DNA from: Chitinophagaceae bacterium
GTDB taxonomy: Bacteria; Bacteroidota; Bacteroidia; Chitinophagales; Chitinophagaceae
Assembly (NCBI GenBank): GCA_947454235.1
Contig: CANGIY010000007.1
Coordinates: 1 to 64,000 of the forward strand
DNA length: 64,000 nt
Direction of reading: 5' to 3'
Shown here: piece by piece, positions 1-64,000 of the stretch
Layout: each line of letters opens with the position of its first letter
Position numbering within the stretch: position 1 is the first letter of the stretch
The notes under the pieces: model-generated
Told to the model about the DNA's origin: nothing
The model's database searches: none
The model's input: the letters and a program-made list of their open reading frames with translations, nothing else
Made by a program: the position numbers and the translations under genes

Positions 1-2
1 AG

Positions 3-31
3 AAAAAAGTGGCTTAAGACCGCTTTTTTTA
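3..31. terminator. Intrinsic terminator-like hairpin at window edge
   Basis: An A-rich arm AAAAAAGTGG is followed by CCGCTTTTTTT, pairing with one G-T wobble. The U-run makes it a plausible terminator of a plus-strand gene lying before the window. Confidence 0.45.
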
Positions 32-117
32 GTCATTTTTAAAAAAATGGCTACCTCACGCTATATAGTCTACTATACAAATACCATTTAAAAGTTGGCA
101 CTGGCACAAAAATAAAA

Positions 118-156
118 CCGTCCCGAAATTTTCTTTCGAGACGGCCTCCTTTTTGT
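118..156 (+). terminator. Intrinsic terminator hairpin
   Basis: The arms CCGTCCCGAAA and TTTCGAGACGG pair with one mismatch around a short loop, followed by CCTCCTTTTTG. It probably ends a transcript entering from the left. Confidence 0.55.
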
Positions 157-557
157 GTATTTACCGATGGGGTGCATTGCTTCAAGAAATGAACGGATTA
201 TGCCCAAGCAGCAAAGCACGTTTGTAGCGAAAGCCTGATCGAAAGTAGAAGAAAGATATCAGTTTAAAGCACTTAGTACCGAAGTCTAATTGATCAAAAA
301 CCTAAGGTGCACGTTTACGTTTTTGCAGAGTGGCTGGAAGTCGTTTTTCTGGACACCATTCATCAGAACGGCGGGATTGAAATACTTGCTTTGCGAGATT
401 ACCGATTAACAGACATACCTATTCAATTCAATATTTGGGAGCATAAAATACAGAGCTTCAATTTCCTTCGTTTCAAGCAATCGAAGGAATCAAAGTAAAA
501 ACGTTTCAACGCAGGTGAGAAAGGAAAGTCCTTTCTTGTAGAATTTGTAGGAATAGA
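157..557. other. Intergenic region, no convincing gene
   Basis: The only ORF of note is a GTG-started 63-codon frame at 307-498 on the plus strand, beginning with a VHVYVFAEWLE stretch. It loosely recalls the first strands of HipA-type kinases in Bacteroidota, but it has no start context and no continuation. A short hairpin (TTCCTTCG at 463-470 with CGAAGGAA at 482-489) lies near its end and another (GAAAGGA/TCCTTTC) near 520-535. I would not call a gene here. Confidence 0.4.
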
Positions 558-2510
558 TTAATGAGCACTCATTTCATTGAGCATCGCCTGAGCTACATTG
601 TTGCCGGGGGCGATTAGCAGGCATTTTTGGAATGCTTTTTTAGCCTCTTCAATATTTCCGGAGTTCTTGTATGCCACACCCAATAGTTGCCAGCCATCAG
701 GCACAGAAGGGGCAATCTTTACAGCGCTCGTCAAAAGCCTTACAGCTTCGGTGTTATTACCGCTTTGAAGTGCCGCATTACCTTGGCCCAGAAACATTTT
801 GACCGCTTGTCCGGTATATTGATTCAACATTGGTGTATTAAAACCTTTGGCTCTGGCTGCAGCCCAATCATTAACAGCTGAATCAGGTAACCCAAGATTG
901 AAATAGCAAAGACCTCTGTTGGTATAAGCCAACCCGTGGTCAGGATTGTTATTCAAAGCTTTACTAAAATAAGAAATGGCTTCCCTGAACCATTTGTTGC
1001 TAGCTGTAGTATCAGGTCGGCTGTCTTTTGCATATCCCATACAAGCAGAGCCTGCATTGGTGTTGGCCAAAACGCTGTTAGGGCAGGTTTTAACATCAGC
1101 TAAAAACAATGTGCTGTTGTTCATCCAGTCTGCATTTCTATTGATTGTGACCGCGCCTGAAAATAATGAAAGGGCAACAAGTACTCCCCCCGTAAACGAT
1201 GGCGCATTGATTTTTAGTTTGGCTGACAATAAGTGTAAGCCTTGAGCCAAAATTACTGCGAAGCCAATCGAAGAATGGAATACTAGCCTTTCTCCCATTG
1301 GCGCACCGATATTAACCAGAAAGTTGCTGATAAGTGCCAAATTCAATAAATAAAATGCCAGTGGGAATGCAATAGCCTTCCTTTTTAATAAAGCCCAACC
1401 GGTAAGCGCAATAAGTCCAAAATGAATGACTAATGAAAACAGCACCATCGGGTTTGAAAAGTCGGAATATGGTATTTGTTTGAATGAATAGTCGGCAGAA
1501 AGAGGGTAAGGGAGTACCAATAGTTTTAAATACCTGAACAGCACTTCTATTTCTGAAGCGAGTTTTTGAACTCCGGTAGCATACAGGTAAGGATAGTTCA
1601 TAACGTTTTTTGCTGCTTCTTCTCCAGGACCGTTTACCGACGACATTCTGAGTGCCATGTAAATGCCAAAAGGTATGAGGTAAGGTAGAAGTCCTTTTAC
1701 AGACTCTACAGGGTTCTTTTGTCCGAATAAATAGAAACTCAATGGCAATAATACCAATAACGTAATAGCATATTCTTTTGAAAGCAGTGCCAGAAAATAA
1801 AATGAGCCGGCTTTGATGAGGTCATTTCTCTTTTGGGTAGCAAAAAACTTAAAAGCATAAATGAACGTAAGGCAAATAAAAATTACTGATAGAATCTCAT
1901 CGCGGCTTTTTACGTTAGCGACGACTTCAGTATGTAATGGGTGTATGGTGAACAATACAGTAGCAACAAATGCTACCCAAGGCTGGTTCTTAAATAAGAT
2001 AGTGCGCAGGAAATACAATAAAACCACTCCGCACAGTGCATAAAGGAGCACGTTCACCACATGCCTGAAGTGCATATCAGAAATCAGTTTTTGTTCTTCA
2101 TCCTTGCTACGGTTTTTCATGCTGTTACCTGTTTCAGCATCTTCGGGTAGTCCTAAAATTTGTTGTTCAATAGCAAACGTAACCAATGACAAAGGACGGT
2201 AACGACCACCTGCAAGTTGGTTGTCACCTCCTTGGTTTTTTAGGTAGCTTTTATAGGCATCATTGGTCATTATTTCACCTATACCGCCAAAGCCCTTGTG
2301 TACGTAGTCGTTGTTCACAATAGCCATCATATCATCAAAAGCATACTCGTTTTTGAATGTGTTGGCATAAAACACAATCGAAAGCAGTGCGATGATAATC
2401 GCCTGAAATTTAAAAGAATGGATGTCCGTTTTCTGAGTGGTTTTTACCTCATTGGCCGGTGCTTCCTGAACTTTCGGAGCCTTTTGTGCTGATTTATTGC
2501 TTTGCGCCAT
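558..2510 (-). CDS. Multi-spanning membrane protein with C-terminal TPRs (GT-C/TMTC-like)
   Basis: This 650-residue protein has a short polar N-terminus, then many hydrophobic segments from about residue 35 to 465. The C-terminal 180 residues contain tetratricopeptide repeats (around AYTNRGLCYFNLGLPDSA and PDGWQLLGVAYKNSGNIEEA). This layout of a polytopic inner-membrane part with an acidic first loop (EYAFDDMMAI) and trailing TPRs matches the TMTC/DUF1736-like group of GT-C glycosyltransferase relatives. A role in transferring lipid-linked sugars to proteins or glycans is inferred from the fold only. A -7 box lies 7 nt before the ATG, which supports this start and suggests a very short leader. 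It is divergent from the lipoprotein gene at 2651. Confidence 0.75.
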   Translation of the reverse strand: MAQSNKSAQKAPKVQEAPANEVKTTQKTDIHSFKFQAIIIALLSIVFYANTFKNEYAFDDMMAIVNNDYVHKGFGGIGEIMTNDAYKSYLKNQGGDNQLAGGRYRPLSLVTFAIEQQILGLPEDAETGNSMKNRSKDEEQKLISDMHFRHVVNVLLYALCGVVLLYFLRTILFKNQPWVAFVATVLFTIHPLHTEVVANVKSRDEILSVIFICLTFIYAFKFFATQKRNDLIKAGSFYFLALLSKEYAITLLVLLPLSFYLFGQKNPVESVKGLLPYLIPFGIYMALRMSSVNGPGEEAAKNVMNYPYLYATGVQKLASEIEVLFRYLKLLVLPYPLSADYSFKQIPYSDFSNPMVLFSLVIHFGLIALTGWALLKRKAIAFPLAFYLLNLALISNFLVNIGAPMGERLVFHSSIGFAVILAQGLHLLSAKLKINAPSFTGGVLVALSLFSGAVTINRNADWMNNSTLFLADVKTCPNSVLANTNAGSACMGYAKDSRPDTTASNKWFREAISYFSKALNNNPDHGLAYTNRGLCYFNLGLPDSAVNDWAAARAKGFNTPMLNQYTGQAVKMFLGQGNAALQSGNNTEAVRLLTSAVKIAPSVPDGWQLLGVAYKNSGNIEEAKKAFQKCLLIAPGNNVAQAMLNEMSAH

Positions 2511-2517
2511 CGTAAGT

Positions 2518-2525
2518 CAAAAATA
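2518..2525 (-). promoter_or_regulatory. -7 box TATTTTTG
   Basis: Read on the minus strand, TATTTTTG matches the Bacteroidota -7 consensus TAnnTTTG and ends 7 nt before the start codon of the membrane/TPR gene. Confidence 0.6.
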
Positions 2526-2629
2526 ACAATCCCTGAATAAAAATGACAATCAACACATGAAATAAAGTTCTTTTGTGCCACATTTCCTTTTTGCCAATAA
2601 AAAAGTGGTTTTTCCGTTGTATTAAATTG

Positions 2630-2637
2630 TAGATTTG
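2630..2637 (+). promoter_or_regulatory. -7 box TAGATTTG
   Basis: TAGATTTG matches TAnnTTTG and lies 13 nt upstream of the lipoprotein ATG at 2651. Confidence 0.6.
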
Positions 2638-2650
2638 CAGGCGTTTCACG

Positions 2651-3220
2651 ATGAATAAATCAAGGTCGAAATATCAATTTGTAGTTTTGTTTTTTACTGT
2701 GCTGGTAACAGGTTTTGTGGCTTGTAAAAAGTACACCGATCCTGCGCCAACCACCGACCCGCGGTTAACAAACCCATATTGCAACGACCCTGCGGCGGTA
2801 AATTATAACTGGGGATTTCCCGGAGTGCCAGATAATTCAAAGTGTTTTTATCCTACCGATCTTTTTGCAGGCAATTACCTATACGTCGATTCTGTTTTTG
2901 ACAACAATACGGGTATTTACTTGTCAAGCGATACCTTGCATTTGACACTCAGGGCTTTGTCACATACTAAATTGGTTTGCACTGGTTTTTGTGGTTCAGG
3001 CGATTCGTTTTTGCTTACTGCTTACAATTACACTGCTACTCTTGATACCTTAGTAGGAGACACAACGACTGTAACGAAAGGTCAGTTTGGTTGCGTACGC
3101 ACTGATACAGTGAGCGGTACAATAGTTGATAATCTTCTAGATACTACCTTTCATGTTAACCTTCAATACAAGTCTGATACGGTTATCAAGAACCACATTG
3201 GTAGAGCGCATAAATTATAA
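2651..3220 (+). CDS. Predicted lipoprotein of unknown function
   Basis: The 189-residue product starts with a basic N-terminus and a hydrophobic stretch ending in the lipobox-like TGFVAC at about residue 25. Lipidation of that Cys and attachment to the outer membrane are therefore likely. The mature part is Thr/Asp-rich with repeated beta-strand-like segments and a CNDPAAVNYNWGFPGVPDNSKC stretch typical of small secreted Bacteroidota proteins. It ends 6 nt before ribE, so co-transcription is possible though no functional link is evident. I do not recognise the family. Confidence 0.7.
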   Translation: MNKSRSKYQFVVLFFTVLVTGFVACKKYTDPAPTTDPRLTNPYCNDPAAVNYNWGFPGVPDNSKCFYPTDLFAGNYLYVDSVFDNNTGIYLSSDTLHLTLRALSHTKLVCTGFCGSGDSFLLTAYNYTATLDTLVGDTTTVTKGQFGCVRTDTVSGTIVDNLLDTTFHVNLQYKSDTVIKNHIGRAHKL

Positions 3221-3226
3221 AAGTTC

Positions 3227-3817
3227 ATGTTTACCGGCATTATCGAAAGCTTAGGAATAGTAAAGGCAGTAAGTGTAGAAGGAACCAATAAAACATACAC
3301 AGTACAAGCCCCAATTACACATGAGCTTAAAGTTGACCAATCTTTGGCTCATAATGGAGTGTGTCTCACAGTTACATCAATTTCGGGTGAAACCTATACT
3401 GTGACTGCAGTCCAGGAGACATTAGAGAAAACTAACCTCAACGACTGGAAGCCGGGAACTTTGATTAATTTAGAAAGGGCTATGATTGCCGGAGGTCGTC
3501 TTGATGGTCACTTTGTACAAGGTCATGTAGATTGCACTGGAAAATGTGAGGCAATCGAACAACGTGAAGGCAGTGCACTTATTCACTTTTCCTTCCCTGC
3601 CCGGTTTGCTACACTTATTATTGAAAAGGGGAGCATTTGTATCAATGGAGTTAGTCTTACGGTATTTGATGTCCAAAAGACAACTTTTGCCGTTACTATT
3701 ATTCCGTACACAATGGAGCACACTAATTTCTCTCAGTTACAGGCTGGTGATGCGGTAAATCTTGAATTTGATGTGTTGGGGAAATACATTCTAAGGTTCA
3801 ACGAATTGAACGCCTAG
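3227..3817 (+). CDS. ribE: Riboflavin synthase, alpha subunit
   Basis: The 196-residue protein begins with the hallmark MFTGIIE and contains two homologous lumazine-binding barrels. The second starts near LDGHFVQGHVD at about residue 88. It converts two molecules of 6,7-dimethyl-8-ribityllumazine to riboflavin plus a pyrimidine, the last step of riboflavin synthesis, in the cytosol as a trimer. Length and motifs are normal for the family. It follows a lipoprotein gene by 6 nt and converges on the NlpC/P60 gene with 1 nt between the stop codons. The FMN/FAD-forming partner ribF is 31 kb away. Confidence 0.95.
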   Translation: MFTGIIESLGIVKAVSVEGTNKTYTVQAPITHELKVDQSLAHNGVCLTVTSISGETYTVTAVQETLEKTNLNDWKPGTLINLERAMIAGGRLDGHFVQGHVDCTGKCEAIEQREGSALIHFSFPARFATLIIEKGSICINGVSLTVFDVQKTTFAVTIIPYTMEHTNFSQLQAGDAVNLEFDVLGKYILRFNELNA

Positions 3818-3818
3818 T

Positions 3819-4499
3819 TTACTTAGCAACTTTACCGGCACCAACAAAGTGCTTTTGCCAATATTCTTCCTTAAGACTACTGATCACTATTCCTTTGTTA
3901 TTAGATGCGTGTACAAAGTAGTCGTTGTGCAGATAAACGCCTACGTGCGAAATGTGTCGTCCGGCGGTTTTGAAAAATACCAAATCGCCTTCATTAAGTG
4001 CTGACACTCTTTTCAGGTGTTCGCAAGCTTCGTATTGTTCTCTTGATGAGCGGGTAAGCTCCATTCCGAAAACATCTTCGTACAGTTTTTTTACAAATGC
4101 CGAGCAGTCGATGCCGGTTTTGTCGCAGCCTCCCATAACATGTTCAACACCGTACCATTCTTCAATGAAATTGTAGAGTTTTTCATTTTGAAGTTCAGCA
4201 GGCTCAATACTCATCATAGATGCGTACTTTTCAAGTATCACTACTTTACCCGGTTCGTTATCAAGCTTCGAAGCGAGTAAGCGATTGTTAGGCGCTTTAT
4301 TGTACTTTCCTTTTGAGGCAACTTTTGAATTGTTGTCAATGCCATTGACATGGCTTGCAGTACTATTATGTTGGTCGAAGTAGATGTCATTAATAAACCT
4401 TGGTTGCTTTTTATGCGCTACTACTACCTCTTGCTCAGCTTTACAACTGGCAAACAGTACAAGTGTTGAAAACAGCCAAATTTTATTTTTTCTTATCAA
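3819..4499 (-). CDS. NlpC/P60 family cell-wall endopeptidase, predicted lipoprotein
   Basis: The 226-residue product has a short hydrophobic N-terminus ending in LFASC (lipobox, Cys about residue 19), a linker, and a C-terminal NlpC/P60 domain. The catalytic Cys is in GIDCSAFVKKLY, the His in GRHISHVGVYL, and a third polar position in YFVHASNN. The family cleaves peptide stems of peptidoglycan. No ATG lies upstream of the signal sequence, so the start is taken as TTG at 4499. That choice is supported by a -7 box 15 nt before it and by the intact signal peptide. Confidence 0.88.
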   Translation of the reverse strand: MIRKNKIWLFSTLVLFASCKAEQEVVVAHKKQPRFINDIYFDQHNSTASHVNGIDNNSKVASKGKYNKAPNNRLLASKLDNEPGKVVILEKYASMMSIEPAELQNEKLYNFIEEWYGVEHVMGGCDKTGIDCSAFVKKLYEDVFGMELTRSSREQYEACEHLKRVSALNEGDLVFFKTAGRHISHVGVYLHNDYFVHASNNKGIVISSLKEEYWQKHFVGAGKVAK

Positions 4500-4514
4500 A
4501 CCTCAAATTTTGTG

Positions 4515-4522
4515 CAAAGGTA
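4515..4522 (-). promoter_or_regulatory. -7 box TACCTTTG
   Basis: On the minus strand TACCTTTG matches TAnnTTTG and sits 15 nt before the TTG start of the NlpC/P60 gene, helping to fix that start. Confidence 0.55.
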
Positions 4523-4694
4523 CGGAAAATGCTTTTCGAGTTGATTTTAGGGGAAGGATAAATCTTTTTAGCATGCAGATTTTGAGTTAGTTGTGGAAAA
4601 AATGGGGAGGAGTATTAAATGCTTAAAATGTGCGCCCTGCAAGCAATTAAACGGTGGTATATTTACTTAACAATTAAATAATGGCTACTATTTT

Positions 4695-4722
4695 TTTGCT
4701 AACTACAGTCATTCTAATATTG
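4695..4722 (+). promoter_or_regulatory. Promoter of the two-component operon
   Basis: A TTTG (4695-4698) is followed after 16 nt by TAATATTG (4715-4722), close to the Bacteroidota -33/-7 pattern, 21 nt upstream of the response-regulator start. Confidence 0.45.
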
Positions 4723-4743
4723 CACCAGAACCAGAGTTGATAT

Positions 4744-5430
4744 ATGGAGGTTTTTCCGGGAAAGATTTTAATTGTTGACGATGAACCCGATATTGTAGAG
4801 TTCATCAGTTATAATTTAAAAAACAAAGGCTACTTAATTGCCACTGCAGGCGATGGAGTAGAAGCTATTAGAAAGGCAAAGGATTTTAGGCCAGACCTTA
4901 TCTTGTTAGATATAATGATGCCTAAAAAAGATGGTATTGAAACCATTAGGGAGTTGAAGCAAATGCCTGATTTAGAAGATACCATCATTATTTTCCTTAC
5001 GGCATTAAGCGATGAGAAGTACGAAATTGATGGGTTGAAGGCGGGCGCAGATGATTACATTGCTAAACCAATAAAGCCTGAATTGCTTGCTACTCGTATA
5101 GCTTCAGCTTTAAGAAGGCTTCGCAAAGACGATATAGAAGAGCAAAAACTGGTTTTTGGTGAACTTGAAATCAATAAAACCAAATTCTCAGTTTACTATA
5201 AAGGCGAAGAAATCTTATTGGCGAAAAAAGAATTTGAGCTGCTTTCACTTTTGGCGTCCAAACCGGGTAGGGTATTTTTGAGAAACGAAATTTTACAACG
5301 TGTTTGGGGCACCGATGTTATTGTCGGCGATCGTACCATTGATGTTCATATTCGCAAAATCAGGCAGAAAGTCGGCATAGATCTTATTACCACAGTGAAA
5401 GGGGTAGGATATAAGTTTGAAATGGATTAG
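4744..5430 (+). CDS. OmpR/PhoB-type response regulator
   Basis: The 228-residue protein has an N-terminal receiver domain (about 7-120) with acidic pocket DDE, phospho-acceptor Asp56 in LLLDIMMP, and conserved Thr/Lys further on (FLTALS, DDYIAKPIKP). A C-terminal winged-helix domain (about 135-228) ends in RTIDVHIRKIRQKVG and VKGVGYKFE. It is the DNA-binding output of a two-component system with the kinase that starts 42 nt downstream. PhoR/PhoP-like roles are common for such pairs, but the signal cannot be inferred here. Confidence 0.92.
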   Translation: MEVFPGKILIVDDEPDIVEFISYNLKNKGYLIATAGDGVEAIRKAKDFRPDLILLDIMMPKKDGIETIRELKQMPDLEDTIIIFLTALSDEKYEIDGLKAGADDYIAKPIKPELLATRIASALRRLRKDDIEEQKLVFGELEINKTKFSVYYKGEEILLAKKEFELLSLLASKPGRVFLRNEILQRVWGTDVIVGDRTIDVHIRKIRQKVGIDLITTVKGVGYKFEMD

Positions 5431-5472
5431 TTTTGATTGCCGAGTGAGGCAATTAACCCGACTACAATATTC

Positions 5473-6528
5473 ATGTCTTTTCTAGATACTAAAAATATAA
5501 CGCCACGGGCTTTGTCGTTAATGACAGCGGCTCTGTTAGGAGTATCTAATGCATTGCTGAGTCTCGCGCTTAAACCTTTCGGTTTTGTCACGCTTTTTGT
5601 GTTCGCTGCCACTTTTGCGGTTGTTTATTTTCTATATCATTATACACTTCAGCGATTTATTTACAGGAAGATAAAGCTCATTTACAAGTTCATTTACCAG
5701 ACCAAAGCAACCAAGAAAGAAGAGATTTTTTACAAGCACATATTGCCCGAAAAGTCGATTGACGAGGTAAGCGACGACGTAGAACGTTGGGCTAACCAGC
5801 GAAAACAGGAAATTGAGGTGTTGCAGGCGAATGAACAATTCAGGAAGGAGTTTTTGATGAACCTTGCACACGAGCTCAGAACACCAATATTTTCAGTGCA
5901 GGGGTACGTTTCCACGTTATTGGGTGGTGCACTTGAAGATGAAACGGTGAATAGGAAATTTCTCTCCAACGCCAATAAAAGCATAGACAGGTTAGTGAGG
6001 CTTGTTGATGATCTTGATGAAATATCAAAACTGGAATCAGGTAAAATTCCCATTATTCAGGAAGAGTTTGTGATTCAGGATTTAGTGAATGACGTATTCG
6101 AAGAATTCTCGTTGATGGCCAAGGAGCGAAACATGACACTCTCTTTCAAAAAAGGCACTGTGGGTAATATTTGGGTTTATGCCGATAAACCAAAGATTAA
6201 GCAGGTATTGGTGAATTTGATTCAAAATGCAATTAAGTATGGAAGTGATGGCGGGGCAGTGACTGTGGGTTGTTATGTAATGGACGATAAGACTATTTAT
6301 GTCGAAGTGTCTGACGATGGACCTGGCATTGCAGAGGAGCACTTACCACGCATTTTCGAGCGCTTTTACCGTGCAGACAGAAGCCGGGCGCGAACTATTG
6401 GCGGTACAGGGCTTGGGTTGGCGATAGTAAAACATATTATGGAAGCCCATGGGCAAACTGTAAATGTTAGAAGTAAGGTTGGGGTAGGCTCGTCGTTTGG
6501 TTTCACACTAGAAAAAGCAGAACAATAA
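5473..6528 (+). CDS. Sensor histidine kinase, partner of the upstream regulator
   Basis: From the ATG at 5473 the protein is 351 residues. Two hydrophobic segments near the N-terminus (about 15-60) leave little periplasmic loop. A HisKA domain carries the phospho-His in LAHELRTPIFSV, and a HATPase_c domain shows the N box LVNLIQNAIKYG, DDGPGI and GGTGLGLAIVKH. An upstream in-frame TTG at 5437 would add 12 unlikely residues. The compact sensor resembles PhoR-type kinases of Bacteroidota. A terminator follows directly. Confidence 0.92.
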   Translation: MSFLDTKNITPRALSLMTAALLGVSNALLSLALKPFGFVTLFVFAATFAVVYFLYHYTLQRFIYRKIKLIYKFIYQTKATKKEEIFYKHILPEKSIDEVSDDVERWANQRKQEIEVLQANEQFRKEFLMNLAHELRTPIFSVQGYVSTLLGGALEDETVNRKFLSNANKSIDRLVRLVDDLDEISKLESGKIPIIQEEFVIQDLVNDVFEEFSLMAKERNMTLSFKKGTVGNIWVYADKPKIKQVLVNLIQNAIKYGSDGGAVTVGCYVMDDKTIYVEVSDDGPGIAEEHLPRIFERFYRADRSRARTIGGTGLGLAIVKHIMEAHGQTVNVRSKVGVGSSFGFTLEKAEQ

Positions 6529-6558
6529 AAATGCCCCGGTTTCCCGAGGCATTTTTTG
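6529..6558. terminator. Bidirectional intrinsic terminator
   Basis: AAATGCCCCGG and CCCGAGGCATTTTTT form a stem with flanking A and T runs. It lies between the convergent kinase and UDP-xylose synthase genes. Confidence 0.8.
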
Positions 6559-6577
6559 TATAACTAAAATTGTAATC

Positions 6578-7513
6578 TTAAACGTGTTGAACGAAATATT
6601 CTAAAGTGCGTTTCAAACCTTCGTGGCGGTCAACTTTAGGCTCCCAACCAAGAATTTCTCTAGCCTTTGTAATATTTGGTTGCCTTTGCTTAGGGTCGTC
6701 CTGTGGCAATGGCATGTAAACGATTTTAGATTTAGAACCGGTCAGTTTCAAAACTTCTTCTGCAAACTGAAGGAGTGTAATTTCTGAAGGGTTACCGATG
6801 TTAACCGGGCGGTGGTAGTCAGAAAGCAATAATCTGTAGATACCATCCACCAAATCATCAACATAACAGAAAGAACGTGTTTGTGAACCATCACCGAATA
6901 CGGTAAGGTCTTCACCTCTTAAAGCCTGGCTTAGGAATGTTGGCAATGCACGACCGTCATCGAGTCGCATCCTTGGTCCATAGGTGTTGAAGATCCTTAT
7001 AATACGGGTTTCAACATTATGGAAGGTATGGTATGCCATTGTAATGCTTTCCATGAAACGTTTTGCTTCATCATAAACACCACGAGGACCAACTGGGTTT
7101 ACGTTACCCCAATATTCTTCTGTTTGTGGGTGTACCAAAGGATCACCATAAACTTCTGATGTAGAAGCTACTAGAATTCGGCTGCCTTTAGATTTAGCAA
7201 GACCCAACAAATTATGCGTACCCAATGCACCAACTTTCAAAGTTTGGATCGGCATTTTCAGGTAGTCGATAGGGCTCGCTGGTGAAGCGAAATGTAATAT
7301 GTAATCGATGTTGCCCGGAACGTGCACGAACTTAGTAACATCGTGGTGGTAGAATTCAAATTCCTTTACAGGGAAAAGGTGTTCTATATTTTTGATGTTG
7401 CCGGTCAAAAGGTTGTCCATGCCAACAACATTGTACCCTTCAGCAAGGAAGCGGTCGCAAAGGTGAGACCCTAAAAAGCCTGCAGCACCGGTGATTAATA
7501 TTCTTTTTGCCAT
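6578..7513 (-). CDS. UDP-glucuronate decarboxylase (UDP-xylose synthase)
   Basis: This 311-residue extended short-chain dehydrogenase has the NAD-binding motif [13 protein letters not shown] at its N-terminus, the catalytic YDEAK (about residue 147) and the UXS-typical [13 protein letters not shown] segment. It oxidises and decarboxylates UDP-glucuronate to UDP-xylose. The upstream gene, 36 nt away on the same strand, makes UDP-glucuronate, so the pair forms a complete route from UDP-glucose to UDP-xylose for surface polysaccharide. Length is that of the single-domain bacterial enzyme. Confidence 0.93.
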
Positions 7514-7549
7514 AAGTTATGCTTAAGAAAAATAGTTGCTGGTTTGTAA

Positions 7550-8863
7550 TTAGTTTATTTTGTTGCGACCAACACTTTCGTAGTAGAAGCCAAGTTCTCT
7601 CATTTTATCAAGAGAGAATACGTTTCTACCATCAAAAATAACCGGTTGTTTCAACGTTTCTTTCACCCTTTGGAAATCAGGGTTACGGAATTCGCTCCAT
7701 TCAGTAACAATCAAAAGACCGTCGGCATTTTCAAGAGCTTCGTATTGACCAACTGCATAGTTGATTTTGTCACCGAAAATAGCTTTTACGTTCTCCATTG
7801 CTTCAGGGTCGAATACAGTTACAGAAGCACCTGCGGTAAGCAATTCGTCAATTAATTCCAAAGCCGGAGCATCGCGAATGTCGTCAGTCTCAGGTTTGAA
7901 AGCAAGACCCCACATAGCAAAATGTTTGCCGTTAACGTCGTCGCCGTAGTATTTTCTTACTTTTTTACCGAGTATGCGTTTTTGCCTTTCATTTACCTGC
8001 ATTACAGTATCAATAATGCTGAACTCATAATCGTTTTCCTGAGCGGTAAAAGAAAGAGCTTTTACATCTTTAGGGAAGCAGCTACCACCATAACCAATAC
8101 CAGGGAACAGGAAGCGTTTACCGATACGGCTATCGCTACCCATACCAATACGCACCAAATCAACGTCAGCACCCACTCTTTCACAGAGGTTTGCCATTTC
8201 GTTCATGAAAGAAATACGCATAGCCAAGTAGCTGTTTGCTGCATATTTAGTCATTTCAGAAGAGCGTGGATCCATGAAGAAGATTGGGTTGCCCTGACGC
8301 AAGTATGGTTGATACAACTCATCCATAATTTTGCGTGCTTTTTCGCTGCTTGCACCTATTACAATACGGTCGGGTTTCAGGAAGTCCTCAACTGCAACAC
8401 CTTCTCTCAAAAACTCTGGGTTTGAAACCACGTCAAAAAGAGATGTATCAAGTTTTTTAGCCAGTACATTGTGTACTTTTTCAGCAGTACCTACAGGTAC
8501 AGTGCTTTTGTTCACAATAACAGTATATTCTGTCATGATGTGACTGAGGTCTTCAGCAACTTTCAATACATATTGAAGGTCAGCACTACCATCTTTTCCA
8601 GGAGGTGTAGGTAATGCCAAAAAAATCACTTTTGCACCTTTAATACCTTCAGCAAGGTTGGTGGTAAATTGCAGACGCTTTTCTTTGATATTTCTCTCTA
8701 GAAGCATTTCTAAACCCGGTTCGTAAATCGGGGTCTTACCTTCTCTGAGTTTATTGATCTTATTTTGATCAATATCAATACATGTCACATTATTTCCGGT
8801 CTCGGCAAAACAGGTTCCGGTAACAAGTCCAACGTATCCGGTTCCAATTATAGCTAACTGCAT
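7550..8863 (-). CDS. ugd: UDP-glucose 6-dehydrogenase
   Basis: The 437-residue protein starts with the Rossmann motif IGTGYVGLVTGTCFAE. It carries the catalytic Cys in PGIGYGGSCFPKDVKAL at about residue 260 and ends with the UDP-binding C-terminal domain (GLAFKPETDDIRDAPA). It oxidises UDP-glucose to UDP-glucuronate with two NAD. It is the first gene of a two-gene operon with UDP-xylose synthase. A TACTTTTG -7 box lies 23 nt upstream, back-to-back with the promoter of the divergent hydrolase gene. Confidence 0.95.
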   Translation of the reverse strand: MQLAIIGTGYVGLVTGTCFAETGNNVTCIDIDQNKINKLREGKTPIYEPGLEMLLERNIKEKRLQFTTNLAEGIKGAKVIFLALPTPPGKDGSADLQYVLKVAEDLSHIMTEYTVIVNKSTVPVGTAEKVHNVLAKKLDTSLFDVVSNPEFLREGVAVEDFLKPDRIVIGASSEKARKIMDELYQPYLRQGNPIFFMDPRSSEMTKYAANSYLAMRISFMNEMANLCERVGADVDLVRIGMGSDSRIGKRFLFPGIGYGGSCFPKDVKALSFTAQENDYEFSIIDTVMQVNERQKRILGKKVRKYYGDDVNGKHFAMWGLAFKPETDDIRDAPALELIDELLTAGASVTVFDPEAMENVKAIFGDKINYAVGQYEALENADGLLIVTEWSEFRNPDFQRVKETLKQPVIFDGRNVFSLDKMRELGFYYESVGRNKIN

Positions 8864-8877
8864 CTAAGTTTGGATTT

Positions 8878-8905
8878 TTTGATGGGCAAAAGTAGTTTAT
8901 TTTTG
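8878..8905 (+). promoter_or_regulatory. Promoter of the alpha/beta hydrolase gene
   Basis: TTTG (8878-8881), 16 nt, then TATTTTTG (8898-8905). Its position inside the longest possible reading frame argues for translation starting at the ATG at 8927 rather than the upstream TTG. Confidence 0.55.
8887..8894 (-). promoter_or_regulatory. -7 box TACTTTTG for ugd
   Basis: On the minus strand TACTTTTG matches TAnnTTTG, 23 nt before the ugd start, and overlaps the divergent promoter. Confidence 0.6.
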
Positions 8906-8926
8906 TTTATTTTCTATTCTGTTACT

Positions 8927-9613
8927 ATGGTTTTGTTAATCCTGCATGGTGCATTAGGCGATGCCCGCCAATTCGAAGGCATTCATTTTCTGCTCTCAGC
9001 CGAATTCAGGGTTGAATGCATCAATTTCTCCGGACACGGGGGAAGAGAATTGTCAAAAAATGAATGGTCAATACCTTCATTTGCCAATGAGGTGTTGCAA
9101 TTTATGGATGAAAAGTCCATTGATAAAGTAGCTATTATAGGTTATAGCCTTGGAGGATACGTTGGCTTGTATTTGGCGAAGCATTTCCCCGAAAAAGTAG
9201 AAAAGCTCCTTACGCTTTCAACGAAACTCCAATGGACACCTGAAATTGCCGAAAAAGAATGCAGTATGCTGAAAACAGAAGTGATCGTACAGAAAGTTCC
9301 CGCTTTTGCTGCTGCACTCGCTCAACGACATGCACCTGTTGATTGGAAAATACTTGCCGAGAAAACTTGTACTCTTTTAAAGTCAATGGGAGCGCATAAC
9401 CCACTCAGTCTGTCAGACTTTGAAATGATTCAAAAGCCTGTTTTAGTGTGCGTGGGCGACAGAGATAAAATGGTAACAATGGAAGAAACAAGGCATGTTT
9501 TCAAGGCGATTCCTGGTGCTGGAATGTGTGTTATTCCCAACATGGGGCACCCTGTCGAAACTTTAAACACTGATTTTTTCATTTTTGTGGCAAAAAACTT
9601 TTTGAAAAATTAA
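8927..9613 (+). CDS. Alpha/beta-fold hydrolase
   Basis: From the ATG at 8927 the protein is 228 residues. It opens directly with the oxyanion-hole strand ILHGALGD. The nucleophile elbow GYSLGGY contains the catalytic Ser (about residue 87), the acid is in VCVGDRDKMV and the His in NMGHPVE. The substrate is not predictable; small esterase, lactonase or MenH-like roles occur in this group. The longer frame from TTG at 8870 runs through the promoter and is rejected. Confidence 0.85.
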   Translation: MVLLILHGALGDARQFEGIHFLLSAEFRVECINFSGHGGRELSKNEWSIPSFANEVLQFMDEKSIDKVAIIGYSLGGYVGLYLAKHFPEKVEKLLTLSTKLQWTPEIAEKECSMLKTEVIVQKVPAFAAALAQRHAPVDWKILAEKTCTLLKSMGAHNPLSLSDFEMIQKPVLVCVGDRDKMVTMEETRHVFKAIPGAGMCVIPNMGHPVETLNTDFFIFVAKNFLKN

Positions 9614-9655
9614 TTTTGAGCGAAGGATTTTTTTGAAGCTTACGTCAAATAGTAT

Positions 9656-9958
9656 ATGAACGCTGAAGGAAAAGAAAAATGGGTATCGGATGTTATGGAT
9701 AGCCTTGATGGGCTCCAGCGTCCGGCATATAACCATGAGCTTTACGCCAACGTAATGAAGTCGGTGGCTAAGAGATCATCGCAGGCGGGGAGTGCTATTG
9801 TTAGACGTCTGGCAGTAGCAGCTTCACTGCTATTGGTCGTAAATGTTGCGTCGGTAGTTAAATATTCGCAACACGCTACTGCGACATCACAAAGTTCTAC
9901 AGATATCAACCAATCAATATCTTCGCAATTATCTGATTTTAATGGGTCAGGCTTTTAG
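9656..9958 (+). CDS. Small single-pass membrane protein, anti-sigma-like
   Basis: The 100-residue protein has a polar N-terminal half, one hydrophobic segment (VRRLAVAASLLLVVNVASVV, about 48-67) and a Ser/Thr/Gln-rich outer tail. In Bacteroidota a protein of this shape often sits between an ECF sigma factor and a CpxP-like periplasmic sensor as the anti-sigma factor. The sensor is present 23 nt downstream, but no sigma gene lies upstream here. The role is therefore inferred from context alone. Confidence 0.6.
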   Translation: MNAEGKEKWVSDVMDSLDGLQRPAYNHELYANVMKSVAKRSSQAGSAIVRRLAVAASLLLVVNVASVVKYSQHATATSQSSTDINQSISSQLSDFNGSGF

Positions 9959-9981
9959 TTTGTATATTGAGCAGCAACATT

Positions 9982-10674
9982 ATGGAACAGGGTAAATCGT
10001 CGAAAATATGGGTAGCATTGGTCGCCATTTTAATGGCGGTGAATGTGGCTTTGCTGGCGGTTATTTGGTTTGGTCCAGCTCATTTGCCACCACCACCGTC
10101 ACCCGACAATCGACTGGCAGGACCGGGGCAAGGACTGTCTTTCAAAGAACGATTGAAAATTACCAAGGAACAAGAGGGCAGGTTTCAAGAGATGTCGAAA
10201 GACAACAGAGATAAAATTGACGCGATTAAGCTTGAAGGTAAAAAAGTGCGTGACGCCTATTTTGCATTGCTCATGAAACCTGAGGCATCGCAACAAAGAG
10301 ATAGTTTAGCCAGTGTTTTAGGGGTACTGCATAAAAAGGTGGAGGAACAAACGTTCAGCCATTTTGCTGAACTCAGGGCTTTTTTGAAAGACGACCAAAA
10401 GAAAATTTTCGACTCCATTATACTTGATGTTTTAAAGTCATTGCCGGAACAACCAAAAGTGAATGAACATCAAATAGAGAAAGGACAAAGGCAACAAAGA
10501 CCTCGTGAAGGTGAAGGAATGGAGCGCCCACCTTTTGATAGACAAGGCCCGCCTGATGGTATGCCACCACCACATCGCGGTGGTCCACCTCCGCCAGGTG
10601 GTCTTCACCACGATGGTCCGCCACCACCTGGAGGTCCGCCGCAAGGTCCACCACCTCACCGACCTGAAATTTAA
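9982..10674 (+). CDS. CpxP/Spy-like periplasmic sensor with Pro-rich tail
   Basis: From the ATG at 9982 the product is 230 residues: an N-terminal membrane anchor (about 8-28), a helical domain (about 50-160) rich in Lys/Glu/Gln resembling the heavy-metal-sensor/CpxP-Spy group, and a C-terminal tail of about 60 residues rich in Pro, Gly, His and Arg with several PPPP runs. The His-Pro-Gly tail could bind metal, and its Pro runs should depend on EF-P. An upstream in-frame TTG at 9967 is less likely as the start. It is followed by MbnP-like and MbnH-like genes, consistent with a metal-linked envelope function. Confidence 0.7.
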   Translation: MEQGKSSKIWVALVAILMAVNVALLAVIWFGPAHLPPPPSPDNRLAGPGQGLSFKERLKITKEQEGRFQEMSKDNRDKIDAIKLEGKKVRDAYFALLMKPEASQQRDSLASVLGVLHKKVEEQTFSHFAELRAFLKDDQKKIFDSIILDVLKSLPEQPKVNEHQIEKGQRQQRPREGEGMERPPFDRQGPPDGMPPPHRGGPPPPGGLHHDGPPPPGGPPQGPPPHRPEI

Positions 10675-10679
10675 CAGCT

Positions 10680-11360
10680 ATGGGTAGGGTTTTAACGTTG
10701 TTGTCGGTCTTGCTGTGCTGTCCGTTATTCGCTGGCGCAAGAGTAACAGTTCATTTTGTGCCTGTGTGGGGTAATCAAACAGTTGTTTTTGATAGTACAA
10801 AATTTGTGACGTCCCATGGTGACAGCATTAGCTTGAGCCTTTTAAAGTTCTATGTATCCGATTTTTCGCAGGCAGGGCAACAGCGAAAAAATGTGCATCT
10901 CTTTGATTCCGACCAGCCGGAAACATTTACATGGACGCTGAATGGAACAATTCAACAGGAAGGGATTTCGTTTAAAATAGGACTTGATAGCGCATACAAT
11001 ACCAGCGGTGCATTGAACGGTGATTTAGACCCAATCAAAGGGATGTACTGGGCGTGGAACAGTGGTTACATCATGGCAAAAATTGAAGGAATATCGAATG
11101 CCAGCAAGGCACTGCATCATTTGGTTGAATACCACATTGGTGGGTACAAGAGCCCCTATAATACAGTAAGAAATGTGGAATTGTCGTTGCCCTCTTTAAA
11201 AAATGGTACTGCAAACGACATTTATATAAATGTAGACCTTTCAACCTGGTTTGTGGGTGTCGATATTTCAAAACTCAGTTCAGTTGTTATTCCTGGCGAA
11301 GAGGCGGCCCACATGGCAGACCGATACAGTAAAATGTGTTCAGTATTAAAAGTAGAGTAG
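10680..11360 (+). CDS. MbnP-like secreted protein
   Basis: The 226-residue protein has a signal peptide (cut after about residue 20) and a beta-rich body. The features ISLSLLKFYVSDF, KIGLDSAYNTSGAL, DLDPIKGMYWAWNSGYIMAKIEG and FHVEYHIGG-like segments are those of the MbnP family. MbnP proteins work with a diheme peroxidase-like partner (MbnH) in copper handling; in MbnP a Trp is oxidised to kynurenine by MbnH. The partner gene starts 2 nt after this stop. The copper role is inferred from the family. Confidence 0.8.
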   Translation: MGRVLTLLSVLLCCPLFAGARVTVHFVPVWGNQTVVFDSTKFVTSHGDSISLSLLKFYVSDFSQAGQQRKNVHLFDSDQPETFTWTLNGTIQQEGISFKIGLDSAYNTSGALNGDLDPIKGMYWAWNSGYIMAKIEGISNASKALHHLVEYHIGGYKSPYNTVRNVELSLPSLKNGTANDIYINVDLSTWFVGVDISKLSSVVIPGEEAAHMADRYSKMCSVLKVE

Positions 11361-11362
11361 CC

Positions 11363-12310
11363 ATGAAAGTTGTGTACATCATAATAGTAGCAGTTTTTAT
11401 ACTCTCCTTTACCAACGACTATTATCTAATTCAGCCGAAAGGGTGGCCCACAAAAAACTATGATTTTTCCAATAACAGGTTAACTCCCGCAGGTGTAAAG
11501 CTGGGCAGGCGTTTGTTTTACGATAAAGCACTGAGTGCCGATTGTACAATAGCATGTGCATCTTGCCATAAGCAACAGTATGCATTTTCTGACAGCGGTT
11601 TGGCTGCGAGCAAAGGGATCGGCACCAGAACTTCTACCCGCAATTCTATGCCGTTGTTCAATTTGGTATGGGCGAAGGAATTTATGTGGGACGGGGGAGC
11701 CAACAACCTCGAAGTGCAACCATTGGCACCGCTCACCAACCCGAACGAAATGGGCAACACGCTGGCTGAAGTGGTGCGCAGGTTGAATCAGTCAACGTCA
11801 TACAGGCGGCAGTTCAGGGCGGTATTTGGCGGAACGGAAATAACCGGGCAGCATGTACTTTTGGCACTCACTCAATTTTTAGGCACCTTGGTTTCTTATC
11901 GAACAAAGTTTGATTCCGTTTATCAGGACATTGCTGCTGTAAAGTTTACAGAAGAAGAACAACGAGGGTATGCGCTTTTCAAAAGCAATTGTAATCGATG
12001 CCACACCGAACCAATGTTTACCAATAACCAATATGAAGCTTTGCAACCACCTCAAAACAATGCAAATGCCGACAGCGGGAGAATGAGGATTTCTGGTGCT
12101 CAGGCTGATTTTGGTAAATTTAAAGTACCCACGCTGCGCAATTTGGTATATACACCACCGTATTTGCACAACGGAAGTTGCAGCACCTTGCAAGCTGCAA
12201 TTGATGCGCACGCAACGTTTGGTGGCCGGGTTTTAGCGACTGAACAACAAGCACTAATAGCCTTCCTAAAAACGCTGACCGATAAAAAGTTTGTAGAAGA
12301 ATACCACTAA
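11363..12310 (+). CDS. Diheme cytochrome c peroxidase/MauG-family protein, MbnH-like
   Basis: From the ATG at 11363 the protein is 315 residues with an N-terminal signal/anchor. Two c-type heme sites are visible, CASCH (about residue 70) and CNRCH (about residue 217), each with downstream Met/His-rich family segments (LFNLVWAKEFMWDGGA; FKVPTLRNLVYTPPYLHNGS). It belongs to the bacterial diheme peroxidase/MauG superfamily, acting in the periplasm. The close MbnP-like partner upstream suggests MbnH-type oxidation of that protein rather than peroxide defence. It converges on the next gene with overlapping stop codons. Confidence 0.88.
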   Translation: MKVVYIIIVAVFILSFTNDYYLIQPKGWPTKNYDFSNNRLTPAGVKLGRRLFYDKALSADCTIACASCHKQQYAFSDSGLAASKGIGTRTSTRNSMPLFNLVWAKEFMWDGGANNLEVQPLAPLTNPNEMGNTLAEVVRRLNQSTSYRRQFRAVFGGTEITGQHVLLALTQFLGTLVSYRTKFDSVYQDIAAVKFTEEEQRGYALFKSNCNRCHTEPMFTNNQYEALQPPQNNANADSGRMRISGAQADFGKFKVPTLRNLVYTPPYLHNGSCSTLQAAIDAHATFGGRVLATEQQALIAFLKTLTDKKFVEEYH

Positions 12311-13287
12311 AAGCCAAACGGATTGTTGGCTGTAGCTTTGAAATCATTCCATATTTCAGTAACCACATCGGCGGCAGGCTTTAGTTCTTTGATGATGCTG
12401 CTCACCTGACCAATTTCAAGTTCGCCCTCAACGGTATCACCTTCAAACATACCCATTTTAGCCCTCGCCCTGCCCAACAGTTCTTTCAAAGAATTTTCAT
12501 CGGCACCTGAAGTTTCAGCAGAAAATGCGCGGTTGGCAAAATCGTTTTTGATAAGCCTTACCGGTGTAAGTTTTTTAAGGGTGAGTACAGTATCGCCTTC
12601 CTGAGCCGCCACAACCACATCTTTAAATGCCTGATGACTGCTTGATTCAGGGGTTGCTACAAAACGCGAACCTATTTGAACCGCTTCGGCACCGAGTGCC
12701 ATCATTGAAAACATAGCCCTGCCCGTAGCAATGCCACCGGCAGCGATTAACGGGATATCAATTGATTGGCGAACAGATGGAATTAGGCACAGTGTTGTTG
12801 TCTCTTCTCTTCCATTATGTCCTCCTGCTTCAAAGCCCTCGGCTACAACGGCATCAACGCCAGCATCCTGGCATTTTTTAGCAAACTTGGCACTCGAAAC
12901 AACGTGCACAACGGTTATGCCCGCATCCTTCAGTTTTTGAGTCCATGTTTTGGGGTTACCTGCCGATGTAAATACAATAGGTACTTTCTCTTCGAGAATA
13001 ATGGCAATATGTTTATCGATATCGGGGTAGAGTAGCGGTAGGTTTACGGCAAACGGTTTGTCGCAAACTGCTTTGAGTTTTGTGATGTGTTCTTTCAATA
13101 TTTCAGGGTACATACTACCTGCACCTATAATGCCAAGTCCGCCTGCATTGCTTACAGCCGCTGCCAGTTGCCAGCCCGAAGCCCAAATCATACCCGCCTG
13201 AATGATGGGGTATTTTATTTTAAATAAAGAAGTGATTCTGTTTTCGAAACTGTTTCCGTTGGTTGAAAAATGACCCTGATACAACAT
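12307..13287 (-). CDS. Nitronate monooxygenase/FabK-like flavoprotein
   Basis: This 326-residue TIM-barrel FMN enzyme shows PIIQAGMIWASGWQLAAAVSNAGGLG near the N-terminus, the FMN-binding EGFEAGGHNG and AAGGIATG segments, and GAEAVQIGSRFVATPES. The group includes nitronate monooxygenase and the enoyl-ACP reductase FabK. The sequence alone does not separate the two, though the EAGGHNG form is frequent in both. The stop overlaps the convergent MbnH-like gene by 3-4 nt. Confidence 0.85.
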   Translation of the reverse strand: MLYQGHFSTNGNSFENRITSLFKIKYPIIQAGMIWASGWQLAAAVSNAGGLGIIGAGSMYPEILKEHITKLKAVCDKPFAVNLPLLYPDIDKHIAIILEEKVPIVFTSAGNPKTWTQKLKDAGITVVHVVSSAKFAKKCQDAGVDAVVAEGFEAGGHNGREETTTLCLIPSVRQSIDIPLIAAGGIATGRAMFSMMALGAEAVQIGSRFVATPESSSHQAFKDVVVAAQEGDTVLTLKKLTPVRLIKNDFANRAFSAETSGADENSLKELLGRARAKMGMFEGDTVEGELEIGQVSSIIKELKPAADVVTEIWNDFKATANNPFGF

Positions 13288-13350
13288 AAATATGAAAAAA
13301 TACGGCGGCTAAAGTAGCTAATAAAAGTGTAACAGAGGTTGGGTAGGTAT

Positions 13351-13381
13351 ATAAAAAAATGTCCCCGTGGAAACGAGGACT
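13351..13381 (-). terminator. Intrinsic terminator closing the small-ORF unit
   Basis: Read on the minus strand, GTCCTCGT-TTCC-ACGGGGAC is a stem-loop followed by ATTTTTTTA. It lies just past the last small ORF (ending at 13414) of the leftward unit that starts near 14.23 kb. Confidence 0.65.
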
Positions 13382-13413
13382 CAAGGAAAATTGTACAAAT
13401 TCAAATCCGGCCG

Positions 13414-13536
13414 TCAAGGCGGATGGTCGGAGTCAAACCGTAAATCACACACATTATCATTTTCTGATGTCATTGACGCACTTTTATTGTCGTGTACGGA
13501 ATGTCTTAACTGGTTTTTATTGGTATTTCGGTACAT
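13414..13536 (-). CDS. Small ORF of 40 residues, paralogue-like to 13849-13977
   Basis: The frame reads MYRNTNKNQLRHSV and ends in CDLRFDSDHPP. It shares a start (NTN), length and a ...PP end with the 42-residue ORF at 13849, and both stop codons sit in a similar DNA string (CCNCCTTGA on the coding strand). It is hydrophilic with no signal sequence or membrane segment. Function unknown. It may be the distal cistron of the leftward unit, just before an intrinsic terminator. Confidence 0.35.
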   Translation of the reverse strand: MYRNTNKNQLRHSVHDNKSASMTSENDNVCDLRFDSDHPP

Positions 13537-13705
13537 AATAGTATGGTTTAAGTGTGATTGAAAAATGTTTAGTTAAGTATTGTATAGAAGCACCTATGGT
13601 GGAGTATTCAGGTTTAAAAAGCGTTCGAGAGATTGTTGAATTAACGAGATGAATGATTGAGAATGAGGTACAAGGGATTTCATTGTTGCAACGGGAAAAG
13701 CGCAT
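13517..13705 (-). CDS. Possible small ORF of 62 residues, degenerate relative of the 53-residue ORF
   Basis: The C-terminal part GASIQYLTKHFSITLKP resembles the SQSIQLILEHYLIPP segment of the 53-residue ORF at 13996, and it likewise lies just 5' of a ...PP-ending ORF. A competing frame (13594-13797, 67 codons) covers the same stretch. This may be a decayed second copy of the module, so confidence is low. Confidence 0.2.
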   Translation of the reverse strand: MRFSRCNNEIPCTSFSIIHLVNSTISRTLFKPEYSTIGASIQYLTKHFSITLKPYYYVPKYQ

Positions 13706-13848
13706 CTTACGGGACAGGCTAATGCCGAATTTGCAGATATAAATAGGCGTTTATTTTCAAAAAGGTTTGGTTGAAATCGATGTATGTGATATAGCATAAA
13801 GTAGTGGTTTAGTAGTTATTGAATTGAGATTTAAATCCGAATCTCTAG

Positions 13849-13977
13849 TCAAGGTGGTGTACCGGAATGAAGGTTTTCTACTATAATGTCACTTTGTTCA
13901 GTCAGCACATGGGCGTGTTTTTCGGTGTTATTTTTAACTATGATAAGAAGGGATTTTTGAGTTGTATTGGTATTCAT
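13849..13977 (-). CDS. Small ORF of 42 residues, unknown
   Basis: It begins MNTNTTQKSLLIIVKNN and ends in IIVENLHSGTPP. The ATG lies 18 nt after the stop of the 53-residue ORF, so the two look like consecutive cistrons. It has no signal sequence, no Cys, and mixed charge. A 40-residue ORF of similar plan lies downstream (13414-13536). Function unknown; a signalling or precursor peptide is possible but unsupported. Confidence 0.4.
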   Translation of the reverse strand: MNTNTTQKSLLIIVKNNTEKHAHVLTEQSDIIVENLHSGTPP

Positions 13978-13995
13978 AAAAGTTCGTTTTTGATG

Positions 13996-14157
13996 TTAGT
14001 AATGAATGCGTTTCACAAATGCTTTGAGCCATTTTTTCCACGGGGGAATGAGGTAATGCTCTAGTATCAGTTGAATGGATTGAGAGGCAGGAAGAGCTAA
14101 AGGTTGAGCGTTTGCTGTTTTCCTGGTTTTTTGCGATTGTAGTGAGTTTCTGTTCAT
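13996..14157 (-). CDS. Small cationic ORF of 53 residues under a two-box promoter
   Basis: The frame starts MNRNSLQSQKTRKTANAQ and ends in IPPWKKWLKAFVKRIHY, a basic, Trp-containing, amphipathic-looking tail. The ATG is 70 nt downstream of a TATCTTTA -7 box. At 58.1 kb the same promoter has its gene start 69 nt downstream, and the two leaders are alike near the start codon (CACTTTAAAACC versus CACTTAAAATTC). That parallel is the main evidence for translation. Function unknown; membrane-active or signal-peptide roles are speculation. Confidence 0.5.
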   Translation of the reverse strand: MNRNSLQSQKTRKTANAQPLALPASQSIQLILEHYLIPPWKKWLKAFVKRIHY

Positions 14158-14227
14158 GCCTGTGGTTTTAAAGTGTTGTAAAGTATCTGTTTATTTATTC
14201 AGATTATTTTCGTTTGTTAATCTGTTG

Positions 14228-14260
14228 TAAAGATACTTCACCTGAGCACCGAAATGCAAA
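14228..14260 (-). promoter_or_regulatory. Promoter of the small-ORF unit
   Basis: On the minus strand TTTG (14260-14257), 21 nt, then TATCTTTA (14235-14228). The spacing and both elements are identical to the promoter at 58098-58130. Confidence 0.6.
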
Positions 14261-14265
14261 TAAAC

Positions 14266-14297
14266 TTCACGAACGGTCGTAAAACTTCACGAACGGT
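14266..14297 (-). promoter_or_regulatory. Tandem ACCGTTCGTGAA boxes, 20-bp period
   Basis: Two exact copies of ACCGTTCGTGAA (minus strand) are spaced 20 bp start to start, the nearer one 5 nt from the -33 TTTG. ACCGTTCGT matches the known AlgR/LytTR-family half-site core (CCGTTCGTC in Pseudomonas). The regulator itself is not in the window. A second identical arrangement is at 58061-58092. Confidence 0.65.
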
Positions 14298-14764
14298 AAA
14301 AAGTGGCTGTTTTTGAGGGAGAATTTACAGAATTACAGAATTTACAGGATGGGGGTTTAGTGGGGAAAATCTGGCGCGAGTTGGAGGTTGGTGTATTAGT
14401 TAAATCTGGCGCGGGGAGTTAGCGAAGCGCTCTCGTATCTATGTAAATGAGCGGGACTCTGTCCCGAACTCGACTATATTAATTAACCACTACAATTGTT
14501 TACCGCTAGAATTTTCTACGGAAAAGCGGTGATAGGATCTATCTTGTGTGTATTAAATGTATGCAATTCTGCTTCTGACTTCCGCAGTGTATGAATGGAC
14601 GCTACGTACAATATAGGATGAAGCTCGCCAGTTTTTTTGTAACTTTATCCGAGTGTTTTGAGGAGTTTTGGTATTTATTGTAATTTATTATTGTTTTTTT
14701 TGAATTTAAAAAGTAAATAATTTACAATGAAGACTTTTGAATGGGGAGTTTCTTGAAAAAATAA
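14298..14764. other. Repeat-rich intergenic region before the nuclease/helicase operon
   Basis: It contains short tandem GAATTTACAGAATTACAG-type repeats (about 14320-14350), two copies of AATCTGGCGCG, and the repeat at 14411-14489. The last 120 bp are AT-rich, with TTTG near 14699 and a weak TAATTTAC -7-like string at 14718-14725. A 9-codon ORF (14727-14756) precedes the operon and could be incidental. Confidence 0.4.
14411..14489 (+). repeat. Dispersed repeat, copy 1 (left of nuclease/helicase operon)
   Basis: It starts GCGGGGAGTTAGCGAAGCGC and ends with the 24-bp string GAACTCGACTATATTAATTAACCA (14466-14489). The 5' half recurs at 41040 and the 3' 24 bp at 18508-18531 with two mismatches. 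Confidence 0.7.
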
Positions 14765-16627
14765 ATGGTGAATATGACTGAAAAGAAACTTTCAGAATTG
14801 CAAAAAGAATACAGATGCTTTTTTACTGAAAAGTTGAAACTTTTTGGTGTCAAATCTCCTGCTGAGTTAACTAAGTGCCAAAAAAGTGCATTTTTTACAG
14901 AAGTAAAAGATGATTGGGCGTCACTAAAACTAGTCAAAAAAAAGCCAATCGAAGTTGAAGAGGAAAGTGCTAAGTTTATTATTGAAGAACCTATTGAAAC
15001 ATATACTAAGGCACCTGCGGAAAGTGAAAAAGTTAAACTATTAAAAATATTAGAAGGAAAAAGTAAAGTTGAGATTGAATCGGCCAACAAAAATGTGGAT
15101 AAAAGTCGACTTCTGACAATTGTTTCATCTGATATTGAAAAAGAAATTTCGCAAACTGATTTTAAAATTCAAGTCGTCAATTCTGAAATAAATCCAGAAC
15201 AAACAGATGACTTACGAATATTATTCAAACCAAATTGTCATTTTGCACAGCCAGAAAATTACATGTATCCTGTCGTTAAAATGCCAACGCAAAACTGTGC
15301 TTTGAAGCTTCCCAGATTGGGACGTTCTAATCAAAAAGGATATAAAGAGAATGAATTTTTCAATGAAATTAAACTCCAAAATTTTGATATCGAACTTGCT
15401 AATAATGTTCATATGGTCATCCCTAACTACAACAAACCTTACGAGCCAGACATAGTATTGTTTGATAAAAAGCTGAATTTATATATAGATGTTGAAATTG
15501 ACGAACCGTATGATGGTTTTTACAGGTTTCCTACTCACAACTACAAAGCGGAAAATGACTTTAAGCAAGATAATATTCGTGATTTATTTTTTACTGAAAG
15601 TGGTTGGGTGGTAATTCGATTTACTGAAAAACAGGTACATAAACAACCAAATGAATGTATTAATTATATAAAAAATGTGATTAAATCTTTGCGTGGGGAG
15701 GAGTTCAATTTTCAAGCAGAATGTGAGTTTGAAAACCAATGGGATGAAAATCAAAGTATTCAATGGCAATTGAATAAATACAGGGAAAAGTACTTGGAAA
15801 TTCATTCATTTCATAAAAGAAGGACTTTTATGGAAGTTGTTGTCAATGAACAGGAACAAGAACTTATAGAGGAAAATATCCAACGGACTCAGTTTAAAGA
15901 AATTGGAGAACAATTCGATAAAGATCTTCATAAATACTTTCATCTTGGGGATAAAACTGGGAATGCTGAATATATATCTGTGACAACATTAGTTGAAAGG
16001 TTTTTTCAATTTGATATAATTAGATACATTCAAAGGGAAGCGGAAAGAACCAATAGAGATGAGGAGGAGCTATTTAGAGAATTTCAAGCAAATCGAGATG
16101 AAGCGGCAACTTTAGGGACTGAACTTCATAAACAGATCGAACAATATTACAAGAATGAACCTTATGAAGATAGTTTGAAAGAATTCAAGCATTTTCTGGA
16201 ATTTGAAAAAGAAAAAATTAAACCCAAAGATTTGATTTTTGCAGAGGCAGAAAAAAAAATTTATTTTGATGAATTCAATGTAGCGGGGACCGTAGATTGT
16301 CTTTTCAAGTATTCTGACGGGAAGTATGCAATGGTTGATTGGAAACGAAGTAAGAAGCTAATCATATATGGTACCAACAGACCCGATAAAAGAGGATTTC
16401 AAATTGATATAGAAGGATTAACGAGTTTGACTAATTGTAGCTATTATAGGTACTGTATTCAACAAAATATATATAAATATATTCTGGAAAAGCAATATGA
16501 TATTATAGTGTCTGATATGATTTTGGCGGTTCTGCATGAGAAATATTCAAGTTATCACACATTAAGATTGCCTGAAATGATTAAAGAGACTGAAATAATT
16601 CTTAGGTCTTTAAAACATAAAATATAA
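14765..16627 (+). CDS. Protein with two PD-(D/E)XK nuclease-like regions
   Basis: The 620-residue, Lys/Glu-rich protein has an unrecognised N-terminus (about 1-170). A first nuclease-like region (about 190-310) contains EPDIVLFD followed by LYIDVEIDEPYDG and RDLFFTESGWVVIRF, as in VSR/DUF559-type folds. A second region (about 440-620) shows GTELHKQIEQYY, then AGTVDCLF and AMVDWKRSKK, as in RecB/Cas4-like nucleases. Acidic and Lys residues of both are present, so both could be active. The stop overlaps the start of the helicase gene by 1 nt (TAATG). AT-rich composition and many AAA/ATT codons differ from neighbours, suggesting transfer. A role in anti-phage defence is inferred. Confidence 0.75.
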   Translation: MVNMTEKKLSELQKEYRCFFTEKLKLFGVKSPAELTKCQKSAFFTEVKDDWASLKLVKKKPIEVEEESAKFIIEEPIETYTKAPAESEKVKLLKILEGKSKVEIESANKNVDKSRLLTIVSSDIEKEISQTDFKIQVVNSEINPEQTDDLRILFKPNCHFAQPENYMYPVVKMPTQNCALKLPRLGRSNQKGYKENEFFNEIKLQNFDIELANNVHMVIPNYNKPYEPDIVLFDKKLNLYIDVEIDEPYDGFYRFPTHNYKAENDFKQDNIRDLFFTESGWVVIRFTEKQVHKQPNECINYIKNVIKSLRGEEFNFQAECEFENQWDENQSIQWQLNKYREKYLEIHSFHKRRTFMEVVVNEQEQELIEENIQRTQFKEIGEQFDKDLHKYFHLGDKTGNAEYISVTTLVERFFQFDIIRYIQREAERTNRDEEELFREFQANRDEAATLGTELHKQIEQYYKNEPYEDSLKEFKHFLEFEKEKIKPKDLIFAEAEKKIYFDEFNVAGTVDCLFKYSDGKYAMVDWKRSKKLIIYGTNRPDKRGFQIDIEGLTSLTNCSYYRYCIQQNIYKYILEKQYDIIVSDMILAVLHEKYSSYHTLRLPEMIKETEIILRSLKHKI

Positions 16628-18465
16628 TGGAAGTATTAAACGAGTTTAGACAAGCAATTCAGATTGAAAGCCAAGAAAATGCTAAGGATTATGCTAAAGT
16701 TATGGCCTTGCAACAGAATGAAAGAATAACAAAAGGCGTAACAATGGCAAACTTTTCATTGCAATTTGATTTTAGAGAATTGCCGTATAGTCAGTGGAAT
16801 GAACTAGTTGAATATCCGTTTTCATATATAGGTACTGTTAAAATAGTATGCGATGAGAATAGGTCAAAATTTAAGGAGGGTTCAAACGTAATACTTAGCA
16901 ATGACGTATACAGTTTCAAAATGGAAATTAAGGAGGATAGTATTGATAATTTCATCTTAGTTCCTCAAGATTTTCACAAATACGATTGTTATATTGACAT
17001 AGAGAGTTATTCAACCGCCAATTGGGAATTGAATGAGGATAAATCTGATGCAACAGAAAAGATGCTTACAAAAACTGCTGAGTTGCTGAGTTGTGATAAT
17101 AATAAATTGTCAAGAATCGAAAATTTTTTAAATGGAAGAAGCGTCAATTCATTTAAGTCCAATTCAATTCAAGTAGAATATCTGAATAATTCTCAAAATA
17201 CTGCTTTAGAGAAGGCAGTTAATTCAAGCGACTTTTGCATTATTCAAGGACCGCCAGGAACAGGAAAAACTGAAACCATTGCAAACATCGCACAAATATT
17301 ACTGGGGCAGGGAAAAAAAGTTTTTGTAACTGCACCAACTCACACTGCGATAAACAATTGCCTGAATGCTATTTCTAAAAGGCTAGAAGACAAAAAAAAG
17401 GTGATTAAAATTGGAAGCAAACCTCAAAATAAAGAGATCTTAAATAACCAGCATATAACAATTAAGTCTAGTTTGACTTATCCCACTTACCAAAATAGTC
17501 CAGAACTACATCAAAATGGAATTGTAATTGGTGCGACGCCCTATTCAGTTTGTTATGATGCAACCAAAAAATTGAGATTTTGGGAGTTTGATGTTTGCAT
17601 AGTTGATGAGGCTTCTCAATTATCGATTCCATTGTCTCTTGCTGCAATGTCAAGGTCCGCTAAATATATTTTTGTAGGTGACCATAAACAATTGGATCCA
17701 ATTGTTCCGAAAAGTACAACATTGGAAATGTTTTCTGAGTCAATTTTTAGTAGGCTAGCAAGATTCTATCCACGTGAGATTAATTTGTTGAATATTTCTT
17801 ACAGGCTTAACGAGTTTTTAATAAAATTACCAAACACCTTGTTTTATGATAACAAATTGGAATCCAGCAAGAAAACACAAGTAGACACAAGGAATTATGA
17901 CTGCCAATTTCATTCTAATGTATTAAACAATGAGCCACATATACTATTATTACACGATGAGTTTGATGGAGTAAGTGATTCGAAATTTGAAGCTGAAATT
18001 GTGACAAATCTTATTTCTGATTTAGCTAAAAATGGGGCTAAATTAAGTGAGATAGGTATTGTAACTCCATATAGAGCTCAAGTCAGAACTATCAGGAGGG
18101 CGTTAAAAAATAGATTTCCCAAATTAACCATAGAACATTTTAATTCGTTGTTTATTGACACAGTAGATAGTATTCAAGGACAACAAAGAAATTACATTAT
18201 TTACAGTATGGCTAACTCTCATCCTTTAGAGTCGAAACAACGATTGGACTTTTTTTATAGCCCCAATAGATTGAATGTAGCAATCACGCGAGCGATTAAG
18301 AAGTGTTTTGTGATAGCGAACTACAAAGTCTTTGATATCAAAGACGAAGAATTATCGGGTCATTCAGAATACCAAATCATAAAGGGAAGCCTAGATATTT
18401 TTAAAAATTATTTTTCTCAATCAAAGAAAATTGAAATATTCCAGCAAGGTGAAGACGAATGGTAG
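16627..18465 (+). CDS. SF1 helicase, UPF1/DNA2-like, coupled to the nuclease gene
   Basis: The 612-residue protein has an N-terminal region (about 1-190) without a clear domain, then a full SF1 motor: Walker A GPPGTGKTET, APTHTAINN (Ia), IVDEASQ (II), VGDHKQLDP (III), SYRLN (IV), VDSIQGQQRN (V) and NVAITRAIKKC (VI). These are motifs of the UPF1-like SF1B group, which unwind RNA or DNA 5' to 3'. Translation is coupled to the nuclease by the 1-nt overlap, so the two probably work as a complex or pathway. A dispersed repeat lies 19 nt past the stop. Confidence 0.9.
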   Translation: MEVLNEFRQAIQIESQENAKDYAKVMALQQNERITKGVTMANFSLQFDFRELPYSQWNELVEYPFSYIGTVKIVCDENRSKFKEGSNVILSNDVYSFKMEIKEDSIDNFILVPQDFHKYDCYIDIESYSTANWELNEDKSDATEKMLTKTAELLSCDNNKLSRIENFLNGRSVNSFKSNSIQVEYLNNSQNTALEKAVNSSDFCIIQGPPGTGKTETIANIAQILLGQGKKVFVTAPTHTAINNCLNAISKRLEDKKKVIKIGSKPQNKEILNNQHITIKSSLTYPTYQNSPELHQNGIVIGATPYSVCYDATKKLRFWEFDVCIVDEASQLSIPLSLAAMSRSAKYIFVGDHKQLDPIVPKSTTLEMFSESIFSRLARFYPREINLLNISYRLNEFLIKLPNTLFYDNKLESSKKTQVDTRNYDCQFHSNVLNNEPHILLLHDEFDGVSDSKFEAEIVTNLISDLAKNGAKLSEIGIVTPYRAQVRTIRRALKNRFPKLTIEHFNSLFIDTVDSIQGQQRNYIIYSMANSHPLESKQRLDFFYSPNRLNVAITRAIKKCFVIANYKVFDIKDEELSGHSEYQIIKGSLDIFKNYFSQSKKIEIFQQGEDEW

Positions 18466-18483
18466 GCTATTGTTTTAAAACAC

Positions 18484-18531
18484 TTGCCTCGGGAGGAATC
18501 CCGAACCGAACTCGACCATATTAAGTAACCA
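18484..18531 (+). repeat. Dispersed repeat, copy 2 (right of nuclease/helicase operon)
   Basis: It carries GAACTCGACCATATTAAGTAACCA at 18508-18531, 22 of 24 bases identical to 14466-14489 in the same orientation, preceded by a CTCGGGAGGAATCCCGA hairpin. Confidence 0.7.
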
Positions 18532-18546
18532 TAACACACATAAAAC

Positions 18547-19368
18547 CTACATCTCAATAACCCTAAAAGCTACCCTTCGGTTGAGGGCTTCGTTTTCGTC
18601 GCTGTCTTCTTCAACAAATGGGTCGGAGTAGCCGAGACCTATGCAGCGCATGCGCTCTTTGGCAATGCCCTTGCTTTTGAGGTATATGAAAACCGCCTGT
18701 GCGCGTTTGTAGGAAAGTCCGTCAAAGGAAGCCTCAATGAGTGAATCGGCAGGGTAGCCGTGCCTGGCGCATTTACAAATATGGCCTTCAATTCTTATTT
18801 TTAAATGGGCGTTTTTCGTCAGGAAATCAGCGATGGAATCGAGTTCAATTTTTGCAGCCGTTAAAAGCTGGAACGATCCATCCATGAACAATACTCGATC
18901 CAGCGGCACAACATCATTCTTTCTGAGTTTGGTGGTTTCCTGCAACACTTTCTTTAATTCAACAATGCGCCGGCTGCCGTTTTTGCTCAATCCAACCACC
19001 TTTACAATGCGCTTTTCTCCATCAGTCCTGCGCTCGTTTTTGCCTGTAGAGTAGATGCCCAAACCAGTAGCGTTAATCGTGCATGTATTTTTGACAAATG
19101 GGACTATAATTGCTTTAACCGCCCCTGCTCTCTTTTGCGACAGCGAGTCATTATAAGAAACCCGCCCAATAGTATCGGTAAAGCCGACGATAAAAATAGA
19201 GTCAAGCTTACCAGGGGCAATGTCCTTAAGCCAGTTTGCAATTGCCAACTTTTGAGCAGAATCAACTAAAAATACATCTGACTTAAAGTGTATGGTCAAG
19301 GTATCTTGTGCAGAAACATTTGTGATGAATTGAAACAATAAAAGAAAAACAGGTACTACTTTGTGCAT
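18547..19368 (-). CDS. Secreted protein with two OmpA-like domains
   Basis: The 273-residue product has a signal peptide (to about residue 20, ...NVSAQ) and two tandem OmpA C-terminal-like domains. The first is at about 22-125 (FVDSAQ-like strand, GFTDTIG, NDSLSQKRAGAV), the second at about 160-273 (IRIEGHICKCA, SYKRAQAVFIYLKSKGI, GLGYSDPF, NRRVAFRV). OmpA domains bind peptidoglycan, so a periplasmic or outer-membrane anchoring role is likely. Two domains without a barrel is less usual. No neighbour clarifies its job. Confidence 0.8.
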   Translation of the reverse strand: MHKVVPVFLLLFQFITNVSAQDTLTIHFKSDVFLVDSAQKLAIANWLKDIAPGKLDSIFIVGFTDTIGRVSYNDSLSQKRAGAVKAIIVPFVKNTCTINATGLGIYSTGKNERRTDGEKRIVKVVGLSKNGSRRIVELKKVLQETTKLRKNDVVPLDRVLFMDGSFQLLTAAKIELDSIADFLTKNAHLKIRIEGHICKCARHGYPADSLIEASFDGLSYKRAQAVFIYLKSKGIAKERMRCIGLGYSDPFVEEDSDENEALNRRVAFRVIEM

Positions 19369-19474
19369 GTAAACCCCTTTTAGTCAAAAAAATGATGAAC
19401 GAATTATAAACTCAAATGGTGCTGTAATATTGTATACTTGTCAATATAGGCGCACAAGTGATGCCCAAGGAAGC

Positions 19475-20371
19475 TTATTTTTCTTTTGTGAGAGATGCAC
19501 CCAAGAACAAACCAAAGCTAAACGAAGTAAACGTTCCCGATCCTGCTTGTTTGTAGGAATTAGTTTGGCCGCCAAAGTCCTTATTTACAATTGTGGTGTT
19601 GTACCCGAAGGGAATTATATTGAGCTGGGTTTTGACGCCTAACTCGAAAGCTATATGATGCCGTTCTTTATCTGGCGGACTTCTGTAAAACAACATTAGT
19701 TGTGTGGAATAGGCAACCTTATTTGCCGAGATACGTGAAGTGAGTGTTGATGTCGTATAACGGTTGCTTCCACGTTCTTTATAAATTGAATACAAGGAAT
19801 CATTGCCCCCGCCACTTCCGAATAGACTGTTGTCGGAGAAGGCAAAATTGAGATGTGGCTGCAGAAAAATACTTTTCCAGTTAAAACTAGTGTAAAACCC
19901 ATAGTACCATGCCGAATAAAACCATTGAGAAACTGTAAGTGTTTGTTTGGAAAAATGGTAGGATGAATAGGATGTTGAGTACGGGGCGACGCCACTTATA
20001 TACAGGTTAGGGCATTGACTTTGAAGGTATGTAGTTGCAAATGAATAATTTGTTGATTTTTCAAACATGCCAAGGCCAACTTCGATACCTATTTTGTTTT
20101 TCCACGAAATTCCCAAAATGCTGCTGTGATTGTTGATGCCAATCCCAAAAATTGAGTTGCTTGATTTCCCTGCTGCAACATTGTGTATCTGCCCCAAGCC
20201 ATTTGCTGTGGGCGCGACTGCGTTTTTTACATTTATTGCGTATGCCCATCCAACCGTAGTTGGTAACTCGATAGTGAATAAGTCGTAGAACTCCTTTGAT
20301 GGCTTCTTTTTGGGTGCTGCAATAACCAAATGAGCCATACAACAGAGTAAAACCGCGTTTAATATTCTCAT
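19475..20371 (-). CDS. Secreted beta-rich protein, probable outer-membrane barrel
   Basis: The 298-residue product has a signal peptide (MRILNAVLLCCMAHLVIAA) and many alternating hydrophobic/polar strands rich in Tyr, Ser and Asn, ending in a LGASLTKEK tail. An outer-membrane barrel or T6SS/T9SS accessory is possible. I do not recognise a family. Its ATG overlaps the TGA of the upstream lipoprotein gene by 4 nt, so the two are translationally coupled. Confidence 0.65.
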   Translation of the reverse strand: MRILNAVLLCCMAHLVIAAPKKKPSKEFYDLFTIELPTTVGWAYAINVKNAVAPTANGLGQIHNVAAGKSSNSIFGIGINNHSSILGISWKNKIGIEVGLGMFEKSTNYSFATTYLQSQCPNLYISGVAPYSTSYSSYHFSKQTLTVSQWFYSAWYYGFYTSFNWKSIFLQPHLNFAFSDNSLFGSGGGNDSLYSIYKERGSNRYTTSTLTSRISANKVAYSTQLMLFYRSPPDKERHHIAFELGVKTQLNIIPFGYNTTIVNKDFGGQTNSYKQAGSGTFTSFSFGLFLGASLTKEK

Positions 20372-20937
20372 TTCAATAAGGCATTTAGAGTATCATCTTG
20401 TGAAGTTGTATCGAAACTTTCGATGTGTATTGCAAACCTGTAAAGTCCACTATTCGTTGGTTGTTTCATCAGCAAAAGGTAGCTATAGCTGTAAAAAGTA
20501 TCAGCCATCGATGTACTGTTTTTGTAATCCCATTTTTCAGCGAAGTAATAACCGGGAGAATCTAAATTGTAAGCTAGGGTATCGTTAAGCCTGAAGAAAT
20601 AATCGTTGAGCGTATCGCCTACATGGCGGCTTGAATCGAAATTGTCGAGCGAGATGACGTAGTAGGACTTTGGATGATTGTATATGTAATACGTATTTTC
20701 TCCTTGTACATCTTTCCCATCGTCTTTGCTTACTATGTGCGCCTTAAAGAAAAATCCAATTGAATACGCATCAGCTTTTATTGTGTCACCAGAGTTGGTG
20801 ATACGTGGTGTTTTACCTTCGTTGTTGCAATTTTTTATGGCTGTTTCAAAAACACCCACTTTAATTTCCGAGTACTTCCCGCAACTTACTAGTGAAAGCA
20901 CCAGAACGGGTAAAAGGCGTAAATAGGAGTTTTTCAT
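20368..20937 (-). CDS. Predicted lipoprotein, coupled to the downstream barrel gene
   Basis: From the ATG at 20937 the protein is 189 residues. It begins MKNSYLRLLPVLVLSLVSC, a clear lipoprotein signal with lipobox LVSC. The mature part is Asp/Tyr-rich and predicted beta. The longer frame (from 20979) adds residues before the signal and is rejected. It overlaps the next gene by ATGA, suggesting that the lipoprotein and the putative barrel work together at the outer membrane. Family unknown. Confidence 0.7.
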   Translation of the reverse strand: MKNSYLRLLPVLVLSLVSCGKYSEIKVGVFETAIKNCNNEGKTPRITNSGDTIKADAYSIGFFFKAHIVSKDDGKDVQGENTYYIYNHPKSYYVISLDNFDSSRHVGDTLNDYFFRLNDTLAYNLDSPGYYFAEKWDYKNSTSMADTFYSYSYLLLMKQPTNSGLYRFAIHIESFDTTSQDDTLNALLK

Positions 20938-21047
20938 GAACAAGTTTATTGTTAAAACTATTAACAAAAACTGTGCCAATTACATACAAATAGAAAACCG
21001 CTCTGAGCGCAGAAATGAACAACGGTTTTCCAAAATGTCTTCAAAAA

Positions 21048-21431
21048 TTACTCCTTATCAAACAAAAACTTACGGACATTTATATTTGTCAAATAACAGG
21101 CAACCCATGTCAAAATACATATAACTACGGGGAATAAGTATCCGTGTCCTCCCTTCATACTGATAACCATTGCAGCGGCAGCACCACCCAAATACGCGGT
21201 TATGAGCGCCAGACCTACACTCGTGGTTTTAGGAATTGAATAGAGTATTGTGAAAATAAATAACGCAATTCCGAGTGGCTGCACTGCCTCAATAGGAATT
21301 CCAAGTTTTGTTGATCCTTCAATCGATGGTTGTGCTTTGGCTATTTTCATGCCGCCATCAACCAAGAAAAATGCTACAAGCAGGTATTTCAAACTAAGCC
21401 CAACTATTTTGGCTGCTTTGCTGTTCTCCAT
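21048..21431 (-). CDS. DoxX-like small membrane protein
   Basis: The 127-residue protein has four hydrophobic segments. It carries the DoxX-like pattern of an N-terminal helix with FFLVDGGMKI, followed by GIPIEAVQPLGIALFI and ALITAYLGGAAA. The family sits in the inner membrane and has no settled function. It starts 6 nt after the PhnB-like gene, a pairing often seen in Bacteroidota. Confidence 0.8.
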   Translation of the reverse strand: MENSKAAKIVGLSLKYLLVAFFLVDGGMKIAKAQPSIEGSTKLGIPIEAVQPLGIALFIFTILYSIPKTTSVGLALITAYLGGAAAAMVISMKGGHGYLFPVVICILTWVACYLTNINVRKFLFDKE

Positions 21432-21437
21432 AATATT

Positions 21438-21863
21438 CTAGTTTTTCAAAGTGAAATTTATCATCCACTGAATTCCAAACCTATCGGTAAGCATACCGCA
21501 GTAGGCACCCCAAAATGTATTGTTCATGGGCATTTCAATATTTGCACCTAGAGAAAGGCGTTCAAAAATCTGATTACTTTCGTCAATGCTTGCGGTGTGT
21601 AATGTTATTCTGCAGTTATTTCCAGCAATTAACGATTGCCCCATTGATACAAGGAAATCAGTTGCCATAAACACATGTCCTGATGGGGTGGTCAGCGTTA
21701 TATGTATGATTTTGTTTTGCTCTTCCGGAGCCATTTTCTCACCTCCCGGTATATCCCTGAATCGTTGAAAAGTCGTAAAAGTTCCGCCAAATACCGATTT
21801 ATAGAAGTTCATTGCCTCTTCGGTGTTTCCCATAAAGTTGAAATATGGATTAATGTTTATCAT
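21438..21863 (-). CDS. PhnB-like VOC-superfamily protein
   Basis: The 141-residue protein starts with the PhnB pattern INPYFNFMGNTEEAMNFYKSVFGG. It contains HITLTTPSGHVFMATD and ends with WGAYCGMLTDRFGIQWMINF. These are metal-site-bearing VOC folds of unknown substrate in most bacteria. It is the first gene of a pair with the DoxX-like gene, and it is divergent from a GlxA-type regulator that may control both. Confidence 0.88.
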   Translation of the reverse strand: MININPYFNFMGNTEEAMNFYKSVFGGTFTTFQRFRDIPGGEKMAPEEQNKIIHITLTTPSGHVFMATDFLVSMGQSLIAGNNCRITLHTASIDESNQIFERLSLGANIEMPMNNTFWGAYCGMLTDRFGIQWMINFTLKN

Positions 21864-21881
21864 AAATTTTGGTTTTCAATG

Positions 21882-21889
21882 CAAAAGTA
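21882..21889 (-). promoter_or_regulatory. -7 box TACTTTTG for the PhnB-like gene
   Basis: On the minus strand TACTTTTG matches TAnnTTTG, 18 nt before the ATG at 21863. Confidence 0.55.
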
Positions 21890-21960
21890 GGTGAGCAATT
21901 ACAACAATCTTGTGGTAAATACGACATTGTAGAGTAGGTGATTGCGACACTAGGTGTTTG

Positions 21961-21968
21961 TATTTTTG
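21961..21968 (+). promoter_or_regulatory. -7 box TATTTTTG, leaderless start
   Basis: TATTTTTG ends only 4 nt before the ATG at 21973, so transcription should begin at or next to the start codon. Confidence 0.55.
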
Positions 21969-21972
21969 TAAA

Positions 21973-22938
21973 ATGGTGGAAGTTGCTTTACTCGTATTTC
22001 AGAATGCTCTACCGGCATCCATTTTTGATTCACTTCATTTTTTCGAAGTTGCAAACCGACGGCTTAAGGAGTTGGGGGAGCCCAATTTATTCAATGTTCA
22101 TCTCGTTGGGTTTAACGAGCATGTGCATTTAAACGGAGGGGTATGTACCATCCGAACGGCAATGAGATTTGCAGATACCGAGCATTTCAATTTTGTCATC
22201 GTTCCTGCACTTGATGGGCATTTTGGGGGAATGACATATATAAACAAAGAATGTGTTAGTTGGTTGATTCTTCAATATAAATCAGGTGCTGAAATTGTTG
22301 GACTAGGTACGGGGTCGTTTTTATTAGCGTATACTGGACTATTAAATGGGAGGGAATGTACAACGCACTGGGAATACGCAAACGAGTTTAAGTATTTTTA
22401 TCCTTCGGTTGTTTTGCGCGATGATTTGGTTTTTACAGATCATAATGGAATTTATACCAGTGGAGGTACTACAGCCTATTGGAATTTGTTCCTTCATTTG
22501 CTGGAGAAAAGGACATCCAGGGCATTGGCAATTCAACTCGCGAAATATTTCCTCATTGATATTGGTCAACAGAGTCAGTCAGCATTTATTGTTTTTCAGG
22601 GGCTCAAAGATCACGGTGACACGATTGTATTGCAGGCTCAAAAAATATTAGAAGAAAATTATGCCACTAAAATAACCGTAGCAGAAATTGCTGACCAACT
22701 TCATATCACACGTCGGACCTTTGAAAGAAGGTTTCGCAAGGCGACATCAAGTTCAGTAACCGAATATATCCAGCGGGTAAAAATAGAAGCTGCCCGACTT
22801 CAGCTTGAGACAACCAAGAAGACAGTCGATGAAATTATGAATGCTGTTGGGTATAGCGATATACCCGCATTCAGAAAAATCTTCAAACGATTTACGGGAG
22901 TTACACCCCATGAGTATCGGTCGAGGTATAAACTGTAA
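21973..22938 (+). CDS. GlxA-type AraC-family transcriptional regulator
   Basis: From the ATG at 21973 the protein is 321 residues. The N-terminal DJ-1/PfpI-like domain (about 1-175) carries VEVALLVFQNALPASIFDSL and GLGTGSFLLAYTGLLNGRECTTHW. The C-terminal double helix-turn-helix (about 220-318) carries ITVAEIADQLHITRRTFERRF and VGYSDIPAFRKIFKRFTGVTPHEYR. The DJ-1-like nucleophile position appears as GTGSF rather than a Cys, so it is probably a ligand sensor, not an enzyme. Divergent from the PhnB/DoxX pair. Confidence 0.9.
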   Translation: MVEVALLVFQNALPASIFDSLHFFEVANRRLKELGEPNLFNVHLVGFNEHVHLNGGVCTIRTAMRFADTEHFNFVIVPALDGHFGGMTYINKECVSWLILQYKSGAEIVGLGTGSFLLAYTGLLNGRECTTHWEYANEFKYFYPSVVLRDDLVFTDHNGIYTSGGTTAYWNLFLHLLEKRTSRALAIQLAKYFLIDIGQQSQSAFIVFQGLKDHGDTIVLQAQKILEENYATKITVAEIADQLHITRRTFERRFRKATSSSVTEYIQRVKIEAARLQLETTKKTVDEIMNAVGYSDIPAFRKIFKRFTGVTPHEYRSRYKL

Positions 22939-22954
22939 TTTATTTAAAACCAAT

Positions 22955-24190
22955 TTATCGCAAAGAAATATACTTCATCTTAATTGCCTCGAAATTATTG
23001 CTTTCTCCTAGTATCATGCTCAGTCGCAACATCACTCTTTCTACAAGTGCGTCAGGGCAAGAAGCCCCCGATGTTATCATCACTTTGTAGGATTTGCCTG
23101 GTTCGAAAATACCCGCAGTTTGCTGTTCGGTAGCACTGTGCAAATCGAAATGAATGAGGCTGCCGTCGTTGGTGATGCAGTGTTCGTCTTTAATGAAATA
23201 GGTAGGTAGCTTCAATTCGCACAACTCAACGAGGTGCGACGTATTTGAGCTGTTGTATCCACCAATAACCAGCGCAAGGTCTGCCTGAGATTCAAGCATG
23301 GTACTAACCGCAGTTTGGTTATCATTGGTTGCATAGCACAACGTATCGCGTGTATCTGCAAAGCGCTCCTGAATGGCGTTGCCTGTAACACTGTAAAAGC
23401 CAGTTATTTCAGTCTTTAGATATTCGGCAATTGCTTGTGTTTCTGATGCCAGCATAGTTGTCTGGTTCACGACTCCTATGCGTTGCAGATGTTCTATTGG
23501 GTTGAAATTAGCAGAGTACAGACCCTTGAAATCTATGAAAAACTGTTCTACAGGCAGCTCTTTTTTAATGTATTTTGCGAGGTGTTGTGCTTGCTCAATG
23601 TCTTTAACTACAACTGTAGGTGTGTGGGCATTACTATGTGAAAATGTGGCTCTTGTCTCTTCGTGTCCTGGCTTGCCATGTATCACAATTGTGTATCCAT
23701 CCTTGCCAATTTTCTCGGCACGGTTCCATACTTTTTCTACAAACGGGCATGTGGTTTCATATCGGGTGGGGTTGATGCCTTTGTTTATGAGTAAATCTTC
23801 CAGTTCCAGGGTAGTGCCAAAAGCAGGAATTATCACAATGTCGTCGGCAGTTATGGCATCCCAATCAATGAGCATTTTGCCCTTTGTGTCCATTATGAAG
23901 CGCACACCCAGATCGGAAAGGTCTTTGTTAACGCCTGGATTGTGTATCATTTCGCTGAGGAGGTAAATGTTCTTACCCTTGTTCTCGAATACTGCATTGA
24001 ATGCAATTTCGATGGCATTTTCAACACCATAACAAAAACCAAAGTGGCGAGCCAGCAAGATTTCCAGCTTACCCATTTTGAGGTGGGTAGGGTCGTAATC
24101 TTTCTTCATTTTATCGGCTGCTTTGCGCTCTTGTTTAATCGCGCTCACCAAGGGGCTCTGGTATTGTTCAGGTACGTTGAACTGTCTCAT
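22955..24190 (-). CDS. ispH: 4-hydroxy-3-methylbut-2-enyl diphosphate reductase
   Basis: This 411-residue protein is the long form found in Bacteroidota and cyanobacteria. The three Cys that hold the iron-sulfur cluster are in FGFCYGVENA, YETTCPFVEKVW and TSGASCPDALVE. It makes isopentenyl and dimethylallyl diphosphate in the last step of the non-mevalonate pathway, whose first enzyme (dxs) is also in this window. A TAACTTTG -7 box 5 nt before the ATG suggests a leaderless message. Confidence 0.95.
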   Translation of the reverse strand: MRQFNVPEQYQSPLVSAIKQERKAADKMKKDYDPTHLKMGKLEILLARHFGFCYGVENAIEIAFNAVFENKGKNIYLLSEMIHNPGVNKDLSDLGVRFIMDTKGKMLIDWDAITADDIVIIPAFGTTLELEDLLINKGINPTRYETTCPFVEKVWNRAEKIGKDGYTIVIHGKPGHEETRATFSHSNAHTPTVVVKDIEQAQHLAKYIKKELPVEQFFIDFKGLYSANFNPIEHLQRIGVVNQTTMLASETQAIAEYLKTEITGFYSVTGNAIQERFADTRDTLCYATNDNQTAVSTMLESQADLALVIGGYNSSNTSHLVELCELKLPTYFIKDEHCITNDGSLIHFDLHSATEQQTAGIFEPGKSYKVMITSGASCPDALVERVMLRLSMILGESNNFEAIKMKYISLR

Positions 24191-24195
24191 GAAGG

Positions 24196-24203
24196 CAAAG
24201 TTA
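24196..24203 (-). promoter_or_regulatory. -7 box TAACTTTG for ispH, leaderless start
   Basis: On the minus strand the box ends 5 nt before the ispH ATG. Confidence 0.55.
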
Positions 24204-24248
24204 CAAACGCAGTGATAAGTTGTTTATAACGTTTGACAAAGGCTACAT

Positions 24249-26132
24249 TTACTTTAACATTAATTCAGTTTCAATGGTGTTTTCATCAGTTGAAAACTCA
24301 GTGCAACTGTTCTTTTCTTTCATGCCATACATTGGCGATGCCCAGCTTTCAATTTCCTGACCTTTTAAAGCCTTTCCGCCCACTTTTGCTTTAAGGGTAA
24401 CCTTGTTCTTGTTTTTTGTTGGCATGTGCCACAATTGGCGCATTGTGAGCCCGGCGGTTTCATTGAAACTATCGGTGATTAGCCACTTATCAGAGCCCTT
24501 GGTTTTAACCACTTTACGGGTGTGTACTATGCCGGGACTTAAATATCTGAATGCCTCAATGCTGCCTTCGAATATGTATTCGCTATCTGTTTCTTTAAAG
24601 CTGATGTTTTTACATTGAGTCCAGTAGTACCAAATAAACCGGCCACCTTTCAGCATTTGGTCTTTATCGCCCAGCATAACGGTGTTGTGCGATTCGGTAC
24701 CCGAAAAGAAACGTATGGTGTCGTTGTCGGTATTGTATTTGTAGCTACCTCCGTCCATTATCAGGTTTTCGCCGTTGTGCCAGATATCAATATGCAGGTT
24801 ATCAGCGTGTTGCGGGCGGTCTTTGTAACTACCGCATTTCAGGAAGGTGAGGTTGTTTTTCTCTTTAATAATGTAGTAGCCACCTTCTTTGAACTCGTGT
24901 AAACCAACCTGCGGCTCCCAGGTTTTACGTGCATTTTCGTAGGTGCCATACCAATGTGAATCTTCATTGAACTGGTTGAATTTCAATTCGGTACCTAGTG
25001 CTGCTGCAAGTGCTTGTAACTGCGGTCGGTAATCGCGGTAGTCGGTGCTCGAGAGTCTGAAAAACAGCGCGCCATCATTTGCACCATAGTTTGGAAGCCA
25101 GCCGTTTTCCTCATTCATGCAAGTACGCAGGAAAAGGAAAGTGCGTTTAGCCCGCTTATAAAAGTTTTGTTCGAAACGCTCTTTGTTTTGATCAGAAAGT
25201 GCAATAGCCCAAGTCATTAGTTGTGCAACAACCCTGTGGTAATTCATTGAATACTGCAGGAAGGTACCATCTTCATACACCTGATATGCAATCTCTTCTT
25301 CAAACCACTTTTTGCCTTTTTCCTTCCACTTAGCTGCATCAGGGTAGTCGGGGTAGAGTAGGCCTCCCAGGTAAAGCGTAAGCGTTTCGGTAATAGCGTG
25401 GTTATTACGAACAGCTATGCGTGAAAAATGGATGTTGTTATAAATGTGGTGCAGGTGCCAGTAAATAACGTGCTGTACATGATTGAAAATATCTTCAGTA
25501 AGCGCAGCCGAGTTTTTGTAGTAATGCAATGCAAATGTCCAGTTCAGCACTCTTATTGACATTTCCTGACTACATCGGTAGTTGGGGCCGCAGTTGATAG
25601 GGTTTGCTTTTATCCACGAAAGAATATCATTGAACACCAATTGTGCGCAATCAACACCGTAATGGTAGTCGTACCTGATGATATCGTACAAGTACGAAAA
25701 GCGCGACTTTTCCCAAACATATTTAATATCTCCGGCTTCCTTTGAATAGTCTGGAATTTCAGTCCAGTGCTTATTGACGTCGTATTTGTAGCCAGTGTCA
25801 GGGTTAGTGACCCAGTCGTAATTTTTGCCTAATTCAAATACTGTGCTGCTGAAAAACAGTAATTTACCACTGCTTACTTCATCAAAACGTTTCTTTAAAT
25901 CAGCCGATGGGTTTTTAGGGAAAATCAACGATTCACGGTCTTCAAAGAAGAAGCGTGCTGTTTGTTTTTTCCAGTTTGTGAGTGTGAAATGTTGTTGGAA
26001 GGCAGGGTTGGTAGGAAATTTCTTTTTGAGCATTCCTGACCTGCGCGTGATTTCATGGTAAGCACGAAACGACACATAGCGCCATCCCATATTACTGACA
26101 AGGTTGCCAATTCTTTTGAGCTTATCAATCAT
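24249..26132 (-). CDS. Heparinase II/III-family protein
   Basis: The 627-residue protein has an alpha-helical toroid part (about 120-400; CSQEMSIRVLNWTFALHYY, AVRNNHAITETLTLYLGGL, WLPNYGANDG) and a C-terminal beta-sandwich heparinase_II_III domain (about 405-610; GGYYIIKEKNN, HADNLHIDIWHNGENLIMDGGSYKYN, GTESHNTVMLGDKDQ). The family are polysaccharide lyases acting on uronate-containing glycans. Without a clear signal peptide it may act on intracellular or periplasmic exopolysaccharide. WecB and UDP-glucuronate/xylose genes elsewhere in the window fit a surface-glycan context. Confidence 0.88.
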   Translation of the reverse strand: MIDKLKRIGNLVSNMGWRYVSFRAYHEITRRSGMLKKKFPTNPAFQQHFTLTNWKKQTARFFFEDRESLIFPKNPSADLKKRFDEVSSGKLLFFSSTVFELGKNYDWVTNPDTGYKYDVNKHWTEIPDYSKEAGDIKYVWEKSRFSYLYDIIRYDYHYGVDCAQLVFNDILSWIKANPINCGPNYRCSQEMSIRVLNWTFALHYYKNSAALTEDIFNHVQHVIYWHLHHIYNNIHFSRIAVRNNHAITETLTLYLGGLLYPDYPDAAKWKEKGKKWFEEEIAYQVYEDGTFLQYSMNYHRVVAQLMTWAIALSDQNKERFEQNFYKRAKRTFLFLRTCMNEENGWLPNYGANDGALFFRLSSTDYRDYRPQLQALAAALGTELKFNQFNEDSHWYGTYENARKTWEPQVGLHEFKEGGYYIIKEKNNLTFLKCGSYKDRPQHADNLHIDIWHNGENLIMDGGSYKYNTDNDTIRFFSGTESHNTVMLGDKDQMLKGGRFIWYYWTQCKNISFKETDSEYIFEGSIEAFRYLSPGIVHTRKVVKTKGSDKWLITDSFNETAGLTMRQLWHMPTKNKNKVTLKAKVGGKALKGQEIESWASPMYGMKEKNSCTEFSTDENTIETELMLK

Positions 26133-26137
26133 CGCCC

Positions 26138-26145
26138 CAAAAATA
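26138..26145 (-). promoter_or_regulatory. -7 box TATTTTTG for the heparinase-like gene, leaderless start
   Basis: On the minus strand the box ends 5 nt before the ATG at 26132. Confidence 0.5.
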
Positions 26146-26147
26146 GC

Positions 26148-28784
26148 TTAAAAAGTCACAGTAAACTCACAACCTTCATTTACTTTACTCTTAATTTCTA
26201 TCGAGCCGCCTAAAGATTCAATTTGATTTTTAGTGAGGTACAGTCCAACGCCCTTGCTGTCATAGCCGCGATGAAACACCTGATTGAGTTTAAATATTTT
26301 AGACCCATATCTTTCAAGGTCTATACCAAGTCCATTGTCTGATACAATTAGTTGAACTTTATTGTCTTTTTCAACGGTCGAAATATTAATGACAGGTGCT
26401 AACCCGGGCTTATTATACTTGAGTGCATTGCTCATGAGATTGTATAATATGCTCTCAAGGTAAACCTTAGGATAGTTGATTGAGGCGACAGCAAAGTCGC
26501 AATTAATAACAGCTTGTTTTTCGTAAATGACACTGTAAAGCTGGGTAGAAATATCTTTTACCATTGGGTCAAAAACACACTCTGATAGCGGTATATCTGA
26601 ATTGAGGCGTATTTGCATCAACTCCATCAATGTGTTCAGGCTATTGGTGAGTTTGATACTGCTTTCGTGAATGATTTCGCCTGCTTCCTGTTTCGTGAAT
26701 GGTTCATCTTCTGCAGCCGGGTCATTGTCGCCCATCACCAATCGTTCTGAAAGCATTGAGATATTATTGGCAGGCCCGCGTAGGTTGTGCGCAATAATAT
26801 GGTTCAGTTCTTCAAGCTGCTTGATTTTGTTGCTCAGGCTTTGCCCAGTGGCTTCCAGTTCAGCATTTTTTCTGTTGACTTCCTCAAGCAATTGCTTTTG
26901 CATGGTTATATCAACAATATCACAAATGAAGTATCTCGGAGTTTTTTCATTTTCCCAAACCATTGACACTGTAAGAGAAGTTGTAACAACCTGACGCGTC
27001 TTAGAGATGAACCTTTTTTCTATTGTGAATGCAGGAATTTCACGGGCAAGTAATTTAGTAACAAAAGGCAGTTCGGTACCTATGTCTTCAGGGTACGTTA
27101 TAGACTCATAGCTGAGTTTATACAGTTCATCTTTTGAATAGCCGGTGAGCTCGCTCATACGGTGGTTTACTTCAAGCCAGTATCCATCAGGCGTAATAAG
27201 TGCTTTTGCTATGCCCGAATGATTGAATGTATTGGCAAGGGCCGTAAGGCTCGTATTCAGTGCTTTTTCAGCTTTTACCCTATCTGATATATCAATGCCA
27301 TAGGCAATCATAATATCCAGCTCGCCATTCTCTTTTAAAACGGGTGAGAAGCAACGGTATTGGTAATACGTCTTGCCCGATTTGCTGAGAATTTCTTCAT
27401 CCCACCCAACTTGCCTTTTCTCTCTTACTGCAGTATGAAAAAAGCCAATTCTATCTTCGTATATTTCTTTGGGAATCAAACTTTTCTCGCAAAACTCCTC
27501 AAGTGTTTTACCAATTACCCAATTCCTGATAAAGTCGTCTTTAATCCCTTTTGGGTTAACATACAGTGCTTCAGTTTTCTCATTGAATACGGCAATATTT
27601 GCAGGCAGGGAATTTAGAATATGTTCATAAAAGCCACGTTGTTCTTTGAATTTTCTTTCAATCGTTTTTTTCTCAGTGATATCGGTAAAACGCCAAATCT
27701 CACCCTTGAAATTGTCTCCGAATTGAATCGGGATAAAATCACGGCTAATAATCCTCCCGTCTGCCATTTCTAGTTCCTCACCAAAAATGGGTTCTCTATT
27801 TTGGAGTAATGAAGCAATTCGTTCTAAAAGCTGTTCTTCGTTTTTGTACAGCTTTTTGTCTGACTGCAACATAAGATCTGCGTCCTGACCTTGAAGTTCG
27901 CGTGGGTGTTTATCTAAACCGTAAAGTGCGCAAAACGCCTTGTTGGTGAAAATAATTTTTTTGTTTTCATCTGTCACCAACATGCCGGAAGGCAAGCTGT
28001 TCACCAAACGCAGCAGTGTACCCAAATTAATGCGGTGTTGCTGGTCTTTGATTTTAGTGTTGTGGATATCGGTATGCGTGCCCACAAAAAGAAGTGGTTC
28101 ACCCGTTGGTTTACGTTCTACAATTACTCCGCGGCTCAATAGCCACTTGTATTCGCCATTGTTGTTTTTATATCTTATTTCTGTAGCGTACGAAGGAATC
28201 GATCCTGAAGCGTATTTTGAGAAAGTATCACCAATTGCAATCCTGTCGTCAGGGTGTATGATCTCCAGCCAATCATTGAGCGTTTTGATATTTGTATCAA
28301 CTGCTCCAAATATCTGGCGCCATTTTTCCGAGAATTTAATTTCGCCGGTTGCAAGGTTAAGTTCCCAAATGCCATCGCCAATTGTTTCTAAAGCTTGTTT
28401 CCAGCCATCTCTTGAAAGATGTGAGTCTTCCCTTATTTTTATATTGGTAATGAATGAATTATCAGGAAGTTCAGGGATTTTTAAAACATCCAGTTTATAC
28501 TTTGTGCTGGTTGAGCCGTTTACAATTCTGAATACTTTTTGGAATGGCTGAGCCGCTGAAATAGCAGCCTTAATTGATTTTAATTCAGCGGTAATAGCCG
28601 GTTCTAAATTGAAATTATCCAACAACCCACCAACAGTGGACAAAACTGTACCATCTGCCTGTTTTTTTAGGTAGTAATTAATCCTGAACTCACTGTCAAC
28701 AACTGTTACGCTGTCGCACAGATGCAACAATGTGTTGGCGTAATTTTCTAAAGACGAATTAGTCAATTGGAACATAGTTTTCAA
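26148..28784 (-). CDS. Cytosolic histidine kinase with four PAS domains
   Basis: The 878-residue protein has no membrane segment. Four PAS/PAC units occupy about 125-245, 255-370, 378-500 and 505-635 (for example WRQIFGAVDTNI with YKWLLSRG; LVTDENKKIIFTNKAFCALYG). A coiled linker and HisKA-like domain follow, with the phospho-His in IIAHNLRGPANNIS, and then HATPase_c (NLMSNALKYN, SDNGLGI, GVGLYLTKNQIESLGG). It may sense several small ligands or redox state. No response regulator is adjacent, so its partner is unknown. The next gene follows 15 nt downstream. Confidence 0.9.
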   Translation of the reverse strand: MKTMFQLTNSSLENYANTLLHLCDSVTVVDSEFRINYYLKKQADGTVLSTVGGLLDNFNLEPAITAELKSIKAAISAAQPFQKVFRIVNGSTSTKYKLDVLKIPELPDNSFITNIKIREDSHLSRDGWKQALETIGDGIWELNLATGEIKFSEKWRQIFGAVDTNIKTLNDWLEIIHPDDRIAIGDTFSKYASGSIPSYATEIRYKNNNGEYKWLLSRGVIVERKPTGEPLLFVGTHTDIHNTKIKDQQHRINLGTLLRLVNSLPSGMLVTDENKKIIFTNKAFCALYGLDKHPRELQGQDADLMLQSDKKLYKNEEQLLERIASLLQNREPIFGEELEMADGRIISRDFIPIQFGDNFKGEIWRFTDITEKKTIERKFKEQRGFYEHILNSLPANIAVFNEKTEALYVNPKGIKDDFIRNWVIGKTLEEFCEKSLIPKEIYEDRIGFFHTAVREKRQVGWDEEILSKSGKTYYQYRCFSPVLKENGELDIMIAYGIDISDRVKAEKALNTSLTALANTFNHSGIAKALITPDGYWLEVNHRMSELTGYSKDELYKLSYESITYPEDIGTELPFVTKLLAREIPAFTIEKRFISKTRQVVTTSLTVSMVWENEKTPRYFICDIVDITMQKQLLEEVNRKNAELEATGQSLSNKIKQLEELNHIIAHNLRGPANNISMLSERLVMGDNDPAAEDEPFTKQEAGEIIHESSIKLTNSLNTLMELMQIRLNSDIPLSECVFDPMVKDISTQLYSVIYEKQAVINCDFAVASINYPKVYLESILYNLMSNALKYNKPGLAPVINISTVEKDNKVQLIVSDNGLGIDLERYGSKIFKLNQVFHRGYDSKGVGLYLTKNQIESLGGSIEIKSKVNEGCEFTVTF

Positions 28785-28949
28785 TTACACGCATTTGACC
28801 CACTGAAAGCAGTGAGGCAACATTTCACCGTAAAAATTCTTTCAAATAAAATTATCTGACGGAATTAGCGTGAAGTTAAATAAGTAATGGGATATTTTAG
28901 CAAATCAAAATTAATTCGATTGTAAAAATGACCACAAACATCTGATTGT

Positions 28950-30047
28950 TTAAACGTTGAATAGATTTTTGATGTTTTTAGCGATTCGAGAAGCTGTTTT
29001 CCCATCCCATAATTCAGGGATGGCTCCTTTTTTCCATTCCCCTGCAAATAATTTAGCCATAGCTGGTGGAATAGCCGAAGGGTCGGTGCCTAATAACTCA
29101 TTAGTGCCTACTGTACAAGTCTCAGGGCGTTCAGTGCTGTCGCGCAGTGTCATGCACGGAATGCTCATAACTGTCGTCTCTTCAGTGATGCCTCCCGAGT
29201 CGGTAATTACCGCCTTAGAATTTTGAACTATGTAGTTGAATTCCAGATATGGAAGTGGTTCTACCGGAATCAAATTAGGAGCTGAAATACCTGCGTTCTC
29301 AAGCATCTTTGCAGTTCTTGGATGAACCGGAAAAATCAACGGTAATCCGTTCGATGATTTTACAATAGAATCAATAAGCTCAGTCAGTTTTTCTTTGTTA
29401 TCAACATTCGCAGGGCGGTGCAATGTCATTACGAAGTATTCACCTTTTTTCAGGTTGTGTTTACTCCAAAATTCAGGTTGTTTAAACCTTGGCATTTGTT
29501 TCAGCAACGTATCAATCATGGTGTTGCCCACAAAGAATATTCTGCTTTCAGCAACTCCTGCTTTTCTCAGATTGTTGTTCGCTACCTCTGAAGTAGTAAA
29601 GAAATAGTCGGTGATTGAATCAGTAACAATGCGGTTAATTTCTTCCGGCATTGTCCAGTCGCCTGAACGGATACCGCCCTCAACGTGCGCCACTTTTATG
29701 TTGCCCATTTTTTTAGCAGCAATCGAGCAAGCCATGGTTGAAGTAACATCACCTACTACAATGCATAAGTCTGATTTTAGTTCAGAGAGCAATTGTTCGT
29801 AACCCACCATGATTTTACCCGTTTGTTCGGCTTGCGTGCCGCTACCTACTTCCAGGTTATAATGAGGTTCCGGGATATTGAGTTGTTCAAAAAAGTCGGC
29901 ACTCATTTTTTTATCGTAGTGCTGACCTGTGTGAATGAGCCTATAGTGCATGTCGGCACCCAATTTTTGTTCGGCTTCTATGGCATCAATAATTGGGGCA
30001 ATTTTCATGAAATTGGGGCGCGCCCCCGCAATAATATCTATCAGCAT
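28950..30047 (-). CDS. wecB: UDP-N-acetylglucosamine 2-epimerase (non-hydrolysing)
   Basis: The 365-residue protein begins MLIDIIAGARPNFMKIAPI and shows HTGQHYDKKMSADFFEQL, HVEGGIRSGDWTMPEEINR, TLHRPANVD and TDSGGITEETTVM, all typical of WecB. It interconverts UDP-GlcNAc and UDP-ManNAc for capsule or O-antigen sugars, in the cytosol. No glycosyltransferase is adjacent. Confidence 0.93.
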   Translation of the reverse strand: MLIDIIAGARPNFMKIAPIIDAIEAEQKLGADMHYRLIHTGQHYDKKMSADFFEQLNIPEPHYNLEVGSGTQAEQTGKIMVGYEQLLSELKSDLCIVVGDVTSTMACSIAAKKMGNIKVAHVEGGIRSGDWTMPEEINRIVTDSITDYFFTTSEVANNNLRKAGVAESRIFFVGNTMIDTLLKQMPRFKQPEFWSKHNLKKGEYFVMTLHRPANVDNKEKLTELIDSIVKSSNGLPLIFPVHPRTAKMLENAGISAPNLIPVEPLPYLEFNYIVQNSKAVITDSGGITEETTVMSIPCMTLRDSTERPETCTVGTNELLGTDPSAIPPAMAKLFAGEWKKGAIPELWDGKTASRIAKNIKNLFNV

Positions 30048-30245
30048 ACACTCTATTTTAAAAAAGAACTCTTTAATTCAAGGGTACAAATATGCTAAGT
30101 ATTTCACAGAACCGCAAACGAATGGAATGAAGTAAGCTTGATTTAATGAAAACTGCGTGAATTAAGGGTGATTTCTGTTGCTGCTGAAAATAAATCAGCT
30201 TCATTTATTACTTTGGACTTTTAATTAATCTCAAACGTTTGTTGA

Positions 30246-32762
30246 ATGAAAAAAGTTGTTCTTGGTGTTTTGCTTCCAATTGCGGTTGCTACGACCTACG
30301 GTAAGGAGAAAAAAGCAGATGCGAGCAAGTCGTCCGCTGCGGCACCGGCGAAAGCTGCCGATAGTACCAGCAGCAAAAAAGGACCTAAGCCATACGCTAA
30401 GGTAATCACCGATAAAGCGGTGACTAGTAAAGGTTTATTTACTGTACATAAAGTTGAAGATAAATGGTATTTTGAAATACCTGATTCTTTGTTGGGCAGG
30501 GAAATGATGGTTACAACCCGTTACTCTAAAACCGCCGGGGGCGATAATTTATATGCCGGCGAAATGGAAAACAGGCAAACGATAATGTGGGAAAAAGGCC
30601 CGAATAAAAATATCTTTTTACGCGTTGTCACAGTCATTAGTCAGGCTGATTCAACCAATGAAATATTCAAAGCAGTTGCCAATTCCAATGTGAATCCGAT
30701 AGCTGAAAATTTTAAAATTGAGGCTTATTCTAAAGATTCAAATGGCGTTGTTATTGATGTTTCCGATTATTTCAAAGGCGATAATCAACCTATTTCACTC
30801 GGCCCCGGCACGAAGAAAAGGTTTAATCTGGGAGGTCAGCAAGGTGAAAAATCATACGTGGCTAGCATCAAGACGTTCCCTATTAATACAGAGGTAAGGG
30901 TAGTGCGTACTTTTTCAAGCACCCCCAATTTAAACCCTCAACCGGGTCCACAACAGTCTACTACGCTTCCTGCTGCATGGTCGGCGGGTGCGGTTACTTT
31001 CGAGATGAATAACTCGTTTGTGTTGTTGCCAAAAGTGCCAATGGCAAAAAGGTTATTCGACCCGCGTGTAGGTTTCTTTGCTGATGACTACACTGTATTT
31101 GCCGACAAACAACAAAAGGCGGAAAATCAGGTTTTCATTTGTCGTTGGAGATTGGAACCAAAGGATGCAGACGTTGAGAAATGGAAACGTGGCGAATTGG
31201 TAGAACCTAAGAAGCCTATAGTCTATTACATTGACCCGGCTACGCCTAAAAAATGGCGCCCGTACCTCATTCAAGGTATCAACGATTGGCAAAAAGCGTT
31301 TGAACAAGCAGGTTTCAAAAATGCCATCATGGGTAAAGAATGGGATGCCACCGACACCTCTGCTAACCTGGAAGATGCCCGTTTTTCGGTGTTGAGGTAC
31401 TTACCTTCTGATATAGAGAATGCTTATGGACCTAATGTTCATGACCCTCGTTCGGGCGAAATCATTGAGAGCCATATAGGATGGTATCATAATGTTATGA
31501 AATTATTGCACGATTGGTACATGATTCAGGCTGCGGCAGTGAATCCGCGTGCACAAAAAATGGAGTTCGACGATGATTTGATGGGGCAGTTAATCAGGTT
31601 CGTGAGCAGCCATGAAGTGGGTCATACGCTTGGTTTGCGCCACAACATGGGTAGCAGTAGCCGTACGCCTGTCGAGAAATTAAGGGATAGGGCATGGGTT
31701 GAGGCAAATGGTCACACAGCATCTATTATGGACTATGCACGCTTTAACTACGTTGCGCAACCTGAAGACCATATTTCAGAAATGGGATTGTTCCCGCGCA
31801 TTGGTGCTTATGACAAATGGGCCATCGAGTGGGGCTACAAAGGCAGTTTTGCAAAAGACGAATACGAAGACAAGAAAATAGTGAACAGATGGATTGTTGA
31901 CAGCCTTAAAGCAAATCCTCGTTTGTGGTTTGGCACAGAGACTAATCCGTTTGACCCTCGTTCGCAAACTGAAGACCTGGGTGATAACAATATGAAGGCG
32001 AGCGGCTATGGTATCAAAAATTTGAAGCGCATCATCGTAAAATTGCCGGAGTGGACTTACGAAGAAGGAGATAAGTATGAGAATCTGAGAGACATGTACA
32101 CTGCCCTTATTGTTCAATACTATCGCTATATGAACCATGTGGTGAAAAATGTTGGTGGTATTTATGAGAGTCCGAAAAGTGTGGAGCAAAAAGGCGAAGA
32201 TGTGTATGAGCCAACACCTGTTGCCATTCAGAAAGAGGCTATCGACTTCCTGAACGAGCAATTGTTCAAGACACCAACGTGGATACTTGACGAGAAGATT
32301 TTGAACAAAATCACCAATCCGGTAAATACTGAGACGGTAGGTAATTTCCAGATCAATGTCATTGGCAACTTGCTTTCGCCTATGCGCATGAACCGTATGC
32401 TGATGTCAACAACTCGTTTTGGAAAGAAAAACACCTACGAGCTTACTTCAATGTTGACTGATTTGAAAAAAGGCGTTTGGGGGGAATTAAGTTCACATGC
32501 AGCTATCGACCAGTACAGAAGGAACATCCAAAAAGCCTATGTTGAGGCGTTGGTGGCAATTGTGAATCCGACAGCGGGTAGCCCTGCCCAAGCGGGTGTA
32601 AACCTTCGTCTGTCTGATGTTACATCAGTTTCACGAGGGCATTTGGTGGCGTTGAGGAAAGAAATTGCGGCTTCTATTCCTTTAACCAAGGATGGATTAA
32701 GCAAGTACCATCTTGAGGATATGCTTTTTAGAATCAACAAAGCGTTGGATCCAAAATCATAG
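30246..32762 (+). CDS. Secreted zinc metalloprotease, DUF5117/DUF4953 family
   Basis: The 838-residue protein has a signal peptide, then a Lys/Ala/Ser-rich linker, a DUF5118/DUF5117-like region (about 60-320), and a metzincin-like catalytic domain with HEVGHTLGLRHN (about residue 455), the zinc motif HExxHxxGxxH. The helical C-terminal part (DUF4953) reaches the end. The family is abundant in Bacteroidota and thought to act in the periplasm or outside; substrates are unknown. A TTACTTTG near 30207-30214 is a near-consensus -7 box. Confidence 0.9.
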   Translation: MKKVVLGVLLPIAVATTYGKEKKADASKSSAAAPAKAADSTSSKKGPKPYAKVITDKAVTSKGLFTVHKVEDKWYFEIPDSLLGREMMVTTRYSKTAGGDNLYAGEMENRQTIMWEKGPNKNIFLRVVTVISQADSTNEIFKAVANSNVNPIAENFKIEAYSKDSNGVVIDVSDYFKGDNQPISLGPGTKKRFNLGGQQGEKSYVASIKTFPINTEVRVVRTFSSTPNLNPQPGPQQSTTLPAAWSAGAVTFEMNNSFVLLPKVPMAKRLFDPRVGFFADDYTVFADKQQKAENQVFICRWRLEPKDADVEKWKRGELVEPKKPIVYYIDPATPKKWRPYLIQGINDWQKAFEQAGFKNAIMGKEWDATDTSANLEDARFSVLRYLPSDIENAYGPNVHDPRSGEIIESHIGWYHNVMKLLHDWYMIQAAAVNPRAQKMEFDDDLMGQLIRFVSSHEVGHTLGLRHNMGSSSRTPVEKLRDRAWVEANGHTASIMDYARFNYVAQPEDHISEMGLFPRIGAYDKWAIEWGYKGSFAKDEYEDKKIVNRWIVDSLKANPRLWFGTETNPFDPRSQTEDLGDNNMKASGYGIKNLKRIIVKLPEWTYEEGDKYENLRDMYTALIVQYYRYMNHVVKNVGGIYESPKSVEQKGEDVYEPTPVAIQKEAIDFLNEQLFKTPTWILDEKILNKITNPVNTETVGNFQINVIGNLLSPMRMNRMLMSTTRFGKKNTYELTSMLTDLKKGVWGELSSHAAIDQYRRNIQKAYVEALVAIVNPTAGSPAQAGVNLRLSDVTSVSRGHLVALRKEIAASIPLTKDGLSKYHLEDMLFRINKALDPKS

Positions 32763-32773
32763 AAAAAAATACA

Positions 32774-32806
32774 GCGGGAGCGATTCAATCATAAAGTCGC
32801 TCCCGT
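32774..32806 (+). terminator. Strong hairpin after the metalloprotease gene
   Basis: CGGGAGCGA (32775-32783) and TCGCTCCCG (32797-32805) pair perfectly. Only a weak T-run follows, as often in this phylum. Confidence 0.65.
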
Positions 32807-32823
32807 TGAATTTGAAATTAAAT

Positions 32824-32831
32824 TACTTTTG
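32824..32831 (+). promoter_or_regulatory. -7 box TACTTTTG for the YebC gene
   Basis: TACTTTTG matches TAnnTTTG, 29 nt before the ATG at 32861. Confidence 0.6.
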
Positions 32832-32860
32832 CCGAAAATAATTGCTCCTACAATAAGTTT

Positions 32861-33571
32861 ATGGGAAGGATATTCGAAGTAAGAAAGTCAACAATGTTTG
32901 CGCGCTACGACCGTATGGCGAAGCAATTTAGCCGCGCAGGAAAGGAAATCGCTATTGCTGTAAAGAAAGGCGGTCCTGACCCAACCAATAACCCCGCTTT
33001 ACGTCGCGTTATTCAAAATGCTAAGGGCTTCAACATGCCTAAAGACCGTATTGAAGCAGCGATTAAAAATGCACTTGGTAAGGATACATCAAACTTTGAT
33101 GAGGTAGTTTATGAAGGTTACGCACCACACGGTATTGCTGTAATGGTGGTTACTGCTACCGACAATACTACACGTACAGTAGCAAACGTAAGGTCGCACT
33201 TCAACAAAGGCGGTGGATCATTGGGTAACAGCGGCTCTGTAGGATTTATGTTCAAGCAAATGGGTGTGTTTAAATTAACCCCTGAAGGCATTAACCTCGA
33301 AGACCTTGAATTGGAATTAATTGACCACGGATTGGAAGAAATAGGCGAAGACTCAGAAGGTAACATCATTATGCGTTGTGGCTTCGTTGATTTCGGTAAC
33401 ATGCAAAAAGCACTTGAAGACCGTAACATGACACCATTATCTTCAGATGTGCAATGGATTCCTTTGAATACAGTTTCTATCACTGACGAACAATCAGAAG
33501 ATGTGTTCAAATTGATTGAGCGTTTGGAACAAGACGACGACGTTCAGCAAGTGTTCCATAACATGGGTTAA
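32861..33571 (+). CDS. YebC/PmpR-family protein
   Basis: The 236-residue protein has the family start MGRIFEVRKSTMFARYDRMAKQFSRAGKEI, the PALRRVIQNAKGFNMPKDRIEAAI helix pair and VVTATDNTTRTVANVRSHFNKGGG. YebC proteins were described as transcription regulators, and more recent work links the group to relief of ribosome stalling at proline runs. That second role is notable beside the Pro-rich protein at 9982 and the EF-P at 43421. Confidence 0.92.
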   Translation: MGRIFEVRKSTMFARYDRMAKQFSRAGKEIAIAVKKGGPDPTNNPALRRVIQNAKGFNMPKDRIEAAIKNALGKDTSNFDEVVYEGYAPHGIAVMVVTATDNTTRTVANVRSHFNKGGGSLGNSGSVGFMFKQMGVFKLTPEGINLEDLELELIDHGLEEIGEDSEGNIIMRCGFVDFGNMQKALEDRNMTPLSSDVQWIPLNTVSITDEQSEDVFKLIERLEQDDDVQQVFHNMG

Positions 33572-33614
33572 TACACGACTTCAATAATCATATTTCAACG
33601 GAAATAAGGCTATG

Positions 33615-34652
33615 TTACAATAGTTTTATTTCCGTTTTTATTTTGTTGAGGTGGTCTTCTAAAGTCTCGTTTTTACCGTTGCCACAGTTGCCTCGGCCGT
33701 GGCAATTGATTTGTGTTTTCCGCACGCCCATTGCTTCCAGATATTCGGCAATTGCGTCGGCTCTTTCCTGTGTAACCATAATTGCACCTTCGGCGTCATC
33801 AGTCCAGTCGGTCCAAAGGTCAATTTCTATTTTTTGCTCGGGATTGGTATTGAGCCAGTCAGCCAGTTTATTGAGGTAGTTTTTTCCGGTTTGTGTTAGG
33901 CTGTTCTTTTTAGCAGAAAAAGTAATAGCACGGGTCGTGAGTTTTTCTCGGCGGCGCAATTGGTCAAAATTGCTTCCTATGTCAAAGCAAGTATATTCGA
34001 TGTTGGAATAAGAAATCTCTTTTGAGGCAAAAAGGTGTACCAATGCATTGTTGATTGTATTGCACTTACAATCATTAATATTCAAAATCCTGGTATCGTC
34101 AAAGTAAATCTTCACGCTTTGTCCTTTGATTGAAAGCGCGAAATGATGCCATTTTTTCCAGTTAATAGGAGTTTTAAATTCACTACGGGCGCTGTTATAG
34201 GCATCGTTAAAATACGTGGCAAATTCTACCGTTGTGCCATCAGTGAACGATATACTCCAACTATCGTCGTGGGCATGAGTAGGCACATCAGGGAAATTGG
34301 CGTTAATGGTTAAATTGGAAGAGGGGTAAATAAAGCAATCAAATTCCAATGTGAAAGAGTCTTGCAGCCTGAGTTGTTTGATAGGTATCATGTCAGATTT
34401 GCAACGGTTGAACATGAATTTCGTAGCTCCGCTGCTCACAACCTTGAAGCATTCTTCCGTGCGGTTATTGAAAGTCAGTTGCAGGTATTTGTTGTACAAT
34501 TTCCAGCGGGAAGGGAAGGTGTCTAAGCGATCGTGTGCAAAATTATCGGCGAAAATAATGCTGTCGCCCTTGATGAAATCAAATGGTGCTTCCTGCGAAA
34601 AACCGGAGAAATGAAACAACAACAGTGTTACGCAACAACATAGAAACTTCAT
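33615..34652 (-). CDS. Secreted OmpA-family protein with N-terminal sandwich domain
   Basis: The 345-residue product has a signal peptide (to about residue 19), a beta-sandwich domain of the LamG/GH16-like kind (about 30-220; WHHFALSIKGQSVKIYFDDTRIL) and a C-terminal OmpA domain (about 240-345; KIEIDLWTDWTDDAEG, TQERADAIAEYLEAMGV, NCHGRGNCGN). It probably anchors to peptidoglycan through OmpA and binds a glycan or protein through the sandwich. It starts 29 nt past ribF and may share its transcript. Confidence 0.82.
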   Translation of the reverse strand: MKFLCCCVTLLLFHFSGFSQEAPFDFIKGDSIIFADNFAHDRLDTFPSRWKLYNKYLQLTFNNRTEECFKVVSSGATKFMFNRCKSDMIPIKQLRLQDSFTLEFDCFIYPSSNLTINANFPDVPTHAHDDSWSISFTDGTTVEFATYFNDAYNSARSEFKTPINWKKWHHFALSIKGQSVKIYFDDTRILNINDCKCNTINNALVHLFASKEISYSNIEYTCFDIGSNFDQLRRREKLTTRAITFSAKKNSLTQTGKNYLNKLADWLNTNPEQKIEIDLWTDWTDDAEGAIMVTQERADAIAEYLEAMGVRKTQINCHGRGNCGNGKNETLEDHLNKIKTEIKLL

Positions 34653-34681
34653 GGTGAAATGATATCAGCAAAAGATTAAAA

Positions 34682-35608
34682 TTAAGCAAAATAGCTCAAC
34701 GCTTCTTCTTTATCTAATGCCAGGCGTGCTTTCAGGTGGTCGAGGCTCTGGAATTTCTCTTCATTTCTTATTTTCTTCAAAAACGCGATTTCTATGTGCT
34801 CGCCATAAATGTCAAAATCAAAATCGAACAGATTCGCCTCAATCTTAATCTCTTTTTTCTCGGTAACAGTTGGGGCATAGCCAATATTCGCCATACCCAT
34901 ATAAATCATGTCGTTATAGGTACAAGCTATTACGTAAACTCCGTTACCCGGCAATTTTTGGCTTTCATCAGCAGGGGTAAGATTGGCGGTTGGGAAACCA
35001 ATAGTACGCCCCAGTTGCCTACCTTTTACTACCGAACCTTTGATAGAATAGTTGCGCCCTAACATGGTGTTGGCTTCTTCAATTCTGCCGTCTTTAATGG
35101 CGTTCCTTATTCTGGTAGAGCTTACTGCTGCGGCATCAATGAGTTGAGCAGGTATTTCAACTAACTCATATTGATAGGTAGGCTGGTAATGGCGAAGCAT
35201 ATGGATATCTCCAAGCCTATCGTGACCGAACCTGTGATCGTAACCCAAAATAATCACCTTAGGGTGAAAGTTTGCCACCAGAAATTTCTCAATGTATCCT
35301 TTTGCTGTAAGTCGGGAGAAATCAGTGTTAAAAGGAACGACAACAACATGGTCTATGCCTGTTTCTGTAACCAATTCAATTTTAGACTCCAGCGGAGTGA
35401 TTAAACCAAGTGGCTGATGTGGAAACAGGAATTTCCGAGGGTGGGGGTCAAATGTAACCAAGACACTTTCGCCACCTACTTCAGCAGCTTTCGCCACTAC
35501 TTGATTCAAAATTGTGATATGCCCCTGGTGCACGCCATCGAAGGTACCCACAGTGAGCACTGTGTTTTTGAATTGAGGAAGTTGGTTGATATCGGTGAAA
35601 ACTGCCAT
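34682..35608 (-). CDS. ribF: Bifunctional riboflavin kinase/FAD synthetase
   Basis: From the ATG at 35608 the protein is 308 residues. The N-terminal FMN adenylyltransferase domain has GTFDGVHQGHITIL and GYDHRFGHDRLGD; the C-terminal flavokinase domain has GRTIGFPTANL and YGEHIEIAFLKKIRNEEKF. It converts riboflavin to FMN and FAD. The frame extends 13 codons further upstream, but the TACATTTG box lies inside that extension, so the shorter start is chosen. Confidence 0.93.
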   Translation of the reverse strand: MAVFTDINQLPQFKNTVLTVGTFDGVHQGHITILNQVVAKAAEVGGESVLVTFDPHPRKFLFPHQPLGLITPLESKIELVTETGIDHVVVVPFNTDFSRLTAKGYIEKFLVANFHPKVIILGYDHRFGHDRLGDIHMLRHYQPTYQYELVEIPAQLIDAAAVSSTRIRNAIKDGRIEEANTMLGRNYSIKGSVVKGRQLGRTIGFPTANLTPADESQKLPGNGVYVIACTYNDMIYMGMANIGYAPTVTEKKEIKIEANLFDFDFDIYGEHIEIAFLKKIRNEEKFQSLDHLKARLALDKEEALSYFA

Positions 35609-35617
35609 TGCCGCGTG

Positions 35618-35625
35618 CAAATGTA
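35618..35625 (-). promoter_or_regulatory. -7 box TACATTTG for ribF
   Basis: On the minus strand TACATTTG ends 9 nt before the ATG at 35608 and excludes the longer start. Confidence 0.6.
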
Positions 35626-35795
35626 GAAGTATAATAGAAAAAGGCAAAAATATAGCGGGTGAATATCAATGATAATGACGGCAAACAGTATTGATTGTGA
35701 ATAACATGTTTCCAAACCAGACGCTATTCTGTTTTATAAATATGCACATTGTTAATTTATGTGAACGGGCTAAGAAACTTTCAGTAACAATTATC

Positions 35796-35803
35796 TAACT
35801 TTG
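35796..35803 (+). promoter_or_regulatory. -7 box TAACTTTG for dxs
   Basis: TAACTTTG matches TAnnTTTG, 23 nt before the dxs ATG. Confidence 0.6.
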
Positions 35804-35826
35804 TAACGAAAAGTGAACATAAGCTC

Positions 35827-37752
35827 ATGGACGAAATAGTAGCCGGGCCGCTGCTTTCCCAAATTAATACACCAGCCGACCTCAGGAAGTTTAGCAAACT
35901 CCAATTGCAACAAGTGTGTGATGAACTCAGGCAGTTCATCATTGACGACGTAAGTATCTATGGTGGGCATTTTGGTGCCAGCCTGGGTGTCGTTGAATTG
36001 TCGGTGGCATTGCACTATGTGTACAATACTCCCGACGATCAGCTTATTTGGGATGTAGGTCATCAGGCTTATGGTCATAAAATTCTTACTGGTCGCCGTA
36101 AGGTATTTCACACCAACAGAAAGTATGGCGGTATCAGTGGTTTCCCGAAACGCACCGAAAGCGAATATGATGCTTTTGGGGTAGGGCATTCTTCTACTTC
36201 TATTTCTGCGGCACTTGGAATGGCCATTGCTTCCAAATACAAAAACGAACACCACAGAAAGCACATTGCCGTAATAGGCGATGGAGCCATGACTGCCGGC
36301 CTACCTTTTGAAGCGTTGAATCATGCGGGTGTAAGTGGTGCTGATGTATTGATTGTACTCAATGACAACAATATGTCCATTGACCCGAATGTAGGCGCAT
36401 TGAAAGAATATTTAACTGACATTACCACTTCTCACCATTACAACAAATTCCGTGATGATATTTGGAAGATGTTGGGTTTGTTGCCAACTAAAGATTTCCA
36501 GAAACTGGCATCGAAAGTTGAAGCAGGGCTAAAAGGTATATTGTCAAAATCGAGCAATTTATTTGAGGCCCTCGGTTTGCGTTATTTTGGTCCGGTTGAT
36601 GGGCACAATATCATTAAGCTCACAGAAACATTGAAGGGCTTAAAAGAAATTCCCGGTCCTAAATTATTACATATAAAAACTGTTAAAGGTAAGGGTTACG
36701 AGTTGGCTGAAAAAGACCAGACTTTGTGGCACGCACCCGGAACGTTCGATAAAATTACAGGCATCATCAATAAAAAAGTACCATTGACTCCTGAACCACC
36801 AAAGTATCAGGATGTTTTTGGACATACAATTCTGGAACTCGCTGAGAAGAACCCGGATATCATGGGTATTACTCCGGCTATGCCTTCAGGTTGTTCGCTT
36901 AAAATAATGATGGATGCTATGCCTGACAGAGCTATTGACGTCGGTATCGCAGAACAACATGCAGTAACCCTGAGTGCCGGTATGGCTACCCGCGGTTTGC
37001 GCGTGTTCTGTAATATTTATAGTTCGTTCATGCAAAGGGCTTACGACATGGTGATTCACGATGTGGCGATTCAAAAATTGCCGGTTGTGTTCTGCCTCGA
37101 CAGGGCAGGGCTGGTTGGCGACGACGGTCCAACGCATCATGGAGCTTACGACATTGCTTTCATGAGGTGCATACCTAACATGATTGTTGCAGCGCCTATG
37201 AATGAAGCAGAATTGAGAAACCTGATGTACACTTCTCAGTTACCTGAAATGAACGCTCCGTTTGTTATTCGTTACCCGCGCGGGCAAGGTGTAATGCCTA
37301 ACTGGCGCACGCCGTTCGAAAAAATAGAAATAGGCAAGGGCAGGAAAATATGCGACGGTGAGCAAGTAGCTATCCTTACACTTGGGCACACAGGTAATTT
37401 TGCGGTACAAGCTTGTAAGATGTTGCGAGAAGATGAATTCTTCCCGGCACACTACGATATGCGTTTTGCAAAACCACTCGACGAACAAATGCTGCATGAA
37501 ATCGCGTCGAAATACTCAAAGATAATTACGGTTGAAGACGGTTGTATTGTAGGCGGTTTCGGAAGTGCGATTCTTGAGTTCATGGCTGCTAATCACTACT
37601 ATCCTGAACTTAAAATGTTGGGCATTCCTGATAGGATTGTAGAGCATGGTAAGCCTGAAGAATTGCACAAAGAGTGTGGTTATGATGCGGCTTCTATTGC
37701 TAACGCTGTCAAAGAAATGATAGGTGTGGGCAGTATGGAACTAATGGGGTAA
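35827..37752 (+). CDS. dxs: 1-deoxy-D-xylulose-5-phosphate synthase
   Basis: The 641-residue thiamine-diphosphate enzyme has the N-terminal YGGHFGASLGVVELSVALHYV, the cofactor motif GDGAMTAGLPFEALN...NDNNMSI, the pyrimidine domain DVGIAEQHAVTLSAGMA and the C-terminal domain EDGCIVGGFGSA. It condenses pyruvate and glyceraldehyde 3-phosphate to DXP, the entry step to isoprenoids and thiamine. Normal length. ftsY follows 156 nt downstream from its own promoter. Confidence 0.96.
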   Translation: MDEIVAGPLLSQINTPADLRKFSKLQLQQVCDELRQFIIDDVSIYGGHFGASLGVVELSVALHYVYNTPDDQLIWDVGHQAYGHKILTGRRKVFHTNRKYGGISGFPKRTESEYDAFGVGHSSTSISAALGMAIASKYKNEHHRKHIAVIGDGAMTAGLPFEALNHAGVSGADVLIVLNDNNMSIDPNVGALKEYLTDITTSHHYNKFRDDIWKMLGLLPTKDFQKLASKVEAGLKGILSKSSNLFEALGLRYFGPVDGHNIIKLTETLKGLKEIPGPKLLHIKTVKGKGYELAEKDQTLWHAPGTFDKITGIINKKVPLTPEPPKYQDVFGHTILELAEKNPDIMGITPAMPSGCSLKIMMDAMPDRAIDVGIAEQHAVTLSAGMATRGLRVFCNIYSSFMQRAYDMVIHDVAIQKLPVVFCLDRAGLVGDDGPTHHGAYDIAFMRCIPNMIVAAPMNEAELRNLMYTSQLPEMNAPFVIRYPRGQGVMPNWRTPFEKIEIGKGRKICDGEQVAILTLGHTGNFAVQACKMLREDEFFPAHYDMRFAKPLDEQMLHEIASKYSKIITVEDGCIVGGFGSAILEFMAANHYYPELKMLGIPDRIVEHGKPEELHKECGYDAASIANAVKEMIGVGSMELMG

Positions 37753-37881
37753 TCGCATCTTCGGGGTTTTTAAGTGCATTGTAAACGGCATAGTTCAGTG
37801 AAATGAAGCATGTATTTGCGTGGTTCTGAAAAAGAATTAAAATATCCGGAATTCTGAACACACGGACTTTTCAATATTCAT

Positions 37882-37889
37882 TACATTTG
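37882..37889 (+). promoter_or_regulatory. -7 box TACATTTG for ftsY
   Basis: TACATTTG matches TAnnTTTG, 19 nt before the ftsY ATG. Confidence 0.6.
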
Positions 37890-37908
37890 CACGCAGCAAT
37901 CACTCAAT

Positions 37909-38886
37909 ATGGGATTATTCGACAAACTCTTCAAACGCAACAAAGAACAACAGGAACAAAAGGAAGCGCTCGATGAGGGTCTCAAAAAGACCAAGGAGGG
38001 TTTCTTTTCCAAAATCACTAAGGCGATTGCGGGTAAAGATAAAGTTGACGAGGAAGTACTCGATAATTTAGAAGATGCCCTTGTTGCCAGTGATGTGGGT
38101 ATTGATACTACGGTTGCCATCATTAAAAGAATAGAAGAGCGCGTTGGGCGTGACAAGTATTTAGGAACATCTGAGCTCAACCGTATTCTCCAAGAGGAGA
38201 TTATGAGTATGCTCACCGATGCTCCTTCAAATGAATTTGAGACGTTTGACCTGCCTCGTGATAAAAAGCCTTATGTGATATTGGTAGTTGGTGTGAATGG
38301 TGTAGGTAAGACAACAACCATTGGTAAGCTGGCACATAATTTCAAGAAAAGCGGTAAAAACGTATTACTCGGTGCTGCCGACACCTTCAGGGCTGCCGCA
38401 GTTGACCAGTTGACAATATGGAGTGACAGAGTAGGTGTACCAATCGTGAAAAAAGAAATGGGCAGCGACCCTAGTGCTGTTGCATTTGATACAGTAGATA
38501 GCGGTATGTCGCGCGGTTCTGATGTTGTTATTATTGACACCGCAGGGCGCTTGCACAACAAATACCACCTCATGGAGGAGTTGAGTAAAATCAGGCGCGT
38601 AATAGGCAAGAAAATGTCTGATGCACCACACGAAGTATTACTCGTACTAGATGGCAGCACAGGACAAAACGCCATTGAACAAGCCAAACACTTTACAGCA
38701 GCTACACAAGTAACCTCAATTGCTATTACCAAACTCGATGGTACAGCAAAAGGTGGGGTAGTGCTTGCAATTGCCAATCAATTCAAAATCCCGGTAAAAT
38801 ACATCGGTGTTGGCGAGCGCATGGAAGATCTCCAGATCTTCAACAAAGCTGAATTCGTAGATAGCCTTTTCAGTTTAGAGAAGTAG
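37909..38886 (+). CDS. ftsY: Signal recognition particle receptor FtsY
   Basis: The 325-residue protein has a short N-terminal helical part (no long acidic A domain) and the SRP GTPase NG domain: GVNGVGKTTTIGKLA (G1), DTFRAAAVDQL, DTAGRLHNKYHLMEELSKI (G3), TKLDGTAKGG (G4) and GVGERMEDLQIF. It docks the ribosome/SRP complex at the inner membrane. Length is typical of Bacteroidota FtsY. Confidence 0.95.
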   Translation: MGLFDKLFKRNKEQQEQKEALDEGLKKTKEGFFSKITKAIAGKDKVDEEVLDNLEDALVASDVGIDTTVAIIKRIEERVGRDKYLGTSELNRILQEEIMSMLTDAPSNEFETFDLPRDKKPYVILVVGVNGVGKTTTIGKLAHNFKKSGKNVLLGAADTFRAAAVDQLTIWSDRVGVPIVKKEMGSDPSAVAFDTVDSGMSRGSDVVIIDTAGRLHNKYHLMEELSKIRRVIGKKMSDAPHEVLLVLDGSTGQNAIEQAKHFTAATQVTSIAITKLDGTAKGGVVLAIANQFKIPVKYIGVGERMEDLQIFNKAEFVDSLFSLEK

Positions 38887-38941
38887 GGTAAAACATCCTC
38901 TCTAGCCTTTAATAATATTCTGATCCGCGAATTAGGCGGTA

Positions 38942-39083
38942 GGGCGTTTGTAACACCCCGAAACCTTCCCCTGGTCGAGGCAGCTTGACCCCAACTCGTT
39001 GGTGGTTCCGCCTCGTCCCTGACCCTGGTCGAGGCGTCCCGCCTCGTCCTAATACTGCGCAAGCATCCGCTTGCGACACACCC
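38942..39083. repeat. REP-like palindrome cluster, left of the NHL gene
   Basis: It contains GGGCGTTTGTAACACCCC, a CTGGTCGAGGCG...CGCCTCGTCC palindrome and GCAAGCATCCGCTTGC. The part from CCCTGGTCGAGG onward recurs at 40937-40999 in the same orientation. The hairpins resemble those in the 58.9-64.0 kb array (GGGCGTTTGTAACGCCC; CTGGTCCTCG). Confidence 0.75.
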
Positions 39084-39207
39084 ACCAAACACTTTCCCCA
39101 CACGAACGCTTCGCAAACGCCTGCGCCAGAGAGTTTTTTCAAAGCAATTCCTGGAAATTCTATAATCTTGAAAATCCTGATTCAAACAATTTATGTGATA
39201 AAATTGC

Positions 39208-39215
39208 TACATTTG
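39208..39215 (+). promoter_or_regulatory. -7 box TACATTTG for the NHL gene
   Basis: TACATTTG matches TAnnTTTG, 81 nt before the ATG at 39297, giving a fairly long leader. Confidence 0.5.
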
Positions 39216-39296
39216 TTGAAGGGTAAATGCCTTTTTGGCATTACCACAAAACCACTTGCTCAATCAAAGAAAACTATTAAGCCCAACTGTAATGCA

Positions 39297-40907
39297 ATGC
39301 AAAGTATAGCTAAAATATTGTGTTTGTTGCTAATTCCGTTTATGGCTAATGGGCAAGTGGTCACTACATATGCTGGTTGTGGTATACTTACAGGTGTGTT
39401 ATTACGTGGAGATGGCGGTCTAGCAAATTCCGATACTGCGCAATTAGGGCGCCCCGCAGGTTTAAACTTGGACAATGAAGGCAATTTACTGATTTGCCAC
39501 ATTAGTCAATTGGTTAGAAAGGTAGATAAAACCACCCATATCCTTTCCAGGGTGGCAGGTAGCGATACCTCATCTTCAAGAGGACATGGCGGCGATGGCG
39601 GACCTGCTACCTGCGCACTTATCACTTCTCCTTATGATGCATGCACAGATAGAGCGGGAAACTTATACATCGCGGATGCTTGGTACAGCGAGGTTAGGAA
39701 AGTGACTGCATCCACAGGCATCATAGATACTTTTGCCGGAAATAGAAACCCTGGGAGTCGGGGCGATGGCGGACCTGCCAAAAGAGCTGAATTGATGGCA
39801 GTTGCAGGTGTTCGCTTTGATACTGGACAGCAATATTTGTACATATCTGATATGTATAATCACAAAATAAGGCGTGTCAACATGAGTACCAACATCATCA
39901 CCACTTATGCAGGTACAGGTGTAACAGGATATAGCGGGGATGGGGGACGCGCAGACACAGCTAAGTTCAGTAGGCTATTGGGCATGTGCTTTGACAAAAA
40001 CAACAATTTATATGTCGGGGACTGGGATAACGCCAGGGTAAGAAAGATAGACGGGGCTACCCGTATTGTGAGCACGTTCGCCGGCAATGGTGTTACTGGC
40101 TATAGCGGCGATGGTGGGCCTGCTACCGCTGCCAGAATCAGCAAACCTACGGGCATGTGCTTTGACAAATGCGGCAACTTTTTCTTCTCCAATGAGGATA
40201 GCAATGTAGTGCGCAGGATAGATGCCAATACGGGTATCATCACCACCATAGCCGGTAATGGCACAGCTGGATTTTCCGGCGACAACGGCCCGGCCACCGC
40301 GGCACAGTTCAATCACCCTACAGGAGTGATAGTGGATGATTCAGGAAACGTATTTGTAGGAGATTTTTATAACCTACGGGTGCGTAAGGTTACGATCAGC
40401 AATCCATATATTCATATCACCGCGTCGGCTACTTTCGTTAGTTCCGGTTCTTCGGTTACGGTATCTACTATTGTTTCGGGCGGCGGAGATACGCCTGCCT
40501 TTCAGTGGTATGTAAACGGCCATGCCATCAGCGGAGCTACTGGCAGCAGCTACACCTACACCCCTGCTAATGGGGATTCGGTTTGGTGTGTACTCACCAG
40601 TAATAGCCGCTGTGTAGGCGCTCCAAATGCCACAAGCAATGGTCTGCGCATTACCACCGCTCCGGCAGGGGTAAATGAGGTTATCGCTTCACAAATCCAT
40701 CTCTATCCTAACCCCGCCAAAACACAACTCAACATATCTTCACCAGTACCTTTGAACAGCGTTATCATCAGCGATCTGCTGGGCAGGCAGGTCTTCAGCC
40801 AGCAGTATCAATCTACAAAAGCGGAAGCCGATATCACCCATCTTGCACCCGGCATGTATGTGGTGCGGGTGAATGGGGTTTATTTGTATAGAATTGTTAA
40901 GGAGTGA
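39297..40907 (+). CDS. Secreted NHL-repeat protein with T9SS sorting domain
   Basis: From the ATG at 39297 the protein is 536 residues: signal peptide (MQSIAKILCLLLIPFMANGQ), about six NHL-type propeller blades (about 25-365; repeated FAGNGVTGYSGDGGPATAA and GMCFDKNNNLYVGDWDNARVRKI units), an Ig-like segment (about 370-445) and a C-terminal sorting domain (about 455-536; IHLYPNPAKTQLNIS, GMYVVRVNG). The propeller suggests a binding role at the cell surface. The reading frame extends 104 codons upstream through palindromic repeats without a signal peptide, so that start is rejected. REP-like copies flank the gene. Confidence 0.85.
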   Translation: MQSIAKILCLLLIPFMANGQVVTTYAGCGILTGVLLRGDGGLANSDTAQLGRPAGLNLDNEGNLLICHISQLVRKVDKTTHILSRVAGSDTSSSRGHGGDGGPATCALITSPYDACTDRAGNLYIADAWYSEVRKVTASTGIIDTFAGNRNPGSRGDGGPAKRAELMAVAGVRFDTGQQYLYISDMYNHKIRRVNMSTNIITTYAGTGVTGYSGDGGRADTAKFSRLLGMCFDKNNNLYVGDWDNARVRKIDGATRIVSTFAGNGVTGYSGDGGPATAARISKPTGMCFDKCGNFFFSNEDSNVVRRIDANTGIITTIAGNGTAGFSGDNGPATAAQFNHPTGVIVDDSGNVFVGDFYNLRVRKVTISNPYIHITASATFVSSGSSVTVSTIVSGGGDTPAFQWYVNGHAISGATGSSYTYTPANGDSVWCVLTSNSRCVGAPNATSNGLRITTAPAGVNEVIASQIHLYPNPAKTQLNISSPVPLNSVIISDLLGRQVFSQQYQSTKAEADITHLAPGMYVVRVNGVYLYRIVKE

Positions 40908-40936
40908 TGGTATCGCTAGGGTTTTTTCTATTAAAC

Positions 40937-40999
40937 CCCTGGTCGAGGCGTCCGCCTCGTCCTAATATAGAGCAAGCATCCGCTTGCGACACACTCACC
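40937..40999. repeat. REP-like palindromes, right of the NHL gene
   Basis: CCCTGGTCGAGGCGTCCGCC and GCAAGCATCCGCTTGCGACA repeat those at 39022-39083 almost exactly and in the same orientation. Confidence 0.75.
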
Positions 41000-41039
41000 A
41001 AGTACTTTTGCCATAGGTGCGCTACCGAAAACCACTGGT

Positions 41040-41135
41040 GCGGGGAGTTAGCGCAGCGCTCCCGTGTCTAAGGATCCCGAGTTTACCTCGGGAGAGCGGG
41101 TCTCCCGACCTGGATTCGACCATATTAAGTAACAG
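41040..41135 (+). repeat. Dispersed repeat, copy 3
   Basis: GCGGGGAGTTAGCGCAGCGC matches the start of copy 1 (14411), and GGATTCGACCATATTAAGTAACAG (41112-41135) matches the end shared by copies 1 and 2. The middle has a CTCGGGAGAGCGGGTCTCCCGA hairpin. This is the most complete copy in the window. Confidence 0.65.
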
Positions 41136-41351
41136 TATATTGTATGCTTCGCCGGGTCAGGAGGACCTCCCGAGGCAAAAAAGCTCGGGACAGGCTGTTC
41201 ACTTTTATAGACACAAGAGCACTTCAACAAGTTGAATCAACTCTTGCGCCAGTAGTAATCGCAGCGGCACAACATCAACAACAAAGATGCCGCAGGCAAC
41301 TTTGTTCCTTTCTCCGCTGGCGGAGAAGGGCTGGGGAAGAGGTGGACGTAT
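41136..41351. other. Intergenic region, further short palindromes
   Basis: It contains AGGAGGACCTCCCGAGGC and CTCCGCTGGCGGAG hairpins and no gene I can support. Small frames here have no start context. Confidence 0.4.
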
Positions 41352-41385
41352 ACTAAAAAATCCGCCAATCGGCGGATTTTTTAGT
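41352..41385. terminator. Perfect bidirectional intrinsic terminator
   Basis: ACTAAAAAATCCGCC-AATC-GGCGGATTTTTTAGT is a perfect palindrome with T-runs on both sides. It ends accC on the minus strand and could also stop plus-strand transcripts. Confidence 0.88.
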
Positions 41386-41410
41386 GAATAACAAAAACTT
41401 TGAGGTGGCA

Positions 41411-42748
41411 TTAAACCATCTTAAAGCTTTCGATGAATTTTGTAGTGAAATTACCCTTACGGAAGTCTTCATTGCGCATAAGCTGCATGTGGAATGGAAT
41501 TGTGGTTTTGATACCCTCAATTACATATTCACTCAATGCACGCTCCATGGTATCAATCGCTTCTTCCCTTGTTTGGGCAACAGCAATCACTTTCGCAATC
41601 ATAGAATCGTAATAAGGCGGAATTGTGTAACCTGCATAAATGTGCGAGTCAACCCTTACACCATGACCACCCGGAGTGTGCAAGGTAGTGATTCTACCTG
41701 GGCATGGGCGGAAGTCGTTGTATGGGTCTTCGGCATTGATACGGCACTCAATAGCGTGTATTTTTGGCTCGTAGTTGCGACCGCTGATAGGCACACCTGC
41801 TGCAATCTTAATTTGTTCTTTAATAAGGTCGTAGCTAATTACTTCTTCAGTTACACCGTGTTCCACCTGAATACGGGTGTTCATTTCCATGAAGTAGAAA
41901 TTGCGGTGCTTATCAACCAGGAACTCAATTGTACCAACACTTTCGTAGTTGATCGCTGCTGCGGCCTTGATAGCAGCCTCACCCATGCGCTCGCGCAATT
42001 CCGGCGTCATGAACGGAGAAGGAGATTCTTCTACCAGTTTTTGGTGCCTTCTTTGAATAGAGCAGTCACGCTCACTGAGGTGACATACTTTACCATATTG
42101 GTCGCCTGCAACTTGTATTTCAATGTGGCGTGGTTCTTCTACGAATTTCTCCATATAGATACCATCGTTTTTGAACGAAGCACCAGCCTCCATTTTTGCA
42201 GTATTGTAGTTGTGTTCGAGGTCATCGGCTTTCCAAACCACGCGCATACCCTTACCACCGCCACCGGCAGTAGCTTTTAATATTATTGGGTAGCCTATTT
42301 CAACAGCCAGTTCTTTGGCTTCTTCAACACTGTTCAGCAAGCCTTCAGAACCCGGAATAACAGGTACTTTAGCGCGAATCATCGTTTCTTTAGCCGTGAT
42401 TTTATCGCCCATTGAGCGAATCATTTCAGGTGTAGGACCAATGAATTTGATACCGTACTTAGCGCAAATTTCAGCGAATGTGGCGTTTTCGGCAAGGAAG
42501 CCATAACCGGGGTGAATAGCGTCGGCATTAGTGATTTCAGCCGCTGCCATAATATGTTGTATGTTCAGGTAAGAATCGCCGCTTTGCGGTTTACCAATAC
42601 AAACTGCTTCATCAGCAAAACGAACGTGCAAACTGTCTTTATCGGCAGTTGAGTACACCGCAACGGTTCTAATGCCCATTTCACGGCAGGTACGTATGAT
42701 CCTCAATGCAATTTCGCCACGATTGGCAATCAGAATTTTCTTAAACAT
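41411..42748 (-). CDS. accC: Acetyl-CoA carboxylase, biotin carboxylase subunit
   Basis: The 445-residue ATP-grasp protein starts [19 protein letters not shown] and carries [14 protein letters not shown] (ATP loop), [29 protein letters not shown] and [12 protein letters not shown]. It carboxylates the biotin of AccB for malonyl-CoA formation. It is the third gene of efp-accB-accC, but a terminator-like hairpin lies between accB and accC. The long antisense frame opposite it is a shadow. Confidence 0.96.
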
Positions 42749-42829
42749 GTTTTTTTAGTTGAATTCCCGATATACGGGTAGTATTAAAGGGATGGATAAT
42801 GTCCTTTAAAAGTGTTTTCAATAAAAATG

Positions 42830-42860
42830 AAAACAGGTAGCTCAACACTACCTGTTTTGT
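42830..42860 (-). terminator. Hairpin between accB and accC
   Basis: AAAACAGGTAG (42830-42840) and CTACCTGTTTT (42848-42858) pair perfectly. On the minus strand it is followed by CATTTTTATTG. It could partly terminate transcription and lower accC relative to efp/accB. Confidence 0.7.
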
Positions 42861-42875
42861 ACTGGAAAAAATATG

Positions 42876-43382
42876 TTAGGCCGGTTCAACGAGGAACAAA
42901 GGCTGGTCGTATTCTACCGGAGATGAATCATCAATCAGTACTTTAACGATTTTACCGCTGTATTCGCTTTCAATTTCGTTGAACAGTTTCATTGCTTCAA
43001 TGATGCACAAAACCTGACCAGCCTTAATGTCGTCTCCAACATTTACGAAAGGTCCTTTTTCAGGTGATGGGCTGCGATAGAAAGTACCAATCATTGGTGA
43101 CTTAATAGTAATTGTGTTACCACTAGCTGATTCAGCAGCAGGAGCTGATGCCGCTGTAGCAGCAGGAGCAGACGCAGCAACCGGCGCAGCAATAGCAGCA
43201 GGTGCAACAGGCATAGCAACCGGCGCAGCGATAGCCTGAACCGGCATAGCAGGCATTGCAACAGCCGTTGATGCAAATTCTTGCTTGATGGTGATTTTGA
43301 ATTCACCCTCTTCTATGGTAAGTTCGCTGATGCTAGACTGTTTTACAGTTTTTATCAGCTCTTGAATTTGTTTAAATTCCAT
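42876..43382 (-). CDS. accB: Biotin carboxyl carrier protein of acetyl-CoA carboxylase
   Basis: The 168-residue protein has an N-terminal segment ([13 protein letters not shown]...EFKITIKQE), an Ala/Pro/Val-rich flexible linker (about 40-90) and a biotinyl domain (about 92-168) with the biotin Lys in [11 protein letters not shown]. It shuttles carboxyl between AccC and the carboxyltransferase. efp starts 38 nt upstream. Confidence 0.95.
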
Positions 43383-43420
43383 GAAATTGTCTTTTTAGGT
43401 GTTGATCTGAAAAAATACAG

Positions 43421-43987
43421 TTATTCTTTTACCCTTTCAACGTAAGCACCGTTTTTGGTGTCAATTTTAATAAGGTCGCCTTCGTTCACAAACAATGGAA
43501 CGCTTACAGTAGCACCTGTTTCAACAGTAGCAGCTTTAAGTGCGCGTGTTGCGGTATCACCTTTAAGACCAGGCTCAGAATAAGTAATACGTAATTGAAT
43601 GCTTGGCGGAAGCTCAACGCTCATTGGCATTTCAGTTTCTGTATTCACCAATACAAAACATTCTTGTCCGTCTTTGTACAATTCTGGTCGCTCAATCAAA
43701 GATTCAGACACAATGATTTGTTCGAAAGATGAAGTATCCATCAGGTTGAAGCCTGAATCGTCTTTATAGAGGTACTGGTAGTTTCTTCTTTCAACCCTAA
43801 CCGGGAAAATGGTATCGCCCGAGTTCCAAGTGTGTTCGATGGTGCGGTTGTTATCAACGCCTTTCAGCTTAGCCCATACTTTGGCGGCTGCGCGTGCTGT
43901 TTTGTTCTGACCAAATTCTACTACTGAGTAAAGGCTATTATCAAGTTTGATAATTAAGCCGGTACGCATATCTGCTGTTGTAGCCAT
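43421..43987 (-). CDS. efp: Elongation factor P with Arg32 tip loop
   Basis: The 188-residue protein has three beta domains: KOW-like N-terminal (about 1-65), OB (about 66-128) and C-terminal (ITYSEPGLKGDTATRALKAATVETGA...). It binds between the P and E sites and speeds peptide bonds at proline runs. The usual tip loop PGKG is replaced by NKTARAA, putting Arg32 at the position that is lysylated in E. coli and rhamnosylated (as Arg) in Pseudomonas. No modification enzyme is in the window. It leads the efp-accB-accC operon, with a -7 box 26 nt upstream. Confidence 0.95.
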   Translation of the reverse strand: MATTADMRTGLIIKLDNSLYSVVEFGQNKTARAAAKVWAKLKGVDNNRTIEHTWNSGDTIFPVRVERRNYQYLYKDDSGFNLMDTSSFEQIIVSESLIERPELYKDGQECFVLVNTETEMPMSVELPPSIQLRITYSEPGLKGDTATRALKAATVETGATVSVPLFVNEGDLIKIDTKNGAYVERVKE

Positions 43988-44013
43988 GTAAAAGATAAAA
44001 TTTTATACGAGTG

Positions 44014-44021
44014 CAAAAGTA
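44014..44021 (-). promoter_or_regulatory. -7 box TACTTTTG for efp-accB-accC
   Basis: On the minus strand TACTTTTG matches TAnnTTTG, 26 nt before the efp ATG. Confidence 0.6.
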
Positions 44022-44129
44022 ATCTAAAAAAGGATAAAGAAAAATCATTCGCCTACTGGTGAGTAAGTTGTGATTTATTGAAAGTTAATAATTGGCACAA
44101 ACAGTACCTGGCTGAAATAACAAGATGAA

Positions 44130-44429
44130 CTAATAGTCGATAGTTGCCTGTATCTCTCTTTCAATCAATGCTTCAGCTTGCGGGCGCAATTCATCGAAGG
44201 TGCCTTTTTTTACGCCATACTTACCTTTGAAATGGATAATCATAGCACACTGTTCAGCCTGCGTTTCAGAGTGGCCGCAAATATCTACCAGTGATTCGAT
44301 GACCCAATCAAAAGTATTTACGTCATCATTCCAAACAATGAGATTGTGCATTTTTTCTGTACGCACTTCATTCTCAACTAATTCCTCCGTCTCCCATTGT
44401 GTACTGTTCAAAAAAGCGCTGTTGTTCAT
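44130..44429 (-). CDS. clpS: ATP-dependent Clp protease adaptor ClpS
   Basis: From the ATG at 44429 the protein is 99 residues. The ClpS core shows NLIVWNDDVNTFDWVIESLVDICGHSETQAEQ (NDD-T pattern that contacts N-degrons), then AMIIHFKGKYGVKKG. It hands N-end-rule substrates to ClpA/C. The frame extends 12 codons upstream, but the -7 box overlaps that extension and ends 5 nt before this ATG. Confidence 0.93.
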   Translation of the reverse strand: MNNSAFLNSTQWETEELVENEVRTEKMHNLIVWNDDVNTFDWVIESLVDICGHSETQAEQCAMIIHFKGKYGVKKGTFDELRPQAEALIEREIQATIDY

Positions 44430-44434
44430 GCAAA

Positions 44435-44442
44435 CAAAAATA
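44435..44442 (-). promoter_or_regulatory. -7 box TATTTTTG for clpS, leaderless start
   Basis: On the minus strand the box ends 5 nt before the ATG at 44429. Confidence 0.55.
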
Positions 44443-44627
44443 AGAACAAACAAAATACAACTCATTTTGGAGTGGTAACTTTTTTTTCACAGTGATGTTC
44501 ATTTGTCAATAGGGGTATTTTAAAAGGTATTTGGCGTTTTTCCACAATAATTTGACTGTTGTAAGTGTTCAATTTTCAATTATTGCGCTATCTTGGCGAA
44601 TTATTCTAAAACAAAACTGATTGAATT

Positions 44628-46208
44628 ATGTCAAATTCAAACGAAGAACTGACAGGGGCGGAGCTAGATATGCCTTTTGACCCATCTGAGAGCAAAGGTG
44701 GACACCCGGCAGGGTTGTATGTGCTTTTTGCGACTGAGTTCTGGGAACGTTTCAGCTACTACGGTATGAGGGCAATTTTTGCCTTGTTCATGGGTAAAAT
44801 GTTGTTGTTGGACAAAGCGCTCTCTAGTAATATTTATGGTAGTTATACCGGCTTGGTTTATCTAACTCCACTTATTGGTGGTTATGTTGCCGACCGTTAT
44901 TGGGGTAACAGAAAATCAATATTTGTTGGTGGGTTTTTAATGGCGGTTGGTCAGTTCCTGATGTTCATGTCAGGAACGTTTGCGCACAATGCAGATAAAG
45001 GTTTAGCAACGTCGTTGATGTGGGGAGGTTTAACCTTCCTTATTGTGGGTAACGGTTTCTTTAAGCCCAATATATCGACCATGGTAGGGCAGTTGTATCA
45101 TGATAAAGATGCAAGAAAAGATGCTGCATACACCATATTCTATATGGGTATCAATGCAGGTGCCTTCCTTGCTCCTTTCGTATGCGGCACGCTGGGTGAA
45201 AAAGTTGATTATAAATGGGGTTTCCTTGCAGCTTGTATAGGTATGCTCATATCTCTGGTGCTTTTCTATTATTTCAAAGATAAGTACATCGTTGGTCCAA
45301 CCGGCAAACCTCTGGGTGTTGGTCCTAATAAGGTAGCGACAAGTGCCGACGAAAAGCAATCTGGTAGCGGGTTTAGCCAAAACCAATTGGTTATCTTAAT
45401 TGGTGGTATCTCTGTAATGTTTAGCTTGTTGCACTTTGTTGCAGGTGTAGATATCTGGGGTTCATTGATTTACGGTATGACGTTGGTAGGTCCAATTACA
45501 ATCATCACTGATGGTTCATTGACTAAGACTGAAAAAGACCGTTTGTGGGTAATTATCCTCATCATGATTTTCGTAATCTTCTTCTGGATGTGTTTCGAGC
45601 AAGCGGGTGTTTCTTTGACATTCTTTGCTGAAGAACAAACTGACAGACACATTTTTGGAACTGAGATGCCGGCAAGTTATTTCCAAAGCTTTAATGCAGG
45701 TTTCATCATTATTCTGGCTCCAATTATCAGTTGGGTTTGGACTACACTGGCGAAAAAAGGCATTACTGTTGCTGCTCCATTTAAGCAATCGCTCGGTTTG
45801 GCGTTCTTGTCAATTGGCTTCCTTTACATCGCATTTGGTTCAACAAATATTCCGGCTACAGGTGCAAGTATTATGTTCCTCACTGGTTTGTATTTCTTAC
45901 ATACAATTGGTGAATTGTGTTTGAGCCCTATTGGTCTTTCAATGGTAAACAAATTAACGCCTGCTCGTTTTACTTCATTAATGATGGGTATTTGGTTCCT
46001 TGCAATTGCAACGGGTAACAAGCTTGCAGGTTTCATGAGCTCACTTTACCCTGATCCAAAATCAACAGAAAAAGCACATTTGTTCAGCTATCAGATTACC
46101 GACCTTCATGCATACTTTATGCTGTTTGTTGGTTTCTCAGGCGCAGCGGCAATTGCTTTGTTCATTTTGAGCCGCAAACTTCAGAAAATGATGCACGGTG
46201 TAGCGTAA
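44628..46208 (+). CDS. POT-family proton-coupled oligopeptide transporter
   Basis: The 526-residue polytopic protein has the POT start FATEFWERFSYYGMRAIFALFM (ExxER-like motif), GGYVADRYWGNRKSIF, and the PTR2 signature segment GNGFFKPNISTMVGQLY. About 12-14 membrane segments. It imports di- and tripeptides with protons across the inner membrane. Weak -7-like TATCTTGG at 44589-44596. A strong terminator follows. Confidence 0.93.
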   Translation: MSNSNEELTGAELDMPFDPSESKGGHPAGLYVLFATEFWERFSYYGMRAIFALFMGKMLLLDKALSSNIYGSYTGLVYLTPLIGGYVADRYWGNRKSIFVGGFLMAVGQFLMFMSGTFAHNADKGLATSLMWGGLTFLIVGNGFFKPNISTMVGQLYHDKDARKDAAYTIFYMGINAGAFLAPFVCGTLGEKVDYKWGFLAACIGMLISLVLFYYFKDKYIVGPTGKPLGVGPNKVATSADEKQSGSGFSQNQLVILIGGISVMFSLLHFVAGVDIWGSLIYGMTLVGPITIITDGSLTKTEKDRLWVIILIMIFVIFFWMCFEQAGVSLTFFAEEQTDRHIFGTEMPASYFQSFNAGFIIILAPIISWVWTTLAKKGITVAAPFKQSLGLAFLSIGFLYIAFGSTNIPATGASIMFLTGLYFLHTIGELCLSPIGLSMVNKLTPARFTSLMMGIWFLAIATGNKLAGFMSSLYPDPKSTEKAHLFSYQITDLHAYFMLFVGFSGAAAIALFILSRKLQKMMHGVA

Positions 46209-46230
46209 TAGCCACTAGGTATAATATTGC

Positions 46231-46262
46231 AAAAGGCAGCTTTCGGGCTGCCTTTTGTATTT
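46231..46262. terminator. Bidirectional intrinsic terminator
   Basis: AAAAGGCAGC (46231-46240) and GCTGCCTTTT (46247-46256) pair perfectly between two convergent genes. Confidence 0.85.
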
Positions 46263-46283
46263 TTTATTGGTAGATGATTTGTG

Positions 46284-46565
46284 TTATTTGACGATGATTT
46301 CATCGACAACGCGGTCGTTAAAATACTCGTTGATGTTTTTGCGAAGGTTTTCTTTGCCGAGTTGTAGCTCCATTTTTAGTGCGGCGACGTCGGTTGAAAC
46401 GGTGAGGGTTTTATTGAAGAGCATTACATTACGGGTATAGCGGGCAACAGTTTTACCCGCAATAGTTTCCCATTCCGACTTTACCCTGATCGCATATACC
46501 TTAGATTTCCAGTTAGAACGCTCGAGCAATAAATTCAGTGCTTCACCTACAGAATACTGACCCAT
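46284..46565 (-). CDS. DUF721 (DciA-like) protein
   Basis: This 93-residue basic protein has the DUF721 pattern VGEALNLLLERSNW, VKSEWETIAGKTVARYTRNVMLFNKTLTV and AALKMELQLGKENLRKNINEYF. The wider family includes DciA, which helps load the replicative helicase DnaB. The short Bacteroidota form is less studied. A TAAATTTG box 4 nt before the ATG suggests a leaderless message. Confidence 0.85.
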   Translation of the reverse strand: MGQYSVGEALNLLLERSNWKSKVYAIRVKSEWETIAGKTVARYTRNVMLFNKTLTVSTDVAALKMELQLGKENLRKNINEYFNDRVVDEIIVK

Positions 46566-46569
46566 AGCA

Positions 46570-46577
46570 CAAATTTA
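46570..46577 (-). promoter_or_regulatory. -7 box TAAATTTG for the DUF721 gene, leaderless start
   Basis: On the minus strand the box ends 4 nt before the ATG at 46565. Confidence 0.55.
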
Positions 46578-46639
46578 GGCTTTTTATTGTTGTGGGTTGT
46601 TTTAGGATAAATTAAATAGCCTGATTTCCTCTCCCTACT

Positions 46640-46647
46640 TATCTTTG
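46640..46647 (+). promoter_or_regulatory. -7 box TATCTTTG for the serine dehydratase gene
   Basis: TATCTTTG matches TAnnTTTG and is 32 nt before the preferred TTG start. Confidence 0.55.
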
Positions 46648-46679
46648 GTGACTTTTTGTTTTATAGAAAATTCACAGCA

Positions 46680-48104
46680 TTGAAAAGAGAAAGTATCTCT
46701 GTATTCGATATATTTAAGATAGGAATTGGTCCGTCTAGTTCACATACTTTAGGTCCATGGCGTGCAGCACAACGATTCACACAGAGCATCGAACCCCGAA
46801 TGGCAGCCGGAATTACAGAAGTAAGAGTGCTTTTGTATGGTTCATTGGCGAAGACGGGAAAAGGGCATGGCACCGATGTGGCGGTTATTCTCGGTCTCAA
46901 CGGCGACGACCCTGTAACCTTTGATGTCAATAAAATCCAATCGACAATTGACCATATTTCAGCAACTGCGCTCATTCGCCTGGGTGGGAAAATGAATGTA
47001 CCGTTTAGCCCTGAAAGAGATGTAGTTTTTCTGTTTGACGAAAGCCTTCCGTATCATCCCAATGCACTTACATTCCTATGTACATTCGCAAATGGAGAGA
47101 CAATAGCCGAAACTTACTATTCAATAGGTGGCGGTTTTGTTGTGAAAGAGGGCGAGGATTTGGGTGCTGATGCGCATGCTCATTTGCCTTATCCCATTGA
47201 ACTTGCTGAAGACTTGCAGGCAGCCGCCGATAAAACAGGTATGTCGATTTCGGAGATAGTGCTTGAAAACGAGCGTACATGGAGAAGTGATGAAGAAACA
47301 TTTGCAGGGGTGCTTAAAATATGGGGTGTGATGCGAGATTGTACCTACCGAGGAAGCCATATTGAAGGCATTTTGCCGGGAGGATTGAATGTCGTTAGGC
47401 GTGCCGCACTTTTAAATAAAAGACTCACAGGTGGAAAGCCATACAGCAATCATACTGAATGGATTGATTTGATTCGCACCGGAGGTGCCAACTTTCCATA
47501 TATTCTCGATTGGGTAAGTTGTTTTGCATTGGCTGTGAACGAAGAGAATGCTTCTTTCAGTAGGGTAGTAACAGCACCTACCAATGGTGCAGCCGGAGTT
47601 GTGCCTGCTGTACTGCATTATTATATTGCTTTTTGCGATGGGTTTTCCGACGAAAAAATCATCAAGTTTTTACTTACAGCATCTGAGATTGGCAGTATCT
47701 TTAAAAAAGGAGCAACACTTTCGGCGGCTATGGGCGGTTGTCAGGCTGAAATTGGCGTTTCATCTTCAATGGCTGCAGCCGCATTGTGTGAAGCGTTGGG
47801 TGGCACAGTTAAGCAGTGTCTGATGGCGGCTGAAATTGCAATGGAACACCATCTGGGGCTTACTTGCGACCCTGTAGCGGGCTTGGTGCAAGTGCCATGT
47901 ATTGAGCGCAATACCATGGGGGCAATCAAGGCAATCACTGCGACACAACTCGCACTACAGGGCAATCCGGGTACTGCAAAAATTTCGCTCGATCAGGTAG
48001 TCAACACCATGTGGAAGACTGCACTAGATATGGACCATAAGTATAAAGAGACAGCCGAGGGCGGACTTGCAGTACAATTGCCGCTTAGTTTGAGCGATTG
48101 TTAA
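46680..48104 (+). CDS. sdaA: L-serine ammonia-lyase (iron-sulfur type)
   Basis: The protein is about 474 residues and joins the beta part ([23 protein letters not shown] at the N-terminus) and the alpha part in one chain. Cluster-binding Cys are seen in [17 protein letters not shown] and [14 protein letters not shown]. It deaminates L-serine to pyruvate. There is no ATG near the conserved start. TTG at 46680 gives [10 protein letters not shown]; a further in-frame TTG at 46656 would lie almost at the expected transcription start. The exact start is uncertain. Confidence 0.9.
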
Positions 48105-48140
48105 TTCTTCACGAGTTCATTTTTCGCAGTATTGTCTGTT

Positions 48141-48300
48141 AGGAACGTTGAATCAGTAAATTGTAACAAATTGCGCAGTTATTTGTCTCTTTTGCAAGGC
48201 GAAAAATCTGCCAATAGTGGGCTATTTAAAGACTTTTTCAACAAAGCAAAAATGGGAAAGAACAAGTAAGATGGTATATTTTATTTATTCATCGTTCCTT
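48141..48300. mobile_element. 160-bp MITE-like element, copy 1
   Basis: It starts AGGAACGTTGAAT and ends ATTCATCGTTCCTT, imperfect terminal inverted repeats of about 13 bp. The interior (for example GCAAGGCGAAAAATCTGCCA) is nearly identical to copy 2 at 53105-53264, and both copies are 160 bp. TA lies next to both ends. It carries no ORF. Confidence 0.7.
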
Positions 48301-48316
48301 ACTCAAAGGGATAATG

Positions 48317-48324
48317 TACTTTTG
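48317..48324 (+). promoter_or_regulatory. -7 box TACTTTTG
   Basis: TACTTTTG lies 17 nt past the MITE-like element and 37 nt before the ATG at 48362. The end of the element would provide the -33 region. Confidence 0.5.
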
Positions 48325-48361
48325 GGCATTCGTTGCATTCTTTTTTTTGCTGCGTAATCCA

Positions 48362-50437
48362 ATGGATTTATTTATAAAACGGCTTTTTATATTGCTTTCA
48401 TTTGTTGTGTTTGCTACTACAACACATGGGCAGGTTGCACCCATTGTTGGGGTATCAGAGGTATGCGTTGGGGCAACAGCCACATTTACTAATGCGTCTT
48501 TGGGTGGTGTGTGGACTGTATCAAATGGCAATGCTACAATCAGTTCGGGTGGAGTGGTGACAGGCGTTCATGCAGGGGTTGATACTATTTTTTATATGGT
48601 ATCAGATACAACAACCACCAATTCAATAGCCACGAAGGTCATCACGATTTTGCCATTGCCTTATGCTGGTGTTATTTCCGGTGAATCAAATGTGTGTGTG
48701 ACCCGCCCGGTAACACTCTCATCTTCAGTCTCACGAGGCACATGGGGTATAGACGGTGCAGGAGTTTTTTTAGCATCAATTGATACCTTGGGTCGTGTAA
48801 GAGCATCAATGGCGGGAAACATTACCGTATTATACATGGTTTCCAATAGCTGTGGAATAGATACTGCATCGTTCAATATGCACTTATTTCAAACACCAAT
48901 CGCAGGGTTGGTAGGCTCAGTGAGTGACATTTGTGTTGATGCTTCTGCCACATTGTTTTCTACCGACACTGGAGGCAAGTGGTATTCATCTGATACTTCA
49001 ATTGTGCACGTTGATTCATTGAGTGGTCTCATCAACGCCCGTCGTATTGGTACAGTATTTATTCGATATTCGGTAACTAACTATTGTGGAACCGCATCGG
49101 CTTTTGATACCATTACTGTGCACAATTACCCGGTTTTATCCCATTCATTGACACCTCCGGCTGTATGTTCAGGGACTCCTTTTAGTTTTAGTACTTCTTC
49201 GTCACCCGCTGGGGCTGAAGTGTATTGGTCGAGAGATACGATGGCGGGAATTGCAAATGCCGCAGTTGCAAGAGCAAGTGGCGACATCAATGAAACGCTG
49301 ATAAGCGATAACCATATAACCGATACGGTAATTTATACGGTGCATCTTAGTCAGTTTGGTTGCTCAAATACGCAACAGGTAAAAGTGGCAATAAAGCCTA
49401 GTCCTTCTCTGGTTTTAGCAACGACACTTTGGAGTTGTTCAGGTGCTGAGTTTAAATATATATTGGCATCAGATGTTGCCGGAACTGAGTTTTCATGGTT
49501 CCGAAATACAGTTGTTGGTGTGATTCCCGCTACTGGAAGTGGAGTAAATGTCGTCTTTGAAACGCTACAAGATACCCTTGGTACTCCTGTTGTGGTTACG
49601 TATCAGGTGCATTTAAATGCAGCAGGTTGTACGGCTGATCAGTCGTTCAACGTTACAGTTGAACCACCTCCTCCGTCGCCAATGCACATTGTGGCTATCA
49701 CAAATACATGGAACTGCAACCATTCTCGCTATCGTAATTTCGGTGCTGATTCATTACCACCTGCCGATATCGATATTTCGTGGTCGGCAAATGGTGCAGA
49801 CATTTGGGCGCAAGGTTCTAATAAGCAATACACGCTTGTCAATTTTAATACACCGGGGTATCCCATCATTTACTTAAATACTCACAAAGCGGGAGCCAAA
49901 TGTTCAAGCATTGATTCTTTTGTTGCCGCTGTAGGAGATGTAGAAAGTGAAACACCTGTAGTGCATTTCAATCAGCACAGTTTCATCACCGATTCTGGTT
50001 TGTTTTCTTACCAGTGGGGCTACGAAGACAAGTACACGCTGAAACCTACCATAATTGCAGGCGCTACGAGTAACCGATATGAAATCTCAAACCCTGATTT
50101 GACCAATAAATTATACTGGGTAGTCACAGAGCATTTGTGGTGTAAGAACAAGTCTTATTTTAATGCTCCGGCATCTGTAATAAGCGTAAATGCCGAAGCG
50201 ACGGGTTTGAGCATTTTCCCTAACCCTAATAGTGGTGCTTTCAATGTGCAAATTGAAGGAAAGAGAGGTGAAGCGGCAAATATTCAAGTAATAGATATTA
50301 CCGGTAGGGTACTGTTGAAGCGGAACTGCAGTGTTGACGAAACAACTGAAATTGACACAGGTCTTGGACAGGGCATTTATATTGCGCAGGTACTTATAGG
50401 CGGACGGGTGTTGAGGCATTATTTTCAAGTGCAATAA
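48362..50437 (+). CDS. Large secreted Ser/Thr-rich protein with T9SS sorting domain
   Basis: From the ATG at 48362 the protein is 691 residues: signal peptide (MDLFIKRLFILLSFVVFATTTHG), several Ig/BIG-2-like beta repeats (about 25-540; recurring ICVGASATF/SVSDICVDASATL and ITVLYMVSNSCG units with paired Cys) and a C-terminal sorting domain (about 615-691; LSIFPNPNSGAFNVQIEG, GQGIYIAQVLIGG). It is probably displayed on or released from the surface as an adhesin-like protein. The upstream in-frame ATG at 48314 overlaps the -7 box and is rejected. Confidence 0.85.
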   Translation: MDLFIKRLFILLSFVVFATTTHGQVAPIVGVSEVCVGATATFTNASLGGVWTVSNGNATISSGGVVTGVHAGVDTIFYMVSDTTTTNSIATKVITILPLPYAGVISGESNVCVTRPVTLSSSVSRGTWGIDGAGVFLASIDTLGRVRASMAGNITVLYMVSNSCGIDTASFNMHLFQTPIAGLVGSVSDICVDASATLFSTDTGGKWYSSDTSIVHVDSLSGLINARRIGTVFIRYSVTNYCGTASAFDTITVHNYPVLSHSLTPPAVCSGTPFSFSTSSSPAGAEVYWSRDTMAGIANAAVARASGDINETLISDNHITDTVIYTVHLSQFGCSNTQQVKVAIKPSPSLVLATTLWSCSGAEFKYILASDVAGTEFSWFRNTVVGVIPATGSGVNVVFETLQDTLGTPVVVTYQVHLNAAGCTADQSFNVTVEPPPPSPMHIVAITNTWNCNHSRYRNFGADSLPPADIDISWSANGADIWAQGSNKQYTLVNFNTPGYPIIYLNTHKAGAKCSSIDSFVAAVGDVESETPVVHFNQHSFITDSGLFSYQWGYEDKYTLKPTIIAGATSNRYEISNPDLTNKLYWVVTEHLWCKNKSYFNAPASVISVNAEATGLSIFPNPNSGAFNVQIEGKRGEAANIQVIDITGRVLLKRNCSVDETTEIDTGLGQGIYIAQVLIGGRVLRHYFQVQ

Positions 50438-50455
50438 ATTCAGGGGGCATAAACA

Positions 50456-51538
50456 ATGGCTAAACTGGCATTAATACGTGGGCTATGGAAAATAATGCTG
50501 CTCGTGTTGGTGCTTTGTTTTTTCAATTATTGGGGGGCAGGTTTCCATTGGTGGATTACAATTGCCTATCCCTTTTTTCAAAGTATCAGGTGCTGGGTTT
50601 TTGATTTTATTCCGTTTTCGCTCGGCGATTTATTCTATATTTTACTTGGGTTGGTATTGTTGGTGGGGCTGCTTGTGGCTTTGTACCCTGTTGCGCTGAT
50701 TCACAGGTATAAGCAAAAGGCTTTTGTGCGGTTGGGGGTATTTATGTTCGTTGTAGCATCTTCAGGTATATCGTTTTACATCTATTTTTTGTTGAGTTGG
50801 GGTGGGCATTACTACCGTGAACCAATTGGTAAAACATGGGGACTCGATACTTCCTTGAAAGTCAATCTTGCAGTATTTGAACGTGATATCATAGCTCAAA
50901 TCAATACACTACAGCCGTTTTATAGAAGTTATGGCATTGATAGAATCAATGAGGTATCATTGAAAAATTACGAAGCTTTTACCGACTGTAAATTCAATTT
51001 TAAGGGGCATGCCATCAAGTCATCGCTTTTCGGTAGTTATGTCGATAAAATGGGCATCGAAGGTTATTTCAATCCGTTTACCGGCGAAGGGCAGATAGGT
51101 AAACTAGTGCCCACAAGTATTTTACCTTTCGTGATATCACACGAAATTGCACATAAAGCAGGCATTGCCCGTGAGGGTGATGCAAACCTGGTGGCGTATG
51201 CTATATGTACACAATCAGACAGTACATTCAGGTATTCGGCAGCAATGGACTTGTTATTGTACGTAAGGCGTAGGTTTTCATGGGTTGATTCAACGGCTGA
51301 ATCAAAGCTTTTTGCGCAGCTAAACACATATAGTCGCCGCCAACTAGATACCATTTACAAGTACTTCGACCTGAGCAAAAATGCTGCAAGCGATGCGGGA
51401 AGAGAGATGTATGACGATTACTTGAAACTACAGCAACAAAAAGAAGGCATAAGAAGCTACGGCAACATAGTAGCCGATGCCTGGCGGCTTGAATTGCGCC
51501 GAAAGAAGATAGGCGTAGAACGCGTTAAATTGTTTTGA
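50456..51538 (+). CDS. DUF3810 membrane protein with HExxH motif
   Basis: The 360-residue protein has three hydrophobic segments in the first 110 residues. An extracytoplasmic domain follows with KMGIEGYFNPFTGEGQI and SHEIAHKAGIAREGDANLVAYA; HEIAH is a zinc-metallopeptidase HExxH with a distal Glu. This is DUF3810, common in Bacteroidota and of unknown function; proteolysis is inferred from the motif. It starts 18 nt after the T9SS protein gene. Confidence 0.85.
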   Translation: MAKLALIRGLWKIMLLVLVLCFFNYWGAGFHWWITIAYPFFQSIRCWVFDFIPFSLGDLFYILLGLVLLVGLLVALYPVALIHRYKQKAFVRLGVFMFVVASSGISFYIYFLLSWGGHYYREPIGKTWGLDTSLKVNLAVFERDIIAQINTLQPFYRSYGIDRINEVSLKNYEAFTDCKFNFKGHAIKSSLFGSYVDKMGIEGYFNPFTGEGQIGKLVPTSILPFVISHEIAHKAGIAREGDANLVAYAICTQSDSTFRYSAAMDLLLYVRRRFSWVDSTAESKLFAQLNTYSRRQLDTIYKYFDLSKNAASDAGREMYDDYLKLQQQKEGIRSYGNIVADAWRLELRRKKIGVERVKLF

Positions 51539-51543
51539 TTCTA

Positions 51544-52257
51544 CTACTTTTCTATCAATTCGTTTTCGTCCTTTTTGTAAGTTTTTTTCTTTTTCAGGAA
51601 GTAACCTGCTTTGAGGCAAATGTATCGGTTTTTGTCAATTTCAGTGGCTGCACCGTGGTCTGAATAACCTATGTAATAATCAACGGCTACTGTGACTCCT
51701 TTTTTAGTTTCAATCCCAGCCGAAAGCAGTAGACCAAAATCAAACAACAACCAGGAACCGCTACCAGAAGCGAGTGAGATTGTTTCAGTATGGTCAAACG
51801 GAACTTTACCTGTTACACCTTGTGCATGTTGCCACATTGTTCCTGCCAGCATTTCCTGAAATTGCGCGCCTGCTCCTATGTACATTCTGTTGCCGGTTGA
51901 TGCCCCCGATTTGAACACCAGTTGTAACGGTGCCTGAATATAATACAGCCTTATTTTTTGCTCGCTCGATGCATTGAGGGTATCGCTGTTGCTGAAACTG
52001 AAATCTCTGTTGTGCCCCATTGTGTGCAACCCCAATCCCGATTGGACGTAGATGTGGCGATTGAACGCATATTGCCCTGCAACCCCAACGCCAAAAGAAA
52101 AAATGGGCGACTGTGATGCGGAAGTAAAACCCAGCACCGGAGCAAATTTCATATTGCTGCCACCTAATTGCAAGGTGGGTCCCCAGTCGAGTTTTGATTG
52201 CGCGAAGGCTGAAGTACTGCAAGTACCCAAAAACAAAGCCAATATTAAATGTCGCAT
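51544..52257 (-). CDS. Outer-membrane beta-barrel protein (PorT-like)
   Basis: The 237-residue product has a signal peptide (MRHLILALFLGTCSTSAFAQ) and alternating strands such as FSFGVGVAGQYAFNRHIYVQSGLGLHT and IQAPLQLVFKSGA, typical of the outer-membrane barrel group that includes PorT. Its ATG lies inside the end of the aminotransferase gene (13-nt overlap), suggesting coupling, although the functions seem unrelated. Confidence 0.75.
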   Translation of the reverse strand: MRHLILALFLGTCSTSAFAQSKLDWGPTLQLGGSNMKFAPVLGFTSASQSPIFSFGVGVAGQYAFNRHIYVQSGLGLHTMGHNRDFSFSNSDTLNASSEQKIRLYYIQAPLQLVFKSGASTGNRMYIGAGAQFQEMLAGTMWQHAQGVTGKVPFDHTETISLASGSGSWLLFDFGLLLSAGIETKKGVTVAVDYYIGYSDHGAATEIDKNRYICLKAGYFLKKKKTYKKDENELIEK

Positions 52258-53072
52258 AGATGTCTTAATTGCCGCGTGATTGATGATGAGTAGTGAGTGT
52301 TATCAATTGACCGCACCCATTTTATACCCCTGAGCGCATTCGTCAAAAAAACTTCATCGGCCTCTATAAGTGCCTGTATTGAAAGTGATTGTTCCTGAAT
52401 TTCGGGGACGGTGTTTAGAATATGTTTGCGCATAACTCCTGCAATGCAGCCCTCACTTAAGGGCGGGGTAAAAATGTTTTTATCCCTTACCCAAAATATA
52501 TTGGCAATGGTGCTTTCGATAATGTTTCCGGTTGTGTTAAGCATCAAGGCGTCATTCAATTTATTTTGTTTTGCCCATTGTGCAGCCATTACGTAATTGA
52601 TGGCGTTACAGGATTTTAGGTTTGAAAAGCGGTCTAATCCCTTAGGGTAATTATGAGCGATACCAACAACGAGTCCGTTTTCATTGAATTCGATAGCGGC
52701 GGGTTCAAGTTCAAAGCACTCTATTATAAAATTGCCCTGCGTGGTTGCGGGGTCGAAAACACCACCCCCTGCACCGTATACTTGTAGTCTTACACGGCAA
52801 AGATTGTTTTGTTTGTTTTTTTCGATGGTGCGCCTCAGTTCGTGTTCAAAGTTGGCGTTGTTTGCAAGCGATTTAGGTGTTGAAATACCAAGTTGCGCTA
52901 AACCATTAACCAGCCTTTTAAAATGTAGTTGAAGTAAAGGGAAATCCCCTGTTTTAAACAAAATAGTCTCGAAAATACCATAGCCATACCTGAAAGCGCT
53001 GTTGTCTATGGGTGTTCTTGCAACATCAAGTTGCACCAGCTTTCCGTTTATGTTGACGTAAGGACAAGTCAT
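52245..53072 (-). CDS. Class IV aminotransferase (PabC/BCAT-like)
   Basis: From the ATG at 53072 the protein is 275 residues with the fold-type IV pattern RYGYGIFETILF, the PLP-binding Lys region RFSNLKSCNAINYVMAAQ, LMLNTTGNIIESTIANIFWV and GCIAGVMRKHIL. The best guess is aminodeoxychorismate lyase (folate pathway); branched-chain or D-amino-acid transaminase remains possible. The frame extends 16 codons into the adjacent MITE-like element; the shorter start is favoured by a -7 box 6 nt before it. Confidence 0.85.
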   Translation of the reverse strand: MTCPYVNINGKLVQLDVARTPIDNSAFRYGYGIFETILFKTGDFPLLQLHFKRLVNGLAQLGISTPKSLANNANFEHELRRTIEKNKQNNLCRVRLQVYGAGGGVFDPATTQGNFIIECFELEPAAIEFNENGLVVGIAHNYPKGLDRFSNLKSCNAINYVMAAQWAKQNKLNDALMLNTTGNIIESTIANIFWVRDKNIFTPPLSEGCIAGVMRKHILNTVPEIQEQSLSIQALIEADEVFLTNALRGIKWVRSIDNTHYSSSITRQLRHLCDI

Positions 53073-53078
53073 GTTCAA

Positions 53079-53086
53079 CAAAAATA
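53079..53086 (-). promoter_or_regulatory. -7 box TATTTTTG for the class IV aminotransferase gene
   Basis: On the minus strand the box ends 6 nt before the ATG at 53072; its -33 region falls in the end of the MITE-like element. Confidence 0.5.
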
Positions 53087-53104
53087 GCGTGAATAAAAGA
53101 ACAT

Positions 53105-53264
53105 AGGAACGTTGAATCAATAAAGTGTATCAAATTGAGCAGTTATTTGTCTTTTTTGCAAGGCGAAAAATCTGCCAATAGTGGACTATTTAAAGACTTT
53201 TTCAACATAGCACAAATGGGAAAGAACAAGTAAGATGGTATACTTTATTTATTCATCGTTCCTT
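53105..53264. mobile_element. 160-bp MITE-like element, copy 2
   Basis: Same ends (AGGAACGTTGAAT...ATTCATCGTTCCTT) and length as 48141-48300, same orientation, with scattered base changes. It lies between divergent pabC-like and lpxD genes, near both -7 boxes. Confidence 0.7.
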
Positions 53265-53306
53265 AGCATGTTAAAAAGCAGATTCAACAGGTAGCTGTCA
53301 TTTGTT

Positions 53307-53314
53307 TATTTTTG
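53307..53314 (+). promoter_or_regulatory. -7 box TATTTTTG for lpxD
   Basis: TATTTTTG matches TAnnTTTG, 17 nt before the lpxD ATG. Confidence 0.6.
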
Positions 53315-53331
53315 CAAAAAATTGAGTCTGA

Positions 53332-54288
53332 ATGAAATTTGAACAACCGGTTTCGGTAAAGTGGCTGGCTGAATACATTGGCGCCGAATTAAGAGGTGAC
53401 TTAGACCAAATGGCACTAGGTATCAACGAAATTCACAAAGTTGAAAACGGAGATATTTCATTCGTCGATTTTGAAAAATACTACAGCAAGTGTTTGAATT
53501 CTGCGGCTACTGTCATCATAATCAATAAAGATGTTGAGTGCCCGGCAGGTAAAACGTTGCTTGTAATGGATCAGCCATTTGATGGCTACATCAAGATTGT
53601 AAAAAGATTCCGACCATTTGAGCCCGCCAATAAGATGGTTTCAGATAGTGCAACCATAGGTGAAGGAACCATTCTTCAGCCAAATGTATTTGTCGGCAAT
53701 CATGTAACTATAGGTAAAGACTGCATCATTCATCCGAATGTAACCATTTACGACCATTCCATTATTGGCGATAGGGTTGTTATCCATTCTGGTGCTGTAA
53801 TTGGCGCTGACGCATTTTATTTCAAACGCAGCCGCGATAAGGAAGTTCAGTATTCAAAATTGTTGAGTTGTGGTCGCACCATACTTGAAGACGATGTTGA
53901 AATTGGTGCTTGCTCAACAGTTGATAGGGGAGTAAGTGGCGATACCATTATAGGGCGGGGAACTAAGCTCGATAACCATATTCAAATTGGACATGATACT
54001 GTAGTGGGTAAAAATTGCATTATTGCTTCGCAGACTGGTGTTGCAGGGGTATCATTTATTGAAGATGAAGTAATACTATGGGGACAAGTAGGTGTGAATA
54101 AAGACCTGACTATAGGAAAAGGTGCGGTTATATTGGGTCAGTCGGGCGTTACTTCAAGCGTTGAAGGTGGTAAGACTTACTTTGGTACACCCGCAAGAGA
54201 ATCCCGTTCTATATTGAAGGAAATAGCACTTTCTAAAAAGTTGCCTGAGATGTGGGAGAAACTTAATGGCGAAAACACTTCAAAATAA
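53332..54288 (+). CDS. lpxD: UDP-3-O-acylglucosamine N-acyltransferase
   Basis: The 318-residue protein has the LpxD N-terminal uridine-binding domain (about 1-100) followed by left-handed beta-helix hexapeptide repeats (about 105-270; IGEGTILQPNVFVGNHVTIG, IIHPNVTIYDHSIIGDRVVIHSGAVIG). The catalytic His is likely in LDNHIQIGHDTVVG. It adds the second acyl chain in lipid A synthesis. Followed 16 nt later by an acetyltransferase gene. Confidence 0.88.
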   Translation: MKFEQPVSVKWLAEYIGAELRGDLDQMALGINEIHKVENGDISFVDFEKYYSKCLNSAATVIIINKDVECPAGKTLLVMDQPFDGYIKIVKRFRPFEPANKMVSDSATIGEGTILQPNVFVGNHVTIGKDCIIHPNVTIYDHSIIGDRVVIHSGAVIGADAFYFKRSRDKEVQYSKLLSCGRTILEDDVEIGACSTVDRGVSGDTIIGRGTKLDNHIQIGHDTVVGKNCIIASQTGVAGVSFIEDEVILWGQVGVNKDLTIGKGAVILGQSGVTSSVEGGKTYFGTPARESRSILKEIALSKKLPEMWEKLNGENTSK

Positions 54289-54303
54289 GCTGAAAGAACT
54301 TTT

Positions 54304-54843
54304 GTGCTTATAACAGTTGACAACGATATTTTGCTTCGTACCTGGGAGGAGACGGATGCGCCTGCTTTGTTTGAAGCGGTGCAACATTCCCGCGCTCACT
54401 TAACTCCTTGGCTGGCGTGGGTTTTTGATACCACTCGTGAAGAACATTCATTGAACTACATTAAGTCAATGATGCAAATGCTCGAAAATCAGGAAGGCCT
54501 GACGATGGGAGTTTTCTTTGATGGGGCAATAATAGGCGAAATAAGTATGCACCATTGGGACCACAAACTAAAAAGTGCCCAACTCGGTTACTGGATATCA
54601 AAAGATTTTGTGCGCAGGGGAATAGCGGTAAAATGTTTGAAAGTGCTCATGAGATACCTGTTTGAAAAGACAGAAATCACCAAGCTTGAAATCCATTTTT
54701 CGGCAAAAAATACGCAAAGCGCCAAGGTCGCAGCAAAGCTTGGTACACGGGTTGAAGGTGTTATTCGCAACGGGGTTATCCGCAACGGCATAATAGAAGA
54801 CTTGGTAATTACAGGAATCTTAAAGCAAGAGTGGCAGAAGTAG
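54304..54843 (+). CDS. GNAT acetyltransferase, RimJ/RimL type
   Basis: The 179-residue protein has the RimL pattern LRTWEETDAPALFEAVQHSRAHLTPWLAWV and GEISMHHWDHKLKSAQLGYWISKDFVRRGIAVKCLKVL (acetyl-CoA loop). It probably acetylates an N-terminus of a ribosomal or other protein, or a small amine. The start is GTG. It converges on dcd, with stop codons 5 nt apart. Confidence 0.88.
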   Translation: MLITVDNDILLRTWEETDAPALFEAVQHSRAHLTPWLAWVFDTTREEHSLNYIKSMMQMLENQEGLTMGVFFDGAIIGEISMHHWDHKLKSAQLGYWISKDFVRRGIAVKCLKVLMRYLFEKTEITKLEIHFSAKNTQSAKVAAKLGTRVEGVIRNGVIRNGIIEDLVITGILKQEWQK

Positions 54844-54847
54844 TGGA

Positions 54848-55384
54848 TTAAAACACGTTCTTCCACATCATACTTTCAACCGGACGAATATTGCGGTCGG
54901 TGTATTTTGCGTTCTGCTTGCTATTGTATTTATTTATAACTTCACCAACAACCGGGAAATAAATCAACTGACCAATAGGCATGCCATGGTAAACGCGAAC
55001 GGGTTGCGCGCAGCTAATCTCTAAAGTCCAGGCATTGCAAAAACCAACATCGCCCTTTCCTGCTGTTGCGTGAATATCAATACCCAAGCGGCCTGTAGAT
55101 GATTTCCCCTCAAGGAAAGGCACATGAGCATGTGTTTCAGTGTACTCAAGAGTAACACCTAAGTACAGTTGGTTTGGTTGCAGAACAAATCCTTCATCGG
55201 GTATTTCGAAGTGGCGAATTTTGTTGTGTTTCTTCGCATCCAGCACTTCATCTTCGTATTGCGCAAGGTATTTACCCAGGTGCACATCGTATGAGTTAGA
55301 GCCAAGATTTTTGATATCGAACGGGCTAATAACTATGTTTCCCCTCTCGATTTCTTCGAGAATACTTTTGTCAGACAGTATCAT
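54848..55384 (-). CDS. dcd: dCTP deaminase
   Basis: This 178-residue trimeric dUTPase-fold enzyme shows NLGSNSYDVHLG, FLEGKSSTGRLGIDIHATAGKGDVGF (substrate loop) and NAWTLEISCAQPVRVYHGMPIGQL. It deaminates dCTP to dUTP for thymidylate supply. A TATATTTG box 4 nt before the ATG suggests a leaderless message. Confidence 0.93.
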   Translation of the reverse strand: MILSDKSILEEIERGNIVISPFDIKNLGSNSYDVHLGKYLAQYEDEVLDAKKHNKIRHFEIPDEGFVLQPNQLYLGVTLEYTETHAHVPFLEGKSSTGRLGIDIHATAGKGDVGFCNAWTLEISCAQPVRVYHGMPIGQLIYFPVVGEVINKYNSKQNAKYTDRNIRPVESMMWKNVF

Positions 55385-55388
55385 GGGG

Positions 55389-55396
55389 CAAATATA
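55389..55396 (-). promoter_or_regulatory. -7 box TATATTTG for dcd, leaderless start
   Basis: On the minus strand the box ends 4 nt before the dcd ATG. Confidence 0.55.
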
Positions 55397-55483
55397 TTGA
55401 ATTGCGTAAAATTTTTAGGCACGCCGGTTCAACTAAATCAATTGTAGGTTGCCCGAAAAGGCGTAATTTGGCGAGTTGAAACA

Positions 55484-56941
55484 ATGAAGCGTCGGTTTCT
55501 TTTAATTTTTTCAGTACTTATACTGGTGGGGCTACAGCTTTTTGCAGGTCGTGGCAAACATAAATATGCCGGTGAGCCAAAGTCGGAGGCTGAACTAATG
55601 GAGAAGGTGCTTGAATGCTTCCGCAGTAAAGACTCGATGGCTTATTTCAATTTGTTTCCGCCATTCGACTCAATGTGGAAAATGGTGATACACAATCCCG
55701 ACCAGTCGCCGGAAACACAGAATGAGCTGGCGCAGCTAAGAGAACACCCAACAGTACTTATTGATTTAGACCCTTTTTATAACAAAGCCATTGTGGGCAA
55801 CTTCATGAAGGTATTACACAAGGGCGAGGACAGTGGCGTGCAGTGGGGTGGCGTAGTAGTACAAAGATTTGAATTACAAAAACAAGGGTATACCCCCGAA
55901 ATGGTGGGCTTGCAACATGTTGTGCCGGAACGTTATAAAGGTTTCTTGTTCGTTAGAGATCAGTTGAGTAGTACTACATTTTGCCTGACGATGCTTAATA
56001 TTCAAAAGTTTGGCGACATGTTTTGTGGAGGGCAGGTTTTAAATGTGCTGGAAGCAAAGAGCATTGATGAATACATGGCGAAGGAGGAATCGGAAAGAAG
56101 AGCACTTGCACGCCAAAAGTGGCTGGCAGAACATGGGCAGCCCGATGATACAGCCATCGTAAAAAAGAATGGCAACAAAAGCGATACTGGACTCTTTGCC
56201 GCGGGCAATACGCCGCCTAATGCAGATACTGTGGTTGATACAGCCGCCAGGAAAAAGGCGCTTTTGCTTTCGGGTGCCGCAACAGCCGAAGAAGACAGTT
56301 TAAGAACAAGAAAGGAGGTTATTGACCGGAAGTACTACAAGGGAAAATTCGATGAAACCATACCTGTTGAGTTGTATGTAAGGTACATGAAGGACTTAAA
56401 AGGAAAGCTCACAAAATACTGGGATGCCCTCTATAAGTTTGGCGACATGTCGGAGTATGTAAAACTCGACGTGTCAATGTCTCCCGAAGGGAAATGGCTT
56501 TTTGAAGAACCCGTCGCGAGTATGGAGCTAGATTTGGTGGAGAAAAAATACTCAGGCTCGTGGACTAACGGGCAAAACCAGACGGGCTACGATGCCGAAT
56601 TGGTGCAAAAAGAGCTGTCGCAGAAAAAGATTGAGCAGTTTGACTACATCCTTGATAATGGTGTTTGGGGTAAAACCGACCAACAGAAAATTGCCGAGAA
56701 GTTTGACTCTTCATCAACCGACAGCACAACCAAGGGTGCAAATGCAGCAGGAAGTGGCGACAAGGAAAAGAAGCCCAAAGAAAAGAAGCTGACTCGTAAG
56801 CAACGCAAACAAAAGGAAAAAGAAGCGCAAGAGGCAGAGGCGAAGCGAAAAGAAGAGGAACGCAAAAAAGAAGAAGCTGAGGATAATGCTGATGATGAGC
56901 CTGAAAAGGACGAAAAGAAATTAGACGACGACAATAAATAA
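55484..56941 (+). CDS. Secreted protein of unknown function with charged C-terminal tail
   Basis: The 485-residue product has a signal peptide (MKRRFLLIFSVLILVGLQLFA) and an N-terminal globular part (about 30-210; VLECFRSKDSMAYFNLFPPFDSMW, HVVPERYKGFLFVRDQL). A second part follows (about 275-400), then a Lys/Glu-rich coiled tail (about 425-485; RKQRKQKEKEAQEAEAKRKEE). I do not recognise a family. It ends 6 nt before a VOC gene, which in turn is 5 nt before a nitroreductase gene, but a shared function is not evident. Confidence 0.75.
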   Translation: MKRRFLLIFSVLILVGLQLFAGRGKHKYAGEPKSEAELMEKVLECFRSKDSMAYFNLFPPFDSMWKMVIHNPDQSPETQNELAQLREHPTVLIDLDPFYNKAIVGNFMKVLHKGEDSGVQWGGVVVQRFELQKQGYTPEMVGLQHVVPERYKGFLFVRDQLSSTTFCLTMLNIQKFGDMFCGGQVLNVLEAKSIDEYMAKEESERRALARQKWLAEHGQPDDTAIVKKNGNKSDTGLFAAGNTPPNADTVVDTAARKKALLLSGAATAEEDSLRTRKEVIDRKYYKGKFDETIPVELYVRYMKDLKGKLTKYWDALYKFGDMSEYVKLDVSMSPEGKWLFEEPVASMELDLVEKKYSGSWTNGQNQTGYDAELVQKELSQKKIEQFDYILDNGVWGKTDQQKIAEKFDSSSTDSTTKGANAAGSGDKEKKPKEKKLTRKQRKQKEKEAQEAEAKRKEEERKKEEAEDNADDEPEKDEKKLDDDNK

Positions 56942-56947
56942 CCAACC

Positions 56948-57337
56948 ATGATTAAATTTGGGTACACAATAATTTACGTTGAAGACGTAGCGGCGACTGT
57001 TCAATTTTACAGTGAGGTGTTTGAGTTAGAAATTAAACTGCAGATTCCCGACGGCAGTTATGCTGAACTAAATACTGGTGCAACAACTCTATCGTTTGCA
57101 TCTTTCCAAATGGGGCAGGCGCATTTAGGCGATTTCACGCCGTCGACTGCAAAGGCTGCGCCACAAGGTTTTGAAATCGCTTTTACAACCGATGAGGTAG
57201 CTGGGTTGTATGAGAAAGCAATTAATCATGGGGCATCGGCATTGAGCGCGCCTGAAACGAAACCATGGGGACAAACCGTTGCATACGTACGCGATATGAA
57301 TGGGATTTTAGTCGAGATTTGCAGCCCAATGAACTAA
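56948..57337 (+). CDS. VOC/glyoxalase-superfamily protein
   Basis: The 129-residue protein has the paired beta-alpha-beta-beta-beta pattern FGYTIIYVEDVAATVQFYSEVFELEI, GFEIAFTTDEVAGLYEKAINHGAS and WGQTVAYVRDMNGILVEIC. It is a metal-binding VOC fold of undefined substrate, perhaps resistance- or glyoxalase-like. It sits between an unknown secreted protein and a nitroreductase, closely spaced. Confidence 0.88.
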   Translation: MIKFGYTIIYVEDVAATVQFYSEVFELEIKLQIPDGSYAELNTGATTLSFASFQMGQAHLGDFTPSTAKAAPQGFEIAFTTDEVAGLYEKAINHGASALSAPETKPWGQTVAYVRDMNGILVEICSPMN

Positions 57338-57342
57338 ACAAT

Positions 57343-57915
57343 ATGTACCAAAACAAACCAACACCCAACGATTTTCCGATTATAGATTTACTGAAAGACC
57401 GCTGGAGTCCACGGGCGTTTAAAAATGACCCACTCACGGACGAGCAGTTGAATGCAATCTTTGAAGCGGCACGTTGGGCACCCAGTGCTGCGAACGAACA
57501 ACCTTGGCGCTATTTTTATGCAATTCAGGGTAGCGATTCATTTGCACAATTTGTCAACTGCCTGATGCCGGGCAACCAGCCATGGGCTAAAAATGCGGGT
57601 GCCATTGTATTCTGTTTTGCTAAATCTACACTTAACAACGGGAACCCTAATCCGTGGGCATTGCACGATCTGGGGCTATCGAATAGTGCCCTAATTCATC
57701 AGGCGTTTTCAATGGGGATTTATAGCCATGTTATGGGTGGAATTCAGAAAGAATCGATTGTTCAATTAATGGGTGCCGAAGAACACCTGGTGCCTGTTGT
57801 TGCAATTGCATTGGGTTACATAAGTGAGCCTGAAACATTGCCTGAACCATACAATGAGCGCGAAGTACTTCCACGGGTGCGTAAATCTCAGTCTGATTTC
57901 GTCAAGAAAATGTAA
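57343..57915 (+). CDS. Nitroreductase-family oxidoreductase
   Basis: From the ATG at 57343 the protein is 191 residues. The FMN-binding motif WSPRAF is followed by FEAARWAPSAANEQPWRYFYA, then ALHDLGLSNSALIHQAFSMGIYSHVMGG and VPVVAIALGYI. It reduces nitro or quinone compounds with NAD(P)H. The frame reaches upstream to 57265 but overlaps the VOC gene; the ATG 5 nt past that stop is preferred. Confidence 0.9.
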   Translation: MYQNKPTPNDFPIIDLLKDRWSPRAFKNDPLTDEQLNAIFEAARWAPSAANEQPWRYFYAIQGSDSFAQFVNCLMPGNQPWAKNAGAIVFCFAKSTLNNGNPNPWALHDLGLSNSALIHQAFSMGIYSHVMGGIQKESIVQLMGAEEHLVPVVAIALGYISEPETLPEPYNEREVLPRVRKSQSDFVKKM

Positions 57916-58060
57916 TTATTTGCTGAGTGAGTTTCCTTTATTGCTGCCAAAAATACAGCAATAGGGTATTGTTATGCCCAGCTACTAACGGATTGGTAGT
58001 TGAATGCGTCTTAATTATATAGAAACAAAACCCTTTTTAACCCTTTAAAGTTGTTGAAAT

Positions 58061-58092
58061 ACCGTTCGTGAAAAAAAACAACCGTTCGTGAA
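58061..58092 (+). promoter_or_regulatory. Tandem ACCGTTCGTGAA boxes, 20-bp period (second site)
   Basis: ACCGTTCGTGAA occurs at 58061-58072 and 58081-58092. Box spacing, and the 5-nt distance from the second box to the -33 TTTG, equal those at 14.27 kb. The core fits AlgR/LytTR-family half-sites. Confidence 0.65.
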
Positions 58093-58097
58093 GTTTA

Positions 58098-58130
58098 TTT
58101 GGATTTTAGTTGAAATAACATTTATCTTTA
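58098..58130 (+). promoter_or_regulatory. Promoter of the 190-residue lipoprotein gene
   Basis: TTTG (58098-58101), 21 nt, TATCTTTA (58123-58130); the ATG follows after 69 nt. Same layout as the promoter at 14228-14260. Confidence 0.6.
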
Positions 58131-58199
58131 CAATCAGTTAACAAAGTCGAATAAAGCACAAACGAAAACAGTATTAACAACCACTTAAAATTCTGACGT

Positions 58200-58772
58200 A
58201 TGAAACTAGAAATCTTATCAAATTCAAAAGCGTGGGCAGTAGCTGCCATGGCATTGTTGGGAATGAGCTCTTGTACTAAACTGGCATCAAACCTCAAATA
58301 CGATCTTAATTTGCAAACAGCAAGTGTCAATTTTACGATTCCTGCATGTAGCACAACCAGTCTTTCTGTTACTGGAAGCCAGACTGTTTACTACAATGTC
58401 GATTCGTTTATTAAGGCTAATACCATGAGTATGTTGGGTGTTTCTAACATACAAAGCGTGAAAATTATGTCTTGTAACCTTGAATTGCTCGATGGTACAA
58501 CAACAAATAACTTCGCTAATATCAGTTCATGCTCTGGTGGTTTTTCCAGCGATGCAGTTGCTACTCCGTTTGTAACTACAGTTGCCAACAACCCCGATGC
58601 GTTTTCCAATAACCTGACATTACCTGTTGATACGACAGCAGAATTGAAAGACTACATCCGCAATAGCAATAATTTCACTTATTCTTTGACTGGTTCATTG
58701 CGCCGCCCAACTACCGATTCATTGCATTGCAAAGCAACATTTGCATTCAAAGTGCGCGTATCGGGTATTTAA
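58200..58772 (+). CDS. Predicted lipoprotein under the two-box promoter
   Basis: The 190-residue product has an N-terminal hydrophobic stretch ending in LGMSSC (lipobox, Cys about residue 25). A Ser/Thr/Asn-rich beta body follows with conserved-looking CSTTSLSVTGSQTVYYNVDSFI and ELKDYIRNSNNFTYSLTGSLRR segments. It probably sits on the outer membrane. Family and function unknown. The promoter carries two AlgR/LytTR-like boxes shared only with the small-ORF unit at 14 kb, so the two are probably co-regulated. Confidence 0.75.
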   Translation: MKLEILSNSKAWAVAAMALLGMSSCTKLASNLKYDLNLQTASVNFTIPACSTTSLSVTGSQTVYYNVDSFIKANTMSMLGVSNIQSVKIMSCNLELLDGTTTNNFANISSCSGGFSSDAVATPFVTTVANNPDAFSNNLTLPVDTTAELKDYIRNSNNFTYSLTGSLRRPTTDSLHCKATFAFKVRVSGI

Positions 58773-58901
58773 GTTAAAAATGCTTTCTTTGTACAATAAA
58801 CAAAGTCTGTGGTGCCGGGCACTACGGGCTTTTGTTGTTTTAGGACAGGCTGTTGCAAACGAGGACCAGGGTGAGATGTATCTCTAGATTTTGCTAGAAA
58901 A

Positions 58902-59014
58902 CCAATTCTGCAAGATTTTGTAACCTCAATTTACAAATCTTGCAGAATAATCCACCTATCTTTTTCACTAATCCCTTTACAGGCGCACGTTTGCGCCTTT
59001 TTTGAGGGCCGACT
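58902..59014 (+). repeat. Partial A-type array repeat with intact terminator hairpin
   Basis: It shares the 19-bp inverted repeat ATTCTGCAAGATTTTGTAA...TTTACAAATCTTGCAGAAT and the tail with the 277-bp repeats further right. Unlike them, the tail keeps a complete hairpin GGCGCA-CGTT-TGCGCC-TTTTTT (58982-59003), a plus-strand terminator. A half palindrome (CAAACGAGGACCAGGG) lies just to the left at 58856. Confidence 0.75.
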
Positions 59015-59129
59015 AAATATTCTTTCTTCGACACTTATTTATCGCAATCAAAAAACCTATTAAAAGGCCTAAAACAATCCCACCACTAAAATAAACCCAA
59101 GGTGATACGTCAGGCACGATTAGCTCCAT
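59013..59129 (-). CDS. Small membrane ORF of 38 residues
   Basis: The frame reads MELIVPDVSPWVYF, then a Gly/Leu/Ile-rich membrane segment (about 15-32) and a basic end NKCRRKNI. The ATG is 1 nt after the TAA of the 200-residue gene upstream, so translation coupling is likely. It ends at the array repeat. Function unknown; it may belong to the same immunity-type cassette. Confidence 0.45.
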   Translation of the reverse strand: MELIVPDVSPWVYFSGGIVLGLLIGFLIAINKCRRKNI

Positions 59130-59130
59130 A

Positions 59131-59733
59131 TTAAAAAATCAGCTGTTGAATAATGAGTAGATATGGTGATTGGGGTAAATTATCAACTAACTCACTTAAT
59201 TCCAGCAACTTATGTTTTAACTCCGATGCTTTAGTAAGAAATGTTTGAGTGAAAATGTCAGGTATTAATTGGTTGCTATACATTTCCTGCTCGTCATCAG
59301 TTATAGTAAAGTAGTGACCATTTTCCTTCATCCTATTAAAACTATCCAGTAAATTAACATCGATATTACCTAAGAGCATTGAGTTTATTTCAAGTCCAGG
59401 ACTACAAAAGAAAAACGGCTTGGTGTCATGTGAAGCAGTAGCATAGTAAAAAGCACATTTCATAACTGTAGTAGGGCTGTAGGTCGCGCCCAAGATAACT
59501 TTTTCAAGCTCGGTTTCAGTTACTTTTCGTCTAAAGTCAACCTCGTCTTCTGACGGGTCAGTAACATACAATTCAAAATGCAGCGGCAATTGAATTGATC
59601 TTCTCAATAACAATAGCATGTCATTTACATCAGAAACCACACCATCACTAATGACACTATCCAAAATTTGCTTTTGTAATGCAAGAAATTTTTCAAAATC
59701 CTCCTTTGCAACAGTCAATAATCTGTATTCCAT
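59131..59733 (-). CDS. Unknown protein of 200 residues, cassette gene 1
   Basis: It is acidic, mostly helical, with no signal peptide (MEYRLLTVAKEDFEKFLALQK; LSELVDNLPQSPYLLIIQQLIF). I do not recognise a family. Just upstream, a short frame starting at the array repeat (GDYGAKEAVKKGRWYQ, stop at 59746-59748) ends 12 nt before this ATG. That is the layout of a toxin-tip remnant followed by its immunity gene. An immunity role is inferred from position only. Confidence 0.6.
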   Translation of the reverse strand: MEYRLLTVAKEDFEKFLALQKQILDSVISDGVVSDVNDMLLLLRRSIQLPLHFELYVTDPSEDEVDFRRKVTETELEKVILGATYSPTTVMKCAFYYATASHDTKPFFFCSPGLEINSMLLGNIDVNLLDSFNRMKENGHYFTITDDEQEMYSNQLIPDIFTQTFLTKASELKHKLLELSELVDNLPQSPYLLIIQQLIF

Positions 59734-59794
59734 ATAAAAAGTTATTTACTGGTACCATCTGCCTTTTTTTACCGCTTCTTTTGCTCCATAGTCC

Positions 59795-60100
59795 CCACTG
59801 GTCCTCGTTTGAAACGAGGATCACGCGGTTGGGCGTTTGTAACGCCCGTGCCACAAAATAACAACCGCAGGATTAACTCCATAATCACATCAACCTTCAC
59901 TAAACTATTCACAATTGTATAATCAATTGCGCTACTGAATAAATAATCTTCAGCAAGTGAACTAAGCCCCTGATCGTTGTTTGTAATCGAGGACCAGGGT
60001 GGATATTTATCACCTGACATTAGTCAAAGTTATGGTATTTTTCGGGGCGTTAAAAACGCTCTGCCGTGTGATCCTCGTTTCAAACGAGGACCAGGGTGGG
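59795..60100 (-). repeat. B-type array repeat, copy 1 (about 306 bp, inverted ends)
   Basis: The ends are long inverted repeats: CCACTGGTCCTCGTTTGAAA... at the left and ...TTTCAAACGAGGACCAGGGTGG at the right, each with a second hairpin (GGGCGTTTGTAACGCCC on the left). The interior has a weaker copy of the palindrome and a frame MSGDKYPPWSSITNNDQ on the minus strand, also present as a 48-codon ORF in copy 2 at 63.7 kb. Confidence 0.75.
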
Positions 60101-60149
60101 TCGTTATTGTTATCAGCATCATTATGGAAATAGAAAGTAGATGTTTCAT
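60030..60149 (-). pseudogene. Truncated signal-peptide gene running into the repeat
   Basis: MKHLLSISIMMLITITT is a good signal peptide, but after residue 17 the frame enters the B-type repeat and stops at 60030 after 39 codons. It looks like the 5' end of a secreted-protein gene cut by repeat insertion or recombination. It starts 34 nt after the lipoprotein gene at 60184. Confidence 0.4.
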
Positions 60150-60183
60150 GTTATGTTTATTAAGAACACTTTTAAAATAGCTG

Positions 60184-60495
60184 TTAATTGTCCTTGCCTG
60201 GGCATTTGAAATAGTTTCGCCACATTAGAAGGTCAATAGTAAAAAGGGAATCCGAAAAATATTGAATACCCGCCGTTCCTTTATTGGCATGTGACACTAA
60301 GCCGGTTTGTTTCTCAATAATTGGCACAGCAGTCTGCATGTAATAAACTGAAACCTTGTGGTTTTTAATCATTTCCAAGGAGTCCAAAATGAGACAAGAT
60401 GAAGTCTCGGATGGCATTCGCCTTTCAACGTTTTTTTTATTCACATGATTGCATGAAAATAGAAAACATAATCCTATAGGAAGTAAACGTATCAT
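60184..60495 (-). CDS. Small predicted lipoprotein, cassette gene 2
   Basis: The 103-residue product has a lipoprotein signal (MIRLLPIGLCFLFSC) and a short polar body. No family recognised. Upstream, a frame starting at the array repeat (ECATIDKTGAVQTNEPKPPL..., stop at 60498-60500) ends 2 nt before this ATG. This again suggests a toxin-tip remnant plus immunity gene, here an outer-envelope immunity protein. Confidence 0.55.
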   Translation of the reverse strand: MIRLLPIGLCFLFSCNHVNKKNVERRMPSETSSCLILDSLEMIKNHKVSVYYMQTAVPIIEKQTGLVSHANKGTAGIQYFSDSLFTIDLLMWRNYFKCPGKDN

Positions 60496-60600
60496 TGTTA
60501 CTGTGTTGGCTGTTTAACAATTACATCATCTTTTGCAGGTAATGGCGGCTTGGGTTCATTTGTTTGTACTGCGCCAGTTTTGTCAATGGTGGCACACTCC

Positions 60601-60877
60601 CCACTGGTCCTCGTTTGAAACGAGGATCACGCGGTTGGGCGTTTGTAACGCCCGTACCAATCTATCCTGTTTGCTAAAAGGTACAGGCTGTGTTTTTGAT
60701 CCAGTTGATAAGCTAAGCTTGTGAAAAATCCAAGCTGTGAAGTGTTCGTTGGTTTTGTAAGCATATCAATTCTGCAAGATTTTGTAACCTCAATTTACAA
60801 ATCTTGCAGAATAATCCACCTATCTTTTTCTATAAGCCCTTTACGGGCGCACGTTTGAGCTTTTTTGAGGACCGACT
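60601..60877 (-). repeat. A-type array repeat, copy 1 (277 bp)
   Basis: It starts CCACTGGTCCTCGTTTGAAA and ends TTTTTTGAGGACCGACT; GGTCCTC and GAGGACC invert the ends. Inside are the hairpins GTCCTCGTTT/AAACGAGGA and GGGCGTT/AACGCCC, and a long 19-bp stem at 60769-60812. Similarity to copy 3 continues to about 60920. It is nearly identical to 61497-61773 and 62489-62765. Confidence 0.85.
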
Positions 60878-61028
60878 TACTACACAATGCTTTTAGGTAT
60901 TTTTGCGGGACGACCAGCAAAATGTAGAATGTTTGTGCTTTTCATTCGAATATAGGGTCTGTAGACCTTTTTCGCCTAGTAAATGAATGGTTTATTCTAT
61001 TATTTTATGTCAAACCTATTTCTCCAAA
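60878..61028. other. Intergenic tail of the array repeat
   Basis: The first 40 bp continue the repeat (shared with 62766-62805); the rest holds nothing I can name. Confidence 0.4.
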
Positions 61029-61454
61029 CTATTCAAGCACGACGCGTACACCATGCTCTCTTAATATTTGTAGTATAAGTTGGTCTTTCTTTTTACTAAA
61101 GTCCCATTGAATATTTCGTTTTTTGTTGACTTCAGAGTTTAGATAAAATATCAATTGCAGTCCTTCACCATTTACATGTGTTATTACGGCTTTGTCAATT
61201 TGCTCGTATTTAATGTCAAACGATTTATTCTGTAGTTGGTAAACTATGGTGATTTTTTCTGAATAAAATACTAACTGTTGCAAATAGAAGTTAGCTGAAT
61301 AAATAGTTAACATCAGTCCTACAACGACCACAGTCATCATAAGTAACAAACTGTGCTTAACTTCATTGCCTACTGCAACTGTAAAGGACATTACTAAAAA
61401 AGAAACCACAAACAGCTTCATAATGTCCTTACGTTTCAAATACATTTGCTTCAT
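61029..61454 (-). CDS. Small membrane protein, cassette gene 3
   Basis: The 141-residue protein has two close hydrophobic segments (about 12-30 and 35-52) and a cytosolic beta-rich part (QLVFYSEKITIVYQLQNKSFDIKYEQIDKAVITHV). The topology resembles PH-like membrane immunity proteins. A frame from the array repeat (RGPVGGCKRSKRIAKI) stops 4 nt before this ATG. An immunity role is inferred. Confidence 0.6.
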   Translation of the reverse strand: MKQMYLKRKDIMKLFVVSFLVMSFTVAVGNEVKHSLLLMMTVVVVGLMLTIYSANFYLQQLVFYSEKITIVYQLQNKSFDIKYEQIDKAVITHVNGEGLQLIFYLNSEVNKKRNIQWDFSKKKDQLILQILREHGVRVVLE

Positions 61455-61496
61455 TACTCTAAATTTTAGCTATTCTTTTGCTGCGTTTACAACCCC

Positions 61497-61773
61497 CCAC
61501 TGGTCCTCGTTTGAAACGAGGATCACGCGGTTGGGCGTTTGTAACGCCCGTACCAATCTATCCTGTTTGATAAAAGGTACAGGCTGTGTTTTTGATCCAG
61601 TTGATTAGCTAAGCTTGTGAAAAATCCAAGCTGTGAAGTGTTCGTTGGTTTTGCAAGCATATCAATTCTGCAAGATTTTGTAACCTCAATTTACAAATCT
61701 TGCAGAATAATCCACCTATCTTTTTCTATAAGCCCTTTACGGGCGCACGTTTGAGCTTTTTTGAGGACCGACT
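61497..61773 (-). repeat. A-type array repeat, copy 2 (277 bp)
   Basis: Same length, ends and hairpins as copies 1 and 3, with only a few base differences. After the shared GAGGACCGACT end the sequence is unique. Confidence 0.85.
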
Positions 61774-61831
61774 AGTTACCTACTTTCGCCTTTAACACGG
61801 CACAATAGCATCAAAAAGTACCCCCTAGGAT

Positions 61832-62161
61832 ATGGATACAGGCAAGATAATAGCAGGTTTGAGAGATAAAAGAGGTTGGTCGCAGTCCGACCTAGCAGAG
61901 CATAGCGGGGTTTCGCGTGTAATGATAGGTAAGTATGAGCGTGACGAAGCTGTGCCGTCCATAGATGCAGCAAAGAAGATAGCTGCTGCCCTGGGTGTGT
62001 CGCTGGACTACCTGGCTGGCCTCACAGATAACCAGGTAGACGCTGCAACATTGAACAAGGTATTAGAGATACAGGCTTTGGCCGAAGCTGACCGCAGGCA
62101 CATCATGATTACAGTAGATGCACTCCTGCGTGATGCTAAAGCTCGTAGAGCGTATGCGTAG
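61832..62161 (+). CDS. XRE-family transcriptional regulator
   Basis: The 109-residue protein has an N-terminal HTH_3 domain (IIAGLRDKRGWSQSDLAEHSGVSRVMIGKYERDEAVPSIDAAKKIAAALGVSLDYLAGL) and a helical C-terminal tail. It is the only well-formed plus-strand gene in the array and converges on cassette gene 4 with 9 nt between stops. GC content looks higher than its neighbours. It may control the array or have arrived separately. Confidence 0.88.
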   Translation: MDTGKIIAGLRDKRGWSQSDLAEHSGVSRVMIGKYERDEAVPSIDAAKKIAAALGVSLDYLAGLTDNQVDAATLNKVLEIQALAEADRRHIMITVDALLRDAKARRAYA

Positions 62162-62170
62162 CTACCTTAT

Positions 62171-62380
62171 TTATTCGCCTTCTTCTTCAAAAAAGTCAGG
62201 ATGCAAGGGGGGTATTGATTTATGCAATCGCTCTAAAAAGTGATTTTTATGACAATAAAGTTGCTGCCCGTCGTCACTGTTGACGTTCGGATAGACAAGT
62301 AACACGGTAGCATCTTTTAAAAAGAGACCTTCCCCACAAAAACAACACGTTACTTCAATATCATTGGATTGGCCAACCAT
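62171..62380 (-). CDS. Small Cys-containing protein, cassette gene 4 (immunity-like)
   Basis: The 69-residue protein has a CCFCG knuckle near the start, a later YCHKNHF and an acidic end LHPDFFEEEGE, suggesting one zinc site. Its first 20 nt overlap the end of a tip remnant (62361-62489) in another frame, the compact arrangement typical of toxin/immunity pairs. Small proteins of this form near Rhs-type toxins are familiar to me, but I cannot name the family. Confidence 0.65.
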   Translation of the reverse strand: MVGQSNDIEVTCCFCGEGLFLKDATVLLVYPNVNSDDGQQLYCHKNHFLERLHKSIPPLHPDFFEEEGE

Positions 62381-62489
62381 AGTTTTTTGCTATTCTGATA
62401 ATACTTTTTTTAGACCAGTTCGCCATTGTCGTAATAACTTTTCCAGTTGATGGATTTTCTACAACGGCATTATATCTTCCTGGAGTAAC
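62361..62489 (-). pseudogene. Toxin C-terminal tip remnant (42 codons after the repeat)
   Basis: The frame continues from the repeat-encoded PRDPRFKRGPV into VTPGRYNAVVENPSTGKVI and ends NYGWPIQ, a protein-like C-terminus with basic and aromatic residues. It overlaps the immunity-like gene by 20 nt. There is no start of its own, so it would be expressed only if joined to an upstream toxin body. Family not assigned. Confidence 0.5.
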
Positions 62490-62765
62490 CACTGGTCCTC
62501 GTTTGAAACGAGGATCACGCGGTTGGGCGTTTGTAAGGTCCGTACCAATCTATCCTGTTTGCTAAAAGGTACAGGCTGTGTTTTTGATCCAGTTGATCAG
62601 CTAAGCTTGTGAAAAATCCAAGCTGTGAAGTGTTCGTTGGTTTTGTAAGCATATCAATTCTGCAAGATTTTGTAACCTCAATTTACAAATTTTGCAGAAT
62701 AATCCACCTATCTTTTTCTATAAGCCCTTTACGGGCGCACGTTTGAGCTTTTTTGAGGACCGACT
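62489..62765 (-). repeat. A-type array repeat, copy 3 (277 bp)
   Basis: Same ends and hairpins as copies 1 and 2. The similarity to copy 1 runs on to about 62805. Confidence 0.85.
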
Positions 62766-62820
62766 TACTACACAATGCTTTTAGGTATTTTTGAGGTACG
62801 ACCAGTTTGTTTCGTTAAAC

Positions 62821-63429
62821 TTAGGATTCAGATTTTCGCTCATTTTTCACAATGCAATGGCGTTTATTTTTTTTAATATGCCAATTTTCAAGTATATACG
62901 TATCTAATAGCCCTTTTTTGAACTCTACACAAAAAACATAATCAACAAATTTTTTATTGTTTTTTATTTCTTCCATAATAGGGTCGTAGTCGTATATTGC
63001 ATATATATCACCCTTGAATTTATAAAATAACTTTCTATTTTGTGTTTCCGTTGCAATTCCTTCAATTTCACATTTTTCAAAAGTTGAGTAATTGTTTTGT
63101 GATTTGTAGATAATGTAATAGTTGATTGGTATTAGAAGTATCCCTGACGTAAAATATGAAATGACACAGAGTTTCAAAATCGCAAGTCCAATAAAAATTG
63201 CTCTTTCCGATTTTTCTGTTTTAAAATACTTTTCTCTTGTTTTTCGATAATTGGCGCGAATCAAAATGATAAAAATGCAAATGAATGAAATAAATAACAA
63301 ATAATACGGATAGTTTAAAATAATATCTTTTGATTTCATGTAGAAAAAATATATTATTAAAGTAGCCGCCATAGTGTATAAATCAGTTAAGCGTTTTTGG
63401 TTCAGTTGTTTATTTTTACTCCTTTTCAT
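62821..63429 (-). CDS. Four-helix membrane protein, cassette gene 5
   Basis: This 202-residue, AT-rich gene encodes a Lys-rich protein with hydrophobic segments near 18-34, 40-58, 80-100 and 100-112, and a cytosolic C-terminal half (KFKGDIYAIYDYDPIMEEIKNNKKF). No family recognised. Its ATG is 5 nt after the stop of the tip fragment at 63435-63767, so a membrane immunity protein to that tip is the likely reading. Confidence 0.6.
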   Translation of the reverse strand: MKRSKNKQLNQKRLTDLYTMAATLIIYFFYMKSKDIILNYPYYLLFISFICIFIILIRANYRKTREKYFKTEKSERAIFIGLAILKLCVISYFTSGILLIPINYYIIYKSQNNYSTFEKCEIEGIATETQNRKLFYKFKGDIYAIYDYDPIMEEIKNNKKFVDYVFCVEFKKGLLDTYILENWHIKKNKRHCIVKNERKSES

Positions 63430-63434
63430 ATATG

Positions 63435-63767
63435 TTAGTTATCTTTAACTCCTCTAACTTTTTTCTGTGATTCATCACCCACTTTTTTAACACTTTCTAC
63501 TTTAGCTTTTGCTCCTGTAGCTTTTGCTGCATTTATACCTATATCTTTTGCAGCTTGTTGAATTTTTTTAACTCTATTTTCTATTGTTTTTTTAGTACTA
63601 CCTGAACTTTCTACATTTTTAAAGAACTTCTCGAACTGTTTAGCAAGTTTGGAGTTTGACTTTTCTAACTTTTTATACATTTCTCCTGCTTTGCCTCCCA
63701 CTGGTCCTCGTTTGAAACGAGGATCACGCGGTTGGGCGTTTGTAACGCCCGTACCACAAAATAACAA
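63435..63767 (-). pseudogene. Orphan C-terminal tip fused to repeat-encoded residues
   Basis: The 110-codon frame begins within the B-type repeat (CGTGVTNAQPRDPRFKRGPVG) and then becomes unique: a Lys/Ala/Ser-rich helical segment (AGEMYKKLEKSNSKLAKQFEKF... to KKVRGVKDN). The repeat part is probably not a real N-terminus. The unique 87 residues look like the detached tip of a larger protein. Directly followed by cassette gene 5. Toxin activity is not evident from motifs. Confidence 0.5.
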
Positions 63768-64000
63768 CCACAGGATTTACTTCATAATCACATCAACCTT
63801 CACTAAACTATTCACACCTGTATAATCAATTGCGCTACTGAATAAATAATCTTCGGCACGTGAACTAAGCCCCTGATCCTTGTTTGTAATCGAGGACCAG
63901 GGTGGATATTTATCACCTGACATTAGTCAAAGTTATGGTATTGTTCGAGGCGTTACAAATGCCCTGCCGTGTGATCCTCGTTGCAAACAAGGACCAGTGC
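63698..64000 (-). repeat. B-type array repeat, copy 2 (reaches window edge)
   Basis: Near-identical to 59795-60100, with the same inverted ends. On the minus strand it holds a 48-codon frame MSGDKYPPWSSITNKDQ...VDVIMK (63777-63923). Confidence 0.75.

Follow-up and report, generated by a model that had tools for sequence, protein, structure and literature searches.

The gene pair and its immediate surroundings

The window, a stretch of 64,000 nucleotides from a Chitinophagaceae bacterium, contains two adjoining genes on the forward strand, ORF1 (14765-16627, 620 amino acids) and ORF2 (16627-18465, 612 amino acids). The stop codon of ORF1 (TAA, 16625-16627) shares its last nucleotide with the start codon of ORF2 (ATG, 16627-16629), confirming the same-strand overlap of 1 nt described in an earlier sequence-only reading. 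An in-frame ATG at 14774, three codons on, is the start used by most close relatives of ORF1, and for that reason it is a likelier start than 14765. The features of the locus are as follows.

14464 to 14489, + strand: left copy of a repeat dispersed in the genome (genome repeat search)
14765 to 16627, + strand: gene 1, putative double-nuclease protein, 620 amino acids, likely true start 14774
14786 to 14938, + strand: N-terminal helical module of ORF1, YRxFF...GVxSPAxL type, about residues 8-58 (model)
15257 to 15694, + strand: N2, probable Vsr/DUF559-like nuclease domain, about residues 165-310 (sub-threshold profile matches, conservation)
15902 to 16615, + strand: N3, MGME1/RecB-like exonuclease domain, about residues 380-617 (phrog_298, conservation, Foldseek)
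16627 to 18465, + strand: gene 2, UPF1/IGHMBP2/Dna2-type SF1B helicase, 612 amino acids
18506 to 18531, + strand: right copy of the dispersed repeat, in the same orientation as the left (genome repeat search)

The same reading had called the pair AT-rich with unusual codon use, and a comparison within the window agrees. Both ORFs are among the AT-richest genes; their GC3 values of 0.254 and 0.290 are the lowest and third lowest among the 47 window genes of at least 150 amino acids (pair included), and their codon divergence ranks first and fourth among the 15 window genes of at least 1200 nt. The description of both sides as repeat-rich holds in part, in that one dispersed family contributes one copy per flank, whereas the other matches listed are mostly imperfect, short, and present in two copies. 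Positions 14262 and 14282 also mark an exact direct repeat of 16 nt. The dispersed repeat has eight copies in the genome at no more than three mismatches, versus none for a reversed-pattern control, and this dispersed, intergenic character led us to reject it as a mark of transposition. Because it is dispersed and intergenic genome-wide, it may be just the site where recombination happened.

To either side of the pair, the nearest large gene lies on the opposite strand. The NMO gene and a flank were compared in seven genomes of the genus: the next ORF of at least 80 amino acids on that side is an M16-type peptidase gene, recognised by eye, in six, and a 139-amino-acid ORF intervenes in the seventh (L185). 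The OmpA-type gene on the other flank has solely paralogue-like matches in other genomes of the genus (best, 33%), and no clean empty site was defined from the seven genomes.

Domain architecture of the nuclease

Structure prediction gave models of good confidence for ORF1 and ORF2 (pLDDT of 86.6 and 85.1, respectively), and the nuclease content first read in ORF1 is borne out by profile matches to DUF559, below the cut-off, and to the exonuclease family phrog_298. The latter profile matches residues 373-593 at 2.3e-22. Exonucleases of the RecB/MGME1-type PD-(D/E)XK group carry the motif pattern H...D...(D/E)xK...QxxxY. N3 has both this motif and the corresponding fold: H455, D511, D525, Q566, and Y570 are invariant across 50 sequences, K527 is at least 90% conserved, and a Foldseek search with the ORF1 model returned MGME1 as the best match (3.0e-7), followed more weakly by AdnAB, AddAB, and Exo5 (about 5e-4) and by Cas4 and Dna2 (about 2e-3 to 3e-3).

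N2 is probably a Vsr/DUF559-like nuclease domain, an identification that is weak on its sequence matches. The DUF559 match of the window protein (E = 0.001) scores 19.4 bits against a Pfam cut-off of 20.6, which a relative, L099, exceeds with 21.3 bits; a sub-threshold match to MTES_1575 and a weak profile match to the endonuclease-like 3hrl (E = 0.054) point the same way. D229, the E244-x-D246 motif, H258, and R272 are invariant in the 50 sequences, the usual lysine is replaced by aspartate, and the Foldseek search of the ORF1 model yielded no fold match specific to N2.

The N-terminus of ORF1, at first described as long and unknown, resolves in part into the small helical module, with a linker of mostly low model confidence behind it up to about residue 130. 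Inspection by eye showed the module at 20 of the 30 pair loci, and other modules take its place in relatives: HU, a membrane anchor, a VWA domain with a signal-like segment on one side and a membrane segment on the other, or WG repeats. In L087 and L089 the nuclease is a fusion with an HU DNA-binding domain. The window module also matches phrog_28651 (3.1e-4), and similar stretches occur in 20 phage records (E ≤ 0.1).

The helicase

ORF2 was proposed to encode a complete UPF1-like SF1 helicase, and this stands. It matches AAA_11/AAA_12 and TIGR00376, and the window protein carries a full motif set (GPPGTGKT, DEAS, GDHKQ, QGQ, and AITRA), although the TIGR00376 match, at 3.3e-65, scores 220.8 bits, under the cut-off of 348.9. 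Its model best matches IGHMBP2, Dna2 (rank 2), and UPF1, with an overall rmsd of 6-7 A for all three, so that motifs and overall fold together place it in the UPF1/IGHMBP2/Dna2-like SF1B group. The fold match spans most of its length; the N-terminal region that had been called unknown probably corresponds to the 1B/stalk region usual in UPF1-like helicases.

Since UPF1-like helicases can work on either RNA or DNA, a DNA substrate for ORF2 is one that we infer. With UPF1 and IGHMBP2 among its top fold matches, the helicase might instead unwind RNA, leaving a stalled or foreign transcript to be cut by a nuclease domain. This is the mode predicted for CoCoNuTs, whose type III-B has a Vsr-like nuclease and a UPF1-like helicase in one fusion (PMC11090510). 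We consider an RNA-targeting system very unlikely, given that N3 belongs with the DNA exonucleases (MGME1, AddAB, and Cas4) and that HU domains, which bind DNA, are fused to the nuclease in two relatives.

Distribution and conservation of the pair

The pair recurs across the Bacteroidota, and its culturable hosts include Pedobacter hiemivivus and an Algoriphagus strain. In at least 30 homologous loci, the helicase gene follows the nuclease gene at a distance of -1 to 20 nt; a search that reported 318 relatives was covered at 78 loci, and each locus was counted once (L085, L058, L059, and L060 are duplicate fetches of L037, L072, L082, and L101, respectively). On a 79-row nuclease tree, helicase presence fits two clades, requiring 2 changes versus 23.8 with shuffled labels, and none of 500 shuffles was as low. 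This tree omits L037 (the VWA fusion), L147, and L148, and L038, L039, L131, and L144 never entered it. Nuclease and helicase distances are correlated over 27 loci (r = 0.974), a value reached in 0 of 2000 permutations. The 30 adjoining loci, the fit of helicase presence to two clades, and this in-step divergence argue that the pairing is not due to chance, and these sequence comparisons support the view that the two genes form a conserved unit and are inherited together.

The pair has probably spread horizontally, and its distribution bears on whether it could be a split Dna2 of bacteria that repairs the host's DNA or resects its ends and has no role in defence. The resemblance to Dna2, AddAB, and MGME1 in fold and motifs is what such an enzyme would show; the occurrence of the pair, however, is rare and patchy. 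A helicase orthologue (E ≤ 1e-60) was found in 4 of 395 genomes of the phylum, its own genome included, and a full nuclease relative in none of the 10 other genomes of the genus. Nine of these 10, several of them incomplete, had no nuclease match, and the tenth had a fragment of the nuclease middle domain alone. Moreover, the gene tree mixes bacterial families, and the window copy is AT-rich and repeat-flanked. Conservation at the same locus across the genus, named at the outset as an outcome that would count against a defence system, was thus not observed, nor did any match to a housekeeping repair pair emerge. We rejected a housekeeping pair, since the genes are rare and accessory, and regard a host repair function in general as improbable. 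In phages and plasmids, a search with ORF1 recovered part-length relatives only, and a scan of genome contigs with a single protein gave 15 pattern matches, none of which was confirmed.

Defence genes near the pair

Co-occurrence with known defence genes had been suggested as a check. Recognised defence genes lie beside or around 11 of the 30 pair loci, within about six genes: type I restriction-modification (RM) genes at seven, DRT (RT_UG19) at two close relatives, Mokosh MkoA at one (L067, where the neighbour matches MkoA at full length), and AbiEii at one. PADLOC named some genes of every kind, and the others were assigned by BLAST to those or to genes recognised by eye; the queries were restricted to families already met in this analysis, and the PADLOC neighbour tallies, which cover the best 25 families, are lower bounds. 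The far-neighbour control comprised 145 of 146 proteins and includes HsdM of the same RM operons; near and far sets both exclude genes exactly five places away and proteins shorter than 110 amino acids.

HsdS lies near 7 of 30 pair loci and near none of the 50 loci that have the nuclease alone (p = 0.0006, with loci treated as unrelated), while HsdM by itself separates the groups weakly (7 of 30 versus 3 of 50; p = 0.035); L147 and L148 were excluded from the lone group. The pair follows HsdM-HsdS in all seven loci. In five (L079, L080, L081, L083, and L096) it lies between HsdS and HsdR, with further genes intervening, and in L070 and L082 HsdM-HsdS is just upstream of the pair, near a contig end. 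Because six of the seven RM-embedded loci share one clade of seven rows, independent embeddings number about two, plus G254, a helicase relative without this nuclease that lies just upstream of a gene recognised by eye as HsdR-like.

The other 19 loci, window copy included, had none of the defence genes looked for. Among the 50 other window proteins of at least 110 amino acids, PADLOC returned a single match at E ≤ 1e-10, to ZorB (MotB type, 3.5e-11), which is probably one of two OmpA-family proteins. With this one weak match and no clear defence gene, a defence island around the window copy was rejected.

Some relatives occur in a different context. In L145, on a phage contig, YqaJ recombinase, nuclease, and helicase genes form a row, with the pair 47 nt behind the recombinase gene and a divergently oriented capsid gene (Phage_cap_E) on the opposite strand, and L087 has a DUF3127 gene (weakly like a single-stranded-DNA-binding protein) and a DnaB_C gene nearby, a replication-type setting. 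Together with the resemblance of N3 to phage exonucleases and of the N-terminal module to phage proteins, these loci raise the idea that the pair serves recombination or replication in phages and other mobile elements, processing the element's own DNA, with chromosomal copies as remnants. We judge this unlikely, though the least so of the three alternatives: a viral contig is the origin of just 1 of the 30 pair loci, and the five placements between HsdS and HsdR would not be expected of recombination modules.

Comparison with known systems

ORF1 matched no PADLOC 2023 or NCBIfam 2026 model at E ≤ 0.1, in keeping with the first impression that the pair does not match a named system. Nor did we find a published account of the pair among open-licence PMC papers. 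Mokosh was rejected. The helicase regions are alike (PDLC03920, 4.7e-59), but the best stretch covers profile positions 790-1082 of 1112, and the N-terminal part of MkoA is absent from ORF2. Gabija was rejected too, with a GajB match of 3.8e-6 over 66 residues of ORF2 and no GajA match for ORF1. HamB of Hachiman is an SF2 helicase, whereas ORF2 belongs to SF1; ORF1 matched no PADLOC family (E ≤ 0.1) and ORF2 no Ham model among the best 25 of its 27 families, and Hachiman was likewise rejected. What the pair shares with Hachiman (HamAB) is the make-up of a two-gene nuclease-helicase defence complex (PMC12278908).

CoCoNuTs resemble the pair in coupling a UPF1-like helicase to a nuclease (CnuH with CnuE; PMC11090510), but their nuclease gene is downstream rather than upstream, and the pair differs in having a RecB-like nuclease domain. 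The window operon has no third gene and thus no McrB or McrC (CnuB/CnuC), and by eye none was present among the genes listed at other pair loci. The long helical insertion after Walker A that is a CoCoNuT trait is also missing: DSSP of the ORF2 model gave short elements only at residues 214-326. We therefore rejected CoCoNuT membership.

Eukaryotic Dna2 likewise joins a UPF1-branch SF1B helicase to a RecB-type nuclease, and it is the second-ranked fold match of the helicase and a weaker one of the nuclease (E = 2.8e-3). Dna2, however, is a single chain, whereas here two ORFs encode separate proteins, a probable extra Vsr-like nuclease is present, and N3 is closer to MGME1. An Fe-S cluster is a trait of Dna2; N3 has no invariant cysteine in 50 sequences and so gives no sign of one.

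A proposed split-Dna2-like module, probably for defence

Sequence and models identify ORF2 as a helicase of the UPF1/IGHMBP2/Dna2 branch and ORF1 as a protein that joins an MGME1/RecB-type exonuclease domain to what is probably another nuclease domain, and catalytic-type motifs are conserved in N2, N3, and the helicase. Our best reading is that the pair would be a split-Dna2-like DNA-degrading module, mostly defensive, and a variant of nuclease-helicase defence. That it recurs across the Bacteroidota, at times within known anti-virus clusters, makes it probable that the two parts act as an uncharacterised machine for destroying invading DNA. We think it reasonably probable that this two-gene module, likely spread horizontally, serves mainly against such DNA. 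The original proposal of a defence system is upheld to the extent that the pair is conserved and has known defence genes at 11 of 30 loci; it is weakened by a window copy with no clear defence neighbour and by relatives in phage or replication contexts.

The two proteins may join in one complex. The helicase would load onto foreign DNA at an end, a nick, a gap, or a replication intermediate and unwind it, and the C-terminal N3 would shred the single strand laid bare, much as Dna2 does within a single chain, with the Vsr-like N2 perhaps making an entry cut or serving in recognition. Where relatives sit inside type I restriction operons, the ends that HsdR makes would offer a natural way in. Helical here and HU, membrane anchor, or VWA in relatives, the N-terminal module may place or target the nuclease. 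A broader scheme, which we offer tentatively, is that of an undescribed, widespread Bacteroidota core of two nucleases, one Vsr-like and one MGME1-like, with exchangeable N-terminal aiming parts, where one or two branches with a Dna2-like helicase destroy restriction-opened or foreign DNA and membrane-bound branches cut at the envelope.

If this reading is true, bacterial immunity would gain an uncharacterised two-gene nuclease-helicase system with a parallel to eukaryotic Dna2 and a direct tie to type I restriction, that is, to the fate of phage DNA after HsdR cuts it. The swapped N-terminal parts, membrane-anchored forms included, would further make it possible to test whether nucleases are directed to where DNA enters.

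Operon layout

The sequence-only reading described a nuclease gene and a helicase gene overlapping by 1 nt, and the open reading frames of the window bear this out. Its description of the operon as AT-rich also holds, as the GC3 values of the two ORFs (0.254 and 0.290) are the lowest and third lowest among the 47 window genes of at least 150 aa. A dispersed intergenic repeat has eight copies genome-wide when up to 3 mismatches are allowed, and one copy lies on each side of the operon.

14765-16627 (+), ORF1, nuclease, 620 aa
16627-18465 (+), ORF2, SF1B helicase, 612 aa
14464-14489 and 18506-18531, flanking copies of the dispersed intergenic genomic repeat, same orientation

Domains of the two proteins

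The predicted model of ORF1 (pLDDT 86.6) has three parts: a small helical module (residues ~8-58), a linker to residue ~130 with mostly low confidence, and a remainder that is well folded and holds two nuclease domains. The first domain, N2 (residues ~165-310), is probably DUF559/Vsr-like, judging from its sequence; ORF1 scores slightly under the Pfam cutoff for DUF559, and one relative (L099) slightly over it. Across an alignment of 50 sequences, N2 residues D229, E244, D246, H258, and R272 are invariant, and an aspartate stands at the place of the usual lysine. No match from a fold search of the ORF1 model was assignable to N2, and a profile search against solved structures reached only E = 0.054 for this domain. 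The second domain, N3 (residues ~380-617), matches phage exonucleases (phrog_298, 2.3e-22). Its top fold match is human MGME1 (3.0e-7), followed by weaker matches to AdnAB, AddAB, and Exo5 (~5e-4) and to Cas4 and Dna2 (2e-3 to 3e-3). H455, D511, D525, Q566, and Y570 are invariant in the same 50 sequences, and K527 is nearly so. Consistent with the earlier statement that the nuclease-helicase combination matches no named system, ORF1 had zero matches at E <= 0.1 in PADLOC 2023 and NCBIfam 2026.

Family searches class ORF2 as an SF1B helicase. Its predicted model (pLDDT 85.1) matches IGHMBP2, Dna2, and UPF1 over most of its length (best TM 0.60-0.71), with rmsd mostly 6-8 A, so the domain angles differ.

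Inheritance and distribution of the pair

Query A1, aligned from six sequences, identified 318 relatives among genome contigs, plus 4 among viral ones; the best 80 of the 318 gave 78 loci. Together with loci from whole-genome searches, the helicase gene adjoins the nuclease gene in 30 distinct loci, with a gap of -1 to 20 nt. Mapping helicase presence onto a tree built from 79 nucleases takes two changes, against a shuffled mean of 23.8 (0/500 shuffles as low). Of these rows, 29 carry the helicase; they fall into one group of 25 and another of 4, and neither includes a row that lacks it. The helicase may have joined the nuclease family only once. Nuclease distances rise with helicase distances, the correlation being 0.974 across 27 loci and 0.917 when 20 close loci are taken alone (0/2000 permutations as high in each case).

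Bacteroidota families are intermixed in the nuclease tree, and the pair also occurs in a Chlorobiaceae MAG (L085, outside the tree) and in a MAG labelled Azovibrio (L076), which may be a binning error. Because of this mixing and these two occurrences, sequence comparison makes horizontal spread of the pair likely.

All distribution counts include the source genome. The nuclease query matched 13 of 395 phylum genomes, many across one domain only, and 11 of 295 class genomes; within the genus, nine of ten other genomes lacked a nuclease match, and the tenth holds an N2 fragment. The helicase profile matched four of the 395 phylum genomes at E <= 1e-60, three with the nuclease directly upstream. 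The fourth (G254; L189:9315-11063) has the helicase without an upstream nuclease and, by eye, an HsdR-like gene directly downstream. At family level, 25 of 195 genomes had a helicase match at E <= 1e-20; apart from the source genome's own, these 24 matches are paralogues, since they share 25-34% identity and never extend into the first 186 residues.

In L077:8590-11485, a transposase-like ORF splits the nuclease gene, and the helicase gene is open. Part-length nuclease relatives occur in 39 plasmid records (at least 29 cyanobacterial by genus name, 24/39 typed conjugative), with the N2 region alone matched in 19 of 20 matches listed.

Genomic neighborhoods

Recognized defense genes lie within ~6 genes at 11 of the 30 pair loci. 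HsdM and HsdS are near seven (L070, L079-L083, and L096), with HsdR on the opposite side in five of these; other neighbors are RT_UG19 (DRT) at two loci, MkoA at one, and AbiEii at one. The genes identified by PADLOC itself are HsdR and a DpdF/PsyrT-like helicase in L079, TmtA in L081, DRT in L072, MkoA in L067, and AbiEii in L085; corresponding genes of the remaining loci were identified by BLAST to these or to HsdM/HsdS genes named by eye. With loci counted as independent and kinship ignored, pair loci exceed lone-nuclease loci in HsdS (7/30 versus 0/50, p = 0.0006), HsdM (7/30 versus 3/50, p = 0.035), and HsdR (5/30 versus 0/50, p = 0.006). Six of the seven restriction-modification (RM)-embedded loci belong to one clade of the nuclease tree, which reduces them to about two independent events for the pair, plus the G254 helicase. 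Among PADLOC matches listed, the type I methyltransferase model PDLC03038 accounts for 11 and a specificity model for 6 in 129 near proteins, against 4 for PDLC03038 in 145 far proteins.

In L079:13636-17969 and L080:13640-17967, the type I restriction operon encloses, besides the pair, a gene of 1217-1218 aa (the DpdF/PsyrT-like one in L079) and a gene of 223-226 aa. In L081 and L096, TmtA is directly ahead of the pair.

Other contexts point away from defense. Lone nucleases of Prevotellaceae (L135 and L137-L143) commonly neighbor FabF-like (7 loci) and acyl carrier protein-like (6 loci) genes, by eye; these common neighbors suggest vertical inheritance rather than a defense island and argue for a steady host function in this branch. 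On a phage contig (L145:7375-11567), YqaJ recombinase (9.3e-28), nuclease, and helicase genes are consecutive, with 47 nt between the recombinase gene and the pair; a capsid gene (Phage_cap_E, 6.5e-9) is divergent from them. DUF3127 and DnaB_C genes are close to the L087 pair. The window surroundings hold mostly metabolic genes among 25 of 98 Pfam families listed, and the sole PADLOC match at E <= 1e-10 among the other window proteins is ZorB (3.5e-11). Overall, we lean towards a defense role for the pair.

Proposed mechanism and related systems

Alongside the domains, motifs, and gene linkage observed for the pair, a mechanism can be proposed in which the two proteins would form a complex, the helicase would unwind, N3 would degrade the single strand, and N2 would make the first cut or provide recognition, the target being putatively foreign DNA. 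The nesting of some copies of the pair in type I RM operons suggests action after HsdR cleavage.

The pair resembles Dna2 in chemistry, and Hachiman (PMC12278908) and CoCoNuTs (PMC11090510) in layout. Membership in either of the latter two systems fails on the features tested. A literature search of open-licence PMC papers found the pair nowhere described.

Variable N-termini

By eye, the helical N-terminal module is common to 20 of the 30 pair loci. Stretches like that of the window (14786-14938) occur in 20 phage records at E <= 0.1, the look-alikes being large-phage proteins of Erwinia, Dickeya, and Pseudomonas phages; a feature named DNA ligase 1 in Tenacibaculum phage pT24 matches at E = 3e-2. 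A domain scan of ten relatives gave the following.

L085:5844-8450 (the same record as L037), VWA domain (6.4e-16) between signal-like and membrane segments, nuclease behind
L087:9623-11461, HU-type DNA-binding domain (2.4e-16) ahead of the double nuclease, helicase downstream
L089:9634-11442, HU-type DNA-binding domain (1.3e-13) ahead of the double nuclease, helicase downstream
L129, WG repeats (2.4e-24)
L122, sub-threshold SH3 match

Three of the ten (L126, L095, and L088) had zero family matches. Hydropathy indicates membrane-like N-terminal segments in many lone nucleases, in Hymenobacter pairs, in L040, and in the pairs of L086 and L088. The VWA fusion, with a topology drawn from hydropathy only, suggests that a sensor faces outward and the nuclease lies on the inner side of the membrane. 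The nuclease family is one of a constant core with a variable aiming part.
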